From Vibrio alfacsensis (lineage in GTDB: Bacteria; Pseudomonadota; Gammaproteobacteria; Enterobacterales; Vibrionaceae), in the NCBI RefSeq assembly GCF_003544875.1, contig NZ_CP032093.1:2232001-2296000 (forward strand): a stretch of DNA of 64,000 nt, given 5' to 3'. This document shows positions 1 to 64,000 of the stretch, in pieces (position 1 is the first letter of the stretch; each line of letters begins with the position of its first letter). Under the pieces are notes generated by a model, which made no database searches, had not been told where the DNA came from, and saw only the letters and a program-made list of their open reading frames with translations. A program made the position numbers and the translations under genes.

Positions 1-771
1 AATCAATTTCCCCGTTCGGAATTCATCACCCAATAAGTACGTCGCAAGATACGCGATTCCCCACCCCGCAATCGCCGCATCTCGCACCGCCTCAGCCAGA
101 TCTACCGAATAGTTACCTGACACTTTCACGTTGAGATCTTGCTCGTGATTGGTAAACGCCCAACTGGTGTAATCTCGCTCCCAGCTGCGGTAAATTAGGC
201 AGTTATGTTGTGACAGGTCGTTAGGCTCGGTCGGTGTGTCATGCTTCATTAAGTAGTCCGGCGATGCCGCCACAACAAATTGACTATCAGCCAAGCGCTG
301 CGCGATATACCCCTCTGGCAAATGCTCATTGTTGGTGATCCATAAGTCTAAGCCCTCTTCAAGCATGTCCACTTTGTAATCGAATAAATGCACTTCTACC
401 TGTAACTGGGGATAACGTTCTCTGAGCTCTTGAATAGCAGGAATAATGTGCAAGGTTCCAAAAGACTGCGATAAACCAAGACGGACCAAACCAGCGACTT
501 CATCACGCTGACTTTCCATCTCAAAGGTTGCACTACTCACCGCTTGTACCACTTGCTGACAATGATGATAAAACGTCTGCCCCGCTTCCGTAGGAGTGAA
601 GCTACGAGTAGTACGCTGTACGAGCTTGATACCTAAAGAGGCTTCTAACTGGCTAAGCTGTTTACTGACGTGAGAAACAGACACACCTAGGCTCTTTGCC
701 GCGGCGGTAAAGTTTTTATGTTTGATCAATGCAGAAAAGATCACCATTTGTGCAGCACGTTCAGATAACAC
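1..771 (-). CDS. LysR family transcriptional regulator (partial, C-terminus off the left edge)
   Basis: The frame runs open from a GTG at 771 to the window edge, giving 257 codons. I chose the GTG because GAGG lies 5 bases before it; the nearby ATG (revcomp at 780-782 region) is in another frame. Residues 23-39 (AAAKSLGVSVSHVSKQL) are the recognition part of a LysR winged helix-turn-helix. From about residue 90 the chain follows the LysR effector-binding fold of the CrgA-like subgroup (VRLGLSQSFG, then GLDLWITNN and RLADSQFVVAASPDYL). LysR proteins bind DNA as tetramers and respond to a small ligand; neither target nor ligand can be read here. The last 30-50 residues are missing. Family is secure, function is not. 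Confidence 0.9.
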   Translation of the reverse strand, partial: MLSERAAQMVIFSALIKHKNFTAAAKSLGVSVSHVSKQLSQLEASLGIKLVQRTTRSFTPTEAGQTFYHHCQQVVQAVSSATFEMESQRDEVAGLVRLGLSQSFGTLHIIPAIQELRERYPQLQVEVHLFDYKVDMLEEGLDLWITNNEHLPEGYIAQRLADSQFVVAASPDYLMKHDTPTEPNDLSQHNCLIYRSWERDYTSWAFTNHEQDLNVKVSGNYSVDLAEAVRDAAIAGWGIAYLATYLLGDEFRTGKLI

Positions 772-796
772 GCAAACCTCATTAAAAAACAGAAAA

Positions 797-826
797 CAAA
801 GGGCTCCGAAGAGCCCCTTTAAAATT
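797..826 (-). terminator. Rho-independent terminator after the lytic transglycosylase gene
   Basis: GGGCTC / GAGCCC stem with a CGAA loop, flanked by A and T runs; on the minus strand it is followed by TTTGTTTTCTG. It lies just past the mltB-like stop codon. Confidence 0.7.
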
Positions 827-841
827 CATAGATGCATCAAC

Positions 842-1813
842 TTAGAATGTAATGCGGTCAGCTAAATGGCTTACCGCTAATGCGAAGTAGTAAGAGCGAT
901 TCCACTTCATCAACACATTGTAGTTGTTGTACACCAAGTAAGTACGACCATTTTCATCATCAGGCATGATCAGCCACGCTTTGATGTCTTCATCCAATTT
1001 AGGAAGTGGGCTGCCATCGTATCTCGTAATACCAAGCTTACTCCACTCTTGCAGATACTTACCTTTCTCAGCTTCGCGACCTTGAAGATTATGGTCGATT
1101 CCGTGTGGTACTTTTACCTGACGACCCCATGTAAAATTGTCGTCCCAACCTGACTCACTTAGATAGTTCGCTGTAGAGGCAAACACATCCGCTTCTGATT
1201 GCCAGATGTCTTTCTTGCCATCGCCGTTACCATCCGCAGCAAAGCGTAGGAATGAGCTTGGCATAAACTGGCATTGACCCATCGCGCCTGCCCAAGAACC
1301 TTTGAAGCTCTCAAGCTCAATATGCCCTTCATCTAGGATTTGTAGCGCCGCCATGGTTTCTTTACGGAAGAACTCTTCACGACGACCTTCAAATGCCATG
1401 GTCGACAACGCGTCGATCACGCGAAAGTTACCGGTGAACTTACCGAAGTTACTTTCCACGCCCCACAGTGCAACGATAAAGCGCGGCTGCACGCCATATT
1501 CGTCACCAATGCGTTTTAACTCAGCATAGTGTTCTTTATAAAGCGCTCGAGCCTGCTTTACTTTCCATTCAGGAACCGCTCTAGGAATGTATTCATCCAG
1601 AGTCAGTTTTTTCTCTGGTTGATTACGATCGGCTTTCACCGCGCGTGGCTTATATTCCACATTCGCAAAAGCGGCGCTGATCACCTGTTCTGAAATGCCT
1701 TTATCACGCGCCTCGGCACGCAATTTATTGAGGTAGTCATCGAAACCCTCGCTGCTTGCAAAGGCTGAAGTACACATACCAACGCTGAGCATGGCTGCCA
1801 GTATCTTTTTCAT
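842..1813 (-). CDS. MltB-type lytic murein transglycosylase (periplasmic)
   Basis: A 323-residue enzyme that cleaves the MurNAc-GlcNAc bond of peptidoglycan to give 1,6-anhydro products. Residues 1-19 form a signal peptide (MKKILAAMLSVGMCTSAFA) without a clear lipobox, so it is probably soluble in the periplasm, unlike E. coli MltB. The catalytic glutamate is Glu120 in the motif GVESNFG. GAMGQCQFMPSSFL (176-189) is the second signature of the SLT_2 fold, and DGNGDGKKDIW (194-204) resembles the calcium-binding loop known in this family. No peptidoglycan-binding domain is seen at the C-terminus. It stands alone with its own terminator, followed leftward by the LysR gene. A role in cell-wall turnover is inferred from the family. 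Confidence 0.92.
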   Translation of the reverse strand: MKKILAAMLSVGMCTSAFASSEGFDDYLNKLRAEARDKGISEQVISAAFANVEYKPRAVKADRNQPEKKLTLDEYIPRAVPEWKVKQARALYKEHYAELKRIGDEYGVQPRFIVALWGVESNFGKFTGNFRVIDALSTMAFEGRREEFFRKETMAALQILDEGHIELESFKGSWAGAMGQCQFMPSSFLRFAADGNGDGKKDIWQSEADVFASTANYLSESGWDDNFTWGRQVKVPHGIDHNLQGREAEKGKYLQEWSKLGITRYDGSPLPKLDEDIKAWLIMPDDENGRTYLVYNNYNVLMKWNRSYYFALAVSHLADRITF

Positions 1814-1862
1814 ATCGCCCTCCTTGAGCGAGGCAGTATTCCCAGATGAGAAGCGCGAGTGG

Positions 1863-2140
1863 TTATTCGCCTTTCTGCTGGGCTTTTTGTTCTTTGTATT
1901 TTTCTAATAGATTTTCTGGTGGTGGTGGCAGTTGCAAGAAAAACCATCCGTTGTCAGCGAAGCTTTCACTTTTTCAATGTCAACTTGCGCTAAAGTACGA
2001 CCTTCAAGTTTGATGGTCATGACTGGCATAGGCTTACCGAACATTTGCATCAGGGTGTCAGGAACTTGTGAAAAATCGTCCTTTTTCGGGATATAGAGAT
2101 AAGTGCTTCTTTTGGAGCTTTTATAAATAGAACAAAGCAT
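1863..2140 (-). pseudogene. ycgL: YcgL domain protein, frame broken by one base (probably intact in the organism)
   Basis: Starts [18 protein letters not shown] and follows the YcgL family through [19 protein letters not shown]. At the T5 run of the coding strand (plus-strand A5, 1939-1943) the frame slips and stops early at codon 79. Adding one T restores [19 protein letters not shown] and on to a stop at 1863-1865, making 92 residues, a normal YcgL length; 278 bases plus 1 divides by three. YcgL is a small conserved gammaproteobacterial protein of uncertain molecular role, commonly encoded next to minCDE, as here, where it diverges from minC. I think the slip is a sequencing error because eight more of the same kind occur in this window. 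Confidence 0.88.
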
Positions 2141-2337
2141 GACAAGCCTTTTGTGCTGATTTACCCACTTTCAGTGTGGATTAAGTTGAAAACGTAAAAT
2201 TCTCGCAAACTTGTTAGCAAATTTGAGATTAATTCACTTATTTGCTCACTCGAGAACTTGCTGCGTCAAAGGATGAAATATAACATGACAGACCTAGTTT
2301 AAGGCAACGCTCTTTCAATAAAGGCAAGAAGTCCACG

Positions 2338-3000
2338 ATGACCCATTCACCAGACCTTAAAGGTAGCAGTTTTACGTTGTCAGTTTTACACCTTCCTGAT
2401 AGCGAGATCGCGAAAACTGTCGAATTTTTGCAAGAAAAGGTTTCTCAAGCACCCTCGTTCTTTGCATCTGCGCCTCTGGTTATCAATATAGCAAAAGTCG
2501 AAGGCGATATTGATTTCACAGAACTCAAGCAAGGCATCGCTGATGCAGGCTTTATTCCTGTCGGCGTCACAGGTTGCAAAGATAAACGGACTCAAAACCT
2601 CGCCTCTGAAGCAGGCTTTGCCATAATGTCTGCGAGCAAGTCTCCAGCGCAAGCCCCTGTAAAGATGGCTCCGACAAAAATCGTCCGTACACCTGTTCGT
2701 TCTGGTCAGCAAATTTATGCTAAAGATGGCGATTTGGTCGTGCTGGCTCATGTCAGTGCTGGGGCCGAAGTGATAGCCGATGGATCAATCCATATCCACG
2801 GCACTCTTCGTGGACGCGCTATTGCAGGAGCAAGCGGGCAACAAGAAGCTCGAATTATTTGTCACGATTTACAAGCTGAGCTGATTTCTATAGCAGGAGA
2901 TTACTGGCTTAGCGATCAAATTGAGAGTGAGTATTGGCAAAAGAAAGTCATGATCAGTAAAGCCGAAGAATCATTACTTCTAGAAACACTCACGATTTAG
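2338..3000 (+). CDS. minC: Septum site-determining protein MinC
   Basis: A 220-residue FtsZ polymerisation inhibitor. With MinD it blocks Z-ring assembly near the poles, so that division occurs at mid-cell. The N-terminal MinC domain (about 8-80) precedes a variable linker rich in Ala, Pro and Lys (95-115), then the beta-helical C-terminal domain (about 117-220) with [19 protein letters not shown] and [13 protein letters not shown], the part that binds MinD and the FtsZ tail. Length matches the family. It is the first gene of minCDE, 17 bases before minD, in the same direction. The 197-base gap shared with divergent ycgL should hold the promoter; I could not pick it out. Confidence 0.96.
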
Positions 3001-3017
3001 TCTAAAAAGGAAATAAA

Positions 3018-3830
3018 ATGGCACGCATTATTGTAGTAACGTCTGGCAAAGGTGGCGTTGGTAAAACCACTTCAAGCGCAGCCATCGCCTCAGGTCTGGC
3101 TCTGAAAGGGAAAAAGACTGCGGTGATCGATTTTGATATCGGCTTGCGTAACCTCGACTTGATCATGGGTTGTGAGCGTCGCGTCGTTTACGACTTTGTT
3201 AACGTCATCAACGGCGAAGCAACGCTAAATCAAGCGTTAATTAAAGACAAACGCACAGACAACTTGTTCATTCTTCCAGCTTCCCAAACACGTGATAAAG
3301 ACGCACTAACGAAAGATGGTGTGCAACGTGTATTTAATGAGCTAGATACCATGGGCTTTGATTTTATCATCTGTGACTCTCCAGCAGGTATCGAGCAAGG
3401 TGCTCTGATGGCGTTGTACTATGCGGATGAAGCGATCGTAACGACCAACCCTGAAGTCTCTTCAGTACGTGACTCTGACCGTATTCTCGGTATTTTGGAC
3501 TCAAAATCTTTGCGCGCAGAGCAAGGTCTAGAGCCAGTTAAACAGCATCTACTGCTAACACGCTACAACCCTGGTCGTGTTAACCAAGGTGAAATGCTAA
3601 GCGTACAAGACGTTGAAGAAATTCTGCATATTTCGTTACTGGGCGTCATTCCAGAAAGCCAAGCGGTGCTAAACGCATCAAACAAAGGTGTACCAGTGAT
3701 CTTTGATGAGAACACTGACGCTGGTATGGCTTACTCTGATACAGTAGAGCGCTTGCTAGGGAATCAAGTAGAATTTCGTTTCCTTACCGAGGAGAAGAAA
3801 GGACTCTTTAAACGACTGTTCGGAGGCTAG
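3018..3830 (+). CDS. minD: Septum site-determining ATPase MinD
   Basis: A 270-residue membrane-associated ATPase that recruits MinC to the inner membrane and oscillates pole to pole under MinE control. The deviant Walker A motif KGGVGKTT (11-18) carries the signature lysine at 11, with Lys16 in the P-loop; [10 protein letters not shown] follows as the switch region. The last residues ([13 protein letters not shown]) form the amphipathic helix that inserts into the membrane. An AAAAGGAAA ribosome site lies just before the ATG. It sits between minC and minE, the gap to minE being 2 bases, which suggests translational coupling. Length and all motifs are typical. Confidence 0.97.
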
Positions 3831-3832
3831 AC

Positions 3833-4096
3833 ATGTCACTATTAGAATTTTTCCGCCCACAAAAGAAATCATCGGCAAACTTAGCAAAAGAACGTTTGCA
3901 GATCATTGTCGCGGAACGTCGTAGCCAGAATGATCCAGCCCCTTCTTATCTACCTCAGCTTAAAGAGGACATTTTGAAGGTGATCAGTAAATACGTAGCG
4001 ATTGACCCAAATATGGTCGATTTAACGTTTGAGCACAAAGATGATGATATTTCAGTGCTTGAGTTGAACGTGAAACTGCCAGACGATGAGAAGTAA
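3833..4096 (+). CDS. minE: Cell division topological specificity factor MinE
   Basis: An 87-residue protein that stimulates the MinD ATPase and drives the Min oscillation, confining MinCD inhibition to the poles. It opens with the membrane-binding helix [13 protein letters not shown], followed by the MinD-contacting strand/helix ([12 protein letters not shown], about 20-31) and the C-terminal dimerisation domain with [17 protein letters not shown] (39-55). The length is normal for the family. Last gene of minCDE; a strong bidirectional terminator follows at 4164-4200. Confidence 0.96.
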
Positions 4097-4163
4097 TTAC
4101 TTTTCGACTTTGCTATGAGCACTCCTCTTCGTCATTCTAGACAGCGAGGTACGGGCGTGTTTC

Positions 4164-4200
4164 AAAAAAAGGTTGGCTATTTAGCCAACCTTTTTTATTT
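4164..4200. terminator. Bidirectional terminator between minE and rnd
   Basis: GGTTGGCT / AGCCAACC stem (4171-4190) with A7 before it and T6 after it. It can stop minCDE on the plus strand and fadD-rnd on the minus strand; the true rnd stop codon is only a few bases away. Confidence 0.9.
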
Positions 4201-4202
4201 TG

Positions 4203-5319
4203 TTATTTTAGAGCGTTATTCATTTTCTCGCCAAGAAGTTCAAGGCGCCAGCCTTGCATCACATCGGGTAAGCGCGCTGGATCTCGGTCTTTTTCCACAC
4301 CCAACTAATAATTTGGTTTATCTGCTTTTAGACGCTAAAAACTCGGTCGCTAAACCTGATTTTTGCGATGCAGTTTTCACTACATCTTTCATGTTCTTGA
4401 AGACCTGCTTGTAACCTGGGTAATCCATCAAACGTTCAAGTTTGGCTGGGTATTCATCCGCTGGGATCTGCTTCGCTTGTTTCACGATGGCCGCAATTCT
4501 AGCCCCGTGGCGGTTAATCGCTCGCAAGTCGATACCCTCCGCTTCCATCTTCTTAAAACCCGTTAAACCTAAACGAGCAACCGTTAGCAAATCGCCTTCT
4601 TTAAAAATAAAGTTCAATGCTAAATCACGTTTGATGGCTTCACGGTAGCGCCACGTTGCTAGCGGCTTAAGAATCGCAAGTTCAGATGGTCTTAACTGCC
4701 AAGCTCCTTTGATATCAAGGTAGGCGTTTTCTTCATTGATGCTACGAATTCGTTTAGATACCAGTAAGTCACTTTCTTGCTGAACAGCATCCCACCAGCC
4801 TGCTTCCGTCACTTTATCAAGTAACGTCTCGTACAGGGGCATAAGGTAATGAACATCCGCCGCCGCGTAATCTAACTGCTTTTGTGTTAGCGGGCGTGCC
4901 ATCCAATCGGTGCGAGATTCACTTTTGTCTAACTCAACACCTAAGTACTCATTCACCAAAGTCGCGAAGCCAGTAGAAAGACCGTGACCAAGGAATGCCG
5001 CCATCAATTGTGTGTCTACCATCGGGAATGGAGTACAACCAAAGGCATTTTGGAATACTTCCAAATCTTCGCCACAAGCGTGCAATACTTTCAATACTGA
5101 CGTGTCTTTTAATAGTTCAATGAAAGCGGTCATGTCCGTCAGTTCTGTCGGATCAATCAAAGAAAGTTGTTTGCCATCGAAAAGCTGGATCAGACCTAAT
5201 TGCGGGTAGTAAGTCCTGATGCGGACAAATTCCGTATCGAGCATAACCACGTCTGCTTCTCTGGCCAGAGCGCAAACTTCCTCTAGGTCTTTGTTTTTCG
5301 TAATGATCTGATAATTCAC
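4203..5319 (-). pseudogene. rnd: Ribonuclease D, C-terminus broken by two single-base losses
   Basis: 3'-5' exoribonuclease of the DEDD family that trims tRNA precursors. The exonuclease core is intact: LDTEFVR carries the first Asp and Glu, HACGEDLEVF the second Asp, YAAADVHYL the last Asp. The HRDC domain starts near SELAILKPLATWR. As read, the protein stops at 4318 after LASKSR. Restoring one A at the coding-strand A4 run (plus 4326-4329) and one at the A5 run (plus 4290-4294) yields QINQIISWVWKKDRDP and WRLELLGEKMNN, stopping at 4203-4205, 372 residues, like E. coli Rnd. Start: GTG at 5319 gives the family N-terminus VNYQIITKNK; an in-frame ATG lies 10 codons upstream. Same strand as fadD, 88 bases downstream of it, as in E. 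coli. Confidence 0.9.
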
Positions 5320-5406
5320 ATGCTTCTCGCTATAAAAAAATGCCAGCAAAACGCTGGCATTCTAACACTATTTGGCAATAAATGATTGTTGCACAAAGAA
5401 ATCCGC

Positions 5407-7098
5407 TTATGCGCTCTTCTTCGCAAGTTCTGCATCATTTTCTTCACGCAGTACACGGCGTAAAATCTTACCGACGTTAGTCTTTGGTAGATCTTCACGG
5501 AACTCAACCAACTTCGGCACTTTGTAGCCTGTTAGGTGTTGGCGACAGTGTGCAATCACTTCGTCTTTGGTCAAGCTTGGATCGCGTTTCACCACGTAAA
5601 TCTTAACCAACTCACCAGATACTTCGTGAGGCTGACCGATTGCCGCCACTTCCAATACTTTACCGTGCAATGCAACCACGTCTTCGATTTCGTTCGGGTA
5701 CACGTTAAAGCCTGACACAAGAATCATGTCTTTTTTACGGTCAACGATGTGCAAGAAGCCTTGGTCGTCAAATTTAACGATGTCACCCGTTGATAACCAA
5801 CCGTCTTCGTTGATCACTTCTTTGGTCGCTTCAGGACGCTGCCAGTAACCTTGCATTACCTGCGGACCACGAACTTGTAGCTCGCCCGTCTCTGTGTTTG
5901 CTAATGGGTTGCCTTCTTCATCAACAATACGCACTTCTGTTGATGGTACAGGCAAACCGATAGAACCGTTGTATTCCACTAGGTCGTGCGGGTAAGCAGC
6001 AACAAGTGGAGAACACTCTGTCAAGCCGTAGCCCTCTAGTAAGTAGCAACCTGTTGTTTTTTGCCATTTTTCTGCAACAGCACGTTGCACGGCCATACCG
6101 CCACCAACAGCAAGACGAAGATTACTAAAATCGAGTTCATGGAAATCTTCATTGTTCACTAGTGCATTAAATAACGTATTTACACCCGTAATAGCTGTAA
6201 ATGGGTATTTCTGTAGCTCTTTGACGAAACCAGGAATATCACGCGGGTTGGTGATCAGCAGGTTGCGGCCACCCATTTCAACAAACAGCAAACAGTTCAC
6301 TGTCAGTGCAAATACGTGGTACAGCGGCAGCGCAGTAACAACAAGCTCACGACCTGGAGAAAGAACCGGGCCGTAGGCACCTTTTGCCTGCATCACGTTT
6401 GCAATCATATTACGGTGAGTCAGGATTGCGCCTTTCGCGACACCTGTTGTACCACCAGTGTACTGCAAGAATGCGATATCATCGCCAGACATAAACGGCT
6501 TCACGTACTGAAGACGACGCCCCTTGTGCAACGCTTTACGCATTGAGATTGCACCAGGAAGATCGTACTTAGGTACCATGCCTTTTACATACTTAACCAC
6601 GAAGTCGACAAGCGTACCTTTTGCACGCGGTAGCATTTGACCAAGACTGGTTAACACCACGTGTTTCACTGGTGTATTTTCAACGATCTGCTCTAGTGTG
6701 TTCGCAAAATTAGAAACAATAACAATCGCCGTTGCACCTGCATCATTCAATTGATGTTCAAGCTCACGAGGCGTGTAAAGGGGGTTTACGTTCACCGCAA
6801 TACAACCCGCGCGCAAAATACCAAATAGCGCAACTGGGTATTGGAGCAAGTTCGGCATCATAAGAGCAACACGGTCGCCCTTTTTCAGCTTCAGATCATT
6901 TTGCAGATAGGCAGCGAATGCTCGGCTACGCTCTTCCAATTTACGGAAGGTCATGACCGAACCCATGTTCATAAATGCTGGCTGGTCTGCGTATTTCTGC
7001 ACAGACTGCTCGAACATTTCAACCAAAGATTCATATTGCTCTGGATTGATGGTTTCAGGTACGTCACTTGGATAACGTGAAAGCCATGGTTTATCCAC
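5407..7098 (-). CDS. fadD: Long-chain-fatty-acid--CoA ligase
   Basis: A 563-residue acyl-CoA synthetase that activates exogenous long-chain fatty acids with ATP and CoA at the inner membrane for beta-oxidation or lipid synthesis. The ATP/AMP P-loop is [11 protein letters not shown] (213-223), with GYGLTECSP in the middle. The fatty-acyl signature runs from DGWLSTGDI to [17 protein letters not shown]. The catalytic lysine lies in [10 protein letters not shown] near the end. Length equals E. coli FadD (561). A TCGTTTATAACTGG stretch lies in the 106-base leader, partly like a FadR site, but too weak to call. rnd follows on the same strand. Confidence 0.96.
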
Positions 7099-7204
7099 GA
7101 TGTTACTCCTCGTTTATAACTGGCTAAAAAATAGCGTCCTTTTTATTATGGGCACTATTACAGCACAGCAAACGTGCTTGAGCACGTATCTCTCAAACAC
7201 TTGT

Positions 7205-8059
7205 TTAAATTTTGTTAACTACACCAAGAATTCGCTCTGCGACTTCGAGTGTTTGCTCTAAATGACAGTGATGCCCACCAGCAACGGAGGCCACTTCAGG
7301 AGGGTTGGCTCCCCAATCGACTTGATGAGACTGTAAATGCTGGAATCCTTTATTTCCCAATACGATAAGGTGAGGGCAACGTATTTGGCTAGTCACCGCA
7401 CTCGCATGCTCTTGTGACATACGATAAAGCGATGCACATTTCAGCCTAACATCGTGTCGCCAATACCATTGGTTGTCGCGTAATACAGTCGCACGCTCAA
7501 CAATAGGTAATAGCTGCTCAGCGGTAAGGTGGTTGGCTTGCATACGTAGCTTTACCGCTAACTCTAAGGAAGCGATAGCTCGCTCTGATTTACGGCGTTG
7601 TCGCGTTCTGCTCAGTACACCATCACGCAGACGTTGCACTGCATTCGATGGAGGCTCTGCCAATGGCCCTGCTCCCTCAATTTGCACCAATGCTTCAACT
7701 TGCTCAGGAAACGCTGCACTATAACAACTTGCGATTAAAGCACCAAGAGAATGCCCTACTAAGACCAATCTGTTTGGCGATAATTCAACCAATAACTGGT
7801 GCAAATCATCAATATAGTCATGAAATGGGTAATAGTTATCGAACGATTTATGGCTAGACTTACCATGACCAAACAGATCGAGTGCCAGTAAATGGAGTTT
7901 AGGGTTAAGTCGATGAATGTGAATCATTAACTCTTTAAAGCTACCAGCATTATCCATCCACCCATGAAGAAAAACGACTGAAGTATCAGTCGTTTTTTCA
8001 TTTCCGATTTCAAGTGCAGCCATCGTCCCACTTGGTAACGTGAAATCGCGTTCATTCAT
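7205..8059 (-). CDS. Alpha/beta hydrolase
   Basis: A 284-residue single-domain hydrolase with the oxyanion motif HGW (32-34), the nucleophile elbow GHSLG with Ser104 at its centre, and a likely catalytic histidine in GGHHCHLE near 262-265. The cap region (about 135-205) is rich in Arg and Leu. There is no signal peptide, so it is cytoplasmic. The substrate is not readable; relatives include esterases and MhpC-like enzymes. Only 6 bases separate its start from the Slp lipoprotein stop upstream, so the two are probably cotranscribed in the run yoaA - tsaB - unknown - slp - hydrolase - fadD - rnd. Confidence 0.85.
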   Translation of the reverse strand: MNERDFTLPSGTMAALEIGNEKTTDTSVVFLHGWMDNAGSFKELMIHIHRLNPKLHLLALDLFGHGKSSHKSFDNYYPFHDYIDDLHQLLVELSPNRLVLVGHSLGALIASCYSAAFPEQVEALVQIEGAGPLAEPPSNAVQRLRDGVLSRTRQRRKSERAIASLELAVKLRMQANHLTAEQLLPIVERATVLRDNQWYWRHDVRLKCASLYRMSQEHASAVTSQIRCPHLIVLGNKGFQHLQSHQVDWGANPPEVASVAGGHHCHLEQTLEVAERILGVVNKI

Positions 8060-8065
8060 CTCGGA

Positions 8066-8623
8066 TTATTTCACCTGTTTGATCACCTTGCCATCTTGTG
8101 GAAAATCATTTCGCCACATACGGCAGTTAATGGAATAACATGGGTAGTAATAAGTTGGGGTATCGTACATTCGCACACGTTCTTCTATCTTCCATAAGCG
8201 ATAACCATCACCTTGAATAATTGGAAAAACATAGCGATGCTCACCAATTCGACCTTGCTCTTCCCCTGCGCCTTTACCAACGACCGTAATAAGTCGTCCC
8301 TCACTAAAAGCAACGGGTTCCAAATAACCATCAAAATAAACCGCGAAACGACCTGTTGGCTCTTGATTGAGATCCGGCTTACCTGATTTGCTGATCGGAA
8401 GGTTAACGATCTCCAGACGAGTTTTGTTTTGTAGATTCTCAACATTCGCGATAACGCCACCAAGGCGAACATCCGTCGTTGTTTGACCTTGCTTCTGAGC
8501 GAACACTTCATAATCCGTCACAACCTGCTCAGTACTCGCATTTAATTCTTCAGGGAGTGAGCTGCAAGCAGATAACCAAAAAGCGGATACTATTACCAGT
8601 AAAATACGTCCAGAAAACTTCAT
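8066..8623 (-). CDS. Slp family outer-membrane lipoprotein (YeaY-like)
   Basis: A 185-residue lipoprotein. The signal peptide MKFSGRILLVIVSAFW ends in the lipobox LSAC, with acylated Cys20. Serine follows the cysteine, which by the usual rule favours outer-membrane sorting. The rest is the Slp beta-barrel-like domain with RLGGVIANVENLQNKTRLEI and TVVGKGAGEEQGRIGE. E. coli YeaY and Slp are starvation- or stress-linked lipoproteins of unknown molecular activity. Its place between tsaB and fadD matches the yoaA-yeaZ-yeaY-fadD order of enterics, which supports a yeaY orthologue. Confidence 0.88.
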   Translation of the reverse strand: MKFSGRILLVIVSAFWLSACSSLPEELNASTEQVVTDYEVFAQKQGQTTTDVRLGGVIANVENLQNKTRLEIVNLPISKSGKPDLNQEPTGRFAVYFDGYLEPVAFSEGRLITVVGKGAGEEQGRIGEHRYVFPIIQGDGYRLWKIEERVRMYDTPTYYYPCYSINCRMWRNDFPQDGKVIKQVK

Positions 8624-8669
8624 AAAACCTCGCTATGTTACCCCACAATATTTATGGTGTTGGGGCGCT

Positions 8670-8975
8670 TCACACATAGATATCGACACCAAGCAATTGA
8701 GCAAGTTCCTCTTTTTTCGCTCGATTCATAACGTCCATATACTCTTCCATGGCTTTACGTGCTCGTCCCTCTGGTAAGTCATATTGGATTTGAGCACGGT
8801 GAATTTGCGATTCATCTACTTGTTTTATGGAATGCGCGACAGCGTTCGCCACTTTCGAGGGTTGACCAACACTCTGCTTCTCATGCGCTTTCTTTACCTG
8901 CCCCTTTTTACCGACTTTGTTGGTACGATTCGCACCCGGTATTAACGCAGGAGGTAAACCATTGATAGACGCCAT
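8670..8975 (-). CDS. Conserved small protein of unknown function
   Basis: A 101-residue protein I do not recognise by function. The N-terminal half (MASINGLPPALIPGANRTNK, then GKKGQVKKAHEKQS) is basic and likely disordered. The C-terminal half looks helical and acidic (GRARKAMEEYMDVMNRAKK, ending QLLGVDIYV). No signal peptide, membrane segment or metal motif is visible. An ATGGAGTGTT stretch gives GGAG 4-5 bases ahead of the ATG as ribosome site. It lies between tsaB and the slp gene on the same strand, 91 bases after tsaB. Codon use resembles its neighbours, so it is probably a real gene. Confidence 0.7.
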   Translation of the reverse strand: MASINGLPPALIPGANRTNKVGKKGQVKKAHEKQSVGQPSKVANAVAHSIKQVDESQIHRAQIQYDLPEGRARKAMEEYMDVMNRAKKEELAQLLGVDIYV

Positions 8976-9066
8976 AACACTCCATAAAAAGACAAGGCAT
9001 TCACCCTGTCTTATTTATATGAAAACTAAGTTTTGATAAAAATAAAGTCTCAATAAAAAAGTAAAA

Positions 9067-9768
9067 CTACTCGCGACCCGGAAGTTTTTTCCATGTCACG
9101 TTATCACGCAAGTAAACCGGACTCGATTCTTCAACTGGCACGGTATTACCTTTCTCGAGTTCCTGCTTGGCAAGAATCACGATATCTTGCGAATCAGGGT
9201 AAAGCACATCACTGCCCGTTAAATTGAATGGCAGTTTGCCAAGGTCTTCTTGATAGGCATCCCAACCAGTACCCGCTTTAGTCCACGTTTTGTCGTCCGC
9301 TTGCGCTTCTTCTGCTAGACGGGCTGGTGGAATCACGCATTCTGAATCTACACTTGTCCATTCACCGTTTTCTTGGCGAGTGTAACGTGCCCAGTAAACT
9401 TCACTCATACGCGCATCAATAGCGACAGCTACATCTGTCGCACCGTGCAGGCGGTAACTAGCTTGCGCCATCGCAGCCAATGTCGAAATACCAATCATTG
9501 GTAGGTCAGCACCAAATGCTAAACCTTGTGCGATACCAATGCCGATACGAACGCCAGTAAAGCTGCCTGGACCACGACCAAACGCCAATGCGTCTAGATC
9601 TTGTAGAGTCAGACCCGCTTCTTTCAGTACTTCGTCTACCATAGGCAGTACTTTTTTAGTGTGGTCACGAGGAGCAACCTCACTGCGTGAAATCACTTGG
9701 TCATTAACCAGTAGCGCAACTGAACAGTTTTCAGTTGCTGTATCGATAGCAAGAATTTTTGCGCTCAT
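9067..9768 (-). CDS. tsaB: tRNA threonylcarbamoyladenosine biosynthesis protein TsaB
   Basis: A 233-residue partner of TsaD and TsaE in making t6A37 on ANN-decoding tRNAs; it dimerises with TsaD and has no catalysis of its own. The ASKHA-fold N-terminus is [20 protein letters not shown]. The family motif [19 protein letters not shown] (about 63-81) is intact. The open frame extends 13 codons further upstream, but the ATG at 9768 gives the standard N-terminus. Upstream on the same strand is yoaA, 47 bases away, an arrangement conserved in gammaproteobacteria. Confidence 0.95.
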
Positions 9769-9814
9769 GTAACTCTCTACAATTCTTCTTTGATTTATTA
9801 ATGCCACGGCACAT

Positions 9815-11740
9815 TTAGTCTGTGACAGGTTGTTCTGTTTTCAGGAATGTCTTTATGCGCTCCAAATCCCGAGTTCTTGGAATTGGCGGTAAACTGCCGA
9901 GGAAGATGCCACCATAATCACGCGTCACCAAACGGTTATCACAAATGATTAACGCTCCACGGTCTTTTTGGTCTCGAATCAAACGTCCTACCCCCTGCTT
10001 TAACGTGATGACCGCATCAGGGATTTGTACTTCTGCAAATGGCTCTCCACCACGTAATCGACAATCTTCGATTCGGGCTTTGAGTAGCGGATCATCAGGG
10101 GCAGTAAACGGTAATTTATCAATGATAACACAGCTCAGCGCATCTCCTCTAACATCGATCCCTTCCCAGAATGCACCAGTCGCCACCAGCAGTGCATTAC
10201 CCAGTTCCATAAACTCGGCAAGGGTCTTTTGTTTACTCATCTCACCTTGCATAAGCACGGGTAGATCGAGCACTTCTCGAAAACGCTCCCCGAGCTCACG
10301 CATCATGCTGTGCGAAGTACATAGGAAAAAACAACGACCATCATTTTCTTCAATGACCGGCGCAAGCATTCGCACCAGTTTATCAGCTAAACCCGGGCTA
10401 TTGGGCTCTGGCAAATAACGCGGCACACACAGACGAGCTTGCTGCTCGTAATCAAAAGGAGACGGTAACGAGAACTGCTGCTTAGGTTTCAGGCCCAATC
10501 GCTCAGTAAAATGCTTAAAGTCACCTGATACCGCGAGAGTTGCCGAGGTGAATATCCACGCACCTTGCTTGATTTCGATTTGCTCATGAAATTTATCCGC
10601 CACTGAAAGCGGAGTAATGTGCAAAGCAAAGTGACGTGGGGAGGTATCATACCAATAGGAATAACCAGTAATATCCACATCACACACGCGATCAATACGC
10701 CCTTTGATCAGGTTCGCGCGTTCAAAAGCAGTATCTAGCAATTGACTTCGGCCCAAAGCCAACTTCAATACATCAATCGCCAAATCTAAGCTGTCGATTA
10801 AACGCACCAATTCCCGCTTAATAGACTCCGACTGCATGGCTTCTCGCCAGTTGCCCCGAAAACCTGGTTCACCGAGCACAATGCGCATATCCATCGCACT
10901 TTGCATCAGTTTGTCGCCCACTTTTTGCAGTTGACGCATGTCTTTTGCTTCGGTGCGATAGGCGATTTCGATGTCTTTCGCCAGTTCATGAACTTGACGA
11001 CTCGACACGGTTTGACCAAAGTACTCGCTCGCAATATCTGGCAACTGATGCGCTTCATCAAAAATGAACACATCCGCTTCCGGGATCAATTCGCCAAAGC
11101 CCGTTTCTTTGATCGCCAGATCGGCCAAAAACAGATGATGGTTAACGACTACGATGTCGGAATCCATCGCGCGTTTACGTGCTTTCAGAACAAAGCAATC
11201 GGTGTAACTTGGACAGTCTTTGCCTAAGCAATTGTCGTTGGTTGATGTAATAGTAGGAATGATCAAACTGTCTTCAGGCAAATCCTCACAGTCGCCTAAG
11301 TCGCCGGTCTTAGTTTCCGATGACCAAGATCGTACTTTGACCAGTTGGGTCAATAATGTAGGGTCTGATTCATTGGTATGGCTTTCAACCATCTGTCGGC
11401 TTAGTCGATCCAAACACAAATAGTTGGAGCGCCCTTTTAACAACGCAACTTGTCCATAGAACCCAAGCGCACGCACCATTAACGGTAAATCGCGATGATA
11501 CAACTGCTCTTGTAAGTTTTTTGACCCTGTACTGATGATGACTTTTTTGCCACTCAGTAGAGCAGGCACAAGGTAAGCAAAAGTTTTGCCTGTCCCCGTT
11601 CCGGCTTCAACCACCAGCTGAGTTTGTTCCTTGATCGCTTGACTGACCGCTTCTGCCATATCAATTTGCGGCTGGCGAGCTTGAAAGCCCGGAATTGCTT
11701 TGCCCAAAGCGCCTTCAGAAGAAAATGTTTTTGCGACCAT
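9815..11740 (-). CDS. yoaA: ATP-dependent helicase YoaA (DinG/XPD family)
   Basis: A 641-residue superfamily 2 DNA helicase. Walker A is EAGTGTGKT (45-53) and the DEAH box is at 228-231. Four cysteines at 109, 171, 176 and 182 ([12 protein letters not shown]) are spaced like the iron-sulfur cluster of XPD/DinG enzymes. The C-terminal helicase motifs include [12 protein letters not shown] and the motif VI stretch [14 protein letters not shown]. YoaA of E. coli acts with the HolC subunit of polymerase III in repair of replication damage; the same role is inferred here. First gene of the leftward run with tsaB, slp and fadD. Confidence 0.93.
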
Positions 11741-11956
11741 GCCTGAGATCTATTGAGAAAAATTGCCGTGAGTATATCAGACGTTTAAGAGTGACATCAG
11801 CCTGCAAACGACCCGAAGATGCCTCAACACTGATAATTTGTTGAAACCATGGCAAGAATAGATTATTTATGAAGTCAGATTGCAGTACGATTTATACAAC
11901 CAAACTGAGTATGTATGTCGTAAGCGAATATATTAATGCAAGGAAGTATCTGACTT

Positions 11957-12790
11957 ATGGAAAAGAAAACACTGTTAACCCACTGCAGCGATGCTCCGGG
12001 TTTGATCTCAAAAATCACCAATATTTGTTATAAACATCAGCTAAATATCGTTCACAACAGCGAGTTTGTTGATAATACCAGTGGGCACTTTTTCATGAGA
12101 ACGGAGTTGGAGGGCTACTTCAACGATCAAACATTTCTTGCTGATTTAGACCAAGCCTTACCCCAAGGTGCTAAACGTCGCCTATTGGGTTCTCGTCGTA
12201 AACGTATTGTTATTCTCGTGACAAAAGAAGCACATTGTCTAGGTGACATTCTGATGAAGACCTATGACGGTAGCCTCGATGTGGAAATTGCAGCCGTTGT
12301 CGGTAACTACGATAAACTTCAAGGTCTTACTGAGCGCTTTGACATCCCATACCACTACGTAACACACGAAGATCTTTCTCGTGAAGAGCATGAACAGAAA
12401 ATGATGGAAGTCATCAGTCAATATGAAGCAGATTACTTGGTATTGGCCAAATACATGCGTGTTCTAACCCCAACGTTTGTGGAGAAATATCGTCATAAAA
12501 TCATCAATATTCACCACAGTTTCTTACCGGCATTCATTGGTGCGAAACCATATCAACAAGCCTATGATCGCGGCGTAAAGATCATCGGTGCAACGGCGCA
12601 TTTTGTCACTAACGACCTCGATGAGGGTCCGATCATTAAACAAGATGTGATTCCCGTTGATCACACGTTCAGCGCACAAGATATGGCACAAGCAGGCCGA
12701 GACGTAGAGAAGAATGTATTGAGTAAAGCATTAAACAAAGTGCTCAATGACCATGTTTTTGTTTACGGAAACAAGACGGTTATTCTCTAA
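11957..12790 (+). CDS. purU: Formyltetrahydrofolate deformylase
   Basis: A 277-residue enzyme hydrolysing 10-formyl-THF to THF and formate, supplying formate to PurT and balancing the one-carbon pool. An ACT domain occupies about residues 5-80 (LTHCSDAPGLISKITNICY), matching the Met/Gly regulation known for PurU. The formyltransferase-like domain follows, with NIHHSFLPAFIGAKPY (184-199) containing the catalytic His and THFVTNDLDEGPII-like stretch ATAHFVTNDLDEGPI containing the catalytic Asp. Length equals the E. coli enzyme. It is a single-gene unit with its own terminator. Confidence 0.96.
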   Translation: MEKKTLLTHCSDAPGLISKITNICYKHQLNIVHNSEFVDNTSGHFFMRTELEGYFNDQTFLADLDQALPQGAKRRLLGSRRKRIVILVTKEAHCLGDILMKTYDGSLDVEIAAVVGNYDKLQGLTERFDIPYHYVTHEDLSREEHEQKMMEVISQYEADYLVLAKYMRVLTPTFVEKYRHKIINIHHSFLPAFIGAKPYQQAYDRGVKIIGATAHFVTNDLDEGPIIKQDVIPVDHTFSAQDMAQAGRDVEKNVLSKALNKVLNDHVFVYGNKTVIL

Positions 12791-12809
12791 ACATCTCACT
12801 TTTAAATAC

Positions 12810-12844
12810 AAAAGGGTTGCAGTGCTCAGCAACCCTTTGTTCTA
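12810..12844 (+). terminator. Terminator of purU
   Basis: AAAGGGTTGC / GCAACCCTTT stem followed by TGTTCTATC. A good stem with a modest T tail; it may also serve the convergent YecM-like gene. Confidence 0.75.
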
Positions 12845-12887
12845 TCTAGTCGTTCAAGAACTATCTAGTCGATCAAAAGCTCGCTTA

Positions 12888-13487
12888 TTAAACCTGCTCA
12901 GACTCCACAATACGTTTGAGTGAATGCGGGTGTAACTTGATGCAAATACCTTGATACTTAAATGCTACCGTAGGGTTGTTTAAGCGCTCGCCCTCTCCTT
13001 TCGGACTCGATAGTTTGATCTTTACGCCCATCTCTTCCAACTGTTCAAAGCGCTCACCAAATGCAGGGTAAGTGTGTTTCAGGTCAGCTAAAAAATCGTC
13101 TGCTGTTTCAGCATGGGATGGAATCACAAACTCCACATGTTCCCAACTCTCTGCTGGGTATGATTTACCCTCGGCAGGGTATGGAAGCTCTAAACACTCA
13201 ATCTTCCAACCGCGAATTTCTAATGCTTGTTCAAATGCAATCACAACAATTGGACGCCCATTGATTTTAGCTTGAGAAATCACTTTTCCATGCTGGCTCC
13301 AAGCTTGATGCGCTGCTTTTGCAGTCTCTGCATCATTAATACGAAGTGCAATATGATCCGCTTGAGCAAAACTCAGATCCAACCTCAACATCGAAGCCAA
13401 ATCTTCTATCTTTGCCATAAAAGCATCGAGATCTTGAATCATTAATTCTGGTGTTAAGCGTTTTTCAATAAGTTGAGTCGTCATCAT
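12888..13487 (-). CDS. YecM-like VOC-superfamily protein
   Basis: A 199-residue protein of the YecM family, a glyoxalase/bleomycin-resistance (VOC) fold. Visible family features are QADHIALRINDAETAKAAH (about 43-61), the glutamate-bearing strand WKIECLELPYP, and SWEHVEFVIP (about 117-126), which place His and Glu where the VOC metal site sits. The biochemical role of YecM is unknown; a metal-dependent enzyme is a guess from the fold. An AGAGAGCC stretch precedes the ATG. It is convergent with purU, and argS lies divergently upstream, matching the yecM-argS adjacency seen in enterics. Confidence 0.85.
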   Translation of the reverse strand: MMTTQLIEKRLTPELMIQDLDAFMAKIEDLASMLRLDLSFAQADHIALRINDAETAKAAHQAWSQHGKVISQAKINGRPIVVIAFEQALEIRGWKIECLELPYPAEGKSYPAESWEHVEFVIPSHAETADDFLADLKHTYPAFGERFEQLEEMGVKIKLSSPKGEGERLNNPTVAFKYQGICIKLHPHSLKRIVESEQV

Positions 13488-13760
13488 GGCTCTCTTTTAG
13501 GGCTGCTGTTTCTTTACTTTGCGCGCCATAGTAAACCTAAAATGGCCGATACCCAAACGACTTAAAACGAGTAGATTTGACGTATAACCTTGGATTCTAG
13601 CGTGAACATTTCCATTCAATCGAAAAAGTCTAAAATTCCCCAATTCCTCTCTGTATGAAAAGCAAGAAAGTTGTTATCATTACCCCCATTTTTGTGAACT
13701 CCAACAGAACTCGGCACTTACTTTTCCGGGTTCTTCGTCCTTGACTTGAAGGAAACGCGT

Positions 13761-15494
13761 GTGAATATCCAAGCACTTATTAATGACAAAGTATCTCAGG
13801 CTCTTGAAGCCGCTGGCGCACCTGCAGGCAGCCCTGCAGCCGTTCGTCAATCAGCAAAGCCACAATTTGGTGACTACCAAGCAAACGGCGTAATGGGCGT
13901 TGCTAAAAAACTGGGTACTAACCCTCGAGAGTTTGCACAGAAAGTACTGGATGTTCTAGACCTAGATGGCATTGCGAGCAAAACAGAAATCGCAGGCCCT
14001 GGTTTCATCAACATTTTCCTAAGCGAAGAGTTCCTAGCAAAGCAAGCTGAAGCAGCACTTGCTGACTCGCGTCTTGGCGTAGCGGCAGAAGAAGCACAAA
14101 CCATCGTAGCTGACTACTCTGCACCAAACGTTGCTAAAGAAATGCACGTTGGTCACCTACGCTCAACCATTATCGGTGATGCGGTGGTACGTACTCTTGA
14201 GTTCTTAGGTCACAAAGTGATCCGTGCGAACCACATCGGTGACTGGGGTACTCAGTTCGGTATGCTTATCGCGAACCTTGAACGTGTGCAACAAGAGTCT
14301 GGCGAAGTTTCTATGGAACTGGCTGATCTTGAAGGTTTCTACCGTGAATCGAAAAAGCTATACGACGAAGACGAAGAGTTTGCAGTAAAAGCTCGCGGCT
14401 ACGTAGTGAAGCTGCAAAGCGGTGACGAGTTCTGCGCAGAGATGTGGAAGAAGCTGGTGGACGTAACCATGATCCAAAACCAGCGTAACTACGATCGTCT
14501 AGACGTGTCTCTTACGCGTGATGACGTAATGGGCGAAAGCATGTACAACGACATGCTACCTAAAATCGTAGCAGATCTTAAAGCACAAGGTCTTGCAGTT
14601 GAAGATGACGGCGCACAAGTTGTTTTCCTAGAAGAATTCAAGAACAAAGACGGCGAAGCGATGGGCGTTATCGTTCAAAAACGCGACGGCGGCTTCCTAT
14701 ACACCACAACAGACATTGCTTGTGCAAAATACCGTTATGAAGAACTCGGCGCAGATCGTGTGCTTTACTTCATCGACTCTCGTCAGCACCAGCACCTAAT
14801 GCAAGCTTGGACTATCGTTCGTAAAGCAGGTTACATCCCAGAATCTGTTTCTCTTGAACACCACGCGTTCGGCATGATGCTAGGTAAAGATGGTAAGCCA
14901 TTCAAGACTCGTGCGGGCGGTACGGTTCGTCTAGCAGATCTTCTTGATGAAGCAGAAGTTCGTGCAGCGCAGCTGATCGAATCTAAGAACCCAGAACTGG
15001 CTGAAGACGAGAAGAAAGCGATCGCAAATACTGTTGCAATGGCAGCGGTTAAATACGCAGACCTTTCTAAGCACCGTACAACTGACTACGTGTTCGATTG
15101 GGACAACATGCTAGCGTTCGAGGGTAACACTGCTCCGTACATGCAATACGCTTACACTCGCGTAGCATCTATCTTCGCAAAAGCTGGCGTGTCTATGGAT
15201 GAGCTACAAGGTGAAATCAAGATCACTGACGAGAAAGAAAAAGCGCTTATCGCAAAACTTATGCAGTTCGAAGAAGCGGTTCAATCTGTCGCTCGTGAAG
15301 GTCAACCACACATCATGTGTAGCTACCTATTCGAACTAGCAGGTCAATTCTCTAGCTTCTACGAAGCATGCCCGATCCTAGTTGCTGAAGACGAAGCAGT
15401 AAAACAAAGCCGCCTGAAACTTGCAGCACTAACAGCGAAGACCATCAAGCAAGGTCTGTCTCTACTAGGTATCAATACTCTAGAGCGCATGTAA
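13761..15494 (+). CDS. argS: Arginyl-tRNA synthetase
   Basis: A 577-residue class I aminoacyl-tRNA synthetase. The Arg-tRNA synthetase N-terminal domain (about 1-115) binds the tRNA D-loop; the catalytic core has the HIGH signature HVGH (129-132) in [15 protein letters not shown]. The KMSKS loop is the ArgRS-typical degenerate form ([14 protein letters not shown]). The anticodon-binding DALR domain is at the C-terminus with a typical ending ([12 protein letters not shown]). A GTG start at 13761 is chosen because AAGGA lies 7 bases ahead and it gives the family N-terminus [14 protein letters not shown]; a TTG five codons earlier overlaps the ribosome site. The terminator lies at 15523-15556. 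Confidence 0.97.
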
Positions 15495-15520
15495 GAAACG
15501 AATCAGCATTCGATATAATT

Positions 15521-15557
15521 AGAAAGGTTGACGTGAAAGCGTCAACCTTTTGTTTTA
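15521..15557 (+). terminator. Terminator of argS
   Basis: AAAGGTTGACG / GTCAACCTTT stem followed by TGTTTTATC, 28 bases after the argS stop. Confidence 0.85.
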
Positions 15558-15601
15558 TCTGACGTATACTGATTTCATCCAATTCAAACCGGACAATAAT
15601 A

Positions 15602-16030
15602 ATGAGTTTTGAACTGCACCCTCAATTAGCAAAAGATACCACTGTCATTGGTCACTTCCCGCTTTGTGTGGCCCTTCTGCATAAAGACAATGCCGTACCG
15701 TGGGTTATCTTGGTACCGAAACGTGCAAACCTAAAAGAGCTGCACCACTTGCCAATGCAAGAGCAACAGCAGTTTTTGCTCGAATCTCAAGCGGTAAGCC
15801 AAGCACTGGAAGCGACATTTCTCCCTGACAAGATAAATCTTGGTGCTCTAGGCAACATGGTGCCACAACTGCACATTCACCACATTGCTCGCTTTAAAGA
15901 TGACGTTGCATGGCCAGGGCCGGTTTGGGGCAACACCAAAGGTGAATTCCGCATAGAAAAAGAGCAAAATGAAATGCTTGGCCGTATTAAAAACGTGCTG
16001 TCACTGAGTTCTATTTTCCAAAAGGCCTGA
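15602..16030 (+). CDS. HIT family hydrolase
   Basis: A 142-residue histidine-triad protein. The signature QLHIHHIAR (about 97-105) carries the His-x-His-x-His-like triad that forms the nucleotidyl-histidine intermediate, followed by the vibrio-typical WPGPVWG. Members hydrolyse dinucleoside polyphosphates or AMP conjugates; the substrate here is not known. This short family differs from the HinT branch (no LVIPKxH motif; it has WVILVPKRANLKELHHL instead). Single gene with an A-rich leader after the argS terminator. Confidence 0.87.
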   Translation: MSFELHPQLAKDTTVIGHFPLCVALLHKDNAVPWVILVPKRANLKELHHLPMQEQQQFLLESQAVSQALEATFLPDKINLGALGNMVPQLHIHHIARFKDDVAWPGPVWGNTKGEFRIEKEQNEMLGRIKNVLSLSSIFQKA

Positions 16031-16062
16031 GTTACACCAATAGTTTTGAACATCTGTTCATT

Positions 16063-16124
16063 AGTACTAAATAACTGATCATTTGTACCAAAAACTGATC
16101 TTTAAGAGTACATAGCTGGTCATT
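16063..16124. repeat. Three imperfect copies of a ~21-23 base motif (GTAC...CTGATC)
   Basis: Copies start with GTAC at 16064, 16085 and 16108, and each is followed 7-8 bases later by CTGATC or CTGGTC. They lie in the gap between the HIT gene and feoC. Function unknown; may be degenerate local duplication. Confidence 0.45.
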
Positions 16125-16161
16125 CTGACTTGTTATCACCAGAGCTCAAAAAACAGCCAAA

Positions 16162-16200
16162 GAAAAGCCGCATCGTTACAGATGCGGCTTTGTCGTTTTT
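16162..16200. terminator. Bidirectional terminator between HIT gene and feoC
   Basis: AAAGCCGCATC / GATGCGGCTTT stem (16164-16191) with T-rich sequence on the plus-strand side (TGTCGTTTTT) and TTTCTTTGGC on the minus side. Convergent genes on both sides. Confidence 0.82.
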
Positions 16201-16219
16201 ACGTAATAACTTTTTATGA

Positions 16220-16450
16220 CTACATGGTGACTGTCAGAGATAGACCATCTTGCTTGGTCACCGAGTAGCGTACTCGAGTCACGTCATGAGCTTTATTGGT
16301 GTCGACTAGACGGCTAATTTTACCCTTTTTAATCCATACACTTAACATTGCGTCGGCACCATCTTCACTCATCCCAAACTGCTTAGCCAGATCTGACTGG
16401 GAGACGGTTCCTTTGTCTGCAATGTATTGATAAAGCTCTTTTAAAATCAT
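16220..16450 (-). CDS. feoC: Ferrous iron transport protein FeoC
   Basis: A 76-residue winged-helix protein (FeoC-like, about residues 3-70) with YIADKGTVSQSDLAKQFGMS and KKGKISRLV. The four cysteines that bind an iron-sulfur cluster in enterobacterial FeoC are absent, as is usual in vibrios. In V. cholerae FeoC binds the FeoB cytoplasmic domain and is required for Feo function; this is inferred here. It overlaps the feoB stop by 4 bases (ATGA-type junction at 16447-16450), indicating translational coupling. Last gene of feoABC. Confidence 0.92.
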   Translation of the reverse strand: MILKELYQYIADKGTVSQSDLAKQFGMSEDGADAMLSVWIKKGKISRLVDTNKAHDVTRVRYSVTKQDGLSLTVTM

Positions 16451-18723
16451 ACGACTTGCACCTCTAGTGCGCCTTGTTGTTTCTTGCCAATTCGCTTAAA
16501 TACGCGGTAAGTACCAAGGAAGATTGCCACGATCACCGCGATCCAAATACCACTGGTGATTGGACTATCTGCAAAATGCGTCAACTGGTTGTAAAACGTT
16601 GCACATAGGTAAGCGAGGCCCATTGTCCATACCGCAATAAAGCGTGCGAACTTATGACCGAATTCACGTACGTAAGCACCCATCGCCGCCACACATGGTG
16701 TGTACAATAGGATAAAGATCAAGTAAGCAAAGGCTGCATTGCCAGAAGCAAACTGAGATTTAATATTCCCGAAGATAGAAGCATCGACTTCTTGCTCTTC
16801 CGCGACTGCGTTTGAGTCGGTTAGGTCACCCACTTCAATGCCCAATGGATCAGAGTAGCTCAAACCAGCAAGGTTTTCAGGGATACTCATTACCGCCTCT
16901 TCTAGGCTAGCCATTAGATCAAATTCCGCTTCTTCGCCATCACTTGGTGTGGTGTATAAGCTATTCAGCGTGCCGACTACCGCTTCTTTTGCGAAGATAC
17001 CAGTAATAATACCAACAGTCGCAGGCCAGTTGTCTTCTTGAACGCCGATTGGTGAGAATACAGGAGTCACGACTTGTGCTGCTCTTGAAAGCACAGAGTT
17101 TTCACTGTCTTCGTTGCCAAAGCTTCCATCCATACCAAGTGAGTTTAAGAAGCTTAGGATCGCCACTACAACGACGATTGTTTTACCTGCACCTAGTACA
17201 AAACGCTTCAGTTTTTGCCAAGTCTTGATCACAACGTTTTGCACTGTTGGTAGTTCGTAGTCTGGCATTTCCATCACTAGGGTATCACTGCTACCAGGGT
17301 AAAGCGTATGCTTAAGAAATAGACCAGTAAAGATCGCAGCGACGATGCCAAGCAAGTAAAGTGCAAATACGATGTTTTGACCAGATCCTGGGAAGAATGC
17401 CGCTGCGAACAGAGCGTATACAGGCAGACGTGCTCCACATGACATAAATGGCGCCATAGATGCTGCCAGTTTGCGTTCACGCTCTTGGTCTAGCGTTCGA
17501 GTCGCCATGATTGACGGCACGTTACAACCAAAACCAAGTACTAGCGGTACAAATGCTTTGCCCGGTAGGCCGATTTTCTGCATCACTTTATCAAGCACGA
17601 ATGCTGCGCGAGCCATGTAACCTGAACTTTCAAGCACGGCTAGGAACAAGTACAAACATGCGATCACCGGAATAAAGGTAGCAACCGTCTGGATACCACC
17701 ACCGATACCATCAGCGATAATCGTCACTAACCAAACAGGCAGATGACCGTCTAAAAGATGGTGACCACCATCAACCAATAGAGCACCAACGCCAATATCG
17801 AAGAAATCAATGAACGCACTACCAATATTGATAGAGAACATGAACATCAAGTACATCACAACAAAGAAAAATGGGATACCTACCCACTTATTCAAGATGA
17901 ACTGGTCAAGTTTTTCAGTAACACTTCTGCTTAGCTTGCCTTCACTACGACGAACTTTTTTGCACTCTTCATGAAGATGCGTGTATTTAGTGTCAGCAAC
18001 ATGCAAATCGACATCAAGTTCAAGCCCAACAATCGCGTTTTCAACCACATTACGATCAGCATCGGACATACTATTTAGGACTAGAGCATCTTTTTCTAAC
18101 GCACGAATCGCGAGAGCACGGTGAGAAACGGTTTGATCATTAAAAAGATTAGAAATGTTGTTGATCGCCGCTTCCATCTGTTCGCCGTAGTTCAATGAGA
18201 TGTCTTTAAGCGCGACACCTTGAACCACAGCTTTATGTAGCTTCTCTTTGAACTCAGCAACTTGTGCTTTGTTAGTTGCAGACAAACTCACCACTGGGCA
18301 GCCCAATGTCTTTTCTAGTTCTGCAATGTTGATGACTTGGCGTTCACGCTTAAGCGCATCCATTTTGTTCAATACAACAATCATCGGACGACCAAGCTCG
18401 CGCAGTTGTAGCGTCATATATAAGCTACGCTCAAGACTCGTCGCATCGACAACGTTGATGATCAGATCTGCAGGATGAGTCAGGACCGCTCGTGATGCGA
18501 TAGACTCGTCAATACTATTGCTATCATTACCGCTATCTAGAGAGTAAATACCTGGGAGGTCTGTCAGTAAAAAGTCATCACCTGCGTGCTTAAACTGACC
18601 CGTTTTCTTTTCTACCGTTACGCCAGCCCAGTTACCTACCTGCTGCTTAGCACCAGTCAGTCCATTGAATAATGTGGTTTTACCACTGTTTGGGTTACCA
18701 ACTGTAAGAATTTGATATTGCAT
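16447..18723 (-). CDS. feoB: Ferrous iron permease FeoB
   Basis: A 758-residue inner-membrane Fe2+ transporter with an N-terminal G domain: G1 GNPNSGKTTLF (8-18), G3 DLPGIYSL (55-62), G4 NKMD (118-121). Helical GDI-like linker (about 170-270) precedes some eight or more transmembrane segments, with the Gate motif region LVLGFGCNVPSIMATR (first conserved Cys) and FMSCGARLPVYALF. Length is typical. Its start abuts the feoA stop and its stop overlaps feoC, so feoABC is one operon, probably controlled by Fur from the site near 18970. Confidence 0.96.
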   Translation of the reverse strand: MQYQILTVGNPNSGKTTLFNGLTGAKQQVGNWAGVTVEKKTGQFKHAGDDFLLTDLPGIYSLDSGNDSNSIDESIASRAVLTHPADLIINVVDATSLERSLYMTLQLRELGRPMIVVLNKMDALKRERQVINIAELEKTLGCPVVSLSATNKAQVAEFKEKLHKAVVQGVALKDISLNYGEQMEAAINNISNLFNDQTVSHRALAIRALEKDALVLNSMSDADRNVVENAIVGLELDVDLHVADTKYTHLHEECKKVRRSEGKLSRSVTEKLDQFILNKWVGIPFFFVVMYLMFMFSINIGSAFIDFFDIGVGALLVDGGHHLLDGHLPVWLVTIIADGIGGGIQTVATFIPVIACLYLFLAVLESSGYMARAAFVLDKVMQKIGLPGKAFVPLVLGFGCNVPSIMATRTLDQERERKLAASMAPFMSCGARLPVYALFAAAFFPGSGQNIVFALYLLGIVAAIFTGLFLKHTLYPGSSDTLVMEMPDYELPTVQNVVIKTWQKLKRFVLGAGKTIVVVVAILSFLNSLGMDGSFGNEDSENSVLSRAAQVVTPVFSPIGVQEDNWPATVGIITGIFAKEAVVGTLNSLYTTPSDGEEAEFDLMASLEEAVMSIPENLAGLSYSDPLGIEVGDLTDSNAVAEEQEVDASIFGNIKSQFASGNAAFAYLIFILLYTPCVAAMGAYVREFGHKFARFIAVWTMGLAYLCATFYNQLTHFADSPITSGIWIAVIVAIFLGTYRVFKRIGKKQQGALEVQVV

Positions 18724-18950
18724 TATGCGCGCTCCACTTCGATGTTTTGGGCAATCGCTTCACGTAGCGCAACCGAAACACCACGCACTTCAACTTGAAG
18801 CGGGTCACCCATCGGTGCGCGTCGAATAACTTTCACTTCAGTATTAGGAAGTAAACCCATTACCATCAACTTTTTCCTAACATCGGAAGTCAAACCTTCC
18901 AAAAGTCTAATCGTTGCTGTTTCGCCAGGCTTAATCTCTGATAACTTCAT
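18723..18950 (-). CDS. feoA: Ferrous iron transport protein FeoA
   Basis: A 75-residue SH3-like protein needed for FeoB activity in V. cholerae. It begins MKLSEIKPGETATIRLLEG and ends VSVALREAIAQNIEVERA. The open frame extends to a TTG four codons upstream, but AAGG lies 5 bases ahead of the ATG at 18950, so I use that start. First gene of feoABC; the stop shares its last base with the feoB region start. Confidence 0.94.
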   Translation of the reverse strand: MKLSEIKPGETATIRLLEGLTSDVRKKLMVMGLLPNTEVKVIRRAPMGDPLQVEVRGVSVALREAIAQNIEVERA

Positions 18951-18969
18951 AACGGCCTTCAATAGTAGT

Positions 18970-18988
18970 GAAAATGATAAATATTATT
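18970..18988 (-). promoter_or_regulatory. Fur-box-like operator of feoABC
   Basis: GAAAATGATAAATATTATT matches the 19-base Fur consensus at 15 of 19 positions by eye. It lies 20 bases ahead of the feoA start, where Fur-Fe2+ binding would block transcription. FNR or CRP sites may also be present but I cannot place them. Confidence 0.65.
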
Positions 18989-19294
18989 ATTAAGAATAAT
19001 ATCCAATCTTACTCTTCCGTACATCATTATTCATTGTGTGAAATCAAAGATTCCACGAATGATTTAGTAAAATCACTCGTCAATTTCGTAAATAAAAACC
19101 TCGTCACTTTCGTCAAAATTAACATTAAATCAAACTTTAACATCGAAAATGCAAAGATTAATCAATCAAGGATAAAAATAAAGTCATTTAAAACAACGCC
19201 TTAAGGCAGCTTTGGCGTATTGTCGGATTAATCATATAATTATGTCGTTAATTTTATAAGAAAAATAAGTAAGTCCTCGTATAGTTAATCCATC

Positions 19295-19310
19295 GAGAGG
19301 GCGACCTCTC
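19295..19310. other. Perfect short hairpin GAGAGG-GCGA-CCTCTC upstream of the sRNA body
   Basis: A six-pair stem with a GCGA (GNRA) tetraloop. It is either the 5' hairpin of a ~125-base transcript or a dyad operator just upstream of a ~102-base TfoR. A weak -10-like TATAGTTAA sits at about 19280. Confidence 0.5.
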
Positions 19311-19313
19311 AAT

Positions 19314-19415
19314 TGAATTCCAGAGGTGGCATGGAAACATGCCACTCCGGCAGCAAGCGAAGGTGTCATTGACACCCGTGGTATAGTCCCCCCGGCTATA
19401 CCACGATATTTTTTT
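19314..19415 (+). ncRNA. tfoR: Candidate TfoR small RNA (chitin-induced activator of tfoX translation)
   Basis: The plus strand here folds into a chain of hairpins: GTGGCATG-GAAA-CATGCCAC (19326-19345), GGTGTC-ATT-GACACC (19362-19376), and a strong terminator CGTGGTATAG / CTATACCACG (19377-19405) ending in T7. In V. cholerae TfoR is a 102-nucleotide RNA encoded between feoA (VC2078) and tfoS (VC2080), and it base-pairs with the tfoX leader to free its ribosome site. Position, size range, orientation and terminator all fit, but I could not compare the sequence with known TfoR, and the 5' end is set only by that length. TfoS should bind just upstream to activate it. Confidence 0.72.
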
Positions 19416-19420
19416 CTATC

Positions 19421-19455
19421 TCTTATCTCTTATCTCTTATCTCTTATCTCTTATC
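19421..19455. repeat. Tandem heptamer repeat (TCTTATC)5
   Basis: Five exact 7-base units with partial units on both sides (19416-19420 and 19456-19457), starting where the T-run of the small RNA terminator ends. Non-coding. Likely to vary in copy number between strains. Confidence 0.9.
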
Positions 19456-19682
19456 TCAAGAACTTTCCTAATATTTGCCATACTATTCAAGGCGCATTCA
19501 AGTACTCACTATTTAAACTTGCCCTACTTTCTCTCTAAACAAGCTAGCATCTAATATGCCCGTCAACGTAAAGCCCTCGCTAAAAGTCGCACACACATTT
19601 ATATGGATTAATTTAAGATATGAATGCGGACCCGAAGCTGAGGGGCCTTTAACAGTCACACTCGATGATGCCTCTTACAAAA

Positions 19683-19712
19683 ATAAAAAGCCCAGCGACT
19701 AGGCTGGGCTAA
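19683..19712 (-). terminator. Terminator of tfoS
   Basis: AGCCCAGC / GCTGGGCT stem (19689-19710) followed on the minus strand by TTTTTATTTTTG, 22 bases past the tfoS stop. Confidence 0.85.
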
Positions 19713-19733
19713 ACAAGAAATCTATGGCGGCAT

Positions 19734-22700
19734 CTACACACTCACTTGGCTATCTTGAGTCATTGCAAATTTTGATGGGGGCAAACCAAAGTGCAGTTTA
19801 AACTTCTGGCTAAAATACGATGGGTCATTAAAGCCGCAGTTGAATGCCACTTCGCTGATTTTCTCCCCCGCAAGCAATTGCTCACAAGCCGTTTCTAATC
19901 TTACCTCTGTCAGGTAATCTTTTAACGTTCTTGAAGAAGCCGATTTAAATCGTCTTTGAAGACTTCGTTCAGACATAAAGAGCATCTTGGCCGCTGATGC
20001 AGTTCCAAACTCGGCATCATGATAATGTTCATCGACTAACTGATAGACTTTTAACAGCCACTCTCTCTCCGCTGTCATGGTTTCTTCTTGCTGAGGTTCG
20101 TCAACAAATTCCGTTATGTTTTCCTCAACAGAAACCTGTTCTTGAGCTCGTGGCCAGAATATCTGAATCTTATTTTGCGCATCGGAGGTAAATATTGATA
20201 ATTCACCGCCGCTAGCGTCGACTAAATCTTTCAGGTTATCAATGCTTAAATCACTGTTATTCATTAAGCGTGAATTCACCGCTTTATTCGACAATTGACT
20301 GCCATGGTCAATAAAACTCAGTGAAATGGTCTCATCGTTGTCTTCAATAATTACTTTAAGTGATTGCCCACGAAAAGAGCGCTTAATCACATTCGCGAAT
20401 ATACTGTTAAAAATGACATCAAGATTAAAGCTTACCAAGGCGATTCTGTGGGCTTTTTCTTCATCATGAAGATCGACACGAATGCCCACTTTATGGAAGT
20501 CTTCTTGCCATACATCAACAATAGATTGGGTAATTTGGCTCAAGTTATAGTTTTGGCTGTAGCCATTATTGCTCTCAGGTGCACGCTTCAATTCATTAAG
20601 CTGCCAATATGTCTTAGACAAATGGTCACTAGTGGCCGTATCAAGATCGTTGAGTCTATTTTTCGCAATATAGTCAATACTCGCTTTAATCGAGAGTGCG
20701 ACGTGATCAACCAATAAGTTTCTTACTTGAATTTGTTTCCTGAGTTGTTGATTACTATTTAGTAGCACCCGGCTTTGATGCCTCAACTGATTTGTTTTTA
20801 ACGTTACTTGCGCAGCCAGTTCTCGGTTTGCTTGTACAACATATCGAGAACGCCAATACACAACAACCACGACAAACAGCAATGAAGTTATCACAAACCC
20901 AATGATCGCTATCTTAGATAAATACCACGGTTTTAATACGGTAAACCGAGCTTCCAAGCCCACTTGATTATCTTTTCTCTGAGCATCATTACTCACTTGG
21001 AGGTGGTAATTCCCCGTATTCAAGTGTTCCAATGTCAACTGACGACCTTCGAGAACCTGCCAATTGTCTCCCTCATTCAATCGGTAATATATGTTTTGTC
21101 GGTCAGGATAAGGCATTACTCCGAATAAAAAACTCAACGACGATCCATAAGGCAATTCCATTCGCTCTAATTGTGCGCTTCCAACCTCTACAACGTTATC
21201 TTCAAATACGACCTGACTAACGATCAACTTTGACTCCGGAGTGTTTGAGACTAATAGCGTTGACGCGTCCGCCTTAACCAAACCATATTGAGAGCCAAAA
21301 AATAATGTTCTTTCACGTCCGTCTCCATGACGTATATCGCAGACTCCCATCAAAAATTCGTTATTAATCAAGCCTGATGATGACGGGTAATGCGTAAGCA
21401 ATTGACCTGACAGTCGGTAATAACTCAAACCAACAGAAGATGATAACCAGACACCTTTTTCATCACTAACCATACAAGCAGGTCGAGAATTCGGCACACT
21501 AAGTTCAACCACTTGTTTTAGCCTGCTCCCCGGAACCGTTTTGAATACACCGTAAGAAGAGGCAAACCACTGAGCACCATCAGCCGCGGTTACCATATCG
21601 ACTGATTCACCATACTGCTGAGAAAAATCATTGAAGCGAATCCTTTCACCATCATATTCATACACACCGTGGTCAGTACCAATAAGTAGCGAGGAATCAT
21701 AAGCATATAGCTGGGTAAGCTTGGCTGGTAAGTATCGACTTACAATCCAATCACTCCCCAAACTGTGCACCTTTTGTTTTTCAATATTGAGATTGAATAA
21801 ATGGTAGCCACTTGAAAGCCAGATCTGCTGGGCATCGTTAGAAACAATATGATCAATAGCTTTCTCTGAAAATTGGGATAAGAAAGGTAAGGTAACGAGG
21901 TTATAGTCCTCCATGCTCCTAAGTTCTAGGCCCTCAGATGTCGCTAACCAAAGATAGCCATCAAGCAAAGTAAACGCATTAATTCTCGATGGCACTTGAA
22001 GCACCTGATAGATCCCCGTAGGTGTCGAGCGGTACAACCTATGATCGTCTGAGAACCATAGAGAACCATCTGAACCGACTTCTGTTTGGCGAATTCGCCC
22101 TGAGAGTGACTGAGAGCCATGGCGACTAAAAACAATACGCTCAAACTGCTTACTGAACAGCGAATAATAACGAATGCCTTGATTGGTTGCGATCCACATC
22201 CCGCCCATGTTGTCATTGAGTAAGGCGTAAATCTTTGTATCGGCGAGTTCCAACTCTAAAAAACTTGCCGGTGCGACTTTAGTAATGTCACCGGTTAAAA
22301 ACGAGTACAAATACAAGCCATGTTCCGTGCCGATCCAATATTCCTTATTGCTTTCAGCAAACGTCAGCACATGCGATTCACCAATTCGAACCACTGGCTG
22401 ACTCGGATCGTAAATATTAAAACAAGTGCGCCTTTTAAGGTTCCGACTAATATTTCACGCCGAGCTGGTGAGTAATACACTTTTCGATGTAATTCTTACC
22501 AGAACTCGCAACATGGTTAAACCGGTCACCATCTGACAAGTAAACACCAGATGTTGTAGCAAGCACCCACTTAGTTTCTATAAAAATTGCGTCATTAATG
22601 TAAACATAGCTGTTGTTGCTGTGTTGATACAAGTGCAATAAAGAGGTCGATGTCAGCTCGTTAGTTGAAAGGTCATAAGTGTAGAAATTCGCGCCATCGC

Positions 22701-23100
22701 TCACCCAAATGTAATTCCCTGATGCACCAATTTTTCGAATTTGCGCACCTGGGTTCAAACTAAAAATTAGTTGTCGCTCTTGATTTGGATAAGCTTGATA
22801 AACTTCATTTTCAACGAATGTCCAAAAGGAGCCTTTGTGAAAGGTTAGCTGTTCAGCTTGGTGATGCAGAAAACTACCGGACTTCGGCAGTGTATTTTGA
22901 CCATCGTAAAAGAGCACCCGGCCATGGACATCGTGAATCCACAATCCCCCTTGGGCCCCAAGAAATAGCTGTTTTGCTGCAACGAACGTACCCTCTGCCT
23001 GGCTTGGTAGAGGATAAAATATGGAATTTGAACCATTCAAAGCAAAAACTGGGAATGAAAGTAAGAGCCCCAGTAAAACTTGGGACAAATAACGCAGCAA
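19734..23100 (-). pseudogene. tfoS: TfoS, chitin-sensing membrane transcription factor, frame broken twice (probably intact)
   Basis: Read as is, it is two pieces (217 and 886 residues). Restoring one A in the coding A3 run (plus 22453-22455) and one T in the T4 run (plus 22419-22422) joins them as GVKILVGTLKGALVFNIYD, giving 1122 residues; 3367 bases plus 2 divides by three. Order: signal peptide (1-20), periplasmic beta-propeller repeats such as YWIGTEHGLYLYS, a Y_Y_Y-like domain (about 640-722), a membrane helix (about 723-745, IAIIGFVITSLLFVVVVVYW), a kinase-like region without a phospho-acceptor or full ATP site, and an AraC-type HTH (about 1013-1110, ACEQLLAGEKISEVAFNCGF). V. cholerae TfoS senses chitin oligosaccharides and activates tfoR from the membrane. 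The gene faces tfoR convergently and lies next to znuA, as in V. cholerae. Confidence 0.88.
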
Positions 23101-23305
23101 GATGAATATCCTTTATTCAATAATGATGAGCCGCTCTAGTACTCGTTAGACTTAAATCTAAAGGCCTATGTAGTTATTTTGAGCGGCTAATTATGAATAA
23201 TAATATCTTAAATACTGACGGATAAAAGTATCGCCTTAACTAAGGTTGCAATTCTTACTGTGAGGATCACGATAAATACAGATTCAATTTAAGATGTAAG
23301 ACGTA

Positions 23306-24190
23306 TTACTGCTTACTCTGCAAGCACTGACTAAAGTTATTTGACAGCGTTTTGAGAAACACGAAGTAACTGCCAGGCTGCACTTCAATCTCGCTACCCA
23401 AAGGATCAAGCACACCAGTTCCTACATCACTCCCACGCATAACACTCTCAATCACTGCCGGGGTAAATTGAGGCTCTGAGAAAACACAAGCAACCTCACC
23501 AGATGCAAGCGTTTTACGAATATGAATCAGTGTTTTGGCTCCTGGTTTACGGTCTGGAGATACGGTGAAGTGCCCCAATTGATTTAATTGGTAACGCTCC
23601 TCAAAATATCCATAAGCATCATGGAAGACAAAATAGCCATTATTTTGGACAGGCGTAAGCTGCTGCTTAATCTCTGCATCTGTCGCTTTAAGCTGTTCTT
23701 TGAATTTTTGCAAATTTTTAGCATAGACATTCGCATTGCGTGGATCCACTTCCGCAAGTTTGTTGGCAATAACATTTGCCACTTGCTCAACTGGCGCAAT
23801 TCCTAACCAAAAATGCGGATCATGAGTACCGTGATGATGGCCATCATGGTCATGATCATGCTCACTACCAAACTCGCGTAACGACAAATCCGGGATTTGG
23901 CTCAATGTTAAAGTATTGTCTCTGTCAGTCACCACTTTTTCCAAAAACGGTTCAAGATCATGACCAAACCAAATAACGAGATCTGCTGATGCCACTTTCT
24001 TAACGTCGGACGGGCGCAGTGCATAATCGTGTGGCGAGGCATTATTCTGGAGTAAGACATCGGGAGTCGTAACACCATCCGTCAGCTCAGTTGTGATCAT
24101 TTGAATCGGCTTAATACTGGTTAAAACCGTTACCGCATGAGCAGGCAAAGCTAACATTACTGAGACTGCAAGAATTATAGTTCTTTTCAT
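23306..24190 (-). CDS. znuA: Zinc ABC transporter substrate-binding protein ZnuA
   Basis: A 294-residue periplasmic zinc-binding lipocalin-unrelated cluster A-I protein. The ATG at 24190 starts a signal peptide (MKRTIILAVSVMLALPAHA); an 18-codon in-frame extension upstream is rejected because it overlaps the operator. The metal site is formed by His in NASPHDYALRP, the His in DPHFWLG, and His in VFHDAYGYF. A histidine/aspartate-rich loop (HDHDHDGHHHGTHD, about 115-128) lies between, typical of ZnuA. Divergent from znuCB across a 78-base gap with a Zur-like palindrome; tfoS follows on the same strand after 205 bases. Confidence 0.96.
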   Translation of the reverse strand: MKRTIILAVSVMLALPAHAVTVLTSIKPIQMITTELTDGVTTPDVLLQNNASPHDYALRPSDVKKVASADLVIWFGHDLEPFLEKVVTDRDNTLTLSQIPDLSLREFGSEHDHDHDGHHHGTHDPHFWLGIAPVEQVANVIANKLAEVDPRNANVYAKNLQKFKEQLKATDAEIKQQLTPVQNNGYFVFHDAYGYFEERYQLNQLGHFTVSPDRKPGAKTLIHIRKTLASGEVACVFSEPQFTPAVIESVMRGSDVGTGVLDPLGSEIEVQPGSYFVFLKTLSNNFSQCLQSKQ

Positions 24191-24226
24191 AGTTTTACTT
24201 GGGGTATGGCGTTGAAAGTGCCATAA

Positions 24227-24241
24227 TGTTACATTATAACA
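24227..24241. promoter_or_regulatory. Zur-box-like palindrome between znuA and znuC
   Basis: TGTTA-CATTA-TAACA, with perfect 5-base arms, resembles the core of the gammaproteobacterial Zur box (TGTTATANTATAACA type). One site in the divergent gap could repress both znuA and znuCB when zinc is plentiful. Confidence 0.72.
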
Positions 24242-24268
24242 CAATTGATTTGCAAATGAGTTTCATTC

Positions 24269-25056
24269 ATGTCTTCACTAGTCCGTCTTGAACACCTGTG
24301 CGTCGAATTCGATGAGCGTAGAGTTCTCGACAATATCACCATGGAATTAGAAAAGGGCAAAATCACCACCCTAATTGGTCCCAACGGAGCGGGAAAATCG
24401 ACATTAGTTAAAGTTATTTTAGGTCTACAAAAGCCAACCAGTGGCCAATTGACTAAAAAGCGCAAACTAAAAATTGGTTACGTTCCGCAGAAGCTGAAGC
24501 TTAATGACTCACTGCCGCTAAACGTTATCCGTTTTTAAATTTAGCAGGAAAATACAGTAAACAAGAATGTATTGAAGCACTTAAACTTGTCGGAGCCGAT
24601 CATCTGATTGGCAGCAATATGCATCGACTTTCCGGCGGTGAAAACCAACGCGTATTGTTAGCTCGAGCTTTATTGCAACGGCCAGAGCTTCTTGTGCTTG
24701 ACGAACCTGCTCAAGGTGTTGATGTTCAAGGTCAAATTGATTTATATGACCTCATTGAAAGCATTCGCCATCGTTTTGATTGTGGCGTATTTATGGTATC
24801 CCATGACTTGCATTTAGTGATGGCAAAAACCGATGACGTCATTTGCCTCCACCATCATGTATGCTGCTCAGGCTCTCCTGCGACGATTACACAACATCCG
24901 TCCTACATTGCGTTATTCGGCAATGCAACACGAGAATCTTTGGCATTTTATCACCACGATCACGAGCATCACCATCACGATTTATCCGGTTCACCAGTAA
25001 AAGGGGATGCGAACGCTTGCACTCACCATTCACATGGGCATCATCAACATGATTGA
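24269..25056 (+). pseudogene. znuC: Zinc ABC transporter ATPase ZnuC, frame broken by one base (probably intact)
   Basis: The N-terminal part has Walker A GPNGAGKST (about 37-45) and stops at 24538. The C-terminal part has the ABC signature LSGGENQRV, Walker [14 protein letters not shown] and the switch His in MVSHDLH, then a His-rich tail (HHDHEHHHH and [10 protein letters not shown]). Adding one T to the T5 run at 24532-24536 joins them as [20 protein letters not shown], 262 residues, the normal ZnuC length. ZnuC powers zinc import through ZnuB. Its stop overlaps the znuB start by 8 bases. The His-rich tail may buffer or sense zinc; that is inference. Confidence 0.92.
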
Positions 25057-25834
25057 ATTTCTATTACCCTCAATCCTGGCCGGTATTGGTATTGCAATTA
25101 TCGCAGGTCCACTAGGTTCATTCGTGGTTTGGCGCAAAATGGCCTACTTTGGAGATACACTCGCACACGCTTCCTTAATGGGACTGGCGCTTGGTTTTCT
25201 GCTCAATGTAAACCTATATCTCGCTTTATTAGTCTGCTGTTTAGCACTCGCTGTACTATTGGTGACTCTGCAAAAACAACAGCTCGTTGCTACCGACACC
25301 CTACTCGGTATTTTGGCCCACAGTGCACTTTCGATCGGCTTAGTCTCAGTGAGTTTTTTAGATAATGTCCGTATTGATCTAATGAGCTACTTATTTGGTG
25401 ATTTACTTGCAGTATCTCCTCAAGATTTGATGTTCATCTATGCTGGTGTTGTTGCCGTTAGTGCATGCTTGTACATATTCTGGCGTCCTTTACTATCAAG
25501 TACTGTTAGCGAAGAATTAGCCGCTGTCGAGGGCGTAAATACTGACTTGGTTCGTTTAGTTCTAATGCTAATGGTGGGTGTAGTAATCGCAGTCGGCATG
25601 AAGTTTGTTGGTGCACTGATTATGACTTCCCTATTAATCATCCCAGCAGCAACCGCTCGTAAAGTATCATCATCACCGGAGCAAATGGCCTTTTTCGCTT
25701 CAATCATTGGTTCGATCGCGGTGCTCATGGGCTTAAGCCTCTCGTGGCACTTTGATACACCTGCAGGCCCATCCGTTGTGATTAGTGCGACAAGTTTGTT
25801 TATGTTAAGCCAGCTAATCCGACGCAAAGCTTAG
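25049..25834 (+). CDS. znuB: Zinc ABC transporter permease ZnuB
   Basis: A 261-residue inner-membrane permease of the ABC-3 family with about seven to eight hydrophobic segments. It begins [20 protein letters not shown]; the frame is open further upstream but that would overlap znuC by 50 bases, so the ATG overlapping the znuC stop (ATGATTGA) is preferred. [20 protein letters not shown] (about 20-39) and VEGVNTD...LVRLVLML are family landmarks. It completes znuCB and ends before a terminator shared with sucD. Confidence 0.95.
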
Positions 25835-25867
25835 ATTATTAGAAAAATTAAGTTGTTGAAAATAAGA

Positions 25868-25900
25868 ACAAAAAGCCTGCAACATTGCAGGCTTTTGTGT
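25868..25900. terminator. Bidirectional terminator between znuB and sucD
   Basis: AAAAGCCTGC / GCAGGCTTTT stem (25871-25895) with A-rich and T-rich flanks on the two sides, between convergent genes. Confidence 0.85.
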
Positions 25901-25918
25901 CTTGCTATTTGGTTTATC

Positions 25919-26791
25919 TTACCAACCCGTCACTTCACGCAGACCTTGACCAATCTCAGCTAGAGATTTTACAGTCTTAACGCCAGCTGCTTCTAGTGCT
26001 GCGAACTTGTCTTCTGCCGTACCTTTACCACCAGAGATGATTGCACCGGCGTGCCCCATACGCTTACCAGGAGGAGCAGTAACACCCGCAATGTAAGAAA
26101 CCACTGGCTTCGTTACGTTTTCTTTGATGTAAGCCGCTGCTTCTTCTTCCGCAGTACCACCGATTTCACCAATCATTACAATTGCTTCTGTTTCAGGGTC
26201 TTCTTGGAAAAGTTTCAGGATGTCGATGAAGTTTGAACCTGGAATTGGGTCACCACCGATACCAACACACGTAGATTGACCAAAGCCTTCGTCAGTCGTT
26301 TGCTTGACTGCTTCGTATGTTAGTGTGCCTGAGCGAGAAACGATGCCCACTTTACCTTTCTTGTGGATATGACCAGGCATGATACCAATCTTACACTCAT
26401 CAGGCGTGATAACACCCGGACAGTTAGGGCCAATCATGCGAACGCCTGTTTCCTCTAACTTCACTTTCACATCGATCATATCAATAGTTGGAATGCCTTC
26501 CGTAATGGTTACGATGAGCTCAATTCCAGCATCAATTGCTTCTAGGATTGCATCTTTACAGAATGGTGCTGGGACGTAGATTACTGTAGCCGTTGCGCCA
26601 GTCACTTCTACCGCTTCACGTACTGTGTTAAATACTGGAAGACCAAGGTGAGTTTGACCACCTTTGCCTGGAGATACACCACCTACCATTTGTGTACCGT
26701 AAGCAATCGAGTGCTCTGAGTGGAACGTACCTTGCCCACCAGTGAAGCCCTGACAGATTACTTTAGTGTCTTTGTTAATTAGTACAGACAT
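25919..26791 (-). CDS. sucD: Succinyl-CoA synthetase alpha subunit
   Basis: A 290-residue TCA enzyme subunit that with SucC interconverts succinyl-CoA and succinate, making ATP or GTP. The CoA-binding Rossmann domain opens the chain ([28 protein letters not shown]). The active-site phosphohistidine lies in [16 protein letters not shown] near residue 247. Start codon and sucC stop share one base, so the two subunits are translationally coupled. Last gene of the sdhCDAB-sucABCD block. Confidence 0.97.
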
Positions 26792-27957
26792 TATTTAGCC
26801 TCCGCAGCAGCAACAACTTTCTGAGCAGCATCTGTTAGCGACTCAGCAGCAATGATATCAACATCAGAATTAGCAAGAACTTCGCGACCTAGGTCAGCGT
26901 TAGTCCCTTCTAGACGAACAACAACAGGCACCGTTACACCGACTTCTTTCACGGCACCGATGATGCCTTCTGCGATCATGTCACAACGAACGATACCGCC
27001 GAAGATGTTTACTAGAACCGCTTTCACGTTGTCATCAGATAGGATGATTTTGAATGCTTCTGCTACACGCTCTTTTGTTGCGCCGCCACCTACGTCTAGG
27101 AAGTTAGCAGGCTTACCACCGTGTAGGTTTACGATGTCCATTGTACCCATCGCTAGACCCGCGCCGTTAACCATACAACCCACATTGCCATCGAGTGCTA
27201 CGTAGTTCAGCTCCCACTGAGCTGCGTGCGCTTCACGCTCGTCTTCTTGTGAAGGATCGTGCATTTCACGAAGCTTAGGCTGACGATATAGTGCATTTGA
27301 GTCGATGTTGATCTTACCGTCAAGACACAGTAGGTTGCCTTCACCAGTAATCACCAGTGGGTTGATCTCTAGTAGCGCTAGGTCGTACTGAGAGAACATA
27401 GTGCCAAGACCCATAAAGATCTTAACGAATTGTTTAATTTGGTCACCTTCAAGACCAAGTTTGAACGCTAACTCACGACCTTGGTAAGCCTGAGGGCCTA
27501 CTAATGGATCGATTGCTGCTTTGTGGATTAGCTCCGGCGTTTCTTCCGCAACTTTTTCGATTTCCACCCCACCTTCAGTCGAAGCCATGAAAACGATCTT
27601 ACGAGTTGCACGGTCAACAACCGCACCAAGGTAAAGTTCGTTAGCGATGTTAGACGCTTCTTCTACAAGGATTTTAGTAACAGGCTGACCATTTGCGTCT
27701 GTTTGGTAAGTCACCAAGTTCTTACCTAGCCACTTTTGAGCGAATTCTTTTACGCCATCTTTGGTGTCGTGCAGCTCTACGCCACCCGCTTTACCGCGGC
27801 CACCAGCGTGAACCTGACATTTTACGACTTTCTTATCTGTTGTAATGCGACCCGCCGCTTCGAAAGCTTCTTGTGGCGTATCACATGCGTAGCCTTCCGG
27901 TACAGGCAAACCGAATTCTGCAAACAGCTGTTTGGCTTGGTATTCATGCAAATTCAT
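26791..27957 (-). CDS. sucC: Succinyl-CoA synthetase beta subunit
   Basis: A 388-residue subunit with an ATP-grasp domain in the first two thirds ([55 protein letters not shown]) and a CoA-ligase domain at the C-terminus with [16 protein letters not shown]. Length equals E. coli SucC. It is 202 bases downstream of sucB, a gap holding a long hairpin but also possibly an internal promoter. Confidence 0.97.
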
Positions 27958-28120
27958 TTTGATATTCCGTTTGTTTTTCCCTTAAGGGAATTATAATTTC
28001 CATAACACCGCTATGATTGCGGTACATCTGTAGGGTCTTCTCAAATCAACTGCTTATTGTATATCCGAGCAGTTCAAGTGAAGGCCAGACGCTGAGCCAG
28101 TCTAGCCTTAGCTACCGTAG

Positions 28121-28149
28121 ACGTCGAGTCATCACAGACAACTCGACGT
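28121..28149. other. Hairpin in the sucB-sucC gap
   Basis: ACGTCGAGT / ACTCGACGT nine-pair stem with an 11-base loop. The T-run follows it on the plus strand only, so on the transcribed minus strand it is more likely an mRNA processing or stabilising structure than a terminator. Confidence 0.5.
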
Positions 28150-28159
28150 TTTAGCGATA

Positions 28160-29368
28160 TTAAACGTCTAATAACAGACGTGCTGGATCTTCTAGTAACT
28201 CTTTAATCGTTACTAAGAAGCCCACTGATTCACGACCATCAATCAAACGGTGGTCGTAAGATAGAGCGAGATACATCATTGGCAAAATTTCCACTTTGCC
28301 ATCCACCGCCATCGGACGATCTTGAATTTTGTGCATACCCAAAATTGCAGATTGTGGTGGGTTGATGATCGGTGTCGACATCAATGAGCCAAATACACCA
28401 CCGTTAGTAATAGTGAAGTTACCGCCCATTAGCTCATCCACCGTTAGCTTGCCGTCACGGCCTTTGATTGCTAACTCTTTAATGCCTTTTTCAACATCAG
28501 CAAAACCTAGGGTATCGCAGTCTTTTAGAACTGGCGTCACTAGGCCGCGTGGCGTTGATACCGCCATGCTGATGTCGAAGTAGTTGTGGTAAACAATGTC
28601 ATCACCGTCAATTGACGCGTTTACTTCTGGGTAACGCTTCAGCGCTTCAGTTACAGCTTTCACGTAGAAAGACATGAATCCTAGACGGATACCATGACGC
28701 TCTTCGAATTGATCTTTGTATTGCTTACGAAGGTCCATGATTGGCTTCATGTTCACTTCGTTAAACGTGGTCAGCATTGCCGTGTTGTTTTTCGCTTCTA
28801 GAAGACGGTTTGCCACTGTCTTACGTAGACGCGTCATTGGAACACGTTTTTGACTGCGAGCCGCTGCTGGCGCTTCAACCGCCGCAGGTGTTTCTGCTTT
28901 CGGTGCGGCTTTTGCGTTAGCAAGATGCGCGTCAATGTCTTCACGAGTGATTCGACCACCAACCCCAGAACCTTTCACCTGGCTTGCCTCTAAGCCGTGT
29001 TCAGCAAGAAGGCGACGAACTGCAGGGCTTAACGCGTCATTAGTTTCTTCAGTCAATGTTGCTTTGTGACGTTTATCAGGAGAAGCTTGCGTATCTTCTG
29101 TCGTGTCTGCTGTTGGTTCGCCCGCAACTGCGCCCGGCTTAAGTCTTGCAATTAGCTGTTTAGAAAGGACTGTTGCGCCCTCTTCTTCAATGATTGCTTC
29201 TAGAACACCGGCTTCCGGAGCAGGAACTTCAAGCACCACTTTATCCGTTTCGATATCAACCAGAACTTCATCACGCTCTACTGCGTCGCCTGGTTTTTTG
29301 TGCCATGTCGCTACGGTTGCATCTGCAACTGATTCAGGTAAGTCTGGAACCAGAATTTCAATTGTCAT
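28160..29368 (-). CDS. sucB: 2-oxoglutarate dehydrogenase E2 (dihydrolipoyl succinyltransferase)
   Basis: A 402-residue core subunit of the 2-oxoglutarate dehydrogenase complex. The lipoyl domain (about 1-80) contains [19 protein letters not shown] with the lipoylated lysine at about 43. A linker rich in Ala, Thr, Glu leads to the peripheral subunit-binding domain ([20 protein letters not shown]) and then the catalytic acyltransferase domain, with the active-site motif [11 protein letters not shown] close to the end. 28 bases downstream of sucA. Confidence 0.97.
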
Positions 29369-29396
29369 AACTGTTTCTTCCTTTAACTTCTAGTTC

Positions 29397-32222
29397 TTAA
29401 TTCGAAGTTGTTGAGTTCACATTCAGAGCGTCTTCAACCAACGCTTTTTGTTGTTTCAAGTGCACCGACATGTAGCCTACTGCTGGCGAAGCAGAAGCTG
29501 GGCGACCTGCGTATTTAAGATCTGCGCCTGCTGGAATAGCAGCACGGAAGTTATGTTGGCTACAGTACCAAGCGCCTTGGTTTTGAGGCTCTTCCTGACA
29601 CCATACGAAATCTTCAACGTTCGTGTATTGTGCAATCGCCGCTTGTACTTCTTCCATCGGGAATGGGTACAGTTGTTCAATACGCACAATAGCTACATCA
29701 TCTTGTTCGTTGTTGCGACGTTGCTCTAGCAGGTCGAAATACACTTTGCCAGAACAGAACACAACACGTTTCACTTTGCTTGCTTCCAGATTATCGATTT
29801 CCGGAATTGCAGGTTGGAATGTGCCATCAGACAATTCTTCCAATGTTGATGTACAAAGTGGATGACGCAGTAACGACTTAGGTGACATAACTATCAGTGG
29901 GCGACGCATCGGACGCACCACCTGACGACGGATCATGTGGTAAACCTGTGCTGGCGTAGATGGCACTACAACTTGCATGTTTTGTTCCGCACACAATTGC
30001 AAGTAACGCTCAAGACGCGCTGAGGAGTGCTCAGGGCCTTGACCCTCATAGCCATGTGGAAGAAGCATCGTCAAGCCACACAGACGAGCCCATTTTTGCT
30101 CACCGGACGAGATGAATTGGTCAATCACAACCTGTGCGCCGTTTGCGAAGTCTCCGAACTGTGCTTCCCAAATTGTTAGACCACTTGGCTCTGCCGTTGC
30201 GTAACCGTATTCAAATGCCAATACCGCTTCTTCAGACAACACTGAGTCAAAGACTTGGAATGGACCTTGTTTGTCATGAATATTAGCAAGCGGAATGTAG
30301 GTACTTGCGTCATTTTGGTTATGCAGCACCGAGTGACGGTGGAAGAAAGTACCACGGCCTGAATCCTGACCAGAGATACGAATACGCTTACCATCATCGA
30401 CGATCGTCGCATAAGCTAACGTTTCTGCCATACCCCAATCGATCGCTTTTTCACCGCTAATCATGGCAGCACGATCGTTGTAAAGCTTGTTTACACGGCT
30501 TTGTAGCTTATGGCTATCCGGGTATTGAATGAGACGCTGACCAAGTTCTTTTAGACGTGTTTCATCGAACTTGCTTTCCCAGGCAACATCCCAGTCATGA
30601 CCTAGATACGGAGACCAGTCAACCGAATGCAATGCCATTGGACGCCACTCTTTTACCACAACTTCACCTTTATCCAGTGCGTCACGGTATTCATTAACAA
30701 GCTGTGTAGCGACTTCAATGTCTGATTCGTTTTTGTCGATCAATACATCTGCGTATAGCTTACGAGGCGTTGGATGCTTCTTGATTTTCTGGTACATCAA
30801 CGGCTGAGTCGCATTCGGCTCATCCGCTTCGTTATGACCATGACGACGGTAACAAACCAAATCAATCACAACATCACGCTTAAACTCGTTGCGGTAATCC
30901 AATGCGATACGTGTTACGAAAGCGACCGCTTCTGGATCGTCAGCATTAACGTGGAAAATAGGCGCCTGCACCATCTTCGCGATGTCAGTACAGTACATGG
31001 TCGAGCGTGTATCACGAGGGTTAGAGGTTGTAAAACCAACTTGGTTGTTTACAACAATACGCACTGTACCACCGACACAGAAACCACGCGCAAGAGACAT
31101 GTTGAATGTCTCTGCTACCACACCTTGACCAGCAATCGCTGAGTCACCATGAATAGTGATTGGCAGCACGCGACTGCCCTCAAAATCACCTAAGCGATCT
31201 TGGCGAGCTCGCACAGAACCGATAACGACTGGGTTTACAATCTCAAGGTGAGATGGGTTAAAGGCTAACGCAAGGTGAACATCGCCACCTGGTGTCGCAA
31301 AGTCAGCAGAAAAACCTTGGTGGTACTTAACATCACCCGTACCCCATGTATCATCGTGTTTACCTGCAAACTCATCGAACAAATCTTGTGGCTTCTTACC
31401 AAGAACGTTGACCAGCATATTCAAACGTCCACGGTGAGCCATACCGATAACCACTTCACGCATGCCACTCTTACCAGCATGACGAATCAGCTCTTTTGTC
31501 ATCGGAATCAGTGCATCACCACCCTCTAGTGAAAAACGCTTTGCGCCTGGGAACTTAGCGCCCAAGTATCGCTCAAGACCTTCAGCAGCCGTTAGCTCCT
31601 CAAGGAATGTACGTTTTTCGTCTTTATCGAAAGATGGCTGACCTACGACAGACTCTAAACGTTGTTGAATCCAACGCTTTTGCTCTGTGTCAGTCATGTG
31701 CATGTATTCGGCACCGATAGAACCACAGTAAGTCTTCTTCAGTGCTGAGTAGATATCTTTCAACTGCATCGTCTCTTGGCCAACGGCAAAAGAACCTACG
31801 TTGAAAGTTTCTGCGAAGTCATCTTCGGTGAGATTGTGGAATGCAGGGTCCAGCTCCGCCACAGGTGGACGTTGCCATAGACCTAGAGGATCGAGCTCTG
31901 CAGCTTCATGACCGCGGAAGCGGTATGCGTTGATAAGCTGAAGAACTTTTACTTGCTTAGCGTCGACATCTGGATCACTAACTTGGACACTGTAATGCTT
32001 TGTTTCTTGAGCGAGTCGTCGGAAGTAGTCACGGACACGCGAATGTGGCTGTTCAACCACTTCTTCTGAGTTCTTAGGCAACTCATCAAATACGCGTTTC
32101 CACTCCTCACTTACCAGATCGGGATCACTTAGATACAGTTCGTAGAGGTCCTCTACATACGTTGCATTGGCGCCAGCCAAGTGTGAAGACTCGAGCCATG
32201 CCTTCATCACGCCGTTGTGCAT
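29397..32222 (-). CDS. sucA: 2-oxoglutarate dehydrogenase E1 component
   Basis: A 941-residue thiamine-diphosphate enzyme that decarboxylates 2-oxoglutarate and passes the succinyl group to SucB. The N-terminal E2-binding segment (GANATYVEDLYELYLSDPDLV) is followed by the TPP domain with GMAHRGRLNMLVNVLGK and HGDSAIAGQGVVAET, and by the pyrimidine-binding domain with GQDSGRGTFFHRHSVLHNQ. The last domain has EEPQNQGAWYC. Length is normal. The gap to sdhB (92 bases) carries a hairpin at 32279-32298. Confidence 0.97.
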   Translation of the reverse strand: MHNGVMKAWLESSHLAGANATYVEDLYELYLSDPDLVSEEWKRVFDELPKNSEEVVEQPHSRVRDYFRRLAQETKHYSVQVSDPDVDAKQVKVLQLINAYRFRGHEAAELDPLGLWQRPPVAELDPAFHNLTEDDFAETFNVGSFAVGQETMQLKDIYSALKKTYCGSIGAEYMHMTDTEQKRWIQQRLESVVGQPSFDKDEKRTFLEELTAAEGLERYLGAKFPGAKRFSLEGGDALIPMTKELIRHAGKSGMREVVIGMAHRGRLNMLVNVLGKKPQDLFDEFAGKHDDTWGTGDVKYHQGFSADFATPGGDVHLALAFNPSHLEIVNPVVIGSVRARQDRLGDFEGSRVLPITIHGDSAIAGQGVVAETFNMSLARGFCVGGTVRIVVNNQVGFTTSNPRDTRSTMYCTDIAKMVQAPIFHVNADDPEAVAFVTRIALDYRNEFKRDVVIDLVCYRRHGHNEADEPNATQPLMYQKIKKHPTPRKLYADVLIDKNESDIEVATQLVNEYRDALDKGEVVVKEWRPMALHSVDWSPYLGHDWDVAWESKFDETRLKELGQRLIQYPDSHKLQSRVNKLYNDRAAMISGEKAIDWGMAETLAYATIVDDGKRIRISGQDSGRGTFFHRHSVLHNQNDASTYIPLANIHDKQGPFQVFDSVLSEEAVLAFEYGYATAEPSGLTIWEAQFGDFANGAQVVIDQFISSGEQKWARLCGLTMLLPHGYEGQGPEHSSARLERYLQLCAEQNMQVVVPSTPAQVYHMIRRQVVRPMRRPLIVMSPKSLLRHPLCTSTLEELSDGTFQPAIPEIDNLEASKVKRVVFCSGKVYFDLLEQRRNNEQDDVAIVRIEQLYPFPMEEVQAAIAQYTNVEDFVWCQEEPQNQGAWYCSQHNFRAAIPAGADLKYAGRPASASPAVGYMSVHLKQQKALVEDALNVNSTTSN

Positions 32223-32277
32223 ATTTTCCCTTAACCAGTAGTTTTCACGTTTGCTTCGGTCTGCGCCGAGCTATTAA

Positions 32278-32306
32278 GAGCCGACCTAAGTAGGTCGGCA
32301 ATTTTT
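32278..32306. other. Hairpin between sdhB and sucA
   Basis: GCCGACC TAAGTA GGTCGGC stem-loop. T-rich sequence (AATTTTTG) follows on the plus strand, not in the direction of sdh-suc transcription, so read-through with RNA processing is more likely than full termination. Confidence 0.55.
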
Positions 32307-32314
32307 GTTGTTAA

Positions 32315-33025
32315 TTAAATCGAACGATTCACCAGCATCGACTTAATATGTCCGATAGCTTTCGTTGGATTTAGCCCCTTAGGACAAACACTTACACAAT
32401 TCATGATGCCATGGCAACGAAAAACGCTAAATGCATCATCAAGATCGGACAAACGTTCATCAGTTGCCGTATCTCGGCTATCAATTAACCAACGATAGGC
32501 CGCGAGTAAACCAGCAGGGCCGATAAATTTGTCTGGATTCCACCAGAAAGATGGACAAGAAGTCGTACAACATGCACACATGATACATTCGTACAATCCA
32601 TCTAAATGTGCACGTTCATCTGGTGACTGTAAGTTTTCTCTTGATGGTGGCAACGCGCCGTCATCAATCAAGAAAGGCTTAACTTTTGCATAGTTATCAT
32701 AGAACTGTGTCATGTCAACGATAAGATCGCGCACTACTGGTAGCCCTGGTAGCGGTCTGATGACAATCTGTTCGCCAGATAAAGCAGAAAGTGGAGTAAT
32801 ACACGCTAAGCCATTTTTGCCGTTCATGTTGAGGCCATCTGAACCACATACACCCTCACGACAAGAGCGACGAAATGCAATCGTTGGATCTTGCTCTTTT
32901 AGCAGAATAAGTGCATCCAGAACCATCATGTCTGAACCTTCATCCACTTCAAGGACATAGTCTTTCATGTATGGTTTTGTATCAACATCTGGATTGTAGC
33001 GATACAAAGAGAAGTTAAGTTTCAT
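32315..33025 (-). CDS. sdhB: Succinate dehydrogenase iron-sulfur subunit
   Basis: A 236-residue electron-transfer subunit of respiratory complex II. The [2Fe-2S] cysteines lie in SCREGVCGSDGLNMNGKNGLAC, the [4Fe-4S] in CIMCACCTTSCPSFWW and the [3Fe-4S] in CHGIMNCVSVCPKGLNP. Of two close ATGs I choose 33025, because AGGAGG lies 8 bases ahead of it and only 2 ahead of the upstream ATG at 33031. Follows sdhA by about 15 bases. Confidence 0.97.
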   Translation of the reverse strand: MKLNFSLYRYNPDVDTKPYMKDYVLEVDEGSDMMVLDALILLKEQDPTIAFRRSCREGVCGSDGLNMNGKNGLACITPLSALSGEQIVIRPLPGLPVVRDLIVDMTQFYDNYAKVKPFLIDDGALPPSRENLQSPDERAHLDGLYECIMCACCTTSCPSFWWNPDKFIGPAGLLAAYRWLIDSRDTATDERLSDLDDAFSVFRCHGIMNCVSVCPKGLNPTKAIGHIKSMLVNRSI

Positions 33026-33040
33026 CGTCATTTCCTCCTC

Positions 33041-34807
33041 TTAGTATGTACGTACTTTTGGTGGGAACGCCTCACGGTGGGTCGGCGTCATATTTACATC
33101 ACGCTTGGTCATCGCTTCTGTTTCCGGGTTGTAAATTGAGTGGCATAGCCAGTTCTCATCATCACGCTCTGGGAAGTCGAATCGGGCATGTGCACCACGG
33201 CTTTCTATACGGTAGTTTGCTGCTACCGCTGTCGAGAAAGCCGTTTCCATCAAGTTATCCAATTCAAGACACTCAATACGCTGCGTGTTGAACTCTGAGG
33301 ACTTATCAGCAAGATGTGCATTTTGTAGACGGTCTCGAATGACTTTCAATTCTTCTAAGCCGGTCGCCATTGCGTCCCCCTCTCGGAATACCGAGAAACT
33401 ATTTTGCATACAAGATTGTAAATCTTTGCGGATTTGAACCGGGTCTTCGCCGCCTTTACTATTTTCCCAACGCATGGTACGTGCAAGAGATGCTTCAATA
33501 TCAGACTCTGTTGCCGGGCGGGCCTCAGCTTGTGCTGCCAATGTTTCACCAAGGTGCAGGCCTGTTGCGCGGCCAAATACCACAAGGTCAAGCAGTGAGT
33601 TACCACCTAGACGGTTCGCACCATGTACCGATACTGATGCGATTTCACCACAAGCATACAAACCTTGAACTTCAACATCGCTGCCGTCAGCCATTTGTTT
33701 GATCGCTTGACCAGAAACCTGAGTCGGTACACCGCCCATCATGTAGTGACACGTAGGGATAACTGGAATTGGTTCTTTAACTGGGTCAACGTGAGCGAAC
33801 GTGCGTGAAAGTTCACAGATGCCGGGTAGGCGTGACTCAAGAACATCTTTACCTAGGTGATCCAGTTTCAGCTTAATATGTGGTCCCCAAGGTCCATCAC
33901 AACCACGACCTTCACGGATTTCAATCATCATTGAGCGCGCAACAACATCACGACCCGCAAGATCTTTCGCGTTTGGTGCGTAACGTTCCATAAAGCGTTC
34001 GCCGTCTTTGTTTAGAAGGTAACCACCTTCACCACGACAGCCCTCTGTTACTAGAACACCTGCGCCAGCAATGCCTGTTGGGTGGAACTGCCACATTTCC
34101 ATGTCTTGCATCGGAACGCCAGCGCGCAGCGCCATACCAACGCCGTCACCGGTATTAATATGAGCATTGGTTGTAGACGCATAGATACGACCCGCACCAC
34201 CTGTTGCTAGGATGGTTGCTTTCGATTTAAAGTAACAAATCTCGCCCGTTTCCATACAAATAGCCGTACAACCCATGATTGCGCCATCTTGGTTTTTCAC
34301 CAAGTCTAGTGCGTACCATTCAGAGAAAATCGTGGTTTTGTGTTTTACGTTTTGCTGGTAGAGAGTATGAAGAAGCGCGTGACCAGTACGGTCCGCTGCC
34401 GCTGCCGTACGTGCAGCTTGCTCACCACCAAACTCTTTAGACTGGCCACCAAATGGACGTTGGTAAATAGAACCATCATCAAAGCGAGAAAATGGTAAGC
34501 CCATCTTCTCTAGCTCAATAACAGACTCAGGGCCATTCTTACACATGTACTCAATCGCATTCTGATCACCGATGTAATCTGAACCTTTTACTGTGTCGTA
34601 CATATGCCATTGCCAATCATCCTTATGCGAGTTACCTAGCGCAACGGTAATACCACCTTGTGCCGAAACCGTATGAGAACGAGTTGGGAAAACTTTAGAC
34701 AGCAAAGCACAAGATAGGCCTTGCTCTGAAATTTGCAGTGCAGCGCGCATGCCCGCACCACCAGCGCCGATTACTACGGCATCAAATTCACGAACTGGAA
34801 TAGACAC
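33041..34807 (-). CDS. sdhA: Succinate dehydrogenase flavoprotein subunit
   Basis: A 588-residue catalytic subunit of complex II with covalently bound FAD. The dinucleotide fold is at the start ([15 protein letters not shown]), the FAD-linking histidine in [13 protein letters not shown] (about residue 46), and the active-site region [21 protein letters not shown] with R in the [13 protein letters not shown] stretch near the end. Start codon touches the sdhD stop, suggesting coupling. Confidence 0.97.
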
Positions 34808-35152
34808 TTACGCACCCCACAAAATAAATAGACCAGAGAAGACATAACCGAATAGCACGGCAATTACACCAAGTTGTAGTGCGCCACGAAGTTTCGCGCA
34901 CTTAATGTAATCCGTTAACACTTGCCACAGGCCAATCCATGCATGGATAAGAACGGAAACAAGGGCCAACATGGTGAAGACTTTAGTGAATGTACCACCA
35001 AAGAATTGGGTCCAAGATGCGTAAGAGATATCCGAGAAAGCACAAAAGCTCACCAGATAAATCGTATATAACGTCATAATGATGGCTGACGCACGAATAA
35101 GTAGGAAATCGTGTACACCATTACGACCAAATGAAGATACGTGTTTTACCAT
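34808..35152 (-). CDS. sdhD: Succinate dehydrogenase membrane anchor SdhD
   Basis: A 114-residue subunit with three transmembrane helices (about 18-38, 56-78, 88-110) that anchors SdhAB, binds haem b and ubiquinone with SdhC. The haem-ligand histidine is in SVLIHAWIGLWQVLTDY (about residue 70). It overlaps the sdhC stop by 7 bases. Confidence 0.94.
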   Translation of the reverse strand: MVKHVSSFGRNGVHDFLLIRASAIIMTLYTIYLVSFCAFSDISYASWTQFFGGTFTKVFTMLALVSVLIHAWIGLWQVLTDYIKCAKLRGALQLGVIAVLFGYVFSGLFILWGA

Positions 35153-35538
35153 ACCAAGATCCCCGCCAATAGTGATAACACTGCAGTTGCACCGAACGTA
35201 ACTTTAGCGCTCATCGCGCCTGATTCGAGCTCTTCGAAATGGCCTAAGTCCATCAATAGATGACGAACGCCACCAGCAATATGGTAGGCAAGTGCAGTTA
35301 GGATGCCCCATAGAATCAGTTTCACGAAGAAGCCATCAACAATGTCTGCGGCTTCCATAAAACCTATCGGGGATGACAGAGATATGGACAGTAACCAAAG
35401 TAATATACCCACCGCAACAAACGTAATCACACCAGAGACACGGTGTAGGATTGACGCGATTGCTGTGATGGGAAAGCGGATGGTCTGTAAATCTAAATTA
35501 ACAGGTCTTGACTTTCTTTCTTTCACGGGCTTGCTCAC
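35146..35538 (-). CDS. sdhC: Succinate dehydrogenase cytochrome b556 subunit SdhC
   Basis: A 130-residue membrane subunit of complex II with three helices. The N-terminal motif RPVNLDLQTIRFPITAIASI and the first-helix SILHRVSGVITF are signatures of SdhC (Ser and Arg of the quinone site). The haem-ligand His lies in GILTALAYHIAGGVRHLLMD (about 84 or 91). First gene of sdhCDAB-sucABCD; its promoter lies in the gap shared with divergent gltA. Confidence 0.95.
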   Translation of the reverse strand: MSKPVKERKSRPVNLDLQTIRFPITAIASILHRVSGVITFVAVGILLWLLSISLSSPIGFMEAADIVDGFFVKLILWGILTALAYHIAGGVRHLLMDLGHFEELESGAMSAKVTFGATAVLSLLAGILVW

Positions 35539-35933
35539 TCAGCTCCATTGAGCATTTATTGTTATAACCAATTTCAGCTTCCAAACGTGCAAAAGTTAAC
35601 AATTGATTAACAAATAACCCCAACAATCCGAGAGATAATTGTAAATGAGTTGTTAACTGTCGAGCGCTATAAACAAACCTCACTTTTGTTTTTAGACCCG
35701 AACTTATAAGGATTTAACCAAAATTTTCTGAGCCAATATACGGCTAGCAACATTCTAATACAATTGATGTAACAAATTATGCTACATAGAACAGATTTTT
35801 AACGATTTTCATGAGAAAAATCATAACAAGTGCACACAAAGATGGAGAAAAATTGACTTTAAGCTTTAACAACAGTACAAAAATGGCACATAAACATCCT
35901 GGACGGATTAAATAATAAGCAAAGGAGATTGTT
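35539..35933. other. 395-base divergent promoter region sdhC / gltA
   Basis: No gene. It is AT-rich and must contain both promoters. An inverted repeat at 35595-35611 and a second GTTAAC at about 35653 are the only dyads I noticed. The stretch AATATACGGCTAGCAACATT (near 35737) shows no clear match to a known operator. Confidence 0.6.
35595..35611. promoter_or_regulatory. GTTAA-N7-TTAAC inverted repeat upstream of sdhC (possible ArcA-type site)
   Basis: The arms GTTAA and TTAAC are perfect and lie about 57 bases ahead of the sdhC start. GTTA repeats are the core of ArcA boxes, and ArcA represses sdh and gltA in E. coli. The assignment is a guess from that. Confidence 0.35.
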
Positions 35934-37223
35934 ATGGCGGATAAGAAAGCGACCCTTCATGTTGAAGGTCATGCGCCAATCGAGCTACCAATTATGGATG
36001 GTACTATTGGTACGCCTGTAATTGACGTTCGTAAACTGGGAGCCAATGGTTACTTTACTTTTGACCCTGGTTTTCTTGCCACTGCATCTTGTGAATCATC
36101 AATCACTTATATCGATGGCGGCAAAGGTATTCTTTTGCACCGTGGTTATCCGATTGATCAATTAGCCAATAACGCAGACTACTTAGAAGTTTGTTATATC
36201 CTGCTATACGGTGAAGCCCCAACCCGTGACCAATATGAGCAATTCAAAACAACCGTAACTCGCCACACTATGGTGCATGAGCAAATCGCAAGCTTCTTCC
36301 ATGGCTTCCGTCGTGATGCTCACCCAATGGCGGTGATGTGTGGTGTTGTTGGTGCACTAGCAGCGTTCTACCACGACTCACTAGACATCAATAATGATGA
36401 GCACCGTGAGATTGCTGCGTATCGACTCATCTCAAAAATGCCAACACTGGCGGCGATGTGTTACAAGTACTCTATCGGCCAACCATTTATCTACCCTCGT
36501 AATGATCTAAGTTACGCAGAAAACTACCTGCACATGATGTTTGCTAATCCATGTGAAGAGTACGAAGTGAACCCAGTTGTGGCTCGTGCGATGGATAAAA
36601 TCTTTACGCTCCACGCAGACCACGAACAAAACGCTTCAACATCAACGGTTCGTCTATCAGGCTCATCTGGTGCAAACCCATTTGCCTGTATTGCCGCAGG
36701 TATTGCTTCTCTATGGGGCCCTGCTCACGGTGGTGCGAATGAAGCGTGTCTGAAGATGCTTGAAGAAATCGGCAGTGTCGATAACATTCCTGAATTTGTA
36801 GAGCGCGCAAAAGACAAAGACGATCCATTCCGTTTGATGGGCTTTGGTCACCGCGTATACAAAAACTACGACCCTCGTGCTACTGTGATGCGTGAAACCT
36901 GTCACGAAGTGCTAAAAGAACTAAACATTAAAGATCCACTACTAGACGTAGCGATGGAGCTTGAACGTATTGCACTTTCTGACGAATATTTCGTATCTAA
37001 GAAGCTATACCCGAACGTAGACTTCTACTCAGGTATTATCCTAAAAGCGATCGGTATTCCAGTCTCGATGTTTACGGTAATCTTCGCGATTTCTCGTACT
37101 ATCGGTTGGATTGCTCACTGGAACGAAATGCACAGCGACCCGCTAAACCGTATTGGTCGCCCTCGTCAGCTATACATGGGTGAAAGTCAGCGCGATTTTT
37201 CTCCTCTGCATGAACGCGAATAA
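35934..37223 (+). CDS. gltA: Citrate synthase (type II)
   Basis: A 429-residue enzyme condensing acetyl-CoA and oxaloacetate, the first step of the TCA cycle. Catalytic residues are seen as His in [18 protein letters not shown] (about 265), His in [17 protein letters not shown] (about 306) and Asp in [13 protein letters not shown] (about 363). NADH-sensing N-terminal domain typical of Gram-negative hexameric enzymes is present. A GGAG-type ribosome site (AAAGGAGATTG) precedes the ATG. Its stop codon is followed at once by an eight-unit heptamer repeat, then a terminator. Confidence 0.97.
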
Positions 37224-37279
37224 GCTCTAAGCTCTAAGCTCTAAGCTCTAAGCTCTAAGCTCTAAGCTCTAAGCTCTAA
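37224..37279. repeat. Tandem heptamer repeat (GCTCTAA)8 right after the gltA stop
   Basis: Eight exact units of 7 bases with no spacer from the gltA TAA. It sits in the gltA 3' untranslated region ahead of the terminator. A different heptamer array lies at 19421-19455. Confidence 0.95.
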
Positions 37280-37285
37280 TAAAGA

Positions 37286-37326
37286 CAAAAAAGGGTTGCA
37301 ACGTAAATCGCAACCCTTTCTTTTAA
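37286..37326. terminator. Bidirectional terminator between gltA and the NIF3-like gene
   Basis: AAGGGTTGC / GCAACCCTT stem with A6 before and CTTTTAATTT after it, between convergent genes. Confidence 0.82.
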
Positions 37327-37327
37327 T

Positions 37328-38086
37328 TTAAACGGGATTATCAATATTGATAAACTCTACATCCAGCCCATGTTCTTCTGCGAGCCACTCGCCTAACGCT
37401 TTGATGCCATAACGCTCAGTCGCATGATGCCCTGCCGAAAAATAGTGAATATCCAACTCTCGAGCTGCGTAAGTTGTTCGCTCTGAAATCTCACCGGAGA
37501 TGAAAGCATCTAGACCGTGCTGTGCAGCCAGCTCAATGTAATCTTGTCCGCCCCCGGTACACCAACCTACCGTCTCAATCAATTTGTCGGCATTGTTAGG
37601 CTCGATATGCAGAGGCTCACGGTTTAATACTCGTTGGATTTTTTTTGCGAACTCAGCACCTGTCATCGCTTGCTTCAAACGACCAAACATTGCCACGGAC
37701 TGTGGGTGACCTTCTAGCCCACCTTCCACGTTGATACTCAACAAGCGCGCAAGTTCAGCGTTATTGCCCAATTCTGGATGAATATCTAACGGTAAATGGT
37801 AGGCGTAAAGGTTAATATCATTTTTAATCAAACTACGAATGCGCTTCCCTTTCATTCCACGAATAGGCTCTGATTCGCCTTTCCAAAAGTACCCATGATG
37901 AACAAGCAATGCATCAGCCTTTACCTCGATGGCTTTATCAATCAATGCTTGTGAAGCGGTTACGCCAGTAACAATACGTTTGATTTCTGATTTACCCTCA
38001 ACTTGCATACCGTTAGGTGCATAATCTTTAATGAGTTGAGGGGATAACTTCTCATTGAGGATTTTTTCCAGCTGTAAATTATTCAT
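37328..38086 (-). CDS. ybgI: NIF3 / YbgI family dinuclear metal-binding protein
   Basis: A 252-residue protein of the NIF3 (DUF34) family. Metal ligands are visible in ADALLVHHGYFWKGE (about 60-63), HLPLDIHPELGNN (about 97-104) and FSAGHHATERYG (about 215-220). Members form hexamers with a two-metal site; the annotation as GTP cyclohydrolase type 2 is widespread but not well supported for YbgI. The start MNNLQLEKILNEKLSP is normal. No partner gene on this strand. Function remains open. Confidence 0.9.
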   Translation of the reverse strand: MNNLQLEKILNEKLSPQLIKDYAPNGMQVEGKSEIKRIVTGVTASQALIDKAIEVKADALLVHHGYFWKGESEPIRGMKGKRIRSLIKNDINLYAYHLPLDIHPELGNNAELARLLSINVEGGLEGHPQSVAMFGRLKQAMTGAEFAKKIQRVLNREPLHIEPNNADKLIETVGWCTGGGQDYIELAAQHGLDAFISGEISERTTYAARELDIHYFSAGHHATERYGIKALGEWLAEEHGLDVEFINIDNPV

Positions 38087-38255
38087 TGCTACTTCCCATT
38101 TTTTCGGCTCAATGGAAGTGTATATCGAACCATAATCAGGATGCTAGTTGTGTCACCCCCAACCTGACAAAATTTCTATACAATACATTCAAGTAACTCA
38201 AAGAGACAAGATTCAGCGCTCGTCACTTAGCTAAGCCTCTTAACGTCGCATAGGC

Positions 38256-38303
38256 AAATAAGTGCTTGGGTAAATAAGTGCTTTGGTGAATAAGTGCTTT
38301 CCT
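38256..38303. repeat. Three tandem copies of a 16-base unit (AAATAAGTGCTTNNNT)
   Basis: Units at 38256-38271, 38272-38287 and 38288-38303; the first 12 bases are nearly identical, the last four vary. Directly upstream of the DUF1853 gene's ribosome site, so copy number may affect its leader. Confidence 0.8.
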
Positions 38304-38323
38304 GGTAATTACAAGGACAATGG

Positions 38324-39094
38324 ATGAACTCACTACAACGCTTTTATCAATGGATTGCTAACACGCCTCCACTCTTCAAAATCACTCCCCCTTTTATTAC
38401 CGTTGATAATATCCCTACCTCCCCCCTATCAGGAGATGAAAACTATAATGGGAATCCTCGGCTCGGTTTCTTATACCAACACCTTTGCACCAAACTCCTG
38501 ACTGATTCATCACGGTATGAGTTGATTGCCGAAGAAATTCAACTAAATGACTCAAAGGGTCGAACGATTGGGGCGGTTGATTTAATACTTAAAAATCTTG
38601 ACGACGAAGAATTCGAACACTGGGAAGTTGCGATTAAGTTCTATTTGTTGCATCAGGGGATTTGGTATGGGCCGAACGCTCACGACCAATTGCACAAAAA
38701 GTTAGATCGTATGTTGACTCATCAGCTCAAAATGAGCCAAAGGCAAGAGTTTCATCAACAATTGGTATTGGATAAAAACCCAGCAGAACGCTTACTGCTC
38801 CAAGGGCGACTTTACATCAATCCTTTTAGTCAAGAAAACGTTCCTAAAGCATGCCTAGGCTACGACTTAGATCCTAATCAGGTCACTGGCTATTGGTGCT
38901 ATCAAAGCCAATGGGAGCAAATCGGCGAACCACTCTACGCCCTTTCCAAGCCACAATGGGCAATTGGTACCAATGAGTACTTAACGCCAATCGACAAACC
39001 ATCAAATCGATTTGTTCACGCTCAAACTCAAAACGGTCAATTTTGGTTCATCGTTGAAGATTCTTGGCCAAATCATGCCAATACAGAGAAATAA
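38324..39094 (+). CDS. DUF1853 family protein
   Basis: A 256-residue protein of the DUF1853 family. Recognisable stretches are PRLGFLYQHLCTKLL (about 46-60) and AVDLILKN...HWEVAIKFYLL (about 86-109), where conserved Glu/Asp/Lys (D-x(n)-E-x-K like) recall PD-(D/E)xK nuclease folds; this similarity is my inference. GIWYGPNAHDQLHKKLDRM follows. No signal peptide. AAGGA lies 6 bases ahead of the ATG. Function unknown; single gene between convergent neighbours. Confidence 0.82.
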   Translation: MNSLQRFYQWIANTPPLFKITPPFITVDNIPTSPLSGDENYNGNPRLGFLYQHLCTKLLTDSSRYELIAEEIQLNDSKGRTIGAVDLILKNLDDEEFEHWEVAIKFYLLHQGIWYGPNAHDQLHKKLDRMLTHQLKMSQRQEFHQQLVLDKNPAERLLLQGRLYINPFSQENVPKACLGYDLDPNQVTGYWCYQSQWEQIGEPLYALSKPQWAIGTNEYLTPIDKPSNRFVHAQTQNGQFWFIVEDSWPNHANTEK

Positions 39095-39111
39095 GTGACC
39101 AGTTCGTAGAG

Positions 39112-39146
39112 CAAAAAAAAGGGCTGACACATGGTCAGCCCTTAAA
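39112..39146. terminator. Terminator of pgm (also usable by the DUF1853 gene)
   Basis: GGGCTGAC / GTCAGCCC stem with A8 on the plus side, so minus-strand transcripts end in T8. Confidence 0.87.
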
Positions 39147-39160
39147 GAATATTGTCTCGA

Positions 39161-40807
39161 TTACAGGCCTGCGGCTACAAACACTTGGTTAACAATTTCT
39201 TGTGCTTCTGCTTCAATTTGCTTGAGGTGCTCTTCACCTTTGAAACTTTCACAGTAAATTTTGTAAATGTCTTCTGTGCCTGATGGGCGAGCAGCGAACC
39301 AACCATTGGCTGTCGTTACTTTAAGACCACCAATTGCAGCACCATTACCTGGAGCGTGCGTTAGACGTGCAGTGATTGCATCACCCGCTAGTGTTTCCGC
39401 TGCAACCATTTCTGGTGACAACTTCTTCAATACGTCTTTTTGTGGGCCATTCGCTACAGCTTGAATACGGTTGTACTTAGACTCGCCATGCTTAGCAGCC
39501 AACTCTTCATAGTAGTCTTGTGGGTTCTTACCTGTTACTGCCGTGATCTCTGCTGCTAGAAGACATAGCAAGATACCATCTTTGTCTGTTGACCAAGGCG
39601 TGCCATCTTTACGAAGGAAAGACGCACCCGCACTTTCTTCACCGCCAAAACCAAACTTACCAGTGTATAGGCCATCAACAAACCATTTGAAACCAACAGG
39701 TACTTCGCAAAGCTCGCGACCTAGATCAGCCACAACACGGTCAATCAGAGCACTTGATACTAGCGTTTTACCAACAGCAACGTCTTTACCCCACGCATCA
39801 CGATGACGGTATAGGTAATCGATACACACTGCTAGAAAGTGGTTCGGGTTCATCAAACCTTTTGGCGTTACGATACCATGACGGTCATAGTCAGGGTCGT
39901 TACCAAATGCCAAGTCGTATTCATCTTTAAGTGCCAATAAACCTGCCATTGCGTAAGGCGAAGAACAGTCCATACGCACTACGCCATCTTTGTCTAGAGA
40001 CATGAATTGGAAAGATGGATCAATCGCTTCACTCACTAGTGTGAGGTCTAGGTTGTATACCTTGCCAATTTGACGCCAGTAATCGATACCGCTGCCACCT
40101 AGTGGATCAACACCAATCTTAATATTTGCTTTCTGAATGGCTTCCATATCGATAACGTTCACTAGATCATCGATGTATGGTTTCACCAAGTCCATCTCGA
40201 CAAATAGATCCGATGCTTTCGCTTCTGCTAATGGTAGGCGTTTAACGCCTTGCAAACCTTCAGCAATCAGAGCGTTCGCACGATCTTCGATCGCTTGAGT
40301 TAGTTCAGCCTCTGCTGGGCCACCATGCGTCGGGTTGTATTTGATACCGCCATCTTGTGGTGGGTTGTGAGATGGTGTAATTACGATACCATCTGCTTTG
40401 TCATCGTGCGTGATGTTGTAAGTTAATATCGCATGGGAAATACCCGGCGTTGGTGTGTAGCCATTGTCTTCCTGCACAATCACTTTCACACCATTTGCAA
40501 TCAGCACTTCAATCACACTAGAAAACGCAGGCTCCGACAACGCATGCGTGTCTTTACCCACAAACAGTGGACCCGTTGTACCTTGCTCAGCACGAACTTC
40601 CGCTACCGCTTGAGCAATCGCTAAAATGTGGTTTTCGTTAAAGGTGTGCTTATCTGCGGTGCCGCGGTGGCCAGAAGTGCCAAATTGAACTTTGTGTTCT
40701 GCATTCGCCGCATCTGGTTGAAGTAAGAAGTAGTTAGCAACGAGTGCTGGGATATTGTGAAGATCTTCCTGCTGCGCTTTTTGCCCAGCACGAGGGTGCA
40801 TAGCCAT
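39161..40807 (-). CDS. pgm: Phosphoglucomutase (alpha-D-glucose phosphate-specific)
   Basis: A 548-residue enzyme interconverting glucose-1-phosphate and glucose-6-phosphate. The phosphoserine loop is [15 protein letters not shown] (about 140-154), the metal loop [11 protein letters not shown] (three Asp) and the sugar-binding loop [11 protein letters not shown]. The phosphate-binding loop [14 protein letters not shown] closes the protein. I start at 40807 ([11 protein letters not shown]) since AAGG immediately abuts the upstream ATG at 40816. It follows seqA on the same strand (82 bases), the conserved seqA-pgm pair. Confidence 0.96.
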
Positions 40808-40898
40808 GTTTGACATCCTTTCTAAAATATACTTACAAAATCAAAAGCCTCATAATATCCGCTAAACGCTACACATTATGAGGCTTCTATCAGGTTTC

Positions 40899-41441
40899 TT
40901 AAATTGAACCTGTCACTTTTTCTATTAAGTCCGGTTGGAATTCCATATTAGCCATCACTTGTTCAACCATTTGTCGTTTACGACTGGTATTGTTATTCGT
41001 GATTACCCAAAACGGTGTTCCTGGGATTGCTTTTGGTTTGGTAGTATTGCCATTCGCCAATAGCGTTTCTTCATTGTCAGCAAAGTAAACACGCTTGCGT
41101 CCTTTTACTTTGGTCGCCTGAGAGAAACCCTCTGGATTCAATTGATGTAAGGTTGATAGCACCAACATGAAGCGGTCAATCGCTTTCTTTAATCCGGCAA
41201 ATTCATCAGAAATCAGCAGAGAACGCATCTCTTTCACTAAGTCTACAGAATCTGTTTTACCCGCATCTTTACTTACTACAATACCTTGAGGCTGCTCGAT
41301 AACAGGAGCAAGTTCTGCTTCCTGCAACTGGCCATCAAGGTTTAAAAGGCGTCGCAAAATATCCGAGGCGCTTTCACCGATATGCATAGTTTGACTTGCA
41401 ATAAAACGGTATAGATCCTCATCAACCTCAATTGTTTTCAT
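40899..41441 (-). CDS. seqA: Negative modulator of replication initiation SeqA
   Basis: A 180-residue protein that binds hemimethylated GATC sites, sequesters oriC after firing and organises new DNA. The N-terminal ribbon-helix-helix-like oligomerisation domain is MKTIEVDEDLYRFIASQTMH (1-20) plus GESASDILRRLL. The C-terminal DNA-binding domain has FWVITNNNTSRKRQMVEQVM, which contains the conserved Asn and Thr contacts with the methylated adenine. Divergent from a ybfF-like esterase and followed by pgm, as in E. coli. Confidence 0.96.
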   Translation of the reverse strand: MKTIEVDEDLYRFIASQTMHIGESASDILRRLLNLDGQLQEAELAPVIEQPQGIVVSKDAGKTDSVDLVKEMRSLLISDEFAGLKKAIDRFMLVLSTLHQLNPEGFSQATKVKGRKRVYFADNEETLLANGNTTKPKAIPGTPFWVITNNNTSRKRQMVEQVMANMEFQPDLIEKVTGSI

Positions 41442-41533
41442 TCGCTTTTCACATTCTCAATGTTTAAACTCTGGGGGATTATAACGAGATCCTCACGGAT
41501 ACTCCACGTTAAACCCATCACGAATAAGATAAA

Positions 41534-42300
41534 ATGTCAGCATTGCTCAACTATAAACAAGAAGGCCAAGGCCAAACGGTTGTTTTGATTCATGGATTGT
41601 TTGGAAGTTTCAGTAATCTTGGCTTACTGGCACGCGATCTTTCACAAGATCATTCCGTGATCAGTATTGATCTGCGAAATCATGGTTTGTCATTTCATAC
41701 CAATGTTCATGATTATCCTTCCATGGCGCAAGATGTCGTTGATTTACTTACCCATTTAAACGTCCAATCTGCACTCGTGATAGGACACTCTATGGGAGGC
41801 AAAGTCGCCATGAAAGTCGCTGATATTGCTCCACAACTGGTCAAACAGCTTATGGTCTTGGATATCGCTCCAGTGGCATACGATACGAATCGCCATGAGA
41901 ATGTGTTTAGTGGACTTCAAGCGGTAATCGCAGAGCAACCGACTAACCGACAACAGGCGATGACGATTCTCGCTCAACATATCGAGATCGACGGCGTTAG
42001 GCAGTTTTATCTAAATCACTATTTAATAATGACGGCAAAATGGATTGGCGTTTTAATGTAGGTAGCTTACTTAGAAATTACACCAACATTATCGGATGGG
42101 AAGAGATTACTCCAACTGGTATCCCCACTCTGTTCATTAAAGGTGGCGATTCAGATTATCTCATGCCCGAGCATCAACCAGCAGTGAAGCGACAATTTAA
42201 TAATGCAAAAGCGCACATTATCGCCAATACTGGGCACTGGTTACATGCAGAAAAACCAGCTGAAGTTCTACGCGTGATCAGGAAACACATTTCAAGTTAA
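41534..42300 (+). pseudogene. ybfF: YbfF-like alpha/beta hydrolase (esterase), frame broken by one base (probably intact)
   Basis: As read, a 175-residue piece stops at 42061 and an 86-residue piece follows. Adding one T to the T4 run at 42005-42008 joins them as VRQFLSKSLFNNDGKMDWRF, 255 residues, the usual size. Motifs: LIHGLFGS oxyanion loop (about 19-26), nucleophile GHSMGGK (Ser about 87), LDIAPVAY after it, and catalytic His in NTGHWLHAEKP. YbfF of E. coli hydrolyses short- and long-chain acyl-CoA or palmitoyl esters in vitro. Divergent from seqA as in E. coli. I consider the shift a sequence error. Confidence 0.9.
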
Positions 42301-42412
42301 CAAATTAGAAAAACAACGCCAGAATATTGAAATAACCCCTCTCGTAGTCCATTAACTTTACGGATTAACAGTGGTATAGTGCGGCCAAGAATTTTTGGCA
42401 TAAAGGATGACT

Positions 42413-42634
42413 ATGCTATACGACTATATGGATATGCTCGAGTCTATTGGGCTTGATCTTCTTTTTGCTGCTATCTTCTTTTTCATTGGGATGGCAATAA
42501 AAGATGTTCTGAAAGAAGGTAATGTACCGGTTTTCGGTCGTCGTATTGTGTGGTTAGTTCTTTTCCTTGGCTGTGCTGGTTTCATTGCTAAAGGCATTAT
42601 TCAACTCAGCTGGGAAGGTTCGGGGCTAGGCTAA
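42413..42634 (+). CDS. DUF2788 small membrane protein
   Basis: A 73-residue protein with two hydrophobic segments (about 13-33, LDLLFAAIFFFIGMAI, and 43-63, IVWLVLFLGCAGFIAKGI) split by a charged loop KDVLKEGNVPVFGRR. It matches the DUF2788 family, which commonly precedes fldA. Of two ATGs the second (42413) has AAGG 6 bases ahead. Function unknown. 50 bases before fldA, likely cotranscribed. Confidence 0.85.
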   Translation: MLYDYMDMLESIGLDLLFAAIFFFIGMAIKDVLKEGNVPVFGRRIVWLVLFLGCAGFIAKGIIQLSWEGSGLG

Positions 42635-42684
42635 TTACCGCTCCGCCATCGCCAGTAACAAAACAATGTAAAGGTATAGACTCT

Positions 42685-43218
42685 ATGGCAAGTGTAGGTA
42701 TCTTCTTCGGTAGCGACACAGGTAATACTGAAGCCGTTGCAAAGATGATTCAAAAGCAACTAGGTAAACAACTAGTTCACGTTCAAGACATCGCAAAAAG
42801 CAGCAAAGAAGACATTGATAACTTTGATCTTCTTCTTTTAGGTATCCCTACTTGGTACTACGGTGAAGCGCAATGTGATTGGGATGATTTCTTCCCAGAA
42901 CTTGAACAAATCGACTTCTCAACCAAGCTGGTTGCAATCTTTGGTTGTGGTGATCAAGAAGATTACGCAGAGTACTTCTGTGATGCTATGGGTACTGTAC
43001 GCGACATCGTTGAAGCGAAAGGCGGCACTATCCTAGGCCACACTTCAACAGACAGTTACGAGTTCGAAGCATCGAAAGCGCTAGTTGAAGGCGACGACAG
43101 CCAATTTGTTGGTCTATGTATTGACGAAGATCGTCAACCAGAGCTAACAGAACAACGCGTTGAGAACTGGGTAAAACAAATCTACGAAGAAATGTGCCTA
43201 GCTGAACTCGAAGGTTAA
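42685..43218 (+). CDS. fldA: Flavodoxin 1
   Basis: A 177-residue long-chain flavodoxin. The FMN phosphate loop is SDTGNTEAVAKMI (9-21), and aromatic/acidic FMN-contact loops are PTWYYGEAQCDWDDF (about 56-70) and GCGDQEDYAEYFCDA (about 91-105); the 20-residue insertion of the long class is visible after 120. It donates electrons to enzymes such as IspG/IspH, biotin synthase and ribonucleotide reductase activase. Sits in the conserved DUF2788-fldA-...-fur order. Confidence 0.96.
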   Translation: MASVGIFFGSDTGNTEAVAKMIQKQLGKQLVHVQDIAKSSKEDIDNFDLLLLGIPTWYYGEAQCDWDDFFPELEQIDFSTKLVAIFGCGDQEDYAEYFCDAMGTVRDIVEAKGGTILGHTSTDSYEFEASKALVEGDDSQFVGLCIDEDRQPELTEQRVENWVKQIYEEMCLAELEG

Positions 43219-43233
43219 GAATACATTCTGACA

Positions 43234-43270
43234 TCAAAAGACCTCTATTTCGGAGGTCTTTTTTTTATGC
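43234..43270 (+). terminator. Terminator of fldA
   Basis: AAAGACCTC / GAGGTCTTT stem followed by T8, 20 bases after the fldA stop. Confidence 0.9.
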
Positions 43271-43345
43271 AAAATATCGCAAGTATGGTAGTTATTTAGC
43301 CTCAACTTGATAGCTTTCGCAATTACTAGCAATTACGGTTAACAA

Positions 43346-43845
43346 CTACTGCGCCTCTGTGGCGACCTCTTCTTCACGATACTGAGGCTTTTTCCTCACA
43401 TACAACTTGCGCTGCACTTCAGAAACCACATTTCCGTTTTTATCTTTTACATGTGTGATGAACTCAGGGAAACACTTCTCACCATTTCGCGTCAATTGGT
43501 AGATTTCATCAAGCATACTGTCTGTGACTTCAAAATCGGCAAACAAGTCACTCTGCCCAGGCTTAATAAAATTGATGCTGGCTTCTTTATCCCATACGTA
43601 ATATTCCTCACGTAAAATACCCATCAGCATTAATGAATAAATTGGGTCAGTCAGTGAAAAAATACTCCCCCCATACTGAGTCCGATTCGCATTTTTATTC
43701 CACCATCGAAGCTTCAGACGAACTTTAACCACTCTAAAATCATCAGAAATATGTAAGATTTTAATACCTGCCCCAAAATGGCGGCCAAATATTGAGCGAA
43801 AACTTTACTATCCCTGGCATATATTTTTTCAAGTCGCTTATTCAT
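43346..43845 (-). pseudogene. DUF4442 hotdog-fold protein (putative acyl-CoA thioesterase), frame broken by one base
   Basis: The N-terminal piece begins MNKRLEKIYARDSKV and stops at 43714; the C-terminal piece runs VKVRLKLRWWNKNANRTQYG to a stop at 43346. Restoring one base in the coding T4 run (plus A4, 43799-43802) gives VFRSIFGRHFGAGIKILHIS, then SDDFRVVKV, making 166 residues. The core motif NRTQYGGSIFSLTDPIYSLM is the hotdog helix of the DUF4442 / YiiD-C-like thioesterase group. Substrate unknown. It sits convergently after fldA and divergent from fur. A WPPF-like stretch in another frame is discussed and rejected elsewhere. Confidence 0.8.
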
Positions 43846-43984
43846 ACCTATCCATAGTATTTTCGATTCAATGTTATCAATTTGTAACTGGTCTGATCTG
43901 TAATATAATCGACCCGTTTCCAATTTACAAAAAGAATCTATTAACCCTTTGAAGTTCGTGGTTTAATGTTCACGGTGCTTCGCC

Positions 43985-43990
43985 TATAAT
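43985..43990 (+). promoter_or_regulatory. -10 hexamer TATAAT of the fur promoter
   Basis: Exact TATAAT about 55 bases before the fur ATG; the -35 at 17 bases spacing is poor (TTTAAT), so activator help is possible. Context supports fur. Confidence 0.5.
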
Positions 43991-44044
43991 GGTAAGCATA
44001 TTAAATTCTGTTAAATCGCTGCAGATGATCCAACGGGAAAGTAT

Positions 44045-44494
44045 ATGTCAGATAATAATCAGGCGCTGAAGGATGCGGGCTTAAAAGTAACCCTTCCAAG
44101 GCTAAAAATTCTAGAAGTACTTCAGCAGCCAGACTGCCAGCACATCAGTGCTGAAGATTTGTACAAAAAGTTGATTGATCTAGGTGAAGAGATAGGTCTT
44201 GCAACAGTTTATCGTGTACTCAACCAGTTTGATGATGCTGGTATTGTCACTCGTCACCACTTCGAAGGTGGTAAATCCGTATTTGAATTGTCAACTCAAC
44301 ATCACCATGACCACCTTGTGTGTCTTGATTGCGGTGAAGTTATTGAGTTTTCTGATGACGTGATTGAACAACGTCAACGCGAAATTGCGGCTAAATACAA
44401 CGTGAAGCTAACAAACCACAGCCTTTACCTTTACGGTAAATGTGGTGACGGATCGTGTAAACAGAACCCTGACGCACACAAGCCAAACAAATAG
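44045..44494 (+). CDS. fur: Ferric uptake regulator Fur
   Basis: A 149-residue iron-responsive repressor. The winged-helix N-domain has VTLPRLKILEVLQQPDCQHI and GLATVYRVLNQFDDAGIV (recognition helix about 50-68). The metal/dimer domain contains HHHDHLVCLDCGEVIEF (His cluster and two Cys, about 87-103) and a final CGDGSC pair. It probably controls feoABC in this same window. A TATAAT -10-like hexamer lies at 43985-43990, about 55 bases upstream of the ATG. Confidence 0.97.
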   Translation: MSDNNQALKDAGLKVTLPRLKILEVLQQPDCQHISAEDLYKKLIDLGEEIGLATVYRVLNQFDDAGIVTRHHFEGGKSVFELSTQHHHDHLVCLDCGEVIEFSDDVIEQRQREIAAKYNVKLTNHSLYLYGKCGDGSCKQNPDAHKPNK

Positions 44495-44522
44495 AATCGA
44501 GAACGTTTCTAAAATAAATGTT

Positions 44523-44555
44523 TTAAACGCTGGCAATGGTCAGCGTTTTTTTTGA
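44523..44555 (+). terminator. Terminator of fur
   Basis: AAACGCTG / CAGCGTTT stem with an eight-base loop, followed by T8. Confidence 0.82.
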
Positions 44556-44556
44556 T

Positions 44557-44592
44557 ATAAAAAACGCCAGCGATTAAGCTGGCGTTTTTATA
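44557..44592 (-). terminator. Terminator of glnS
   Basis: AAACGCCAGC / GCTGGCGTTT stem with T-rich sides (minus strand TTTTTTATATC), just past the glnS stop and directly beside the fur terminator. Confidence 0.85.
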
Positions 44593-44621
44593 GCAATTAT
44601 TTTTTCAGCAGTTAACTGAGA

Positions 44622-46292
44622 TTATTGATTCTCAATTTTCGCCCAGGTGTCACGTAGACCAACCGTACGGTTGAACACTAACTTCTCTGCTGAAGAATCT
44701 TTTGAATCTGCACAGAAATAGCCCATACGTTCAAACTGGAAGCCTTGCTCAGCTTCTGCAGCCACCAAACTTGGCTCAACAAAACCGTTAAGAACCACAA
44801 GTGATTCTGGGTTAATTGTCGCAGCAAAGTCATTTGCAGCCGCTGGGTTAGCAACAGTAAACAAACGATCGTATAAACGAATTTCAGCTGGTAAGCCTTT
44901 ATCCGCAGATACCCAGTGAATAACACCTTTTACTTTACGGCCATCTGCAGGGTTTTTACCTAGCGTGTCCGCATCATAAGTACAGTAAATCGTTGTAATG
45001 TTACCCTCTGCATCTTTCTCGATACGTTCCGCTTGGATAACGTATGCGCCACGCAGACGAACTTCTTTACCTAGAACTAAACGCTTGTACTTCTTATTCG
45101 CTTCTTCGCGGAAGTCTTCACGCTCAATCCAAACTTCGCGAGTAAATGGTACTTCACGCTCGCCCATTTCAGGCTTGTTTGGATGGTTAGCAACAGTCAG
45201 TGTTTCTACCGCACCTTCTTCGAAGTTTTCGATAACGATTTTTACTGGATCTAAAACCGCCATTGCACGTGGTGCATTTTCGTTTAGATCGTCACGAATA
45301 CAAGATTCTAGTGAACCGAACTCAATCATGTTCTCTTGTTTCGTTACACCGATACGCTTACAGAATTCACGGATAGATGCAGGTGTGAAACCACGACGAC
45401 GTAGACCAGAAACGGTTGGCATACGAGGGTCATCCCAACCATCAACTAATTTCTCAGTCACAAGTTGGTTTAGTTTACGTTTAGACATCACCGTGTATTC
45501 AAGGTTCAAACGGCTGAATTCGTACTGGTGTGGACGACAATCAATCGTAATGTTCTCAAGTACCCAATCGTACAAACGACGGTTGTCCATGAACTCTAGT
45601 GTACAAATAGAGTGCGTAATGCCCTCTAATGCGTCAGAGATACAGTGTGTGAAGTCGTACATTGGGTAAATGCACCACTTGTCACCCGTTTGGTGGTGAG
45701 TCGCAAAACGTACACGGTAGATCACTGGGTCACGCATTACCATGAATGACGAACCCATATCGATCTTCGCACGAAGACACGCTTTACCCTCTTCGAATTC
45801 ACCTGCACGCATTTTTTCAAATAGCGCTAGGTTTTCTTCGATTGGGCGATCGCGGTAAGGGCTTGGTTTACCCGGCGCCGTTAGCGTACCACGGTATTCA
45901 CGAATCTGCTCTGGACTTAGCTCATCAACATACGCTAAGCCTTTATTAATCAATTCAATTGCATATTCGTAAAGCTTATCGAAGTAGTTTGATGAGTAAC
46001 ATACTTCACCATCCCATTCGAAGCCCAACCAGTTTACATCTTTCTTGATAGACTCAACGTATTCGATGTCTTCTTTTTCAGGGTTTGTATCGTCGAAACG
46101 CAAGTTACATTGACCCTGGTAGTCCTGAGCAATACCGAAGTTCAAACAGATAGACTTAGCATGACCGATGTGCAGGTAGCCATTTGGCTCCGGCGGAAAT
46201 CGAGTATGCACGCTAGTGTGTTTACCATCCGCTAGATCTTTATCAATGATCTGGCGAATAAAGTTTGATGGACGAGCATCAGTTTCACTCAT
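44622..46292 (-). CDS. glnS: Glutaminyl-tRNA synthetase
   Basis: A 556-residue class I synthetase. HIGH is at 41-44 within [15 protein letters not shown] and the KMSKS loop is [13 protein letters not shown] (about 268-275). The acceptor-binding region includes [19 protein letters not shown]; the C-terminal beta-barrels that read the anticodon follow ([19 protein letters not shown]). Length equals the E. coli enzyme. The 234-base leader shared with the nagE terminator carries two hairpins (46334-46363 and 46387-46410). Confidence 0.97.
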
Positions 46293-46333
46293 CTATAGCA
46301 CCTCAAAATATTAGTATTGTCAGAGAAAACGGA

Positions 46334-46410
46334 ACTCTGCAGCCAAGGTTGGTTTTGCAGAGTGCATTGTTCCTAATGATCCACAATTCTTGTCGATTAG
46401 ACAACAAGAA
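46334..46410. other. Two hairpins in the glnS leader
   Basis: ACTCTGCA / TGCAGAGT (46334-46363, with an inner CCAA/TTGG pairing) and TTCTTGT / ACAAGAA (46387-46410). Neither has a T-run. They may be leader structures or operator dyads of glnS. Confidence 0.45.
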
Positions 46411-46474
46411 CCGTCCTTAAAACGACAATATTTCTCTACTTAGCTAAGCAATAACGTGGATTTCATTCATATAG

Positions 46475-46508
46475 ACAAAAAAAGACCTCCCGTGGGAGGT
46501 CTTTATAG
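46475..46508 (-). terminator. Terminator of nagE
   Basis: AAAGACCTCCC / GGGAGGTCTTT stem; on the minus strand it is followed by TTTTTTTGTC, about 20 bases past the nagE stop. Confidence 0.9.
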
Positions 46509-46526
46509 AGAGTCGTTAAGATGTAA

Positions 46527-48101
46527 TTAAGGAAGTTTTACATCTGATAGGTCTTCACCTGCACCGATTGCTTTCATTTCACCAGCAACGATTTCAGCAA
46601 GAGGACCAAGGATTACTTGTAGGTTATTTTCACCTAGTTTAACCACACCTTTCGCGCCTAATTTCTTAAGTACTGCTTCGTCAGCAACAGAGCGGTCTTT
46701 CAGCGTTAGACGTAGACGAGTGATACACGCGTCGATTGAAGTTAGGTTATCGTGACCACCTAGTGCTTTTAGGTATTGACGTGCTAGGTCACCTTTTTTC
46801 GCATCACCTGCAGCTGGTGCCGCTGGCGCTTCGTCGTCGTCTTCACGACCTGGAGATTTCAGGTTGAAAGCGCGGATTGCGAAGCTGAATGTGAAGAAGT
46901 ATAGAGCACCGAAGCCTAGACCTACTGCGAACAATACTAGTGGCTTAGTTGCTAGGCCGTAGTTCAGTACGAAGTCGATTAGACCTGCAGAGAAACCAAA
47001 GCCGTGTAGCGTGCCAAGCATGTTTGCAATTACTAGAGATAGACCTGTAAATACTGCGTGGATTGCGTATAGAGCAGGCGCTAGGAATACGAACATGAAC
47101 TCTAGAGGCTCAGTGATACCTGTTAGGAATGAACAGAATGCTACTGAGAATAGTGCACCACCAACTTGGCTACGTTTCTCAACTGGTGCAGCTAGGTACA
47201 TAGCTAGCGCCGCACCTGGTAGACCGAACATCATTACAGGGAAGAAACCGTTCATGAATACACCAGCACTCTTATCACCACCGAAGAAGCGGTGTAGGTC
47301 ACCAGATTTCAGAGTTTCAGTTACTTCTTTAACTGTTGCTGTGATTTCTGGAGTTACAGAGTTAGCGAATTCGAATGTGTGAGTTTGACCAGCAACAAGA
47401 GTCTTAGCTAGAGCTGGGTCAACACAAAGTTGTTGTAGAGCAGGAAGCGCTTGACCAGCAGCTGTTGCGCCAGAAACTAGCACTTCTTGACACGTACCCA
47501 TACCGAACCAGAAGTAAGAGTTTAGTACGTGGTGTAGACCTACAGGGATAAGTGCACGGTTAAGCGTACCGTATACAAACTGACCAATAGCACCAGAAGT
47601 AGAAACTGCGTGTGCTAGCGCGTCAAGACCACCTTGGATTGTTGGCCATACAACACCAGCAATTGCACCAGCTACTAGCGAGAATAGACCCGCCATGATT
47701 GGTACTAGACGTTTGCCAGAGAAGAATGCCAACCACTCTGGAAGACGAGTAGCGTGGAAAGCGTTGTAAGAGTGACCAGCGATGATACCTGCAATGATAC
47801 CGCCGAAGAATGACATATTAACGCTTGCATCGATTGTCGCTGCAGTAGCGGTTAGTACGAAGTAAGCAACTGCACCAGCAAGACCAGCTGCACCTTGACC
47901 ATCTTTAGAAAGACCGATCGCGATACCTAAACCGAATAATAGTGGTAGTTGACTAAAGATTGCGTTACCAGCAGATGCCATAAACGCGATATCTAACAGG
48001 TCAGGTTGACCCAAACGTAGTAAAAGCGCTGCAACTGGAAGCGTTGCGATAGGAAGCATAAGAGCTTTACCTAACTTCTGCGCGTATCCAAGAATATTCA
48101 C
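46527..48101 (-). CDS. nagE: N-acetylglucosamine-specific PTS enzyme IICB
   Basis: A 524-residue phosphotransferase transporter. The membrane IIC domain (about 1-390) contains ALIPVGLHHVLNSYFWFG and GFFPVMMFGLPGAALAMYL, followed by an Ala/Pro linker and the IIB domain (about 430-520) with the phosphorylated Cys in TSIDACITRLRLTLKD. Unlike E. coli NagE there is no IIA domain, so the phosphate must come from a separate IIA (Crr-like) protein. It imports GlcNAc as GlcNAc-6-phosphate for NagA. Divergent from nagA, with NagC- and CRP-like sites in the gap. Confidence 0.95.
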   Translation of the reverse strand: MNILGYAQKLGKALMLPIATLPVAALLLRLGQPDLLDIAFMASAGNAIFSQLPLLFGLGIAIGLSKDGQGAAGLAGAVAYFVLTATAATIDASVNMSFFGGIIAGIIAGHSYNAFHATRLPEWLAFFSGKRLVPIMAGLFSLVAGAIAGVVWPTIQGGLDALAHAVSTSGAIGQFVYGTLNRALIPVGLHHVLNSYFWFGMGTCQEVLVSGATAAGQALPALQQLCVDPALAKTLVAGQTHTFEFANSVTPEITATVKEVTETLKSGDLHRFFGGDKSAGVFMNGFFPVMMFGLPGAALAMYLAAPVEKRSQVGGALFSVAFCSFLTGITEPLEFMFVFLAPALYAIHAVFTGLSLVIANMLGTLHGFGFSAGLIDFVLNYGLATKPLVLFAVGLGFGALYFFTFSFAIRAFNLKSPGREDDDEAPAAPAAGDAKKGDLARQYLKALGGHDNLTSIDACITRLRLTLKDRSVADEAVLKKLGAKGVVKLGENNLQVILGPLAEIVAGEMKAIGAGEDLSDVKLP

Positions 48102-48183
48102 CTTAAGTTCCCCCTATAGGATTTTATGTTTTGTCGAATGACTTATTTCAGTCGTTCAATTTAGTCGCTATCAGTGTATGATA

Positions 48184-48205
48184 TTAATTTTGCTCCGCAA
48201 ATTAA
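48184..48205. promoter_or_regulatory. NagC-like operator dyad upstream of nagE
   Basis: TTAATTT-N8-AAATTAA, perfect 7-base arms. E. coli NagC sites share the A/T-flanked TTT...AAA dyad form, often with a CG step at the centre, and here the centre is TGCTCCGC. About 83 bases upstream of the nagE start. Confidence 0.6.
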
Positions 48206-48217
48206 AACCTCATTGTT

Positions 48218-48233
48218 TGTGATCATAATCACC
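48218..48233. promoter_or_regulatory. CRP-like site upstream of nagE
   Basis: TGTGA-TCATAA-TCACC matches the CRP consensus TGTGA-N6-TCACA in 9 of 10 conserved positions. CRP-cAMP activates nagE/nagB in E. coli. Confidence 0.65.
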
Positions 48234-48587
48234 AGATTTTGCCCTCACCAAAGGTTTTGCTAGCGGATCATAAAACTTATTTTATTATACAAAAATGGCG
48301 TTTTAAAGATAATATTCTCGCACTTTATGCAAGAAAGAATCAGTGTTACTTTATGTATATTAAAGCTCGATCACTGTAACTTCGCTCTGAGAAATAATCA
48401 TAAATTCGAACTAAATTCCAACTTTTCAGATGGTTACAATGACAACAACATTGATAAAACGCGGCTTGCTGTATGTGGCCTGCTATCTAAATCAGTGATA
48501 CAAACTAAGTAATCCATATGACTCACACAGTCATCACCTAGATAGCACGTCAGAAATTGAATTCTCATTTATAAGGATTAGCTGACT

Positions 48588-49724
48588 ATGTACGCGCTAA
48601 GTAACTGTAAAATCTATACCGGTAGTGACGTTCTAACTAACCATGCGGTTATCATTGAAAACGGTCAAATCCAATCTGTGGTGCCAGAGGCCCAACTACC
48701 TAACGGTATTGAAGTTAAAGACCTGAACGGTGCGAATCTGAGCCCAGGTTTTATTGACCTTCAACTTAATGGCTGTGGCGGAGTGATGTTAAATGACGAA
48801 ATCACACCAGAAACCATGCAGATTATGCACCAAGCTAACCTTAAGTCTGGCTGTACAAGCTTCCTTCCTACCCTAATCACTTCTTCCGATGAAGACATGC
48901 AGGCAGCTCTACGCGCTGCGCGTGAATACCATAATAAGTACCAAAACCAATCGTTAGGTTTGCACCTTGAAGGTCCTTACCTTAATGTCGCGAAAAAAGG
49001 CATTCACAGCGTTGATTTTATCCGTCCATCAGACGACGGCATGATCGACCTCATCTGTGCAAATGCGGATATCGTTGCAAAAGTTACACTTGCCCCAGAA
49101 CAAAATGCCCCAGAACATATCGCCCGTCTAAAAGCGGCGGGTATCGTGGTGTCAATTGGTCACACTAACGCAACCTACGCAGAAGCACGCGAGGGTTTTG
49201 AAGCGGGTATTACGTTCGCAACTCACCTATTTAATGCGATGACACCAATGGTTGGTCGTGAACCTGGCGTAGTCGGTGCAATCTATGACACTCCTGAAGT
49301 TTACGCTGGCATTATTGCTGACGGCTTCCACGTTGATTATGCAAACATCCGAATTGCCCACAAAATCAAAGGTGAAAAGCTTGTTTTGGTGACCGACGCC
49401 ACAGCTCCAGCAGGTGCGGACATGGATCACTTTATTTTTGTTGGTAAGAAAGTATATTACAAGGATGGTAAGTGTGTTGATGAAAACGGCACACTAGGCG
49501 GCTCAGCCCTAACAATGATCGAAGCAGTTCAAAATTCGGTTGAGCACGCAGGCATCGCTTTAGATGAAGCTCTACGAATGGCTACGTTGTACCCAGCTAC
49601 CGCAATCGGTGTTGAGGATCGTCTTGGCCGAGTTCGAAAAGGAATGGTGGCAAACCTGACCATTTTCGATCGTGACTTCAATGTAAAAGCGACGGTTGTT
49701 AACGGACAATACGAGCAAAATTAA
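48588..49724 (+). CDS. nagA: N-acetylglucosamine-6-phosphate deacetylase
   Basis: A 378-residue amidohydrolase that removes acetate from GlcNAc-6-phosphate, the step before NagB. Motifs in order: [12 protein letters not shown] (about 57-68), [15 protein letters not shown] with the metal-binding Glu (about 124-138), [10 protein letters not shown] (about 188-197, metal His), [12 protein letters not shown] (metal His) and VTDATAPAG with the catalytic Asp (about 268). A GGATTAGCTG stretch precedes the ATG. The nagC start follows 2 bases after the nagA stop, so the two are coupled. Confidence 0.96.
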
Positions 49725-49726
49725 GC

Positions 49727-50940
49727 ATGAATGGCGGACAGATTGGTAACGTAGATTTAGTAAAACAGTTAAACAGTGCTGCTGTTTATAGGTTGATTGA
49801 CCAACAAGGTCCTATCTCCCGCATACAGGTAGCCGATGTAAGCCAACTTGCACCAGCAAGTGTTACCAAAATAACCCGTCAATTACTCGAGCGCGGCCTT
49901 ATCAAAGAGGTCGCTCAACAAGCTTCAACCGGTGGTCGAAGAGCGATCTCTTTAACCACCGAAGACAAACCTTTCCACTCTATCGCCGTTCGACTCGGTC
50001 GCGACTATGTCCAATTCTGTTTATACGATCTAAGCGGCACCGCATTAGCGTCTGACCAACATGAGTTGCACTACACGAACCAAGCTGATCTTATCTCTGG
50101 TCTTATCGATTTACTTAAAGACTTCGAAAGTCGCTGCCAAGATAAGATCGAACAGCTGATTGCGATTGGTATTACCTTACCAGGCTTAGTAAACCCGACG
50201 ACGGGTGTTGTTGAGTACATGCCAAATACGGATATCGACAATCTCGCACTGGGAGAAATCATCCGTGAGAAGTTCAATACGGCATGTTTTGTTGGTAACG
50301 ACGTACGTGGCATGGCTCTCGCTGAACATTACTTCGGAGCAAGCCAAGATTGCCAAGACTCAATCTTAGTCAGCGTTCACCGTGGTACTGGTGCGGGCAT
50401 CATCGTAAATGGACAAGTGTTCTTGGGCTTTAACCGCAACGTTGGTGAGATTGGTCATATTCAAATTGATCCACTTGGGGAACAGTGCCAGTGTGGCAAC
50501 TTTGGTTGCCTTGAGACCGTGGCAGCAAACCCAGCGATTGTGCAGCGAGTAAGACAGCTCATCTCACAAGGCTACGAATCAAGCTTAACGGAACTTGAAC
50601 ACATTACTATCGAAGACGTGTGTAATCATGCCATTAACGGCGACGAACTGGCTAAACAAAGCTTAGTGCGTGTGGGTAATCAATTGGGTAAAGCCATTGC
50701 TATCACCATTAACTTATTTAACCCACAAAAAATCGTTATCGCCGGTGATATTACTGCGGCTGAAGAAATTGTTTTCCCTGCGATTAGACGCAACGTTGAA
50801 AATCAGTCTCTAAAACATTCCATAACGAACTTCCTATCGTCGCATCTCATATTGATAAGCAACCAACCATGGGTGCATTTGCAATGATAAAACGCGCAAT
50901 GTTAAACGGAGTTTTGTTACAAAAGTTACTAGAAGACTAA
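49727..50940 (+). pseudogene. nagC: NagC, GlcNAc-responsive ROK repressor, frame broken by one base (probably intact)
   Basis: The N-terminal winged HTH spans about 15-75 (RIQVADVSQLAPASVTKI, GLIKEVAQ). The ROK domain has GITLPGLVNPTTGVVEYMPN, the sugar site region GTGAGIIVNGQVFLGFNRNV and a zinc cluster CQCGNFGCLE. As read, the frame runs off at 50887. Adding one A to the A4 run at 50812-50815 gives SLKTFHNELPIVASHIDKQP and the standard end RAMLNGVLLQKLLED, stop at 50940, 404 residues (E. coli 406). NagC represses nag genes and is released by GlcNAc-6-phosphate. A terminator follows. Confidence 0.92.
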
Positions 50941-50965
50941 GTTTATACAACTAATTGAGTTACAA

Positions 50966-50997
50966 TTCGGGCTGTGGTTTCACAGCCCGTTTTTGTT
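50966..50997 (+). terminator. Terminator of nagAC
   Basis: CGGGCTGTG / CACAGCCCG stem with a TTT loop, followed by T5G, 28 bases after the restored nagC stop. Confidence 0.9.
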
Positions 50998-51020
50998 TAT
51001 AAGGACTATCACTCAATAGT

Positions 51021-52610
51021 ATGGAAATAATTCTGATAACAACCGCATTCTTTGCGGGCTTCGTTGCGCTTAAATGCAACCTTCCTCCTTTAGTCGGTTT
51101 TTTACTCGCAGGCTTTGGCTTGCATACTTTCGGTTTTCAAAGTAACGATGTCATCATCACACTTGCTGACCTTGGTGTAACACTTCTTCTCTTTACCATT
51201 GGTTTAAAACTGGATGTCAAAACTCTACTCTCTAAAGAAATTTGGGGAGGAGCCACTGCACACAATATTCTTTCTACTCTCTTTTTTGCGCTGGTTCTGA
51301 TCGGGTTGAAACTATTAGGTTTATCTTCATTAGCAAGCATGGAGAACACCCAAATCCTACTATTGGCATTTGCCCTTTCTTTTTCTAGTACCGTTTTTGC
51401 CGTTAAGACGCTGCAAGACAAAGGTGAAATGAACGCCACATACGGTACGCTAGCCATTGGTATCCTCGTTATGCAGGATATTTTTGCCGTCGTGTTCCTT
51501 ACCGCTTCAACAGGCAAAATTCCAGAATGGTACGCGATTGGGTTGTTTGCACTGCCGCTTGCGCGCCCAATGTTCTTCAAGCTGCTAGACAAAGTCGGTC
51601 ACGGCGAGTTGTTGGTATTGTTTGGCATCTTCTTTGCGCTAGTTGTTGGTGCTGGATTATTTGAACTCGTGGGAATGAAACCGGACTTAGGTGCGCTGAT
51701 CCTTGGAATGTTGCTTGCCGGACACCGAAAAGCATCAGAGCTTTCCAAATCGCTGTTCAATATGAAAGAGCTGTTCTTGGTTTGCTTCTTCCTGAATATC
51801 GGTTTGTCCGCATCGCTCAGTTTTACTGGTGTTGGCTTAGCGCTATTATTTATCCTGCTTTTACCAATCAAAGGCCTACTCTACTTCCTCACCATTAATT
51901 ACTTTAAGTTCCGTGTACGCACGTCTTTGCTGACGTCGCTATCGCTGTTCAATTACAGTGAGTTTGGCTTGATTGTTGGTGGTTTGGCTTACAAGATGGG
52001 GTGGATGCCTAACGATATGCTTGCCGCCATTGCGGTTGCGGTTTCTATTTCCTTTATTATCTCTGCGCCACTCAATCGACTAGGCCATCAGATTTACCAG
52101 CACTCAGGAAAGTGGTTGCAAGAAACCGCAGCAGAAAAACTCAATCAACGCGATCAGTTGATTAATCCAGGTCATGCACAAGTACTAATTTTAGGAATGG
52201 GACGAATTGGTACTGGTGCTTATGACGAACTACGCGCCCGCTATGGCAAGATTTCTCTTGGGGTCGAAGTTCGCGAAGATGCGGCGCACAAACATCGCTC
52301 GGAAGGTCGTAATGTTATTGCTGGCGATGCAACTGACCCTGATTTTTGGGAACGGATCTTAGACACCGGCAACGTGAAAATGGTGTTACTTGCAATGCCA
52401 CACCATCAGGGTAACCAAACCGCCCTCGAACAATTGCACAGTCGGAATTACAAAGGCCAAATTGCCGCAATTGCCGAGTACCCCGACCAACTTGAGGGCT
52501 TACTCGAAAATGGCGTTGATGCCGCATTTAATATCTATAATGAGGCAGGTAGCGGTTTCGCTCGCCATGTTTGCGAACAACTCCAACCTCAATTTAGTCC
52601 GATGAAATAA
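51021..52610 (+). CDS. CPA2-family cation:proton antiporter with TrkA-N domain
   Basis: A 529-residue membrane antiporter. The first 370 residues are hydrophobic with about 11-13 segments, including LADLGVTLLLFTIGLKLD and the ion-site-like FSSTVFAVKTLQDKGEM (about 117-133, TVFA-KxLxDKG). The cytoplasmic tail has a TrkA-N Rossmann motif VLILGMGRIGTGAYDELRAR (about 392-411) with ILGMGRIG. KefB/KefC and YbaL are relatives; the substrate (K+ or Na+ for H+) is not readable. It starts 27 bases past the nagC terminator, single gene, own terminator. Confidence 0.9.
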   Translation: MEIILITTAFFAGFVALKCNLPPLVGFLLAGFGLHTFGFQSNDVIITLADLGVTLLLFTIGLKLDVKTLLSKEIWGGATAHNILSTLFFALVLIGLKLLGLSSLASMENTQILLLAFALSFSSTVFAVKTLQDKGEMNATYGTLAIGILVMQDIFAVVFLTASTGKIPEWYAIGLFALPLARPMFFKLLDKVGHGELLVLFGIFFALVVGAGLFELVGMKPDLGALILGMLLAGHRKASELSKSLFNMKELFLVCFFLNIGLSASLSFTGVGLALLFILLLPIKGLLYFLTINYFKFRVRTSLLTSLSLFNYSEFGLIVGGLAYKMGWMPNDMLAAIAVAVSISFIISAPLNRLGHQIYQHSGKWLQETAAEKLNQRDQLINPGHAQVLILGMGRIGTGAYDELRARYGKISLGVEVREDAAHKHRSEGRNVIAGDATDPDFWERILDTGNVKMVLLAMPHHQGNQTALEQLHSRNYKGQIAAIAEYPDQLEGLLENGVDAAFNIYNEAGSGFARHVCEQLQPQFSPMK

Positions 52611-52631
52611 CGTTATTCGCTTGACCACTTA

Positions 52632-52664
52632 TTGAGCCCTCTGACAATAAAGAGGGCTTTTTGT
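52632..52664 (+). terminator. Terminator of the antiporter gene
   Basis: AGCCCTCT / AGAGGGCT stem followed by T4G; about 25 bases after the stop. Confidence 0.82.
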
Positions 52665-52832
52665 ACGCTTTTATACCAAACTTTGATTTCATCCATTAAA
52701 TAAGCCAATAAATTAAAAGCATCTAACCAACAAGCCTTTTATCATTTTTTAATCACAAAACGTTGCTTTTTACTCAGAATGGCAAATTGAATCTATACCG
52801 ATTAAATATTGTTTAGTTTAAAAGGATGTTGT

Positions 52833-54497
52833 ATGTGTTCAGTATTTGGCATTTTAGACATTAAAAGCGATGCCGCTGCATTGCGCCCTATCGCACTTGA
52901 GATGTCGAAAAAGCTTCGTCATCGTGGCCCAGACTGGTCTGGTATTTACTCATCAGATCGCGCAATTCTAGCGCATGAGCGTTTGGCGATCGTAGGTCTA
53001 AATAGTGGCGCTCAACCACTATACAGCCCTGATAAAAAACTCATCCTTGCTGTGAATGGTGAAATTTACAACCACAAAGAAATTCGCGCACGCTACGAGG
53101 GCAAATACGAATTCCAGACGGACTCCGACTGTGAGGTGATCTTGGCACTCTACCAAGACATGGGCGCTGACTTACTTGAAGAACTAAACGGTATTTTCGC
53201 ATTCGTTCTGTACGATGAAGAAAAAGACGAATATCTAATCGGTCGTGACCATATTGGTATCATTCCTCTTTACCAAGGTTACGATGAACATGGTAACTAC
53301 TACGTCGCATCGGAAATGAAAGCGCTTGTGCCAGTATGTAAAACCGTGAGTGAATTCCCTCCAGGTAGTCACTACAGTAGCTCAGATTCTGAACCACAAC
53401 GTTACTACATTCGCGATTGGAATGAATACGCTGCGGTACAAGGCAATACCACAAGCAAAGAAGAACTGACTGAAGCATTAGAAGCGGCAGTAAAACGCCA
53501 GCTCATGACTGACGTGCCTTATGGTGTGCTTCTATCGGGCGGATTGGATTCCTCTATCACGTCTGCGGTAGCAAAACGATTCGCAGCAATGCGTATTGAA
53601 GATGATGAAAAATCTGAAGCATGGTGGCCTCAACTGCACTCATTTGCGATTGGTCTTGAGGGCGCACCAGATCTAAAAGCAGCACGTGAAGTTGCAGAGC
53701 AAATTGGTACCGTTCACCATGAAATGACTTACACCATTCAAGAGGGTTTGGATGCGATTCGTGATGTCATTTACCACATTGAAACTTATGATGTGACAAC
53801 GATTCGAGCTTCGACGCCAATGTTCCTGCTTGGCCGTAAGATCAAAGCAATGGGTATTAAGATGGTGTTATCTGGTGAGGGGGCCGATGAAATCTTTGGT
53901 GGCTACCTCTATTTCCACAAAGCACCAAACGCGCAAGAATTCCATGAAGAAACCGTTCGTAAACTGCTTGCCTTGAACATGTTCGATTGTGCTCGGGCAA
54001 ACAAATCTTTGGCTGCATGGGGCGTTGAAGGGCGAGTACCATTCCTAGATAAAGAATTTATTGATGTCGCAATGCGTCTAAACCCTGCAGACAAAATGTG
54101 TGGCAATGGCAAAATGGAGAAGCACATTCTGCGTGAGTGTTTTGAACACTATCTACCAGAAGCGATTGCATGGCGTCAGAAAGAACAGTTCTCTGATGGT
54201 GTCGGCTACAACTGGATCGATACACTGAAAGAAGTCGCTGCGCAAAAAGTGACAGACCAACAAATGGAAACCGCACAATACCGTTTCCCTTACAACACGC
54301 CAACCACAAAAGAAGGTTACGTATACCGTGAGATCTTTGAAGAGTTGTTCCCATTACCATCTGCGGCTGAATGTGTTCCTGGTGGGCCGTCTGTAGCGTG
54401 TTCTTCAGCAAAAGCGATTGAGTGGGATGAATCGTTCCAAAACTGCGTAGATCCATCTGGGCGTGCTGTGCAGACCGTTCACAACGATGCTTACTAA
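52833..54497 (+). CDS. asnB: Asparagine synthetase B (glutamine-hydrolysing)
   Basis: A 554-residue enzyme. Its N-terminal class II glutaminase domain starts at Cys2 (MCSVFGILD), the nucleophile after Met removal, and includes LRHRGPDWSGIY and NGEIYNHKEIR. The synthetase domain has the PPi loop SGGLDSS (about 235-241). I use the ATG at 52833, not the open frame from 52809, because Cys must be the first mature residue and AAAGGA lies 6-7 bases ahead. Length fits E. coli AsnB (554). Single gene, terminator at 54582-54612. Confidence 0.97.
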   Translation: MCSVFGILDIKSDAAALRPIALEMSKKLRHRGPDWSGIYSSDRAILAHERLAIVGLNSGAQPLYSPDKKLILAVNGEIYNHKEIRARYEGKYEFQTDSDCEVILALYQDMGADLLEELNGIFAFVLYDEEKDEYLIGRDHIGIIPLYQGYDEHGNYYVASEMKALVPVCKTVSEFPPGSHYSSSDSEPQRYYIRDWNEYAAVQGNTTSKEELTEALEAAVKRQLMTDVPYGVLLSGGLDSSITSAVAKRFAAMRIEDDEKSEAWWPQLHSFAIGLEGAPDLKAAREVAEQIGTVHHEMTYTIQEGLDAIRDVIYHIETYDVTTIRASTPMFLLGRKIKAMGIKMVLSGEGADEIFGGYLYFHKAPNAQEFHEETVRKLLALNMFDCARANKSLAAWGVEGRVPFLDKEFIDVAMRLNPADKMCGNGKMEKHILRECFEHYLPEAIAWRQKEQFSDGVGYNWIDTLKEVAAQKVTDQQMETAQYRFPYNTPTTKEGYVYREIFEELFPLPSAAECVPGGPSVACSSAKAIEWDESFQNCVDPSGRAVQTVHNDAY

Positions 54498-54581
54498 TCT
54501 TAAGTAACATCAACAAGGGTTGGTTCCGTTCCACCAATCCTTGAAAAAAGACAAACAAAAAGACAGACAAAATAGATACGA

Positions 54582-54613
54582 TCAAAAGAGGTGCTTTCGC
54601 ACCTCTTTTTATG
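54582..54613. terminator. Terminator between asnB and rfaH (both directions possible)
   Basis: AAAGAGGTGC / GCACCTCTTT stem with A4 before and T5 after it, TTTC loop. Confidence 0.88.
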
Positions 54614-54643
54614 TGAATGAAACAATATCAATCTGCATATACA

Positions 54644-55144
54644 CTATTTCAAATCTAAATCGCTGTTATCAATGCTCACTGGCACACGTTTCGTGATCAT
54701 TTGAACAAGCATAATGGATCGTTTCTCACCATCTTGCTCTTGGAAGATCGCATCAATACCAGCAAATTGACCGCTCTTAACGCGAATCTCATCTCCTGGT
54801 TGGGGGATATTCTCTGAGCTTGCATGTTCATTGGTACACTTATCTAACAACCTCAGCTCATAGATCAGGTCACCTTGGATCTCTTTTGGTTGCGCACCAA
54901 ATCGGACGAAATCCACCACACCGCGAGTGGAGCGTACCGTCGTAAAGCTCAGCCCTTGCTCGTAGTCAAATCGAGCAAATATATAACTCGGAAACAACGG
55001 CTCTTCAACTTTCTGACGCTTTCCACGCAAGATTTTTTCTACATCAACCGTTGGGTAGAAACACTCGACACCTTGATTTTCAAGGTGCTGTTTCGCTCTA
55101 ATCTGCTCACCACGCTTACAATATAATAAATACCAACGTTTCAT
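54644..55144 (-). CDS. rfaH: Transcription antitermination factor RfaH
   Basis: A 166-residue NusG paralogue that rides RNA polymerase through long polysaccharide and other operons bearing an ops element. The NGN domain (1-100) has MKRWYLLYCKRGEQIRAKQH and RKVEEPLFPSYIFARFDYEQ-like stretch KVEEPLFPSYIFARF, with STRGVVDFVRFG (about 70-81). The C-terminal KOW domain (about 115-160) with GDEIRVKSGQFAGIDAIFQE is the fold-switching part. No ops-like sequence (GGCGGTAGC) stands out in this window, so its targets lie elsewhere. Confidence 0.94.
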   Translation of the reverse strand: MKRWYLLYCKRGEQIRAKQHLENQGVECFYPTVDVEKILRGKRQKVEEPLFPSYIFARFDYEQGLSFTTVRSTRGVVDFVRFGAQPKEIQGDLIYELRLLDKCTNEHASSENIPQPGDEIRVKSGQFAGIDAIFQEQDGEKRSIMLVQMITKRVPVSIDNSDLDLK

Positions 55145-55474
55145 ATTCTTCTAGCCAATTCCTTTTTATTCATCCTAGCATTAAGCCAAAGATGAGTCAT
55201 GGGCATTAAAACAATCAATTACAAAACGATCAACTATTGAGCACTTAGATAATTTATCCCACATAGAAATTCATCAGCGCGTCTATAGGCAAAAATGGAA
55301 TGTAAGTTTGTAACACACCAAAAGCACCGACAATTTATCCGCAAAAACAACCTAAAACAGCAACTTAACAACACTTTTGAATCGTCACGTGAAATTTTAT
55401 TATTTGTCAGCAACAAATTTGCGATGTATACGTAGTTTCCGTTAAAAATGTAATAACTACTATTAGAAGAGCTT
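55145..55474. other. 330-base divergent promoter region rfaH / peptide symporter
   Basis: No gene. AT-rich; AATAACTACTATTAG just before the symporter start could hold its -10. I saw no clear operator. Confidence 0.5.
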
Positions 55475-56863
55475 ATGTCAAACCAACATCAATACTTTGG
55501 CCACCCACGTGGCTTGTTCTTACTGTTCGGTACTGAACTGTGGGAACGCTTTTCTTACTACGCAATGCGAGCCATCCTCGTTCTGTACCTCACTGATGCA
55601 ACAATGAACGGTGGCCTTGGCTGGTCGACTAAAGATGCTCTAGACCTTTACGGCATCTATACTGGACTAGTCTACATCACGCCTCTTATTGGTGGTTACC
55701 TTGCGGATAACTACTTAGGCCAACGCCGCTCTATCTTAATTGGTGGGGCATTAATGGCGATCGGTCAGTTTACCCTCGCACTACCAGCAGATGCACTTGG
55801 ACTGGGATCTCTACACTCATTTTACCTAGGTCTTGGGCTATTAATTGCAGGTAATGGTCTATTCAAGCCAAATATCTCTACTATGGTTGGTGACCTTTAT
55901 AATGAGGGTGACAACCGTCGTGATGGCGCGTTCACTATCTTCTACATGGGTATTAATATTGGTGCGCTACTTGCTGGTGTGGTATCTGGTACAGTAACAA
56001 ACGAATTCGGTTGGAAAGCAGGCTTTGTGGCAGCTGGTGTTGGTATGCTTATCAGCCTTGTAATGCAAATGACAATGGCTCAATCATGGCTTGGTGATAT
56101 TGGCCGTGAACCAGCAGCTAAGCGCGATCTTGCGCTTAAAAAGTCAGCGAAAAAAGAACCGCTAACGAAAGAAGAAGTAGACCGCATTAAAGTTATCCTT
56201 GTAATGAGTTTATTCACTATCGTTTTCTGGGCTGGTTTTGAACAAGCCGGCGGTCTAATGAATATTTACACACAGCAGTACACTGACCGCATGATTGGTG
56301 GTTTCGAAGTACCTGCGGCGTGGTTCCAATCATTAAACCCATTTTTCATTATTACTCTTGCACCTGTATTAGCCGTTTTATGGGTGAAACTCGGTAAACG
56401 TGAGCCAAACTCACCTATGAAGTTTGCATTTGCAATGTTCTTCCTAGCACTAGGCTTCCTATGTATGGTTGGCGCTGTGATGGAACAGGGTGGCGACACT
56501 ACTGCGAAAACATCAATGCTATGGCTAGTCGGTGCGTTCTTCTTCCATACTCTTGGTGAACTGTGCCTATCCCCAATTGGCTTGTCTCTAGTAACAAAGC
56601 TTGCTCCACTTCGTCTAGCTTCGTTGATGATGGGTGCGTGGTTTGGTTGTAATGCCATCGCAAACTACGTTGCTGGTTATGTTGGTTCACACGTTGGTGA
56701 ACTTGGTGCCTTAGCTATCTTCAGTGGTATTGCAGTCACTGCGACCATTTCAGGTGTTATTCTACTGCTATTTGCCAATACGCTAGTGCGTTGGATGCAC
56801 GGTGCAGAGAATACACATAGCACAGCAGAACAAATTGAAGAGCAACAAACTCAAGTTGCTTAA
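55475..56863 (+). CDS. Proton-dependent oligopeptide symporter (POT/PTR2 family)
   Basis: A 462-residue inner-membrane di/tripeptide:H+ symporter of the major facilitator superfamily. The PTR2 signature ExxERFxYY reads ELWERFSYYAMRAILVLYL (about 21-39). Further landmarks are TPLIGGYLADNYLGQRR (about 74-90), FYMGINIGALLAG (second PTR2 motif) and FEQAGGLMNIYTQQYTDR near helix 7. Length is a little shorter than E. coli DtpA (500) but motifs and about 12-14 helices are complete. The exact Dtp subtype cannot be told. Confidence 0.92.
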   Translation: MSNQHQYFGHPRGLFLLFGTELWERFSYYAMRAILVLYLTDATMNGGLGWSTKDALDLYGIYTGLVYITPLIGGYLADNYLGQRRSILIGGALMAIGQFTLALPADALGLGSLHSFYLGLGLLIAGNGLFKPNISTMVGDLYNEGDNRRDGAFTIFYMGINIGALLAGVVSGTVTNEFGWKAGFVAAGVGMLISLVMQMTMAQSWLGDIGREPAAKRDLALKKSAKKEPLTKEEVDRIKVILVMSLFTIVFWAGFEQAGGLMNIYTQQYTDRMIGGFEVPAAWFQSLNPFFIITLAPVLAVLWVKLGKREPNSPMKFAFAMFFLALGFLCMVGAVMEQGGDTTAKTSMLWLVGAFFFHTLGELCLSPIGLSLVTKLAPLRLASLMMGAWFGCNAIANYVAGYVGSHVGELGALAIFSGIAVTATISGVILLLFANTLVRWMHGAENTHSTAEQIEEQQTQVA

Positions 56864-56889
56864 TGTGATTGGTATAAAGTACACATAAA

Positions 56890-56920
56890 ATAAAGGGTCG
56901 CGATTGCGGCCCTTTTTCGT
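56890..56920 (+). terminator. Terminator of the peptide symporter
   Basis: AAGGGTCGC / GCGGCCCTT stem (one G-U pair) with GATT loop, followed by T5. Confidence 0.85.
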
Positions 56921-56981
56921 TTCTGTCACCCCAACTACGTTGGAATTAATTCGAGATAGATTGATGTCAAACAAATTAGCG

Positions 56982-57944
56982 TCAAAGCTTAGAACGAACT
57001 AACTCGACCATCATCTCGATATGCTCATCGTTGTCATTCAAGCAAGGAATGTAGCTAAAGCTCTCACCACCAGCTTCTAAGTAGATCTCGCGGCACTCCT
57101 CCGAAATCTCCTCAAGCGTTTCAAGACAGTCTGCTGAAAAAGCCGGTGTAATCACGTTGAGCTTCTTATTACCTTGGTTTGGTAACACTTCTAACGTCTT
57201 ATCCGTATAAGGCTGTAACCACTCTTCACGTCCAAAGCGTGATTGATAGGCCATCCCTATTTGATTTGCATTCAAACCTAGCGCTTCTCCCAACAAACGG
57301 GTCGTCTCTTCACAATGTTTAGGGTAAATATCACCATTGTCTGCATAGCGCTTCGGAATCCCGTGGTAGGAGCACAGCAAGTAATCACCCTGACCATTTG
57401 CATCCCAATGTTCACGCACTGACTGAGCTAATGCCGCAATGTACTTTGGATGGTTATGATAATCACGAATAAAGCTAAACTCAGGCATCACAGGCATTTT
57501 CTTGAATGCCTTAGTCATACCGTCGGATACTGCAGCGGTCGTTGTGCCCGAGTACTGTGGATACAATGGCAAGACAATCACATGCTCTACGCCTTGCGCT
57601 TGAAGTGCTTCAAAGCCCGACTGCAGACTTGGGTTACCGTAAGTCATACCAAGCTCAACTGGCATGTCTAAAGCCAATCGCAACTTCTCTGCTTGACGTT
57701 TTGAGTACACCATCAAAGGCGATCCCTCATCCATCCATACCGATTGATATAGCTTGGCCACTTTTGGGGCTCGAACAGGTAAAATGATACCGTGAAGGAT
57801 TGGGCACCAAAGCCAACGCGTCATGTCTACAACGCGATGATCGTGGAGAAACTGGCTCAGAAAGTGTTTTATCGCAGGGGCTGTTGGCTCATCAGGCGTT
57901 CCAAGATTCACCAGTAACACGCCTTGTTTATTATTGTTTTTCAT
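56982..57944 (-). CDS. hemH: Ferrochelatase
   Basis: A 320-residue enzyme inserting Fe2+ into protoporphyrin IX, the last step of haem synthesis, at the inner membrane face. Landmarks: [20 protein letters not shown] near the start, [15 protein letters not shown], the catalytic His in [17 protein letters not shown] (about 193), and [14 protein letters not shown], with [15 protein letters not shown] where the conserved catalytic Glu lies. Length normal. Downstream of adk on the same strand after a terminator. Confidence 0.96.
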
Positions 57945-58021
57945 AACATCCTATTCATGGTAAACAGCGTTGTTTGTACGGAGCATTAAAGCAAATCGCT
58001 CACCACATCGACAAACAAAAT

Positions 58022-58052
58022 AAAAAAGCGACCCTAAGGCCGCTTTCAAATA
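58022..58052 (-). terminator. Terminator of adk
   Basis: AAAGCGGCC / GGTCGCTTT stem (TTAG loop) on the minus strand, followed by TTTTATTTTG, about 30 bases after the adk stop. Confidence 0.8.
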
Positions 58053-58083
58053 TATCAAAATATCAAATTTTGCTGGTAGCAAT

Positions 58084-58731
<648 letters not shown>

Positions 58732-58754
58732 TTATCCTCTTTAATATTTAAGAT

Positions 58755-58832
58755 TTATACCGAAGCTCACAACAGCTGGGCTTCTGGGACATCTTGCCTT
58801 GGAAGCACTTGCGACGATAAGTTTCGGTATAA
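58755..58832. repeat. 78-base element bounded by a perfect 10-base inverted repeat in the adk leader
   Basis: TTATACCGAA (58755-58764) and TTCGGTATAA (58823-58832) pair perfectly, and the stem can extend inward by a G-U and two more pairs. The loop region (58768-58819) is GC-richer than its flanks. The end lies 26 bases ahead of the adk start. Could be a 5' UTR structure or a small non-autonomous repeat. Confidence 0.6.
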
Positions 58833-59002
58833 CGTATTGGCGAACAAAATACACGCCTTATTAATCACATTCAAGTTTGTGATTCTAACACAGGTTTATT
58901 GAGCAATGAGCAGATTAAGACTAAAGAATGTTAGCGATGCCAGCTTTCCTATCGTATTGACTACTAACTCAACAAATTTAGCGTGAATCTATGTGTTTAC
59001 AG

Positions 59003-59037
59003 ACAAAAAGCCCGCAGATCGCGAGCTTTTTGCCGAT
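59003..59037 (-). terminator. Terminator of htpG
   Basis: AAAAGCTCGC / GCGGGCTTTTT stem (one mismatch) on the minus strand followed by TTTTTGTC, about 12 bases after the htpG stop. Confidence 0.78.
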
Positions 59038-59046
59038 GTTTTACTA

Positions 59047-60951
59047 TTAAACCTTAGTCAAAAGCTTATTGATAGCACCAACAAATTGCGTTGGATCTTC
59101 CATCGAGCCTCGCTCAGCCAGCATTGCCTGACCTAGCAATACTTCGACCCAGCGACCAAACGCTTCTTCATCCGATTCATCTGCCATTCGTTTAACAAGA
59201 GCATGATCTGGGTTAATTTCAAAAATGTACTTCACTTCCGGTACTGCTTGACCTGCGGCTTCAAGAAGTTTCGCCATCTGCGTACCCATTTCAAAATCAT
59301 CCGTCACAACAACCGCGGGTGTTGTAGCAAGTTTAAACGTAGTACGTACTTCTTTCACACGATCGCCTAAGTAAGACTTAGTGCGCTCAACCACAGATTT
59401 AAACTCTTCTTCTGTTTCTTTCTGTTTCTCTTTTTCTGCTTCGTCTTCAAACTTGCTGAGATCCAAGCCCGCTTTAGTGATGGATTGGAACTGCTTACCA
59501 TCAAACTCCGTCAAGTAGTTCATCAACCACTCATCAATGCGGTCGAACATCAAAATCACTTCGATGCCTTTTGCTTTGAATTGCTCTAAATGAGGACTGT
59601 TTTTCGCTGCAGCGTAGCTGTCCGCGGTGAGGTAGTAAATCTTATCCTGGCCCTCTTTCATGCGTTCGATGTAAGAAGCAAGGCTAATGGTTTGTTCTGC
59701 GGAATCGACTTCTGTTGAAGCAAAACGCAATAGACCAGCCACTTTTTCTTTGTTGGCCATGTCTTCTGCCACGCCTTCTTTCATGACCAAGCCAAACTCT
59801 TTCCAGAATGACTGATACTTATCTTCATCATTCTTGGACATGCGTTCTAGCATTGTCAGCACGCGCTTAGTACATGCGTTACGCAGTGATTGTGTAACCT
59901 TGTTATCTTGTAAGATTTCACGCGAGACATTCAGAGGTAGATCATTTGAATCAATCAAGCCACGTACGAAGCGTAGGTAAGATGGCATGAACTGCTCTGC
60001 ATCATCCATAATAAAGACGCGTTGAACATACAGTTTCAAACCTGATTTATGATCACGGTTCATCATATCCCATGGCGCTTTCGCAGGGATGTAAAGAAGA
60101 CTTGTGTAGTCGTTCTTGCCCTCGACACGGTTATGACTCCACGTTAACGGATCAGCAAAGTCATGTGAAACGTGTTTGTAAAACTCTTGGTATTCTTCAT
60201 CAGAAATGTCTGATTTGTTGCGCGTCCAAAGTGCCTGAGCTTTATTGATTTGCTCCCACTTTTTCTCACCCATTTCTTTACCTTCTTCGTCGCGAACCAC
60301 CGTTTGAATAGAAACTGGGATACCGATATGGTCAGAGTATTTGCTGATCACATCACGTAGACGCCACTCATTGAGAAACTCTTTACCCTCTTCACGCATA
60401 TGAAGCACGATGTCAGTGCCACGAGAATCTTTTGTAATGTTCTCAATGGTGTACTCACCCTCGCCAGCAGAATGCCACTGAACCGCTTGGTCAGCCGCAA
60501 GGCCTGCTGCACGAGTGCGAACAGTAACCGCATCCGCCACGATAAACGCCGAGTAGAAACCGACACCGAACTGACCAATTAACTGAGAGTCTTTACTCTG
60601 CTCATCAGAAAGTTTTGAGAAAAATTCTGCTGTTCCTGATTTAGCAATGGTACCAAGATGTTCAATGACATCTTCACGGCTCATACCAATACCATTGTCA
60701 GAGATGGTCAGCGTGTTTGCACTTTCATCAAACGCAAGCTTAACGCCGAGATCAGCGTTACCCGCATATAAATCTGGGTTTGATAGCGCTTGGAAACGAA
60801 GTTTATCTGATGCATCTGACGCGTTAGAAATCAATTCACGCAAGAAAATCTCTTTGTTTGAATAAAGAGAGTGAATCATCAGGTGAAGTAACTGTTTTAC
60901 CTCTGACTGAAAGCCACGAGTTTCTTTGTTTTGAGATACGGTTTCGCTCAT
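59047..60951 (-). CDS. htpG: Hsp90-family chaperone HtpG
   Basis: A 634-residue ATP-dependent chaperone. The GHKL ATPase domain (about 1-215) has [26 protein letters not shown] (about 79-84) and [15 protein letters not shown] (about 121-135). The middle domain with [20 protein letters not shown] and NVSREILQ (catalytic Arg about 337) and the C-terminal dimerisation domain follow. Length equals the family. A sigma32-type promoter lies at 61042-61069, and toxR is divergent from the same gap, as in other vibrios. Confidence 0.97.
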
Positions 60952-61041
60952 GTTTACTCCATAACACCTAAACTAAGGGGCTTAATTAACCTAGCCCGAA
61001 CAGCAAAATTTAAATCAAATTGCTTAACTAAGATGTCATTA

Positions 61042-61069
61042 ACATGCGGCTGACAAATGTAAATTCAAG
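61042..61069 (-). promoter_or_regulatory. Sigma32 (heat-shock) promoter of htpG
   Basis: Minus strand CTTGAAT (-35; consensus CTTGAAA), 13 bases, then CCGCATGT (-10; consensus CCCCATNT): 6/7 and 7/8 matches with normal spacing. Start of transcription would lie about 85 bases upstream of htpG. Confidence 0.78.
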
Positions 61070-61167
61070 GTCAATGTTAGCAAAAACAGTGTTTTTAGAT
61101 ATTTTGATTATCCTACGGACCTAAAAGTATCTAAAACGAAAAGAGAGCCCATTGCGCTCCCCACCTT

Positions 61168-61183
61168 TGTGATGAGAGTCACA
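61168..61183. promoter_or_regulatory. Perfect CRP half-site pair upstream of toxR
   Basis: TGTGA-TGAGAG-TCACA, matching all ten conserved CRP positions; extended arms TTGTGA/TCACAA are also palindromic. The centre is about 42 bases ahead of the toxR ATG, between the toxR start and the htpG promoter. Confidence 0.7.
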
Positions 61184-61217
61184 ATAAATCAAAATATCAC
61201 CACCTAAGAAGAGCTAA

Positions 61218-62087
61218 ATGACAAACATCGGCACCAAATTTCTACTTGCTCAAAGATTTGTCTTTGACCCAAATAGCAATTCGCTCGCAGATCAACAGAG
61301 TGGCGACGAAGTTGTACGACTAGGAAGTAACGAAAGCCGCATACTTCTCATGTTGACTGAGAGACCTAACGAAGTAATTAGCCGTAACGAACTACACGAG
61401 TTCGTGTGGCGTGAGCAAGGTTTTGAAGTGGACGACTCAAGCCTCACTCAAGCAATCTCGACGCTACGCAAGATGTTGAAAGATTCAACAAAATCACCTG
61501 AGTTTGTCAAAACGGTACCAAAGCGAGGCTACCAACTCATTTGTTCTGTCGAACGTTTAAATCTATTGTCTTCAGATACATCACTCTCCAACGATGACGA
61601 AGAAATTGAAAATGACACCGCTACTGCTGAGCTAGAGACATCAAACCCATCGGATGTTTCTCTCGACGTTCCGGAGAGTGCCGACACGGTGTCCGTTGAA
61701 GCAAAACCAGCCCCATCTGAAGTATCATCTAAAAAATGGGTAGCACACATTCTCGTACTGTTTGCTCTTTTGCTACCTCTGTGCGTCATCTTATTTACTA
61801 ATCCTGTCGAATCTAAATTCCGTCAACTTGGCGAATATCACAATGTGCCAATTATGACCCCCGTCAACCACCCTCAACTTAACGCTTGGCTCCCATCAAT
61901 TGAGCAATGCATAAAAAGTTATGTTGAACACCACGTTGAAGACTCCTCACCAACGAAAGTGATCGCAACTGGAGGACAGAACAACCAGTTGATCCTCAAC
62001 TATATCCACGGTAGTGAGCACTCCTATGAGAATGTGACGCTGCGCATTTTTGCTAATCAAACTGACCCTGCAGACATCTGTAATTAG
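61218..62087 (+). CDS. toxR: Membrane-bound transcriptional regulator ToxR
   Basis: A 289-residue one-component regulator. The cytoplasmic OmpR-type winged helix (about 10-112) includes LGSNESRILLMLTERPNEVI, FVWREQGFEVDDSSLTQAIS and KTVPKRGYQLIC. An acidic, variable linker (115-170) follows, then a single membrane helix (about 174-194), and a periplasmic domain with two cysteines (Cys231, Cys288) able to form the conserved disulfide. ToxR controls porins (ompU-type), bile response and, in several vibrios, virulence genes. Cotranscribed with toxS, 11 bases downstream. Divergent from htpG, which in V. cholerae links toxR inversely to heat shock. Confidence 0.97.
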   Translation: MTNIGTKFLLAQRFVFDPNSNSLADQQSGDEVVRLGSNESRILLMLTERPNEVISRNELHEFVWREQGFEVDDSSLTQAISTLRKMLKDSTKSPEFVKTVPKRGYQLICSVERLNLLSSDTSLSNDDEEIENDTATAELETSNPSDVSLDVPESADTVSVEAKPAPSEVSSKKWVAHILVLFALLLPLCVILFTNPVESKFRQLGEYHNVPIMTPVNHPQLNAWLPSIEQCIKSYVEHHVEDSSPTKVIATGGQNNQLILNYIHGSEHSYENVTLRIFANQTDPADICN

Positions 62088-62098
62088 AGGAAGATGAG

Positions 62099-62620
62099 AT
62101 GAAAATTAAAATTGCATCTGCGCTACTCGCAGTGTCCGTTCTTTTTAGCTGTTGGTTGTATTGGGGCAGCGACCTAAAACTGGAGCAAGTCCTAACATCC
62201 AATGAGTGGCAATCGAACATGGTGACATTGATTGTCGATGATGTTGCGTCTGATAGCGAAGTCGGCCCACTACGTCGTGTGAATGTAGAATCAAACGTTA
62301 AATACTTACCAAACGGTGATTATATCCGCGTGGCTAATATCAAATTGTTTGCTCAGGATGGCGATACCGCTGACTCAACCATCAACATATCCGAACGTGG
62401 CCGATGGGAAATCAGTGACAATTACTTGTTGGTATCACCATCTGAGTTTAAGGACGTTTCAGCCTCGCAATCCAAAGATTTCTCAGAAGCACAATTACGC
62501 TTGATCACTCAAATATTTAAATTGGATGCAGAGCAAAGCCGTCGTATCGATGTCGTTAACGAAAAAACACTCTTGCTGACTAGTTTGAACCACGGTTCTA
62601 CGGTACTGTTTAGAAATTGA
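62099..62620 (+). CDS. toxS: ToxR-stabilising protein ToxS
   Basis: A 173-residue inner-membrane protein with one N-terminal hydrophobic segment (ASALLAVSVLFSCWLYW, about 6-22) and a periplasmic beta-rich domain that binds the ToxR periplasmic domain, protects it from proteolysis and forms a bile-sensing pair. Landmarks are NVKYLPNGDYIRVANI and ERGRWEISDNYLLVSPSEF. AGGAAG precedes the ATG. Terminator at 62632-62660. Confidence 0.96.
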   Translation: MKIKIASALLAVSVLFSCWLYWGSDLKLEQVLTSNEWQSNMVTLIVDDVASDSEVGPLRRVNVESNVKYLPNGDYIRVANIKLFAQDGDTADSTINISERGRWEISDNYLLVSPSEFKDVSASQSKDFSEAQLRLITQIFKLDAEQSRRIDVVNEKTLLLTSLNHGSTVLFRN

Positions 62621-62629
62621 TGATGATTC

Positions 62630-62662
62630 AATGAGAAAGGGGCATGACGCCCCTTTTATTTT
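62630..62662 (+). terminator. Terminator of toxRS
   Basis: AAAGGGGC / GCCCCTTTT stem with ATGAC loop, then TATTTTG, 10-15 bases after the toxS stop. An upstream ATG inside it would start the next ORF, which I therefore reject as a start. Confidence 0.85.
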
Positions 62663-62666
62663 GCAC

Positions 62667-63422
62667 ATGGATTGGCTAAATACACTGACACTCTTCTTTG
62701 GCTCTCTTATCGCCAACACACTCGCATCATTGTCTGGTGGTGGCGCTGGATTGTTGCAATTCCCACTTTTGATTTTTCTCGGGTTACCCTTTTCGGTCGC
62801 ACTTGGTACGCACAAAGTTGCTTCCGTCGCGCTTGGATTAGGGGCCGCAAGTACGCACCTAAAAGCAGGCACCATAAAACTAAACACGGCACTTTATCTC
62901 ATTTTCGTTGGCAGTATCGGCGTTATCATCGGCGCAAACATCATTGTTCAAATTTCAGATCATCTCGCTGAAAAAATGCTTGGTGCAATGATTCTTGCTC
63001 TTGGTATTTACTCCCGTTTCAAAAAAGAACTCGGACAAACTGAGCAGGCCACTCATCGCGATACTCTGGGTTATGTTTTGGGCGGTTTGGGCTTAATGAT
63101 AATTGGAATAATCAACGGCTCCCTTACCGCAGGTTCGGGATTACTGGTCACCTTATTCCTTGTCCGTTGGTTCGGTTACGATTACAAACAAGCCGTCGCT
63201 TACACTATGATTTGTGTTGGTTTATTCTGGAATGGTATTGGTGGTATCGCTGTCGTACAAGCAGGTGCACCCATTCATTGGGCTTGGTTACCCGTATTGC
63301 TATTTAGTTCATTTTTAGGTGGTAGTTTAGGTGCTTGGGCAGCAATGAAATACAGCAATCGAACCATCAAGGTAGCATTTGAGATCCTTACCTTTGCGGT
63401 CGGCTTTAAATTGCTTCTTTAA
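62667..63422 (+). CDS. TauE/SafE family membrane permease
   Basis: A 251-residue protein with about eight transmembrane helices of the TauE/SafE (YfcA-like) family, thought to export sulfur-containing or organic anions. The double-Gly motif LASLSGGGAGLLQFPLL (about 18-34) opens the first repeat and INGSLTAGSGLLVTLFLVRW (about 150-169) the second. The frame is open from 62631, but that ATG lies in the toxRS terminator, so I use MDWLNTLTLFFG at 62667. No strong ribosome site is visible. Substrate unknown. Confidence 0.88.
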   Translation: MDWLNTLTLFFGSLIANTLASLSGGGAGLLQFPLLIFLGLPFSVALGTHKVASVALGLGAASTHLKAGTIKLNTALYLIFVGSIGVIIGANIIVQISDHLAEKMLGAMILALGIYSRFKKELGQTEQATHRDTLGYVLGGLGLMIIGIINGSLTAGSGLLVTLFLVRWFGYDYKQAVAYTMICVGLFWNGIGGIAVVQAGAPIHWAWLPVLLFSSFLGGSLGAWAAMKYSNRTIKVAFEILTFAVGFKLLL

Positions 63423-63488
63423 CGATTGGTAAACCGCTGCAAGACTCAGATTTAAAGAGCCACAGACTCTAAATAAAGGAAAGAAATC

Positions 63489-63767
63489 ATGGATAAAGCC
63501 ATCATCGACATGTATTACTGCCGGCAGTGCAATTGGATGCTTCGATCAACTTGGTTATCACAGGAGCTACTGCATACTTTTAGTGAAGAGATTGAAACCG
63601 TCAGTCTGCATCCAGACACAGGAGGACGTTTTGAGATTTTTTGTAATGGCAATCAAATCTGGGAACGCAAGAAAGACGGCGGCTTCCCTGAAGCAAAGGT
63701 ACTCAAGCAACGCGTAAGAGACCTCATTGTTCCAGAACGTCATCTAGGACATTCAGATACAAAATAG
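63489..63767 (+). CDS. SelT/SelW/SelH-like Rdx-family redox protein
   Basis: A 92-residue thioredoxin-fold protein with the CxxC redox motif CRQC (11-14) in IDMYYCRQCNWMLRSTWLSQ, then VSLHPDTGGRFEIFCNGN and WERKKDGGFPEAKVLKQRV, the family ending (G-F-P-E/D). The eukaryotic relatives carry selenocysteine at the second Cys; here both are Cys. Function unresolved; a redox role is inferred. GGAAAGAAATC precedes the ATG. It lies between the TauE-like gene and a convergent phosphodiesterase. Confidence 0.88.
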   Translation: MDKAIIDMYYCRQCNWMLRSTWLSQELLHTFSEEIETVSLHPDTGGRFEIFCNGNQIWERKKDGGFPEAKVLKQRVRDLIVPERHLGHSDTK

Positions 63768-63800
63768 GGAGCGCATTGCTCCCATTATTTTCGAACGATT
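63768..63800. terminator. Terminator between the SelT-like gene and yfcE
   Basis: GGGAGC / GCTCCC stem with GCATT loop, followed by ATTATTTTCG; sits between convergent genes. Confidence 0.75.
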
Positions 63801-63809
63801 ATACGATTC

Positions 63810-64000
63810 TCAAATCATAGTCTGAGCCAAGACCTCACCATCCGGCGTTTTCACCGTGAGAGTATTTCCGTCTAGCAAGCCATAGCTTCGTGGTAAACCA
63901 TTACGAGGAAACGTCATTGAGCCTGGATTGAAAATCACGGCTTCCTCTTGCATTTCAGCGACCGGAACATGGGTGTGCCCGTGAGCAATAATATCACCGC
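63810..64000 (-). CDS. yfcE: YfcE-like metallophosphoesterase (partial, N-terminus off the right edge)
   Basis: Only the last 63 codons are visible. IIAHGHTHVPVAEM carries the C-terminal metal-binding GHTH motif of calcineurin-like phosphoesterases; NPGSMTFPRNGLPRSYGLLD is the MJ0936/YfcE-family signature. YfcE of E. coli hydrolyses phosphodiesters with Mn2+. The gene is convergent with the SelT-like gene. The catalytic Asp and His at the N-terminus are not in this window. Confidence 0.88.
   Translation of the reverse strand, partial: GDIIAHGHTHVPVAEMQEEAVIFNPGSMTFPRNGLPRSYGLLDGNTLTVKTPDGEVLAQTMI

Follow-up and report, generated by a model that had tools for sequence, protein, structure and literature searches.

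A TfoR orthologue in Vibrio alfacsensis with a conserved 5' hairpin and a probably longer primary transcript

The region between feoA and tfoS of Vibrio alfacsensis encodes on its plus strand a TfoR orthologue, which is an ordinary member of its RNA family. Family, genetic setting and target of this small RNA are already known; the addition made here is a conserved 5' hairpin that precedes the RNA as it is modelled in Rfam. Taken jointly, our observations make it likely that this TfoR orthologue is synthesized as a longer primary RNA with a 5' hairpin, undergoes processing and activates tfoX. In V. cholerae, TfoR is encoded between feoA and tfoS, stands under the control of chitin, TfoS and ChiS, and activates tfoX. 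It is the RNA step that links chitin sensing to DNA uptake in Vibrio.

Family membership, genetic setting and RNA elements

An earlier note on this DNA had proposed the TfoR identity from synteny and structure and had suggested a search with the covariance model of the family. The tfoR model of Rfam (RF02100) matched positions 19317-19415 (+) over its full length (model positions 1-101) with 113.4 bits (cut-off 70) and an E-value of 3.4e-30. Together with the potential of the RNA to pair with the tfoX leader of its own genome, this match bore out the proposed identity. Within the window, i.e. the whole 64-kb stretch of DNA analysed, RF02100 was the sole Rfam family above its cut-off; all remaining matches around the locus scored far below their own cut-offs. 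The 4.91-Mb genome contained a single tfoR copy according to the RF02100 search, and the plasmid collection searched for the locus yielded no match. At an E-value of 0.001, RF02100 matched 174 of 247 genomes drawn from the bacterial family, with 167 passing the cut-off and 73 lacking a match, and none of the 14 control genomes. The comparison set used throughout comprised 90 genomes with a tfoR match (67 of the window's genus and 23 from other genera), namely the own genome, 29 other best-scoring genomes and 60 chosen by hand for spread; one member, G017, scored under the RF02100 cut-off.

The flanks were as the earlier note had described them. The genes on one side, which we take to be feoA (18723-18962, -; assigned from its ORF and synteny) and feoB (16447-18723, -; assigned from its ORF), face on the other side a convergent AraC/propeller regulator on the minus strand. 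This regulator combines propeller repeats with a C-terminal AraC-type helix-turn-helix, as expected of TfoS, a transmembrane regulator of the AraC type. The C-terminal part of tfoS (19734-22394, -; 886 aa) carries both features (HTH_18 79.7 bits, Reg_prop 32.1 bits), and the N-terminal part (22447-23100, -; 217 aa) lies in another frame and has no Pfam match of its own.

Direct reading of the sequence agreed with the serial GNRA- and GAAA-looped stems reported previously. The plus strand carries, from 5' to 3', a perfect 6-bp dyad outside the Rfam model (19295-19310), composed of GAGAGG (19295-19300), the GNRA loop GCGA (19301-19304) and CCTCTC (19305-19310); TfoR hairpin 1 with eight pairs (GTGGCATG-GAAA-CATGCCAC, 19326-19345); the TfoR core CGGCAGCAAGCGAAG (19348-19362), largely unpaired in the Rfam structure; TfoR hairpin 2 with six pairs (GGTGTC-ATT-GACACC, 19362-19376); and an intrinsic terminator with a C-rich loop (19377-19415), whose stem occupies 19377-19405 and whose T7 tract occupies 19409-19415. 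Both TfoR hairpins were supported by the sequence, by RF02100 and by the fold. The terminator scan counted 12 pairs, ten of which form an unbroken Watson-Crick run, and the former description of a ten-pair terminator with T7 was therefore fair. Two terminator-like sites, that of TfoR on the plus strand and that of tfoS on the other strand, were present in 19000-19750 against 0.3 expected. The predicted 125-nt RNA (19292-19416) folded with -55.5 kcal/mol (z -6.75), and none of 200 shuffled sequences folded as well.

A heptamer tandem repeat, TATCTCT x 5.9, lies directly 3' of the TfoR terminator (19417-19457). The 300 nt that follow tfoR held tandem repeats with units of 5-12 nt, differing by species, in 23 of the 90 loci, as against none of the 90 upstream 300-nt stretches, a weak control since these consist mostly of feoA.

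Promoter and predicted transcription start

A conserved promoter block, TGTCGTTAATTTTATAAG.AAAATAAG, was found at 19243-19269 (+), followed by the -10 element TATAGT at 19280-19285 (+). Loci were screened with a block-plus-TATA criterion of fixed spacing that allowed up to two substitutions in the block and one in TATA; 69 of the 90 loci passed (64/67 in the genus, 5/23 in other genera) and 21 failed. The 62 distinct sequences from the passing loci shared the near-invariant form TTG(T/G)CGTTAATTTTATAAG.AAAATAAG, a conservation that is in part built in because the criterion itself uses block, TATA and spacing. The -10 element read TATAGT in 59 of the passing loci, TATAAA in nine and TATATT in one. 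The GTTAATTTTATA part of the block ends at 19258, 21 nt before TATA. When this distance was measured freely, it amounted to 21 nt in 64 of the 69 loci, 22 nt in four and 44 nt in one, the last of which is probably a misplaced match. Unlike the spacing between block and TATA, the distance from TATA to the core varied, from 68 to 82 nt in the 69 loci. The block occurred once in the own genome at up to three mismatches.

No -35 element was recognisable in the sequence upstream of TATAGT. Sequences anchored on the Rfam start carried at most 0.52 bits at positions -12 to -7, so that a -10 element just before the Rfam start is not indicated. A sigma-70 scan match, TATAAT ending at 19240, was rejected, since 2.5 such matches were expected and one was observed, and since the conserved promoter has another position. 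From the position of the -10 element, transcription is predicted to start at the A at 19292 (+), 7 nt after it. The block at 19243-19269 is a candidate activator site for TfoS and/or ChiS. Binding of both proteins to the tfoR promoter of V. cholerae is described in PMC11856585, the Fig 3A of which draws -35, -10 and +1.

Transcript length and processing

Transcription from the predicted start would give a primary transcript of ~124 nt (19292-19415), ~25 nt longer than the Rfam form. For genome G235 the predicted primary transcript has ~132 nt, made up of 30 nt before the Rfam start and the 102-nt Rfam match. The FeoB of G235 is near-identical to PDB 8vwl, which we take to be the V. cholerae protein, and G235 is hence presumably V. 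cholerae-like. For TfoR of V. cholerae, PMC8545128 reports a major form of ~100 nt and minor forms of ~130 and ~250 nt, and maps the region that pairs with rpoS to +79 to +113. This region reaches past the end of a 102-nt RNA. The conserved 5' hairpin could explain, in a way open to experiment, why V. cholerae has a minor TfoR band of ~130 nt, and it indicates where transcription probably starts.

We propose that the primary transcript would be cut near AUUCC (19317), which would release the ~100-nt form. The 5' hairpin, preceded by 3 nt in the predicted transcript, would most plausibly protect the primary transcript or time its processing. RNase E-like cleavage follows the pattern RN↓WUU; this pattern coincided with the Rfam start in 29 of the 62 sequences, without clear enrichment. 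This lack of a clear processing motif would fit an alternative in which the RNA of V. alfacsensis stays at ~124 nt, unprocessed, and the Rfam model is 5'-truncated; the promoter and hairpin evidence is common to both explanations. We regard such an unprocessed long form as rather unlikely, given that the V. cholerae northern blot in PMC8545128 showed mainly the ~100-nt RNA and the ~130-nt RNA as a minor form.

The 5' hairpin

Whether the RNA is longer here or the dyad serves as a TfoS operator had been raised as a question in the earlier note. Our analysis favours the longer RNA and disfavours the operator, because the dyad is located downstream of the conserved -10 element, is not conserved in sequence and has covarying arms. 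On these sequence comparisons, the dyad is most likely a hairpin at the front of a primary TfoR of ~124 nt, not a TfoS operator.

The 25-nt piece with the dyad, folded alone, had a z-score of -3.16 (100 shuffles). For the comparison across genomes, the hairpin region was taken to run from the predicted transcription start, set 12 nt downstream of the T that opens TATA, up to the Rfam start, which gave 61 distinct sequences from 72 loci. Its folding was stable, with a mean z of -2.56 and values below -1 in 54 of the 61. For 27-nt windows (53-68 sequences each), mean z-scores fell between -0.23 and +0.30 at positions -90 to 0 relative to TATA and were -1.28 at +6, -2.67 at +12 and -0.84 at +18. 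An equivalent hairpin is present in most loci examined and is not special to V. alfacsensis. It was weak in the V. cholerae-like locus L021 (z -0.98) and in the similar loci L014 (-0.66) and L072 (-0.77). The other values above -1 came from L077 and L143, where the hairpin is weak, and from L148 and L152 of other genera, which have no real 5' hairpin.

The arms differed widely in sequence and included GAGAGG/CCTCTC, AAGAGA/TCTCTT, CGGGG/CCCCG and GATAAC/GTTATC. Since a MAFFT alignment of 49 sequences left the 3' arms out of register, arms were permuted among loci instead of counting pairs. In 50 distinct hairpins from 65 loci, cognate arms paired with a mean of -9.31 kcal/mol and non-cognate arms with -5.62 kcal/mol; the cognate arms surpassed their own non-cognate mean in 48 of the 50, and none of 2000 permutations reached the cognate mean. 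Splitting each hairpin at the loop of its own fold somewhat favours the cognate arms, a bias from which the shuffle z-scores are free.

A conserved operator sequence was not found at the dyad. The arms vary yet covary, so that a 5' RNA hairpin is likely and an operator of fixed sequence is not. An alternative proposal, in which TfoS (or ChiS) uses the dyad as a DNA operator and transcription begins at the Rfam start, would be compatible with the perfect symmetry of the dyad and with its place directly upstream of the Rfam start, a possible position for a proximal operator. The binding of TfoS and ChiS to the V. cholerae tfoR promoter, as given in PMC11856585, would suit this proposal as well. 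Nevertheless, complementarity was kept while the arm sequences diverged among species, the 7-12 nt before the Rfam start lack -10-like conservation (at most 0.52 bits), and the near-invariant DNA sits farther upstream (19243-19269 and 19280-19285), all of which renders this proposal improbable.

Pairing with the tfoX leader

The tfoX gene of the own genome is located in L003; we set its start at 1477, and a further ATG in the same frame lies at 1471. The earlier note would have abandoned TfoR if the RNA had no complementarity to this leader. The 17-nt core paired with it through 13 pairs at -18.0 kcal/mol (z -3.54), a value matched by one of 300 shuffles. The site, L003:1402-1420, spans positions -75 to -57 relative to the start codon, and none of the control pieces of the own tfoX locus paired as well as the leader. 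Pairing between core and leader reached p<0.05 in 53 of the 67 Vibrio genomes (mean z -2.46), in which 14.6% of the other pieces of the tfoX loci matched the leader in their pairing with the core. In the other genera, p<0.05 was reached in 4 of 23 genomes (mean z -0.25), and raw duplex energies down to -16.4 kcal/mol were obtained within 420 nt upstream. The positive result depends on the restriction to the core: a duplex test of a 105-nt stretch of TfoR against the tfoX leader detected no pairing signal (z -0.40 for the own pair; mean of -0.17 across the 90 genomes). This full-length test is uninformative because it ignores accessibility, and the core alone was used instead.

The core was conserved as CGGCAGCAAGCGAAGG in 81 of the 90 loci. 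It was nearly unchanged in the 19 of the 23 other-genus genomes whose tfoX leader had no significant site (L132, L136, L138, L140, L141, L144, L145, L147-L150 and L152-L159). The paired tfoR/tfoX set of 90 genomes separates Vibrio, where the pairing is largely kept, from the other genera, where it was mostly not detected. TfoR probably has other conserved targets, because the core is kept where pairing with tfoX is not significant. In V. cholerae, rpoS is a known target of TfoR, as stated in PMC8545128.

RNAalifold, applied to 39 distinct Vibrio tfoX leaders chosen for holding TAATCGGGG, paired AUCUG/GAU with AUC/UGGAU in the vicinity of the start; this consensus was weak (-0.68 kcal/mol), with double changes in two of eight pairs. 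The own leader did not fold better than shuffled sequences (z -0.28; 72/200 as good). A C run of at least five in the terminator loop and CGGGG in the leader were both present in 71 of the 90 genomes and both absent in 14, with the C run alone in two and CGGGG alone in three. This co-occurrence follows kinship closely and is only suggestive of a loop-loop contact. A second TfoX-like gene, in L002, is preceded by a match to the c-di-GMP-I-GGC riboswitch (L002:1925-2075, 61.6 bits, cut-off 59); we take this gene to be tfoY-like, for which a c-di-GMP riboswitch would be expected.

In the mechanism that we propose, chitin would activate ChiS and TfoS, which would act at the block 19243-19269, and RNA polymerase would start near 19292 with TATAGT as -10 element. 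The ~124-nt transcript would present in order the short 5' hairpin, the two TfoR hairpins flanking the core and the terminator with its C-rich loop. Through its core, the RNA would bind the tfoX leader at a site 57-75 nt ahead of the start codon, beside a helix that might mask the ribosome-binding region, and would thereby switch on TfoX translation and competence. Extended to all Vibrio, this would mean a TfoR of ~120-135 nt with a fast-evolving, covarying 5' stabiliser, processed to ~100 nt and touching the tfoX leader at two contacts, the core with a UUCGC...GCUGC site and the C-rich terminator loop with a CGGGG loop. We put forward this general form, both contacts included, only tentatively and with somewhat less than even confidence; if it holds, RF02100 does not include the genuine 5' terminus of TfoR.

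Integrity of tfoS

Compared with the intact relatives L033-L039, which have 1132-1146 codons between stops, tfoS of the window changes frame twice within ~60 nt, near 22480 and at 22421-22439. An open tfoS frame of 1101-1171 aa was present in 28 of the 29 other genomes, with a single stop reported in each of G161 and G008; the exceptions among the 30 genomes were the own tfoS (906) and the diverged one of G055 (935). Besides the two changes in tfoS (22421-22480), the window differs in frame from its relatives at 24532-24535, ~42007 and 50812-50848, in znuC and two other genes. When its 68 ORFs were compared with the relative G190, 57 were single-frame and three multi-frame (znuC and the same two genes), an undercount because tfoS was not flagged. 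Assembly indels are the simplest reading of the break, because znuC and two further window genes also change frame, and the tfoS break is probably an assembly error. That the locus is decaying, with tfoS a pseudogene and tfoR no longer induced, might be read from two frame changes in a gene that is open in 28 of 29 other genomes, but it is hardly probable given that 3 of the 60 matched window ORFs change frame against G190, suggesting assembly indels, and that the tfoX site is conserved along with TfoR and its promoter.

A collection scan with the 886-aa part, reaching near relatives only, retrieved seven relatives, all of them Vibrio and including V. owensii, V. jasicida, V. harveyi, V. rotiferianus and V. 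sagamiensis; feoB was present in the fetched stretch of all seven regulator loci. Over its last 886 residues, TfoS has diverged far more rapidly than FeoB, with identities of 61.4% against 97.5% between V. rotiferianus and V. owensii and of 70.6% against 95.3% between the window and V. owensii. The most conserved part of TfoS is its helix-turn-helix end (95% in the last 86 residues between the window and V. owensii; 92% in the last 36 residues between V. owensii and V. rotiferianus).

Comparison with known systems

TfoR of V. alfacsensis shares with that of V. cholerae (RF02100) the sequence, the structure, the position between feoA and tfoS, the core, the tfoX leader site and the terminator. 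It differs in the hairpin upstream of the Rfam start, which is stronger here and weak in the V. cholerae-like locus L021. Staphylococcal sRNAs of the UCCC type bind G-rich leader or Shine-Dalgarno sites through C-rich loops. The C run in the TfoR terminator loop, accompanied by a CGGGG in the corresponding tfoX leaders, resembles this arrangement; unlike in the UCCC-type sRNAs, the loop-loop contact is represented here only by co-occurrence. With the TfoS/ChiS-controlled tfoR promoter, as described in PMC11856585 and PMC13316777, the promoter of V. alfacsensis has in common the intergenic position and the convergent tfoS, and its conserved block occurs once in the own genome.
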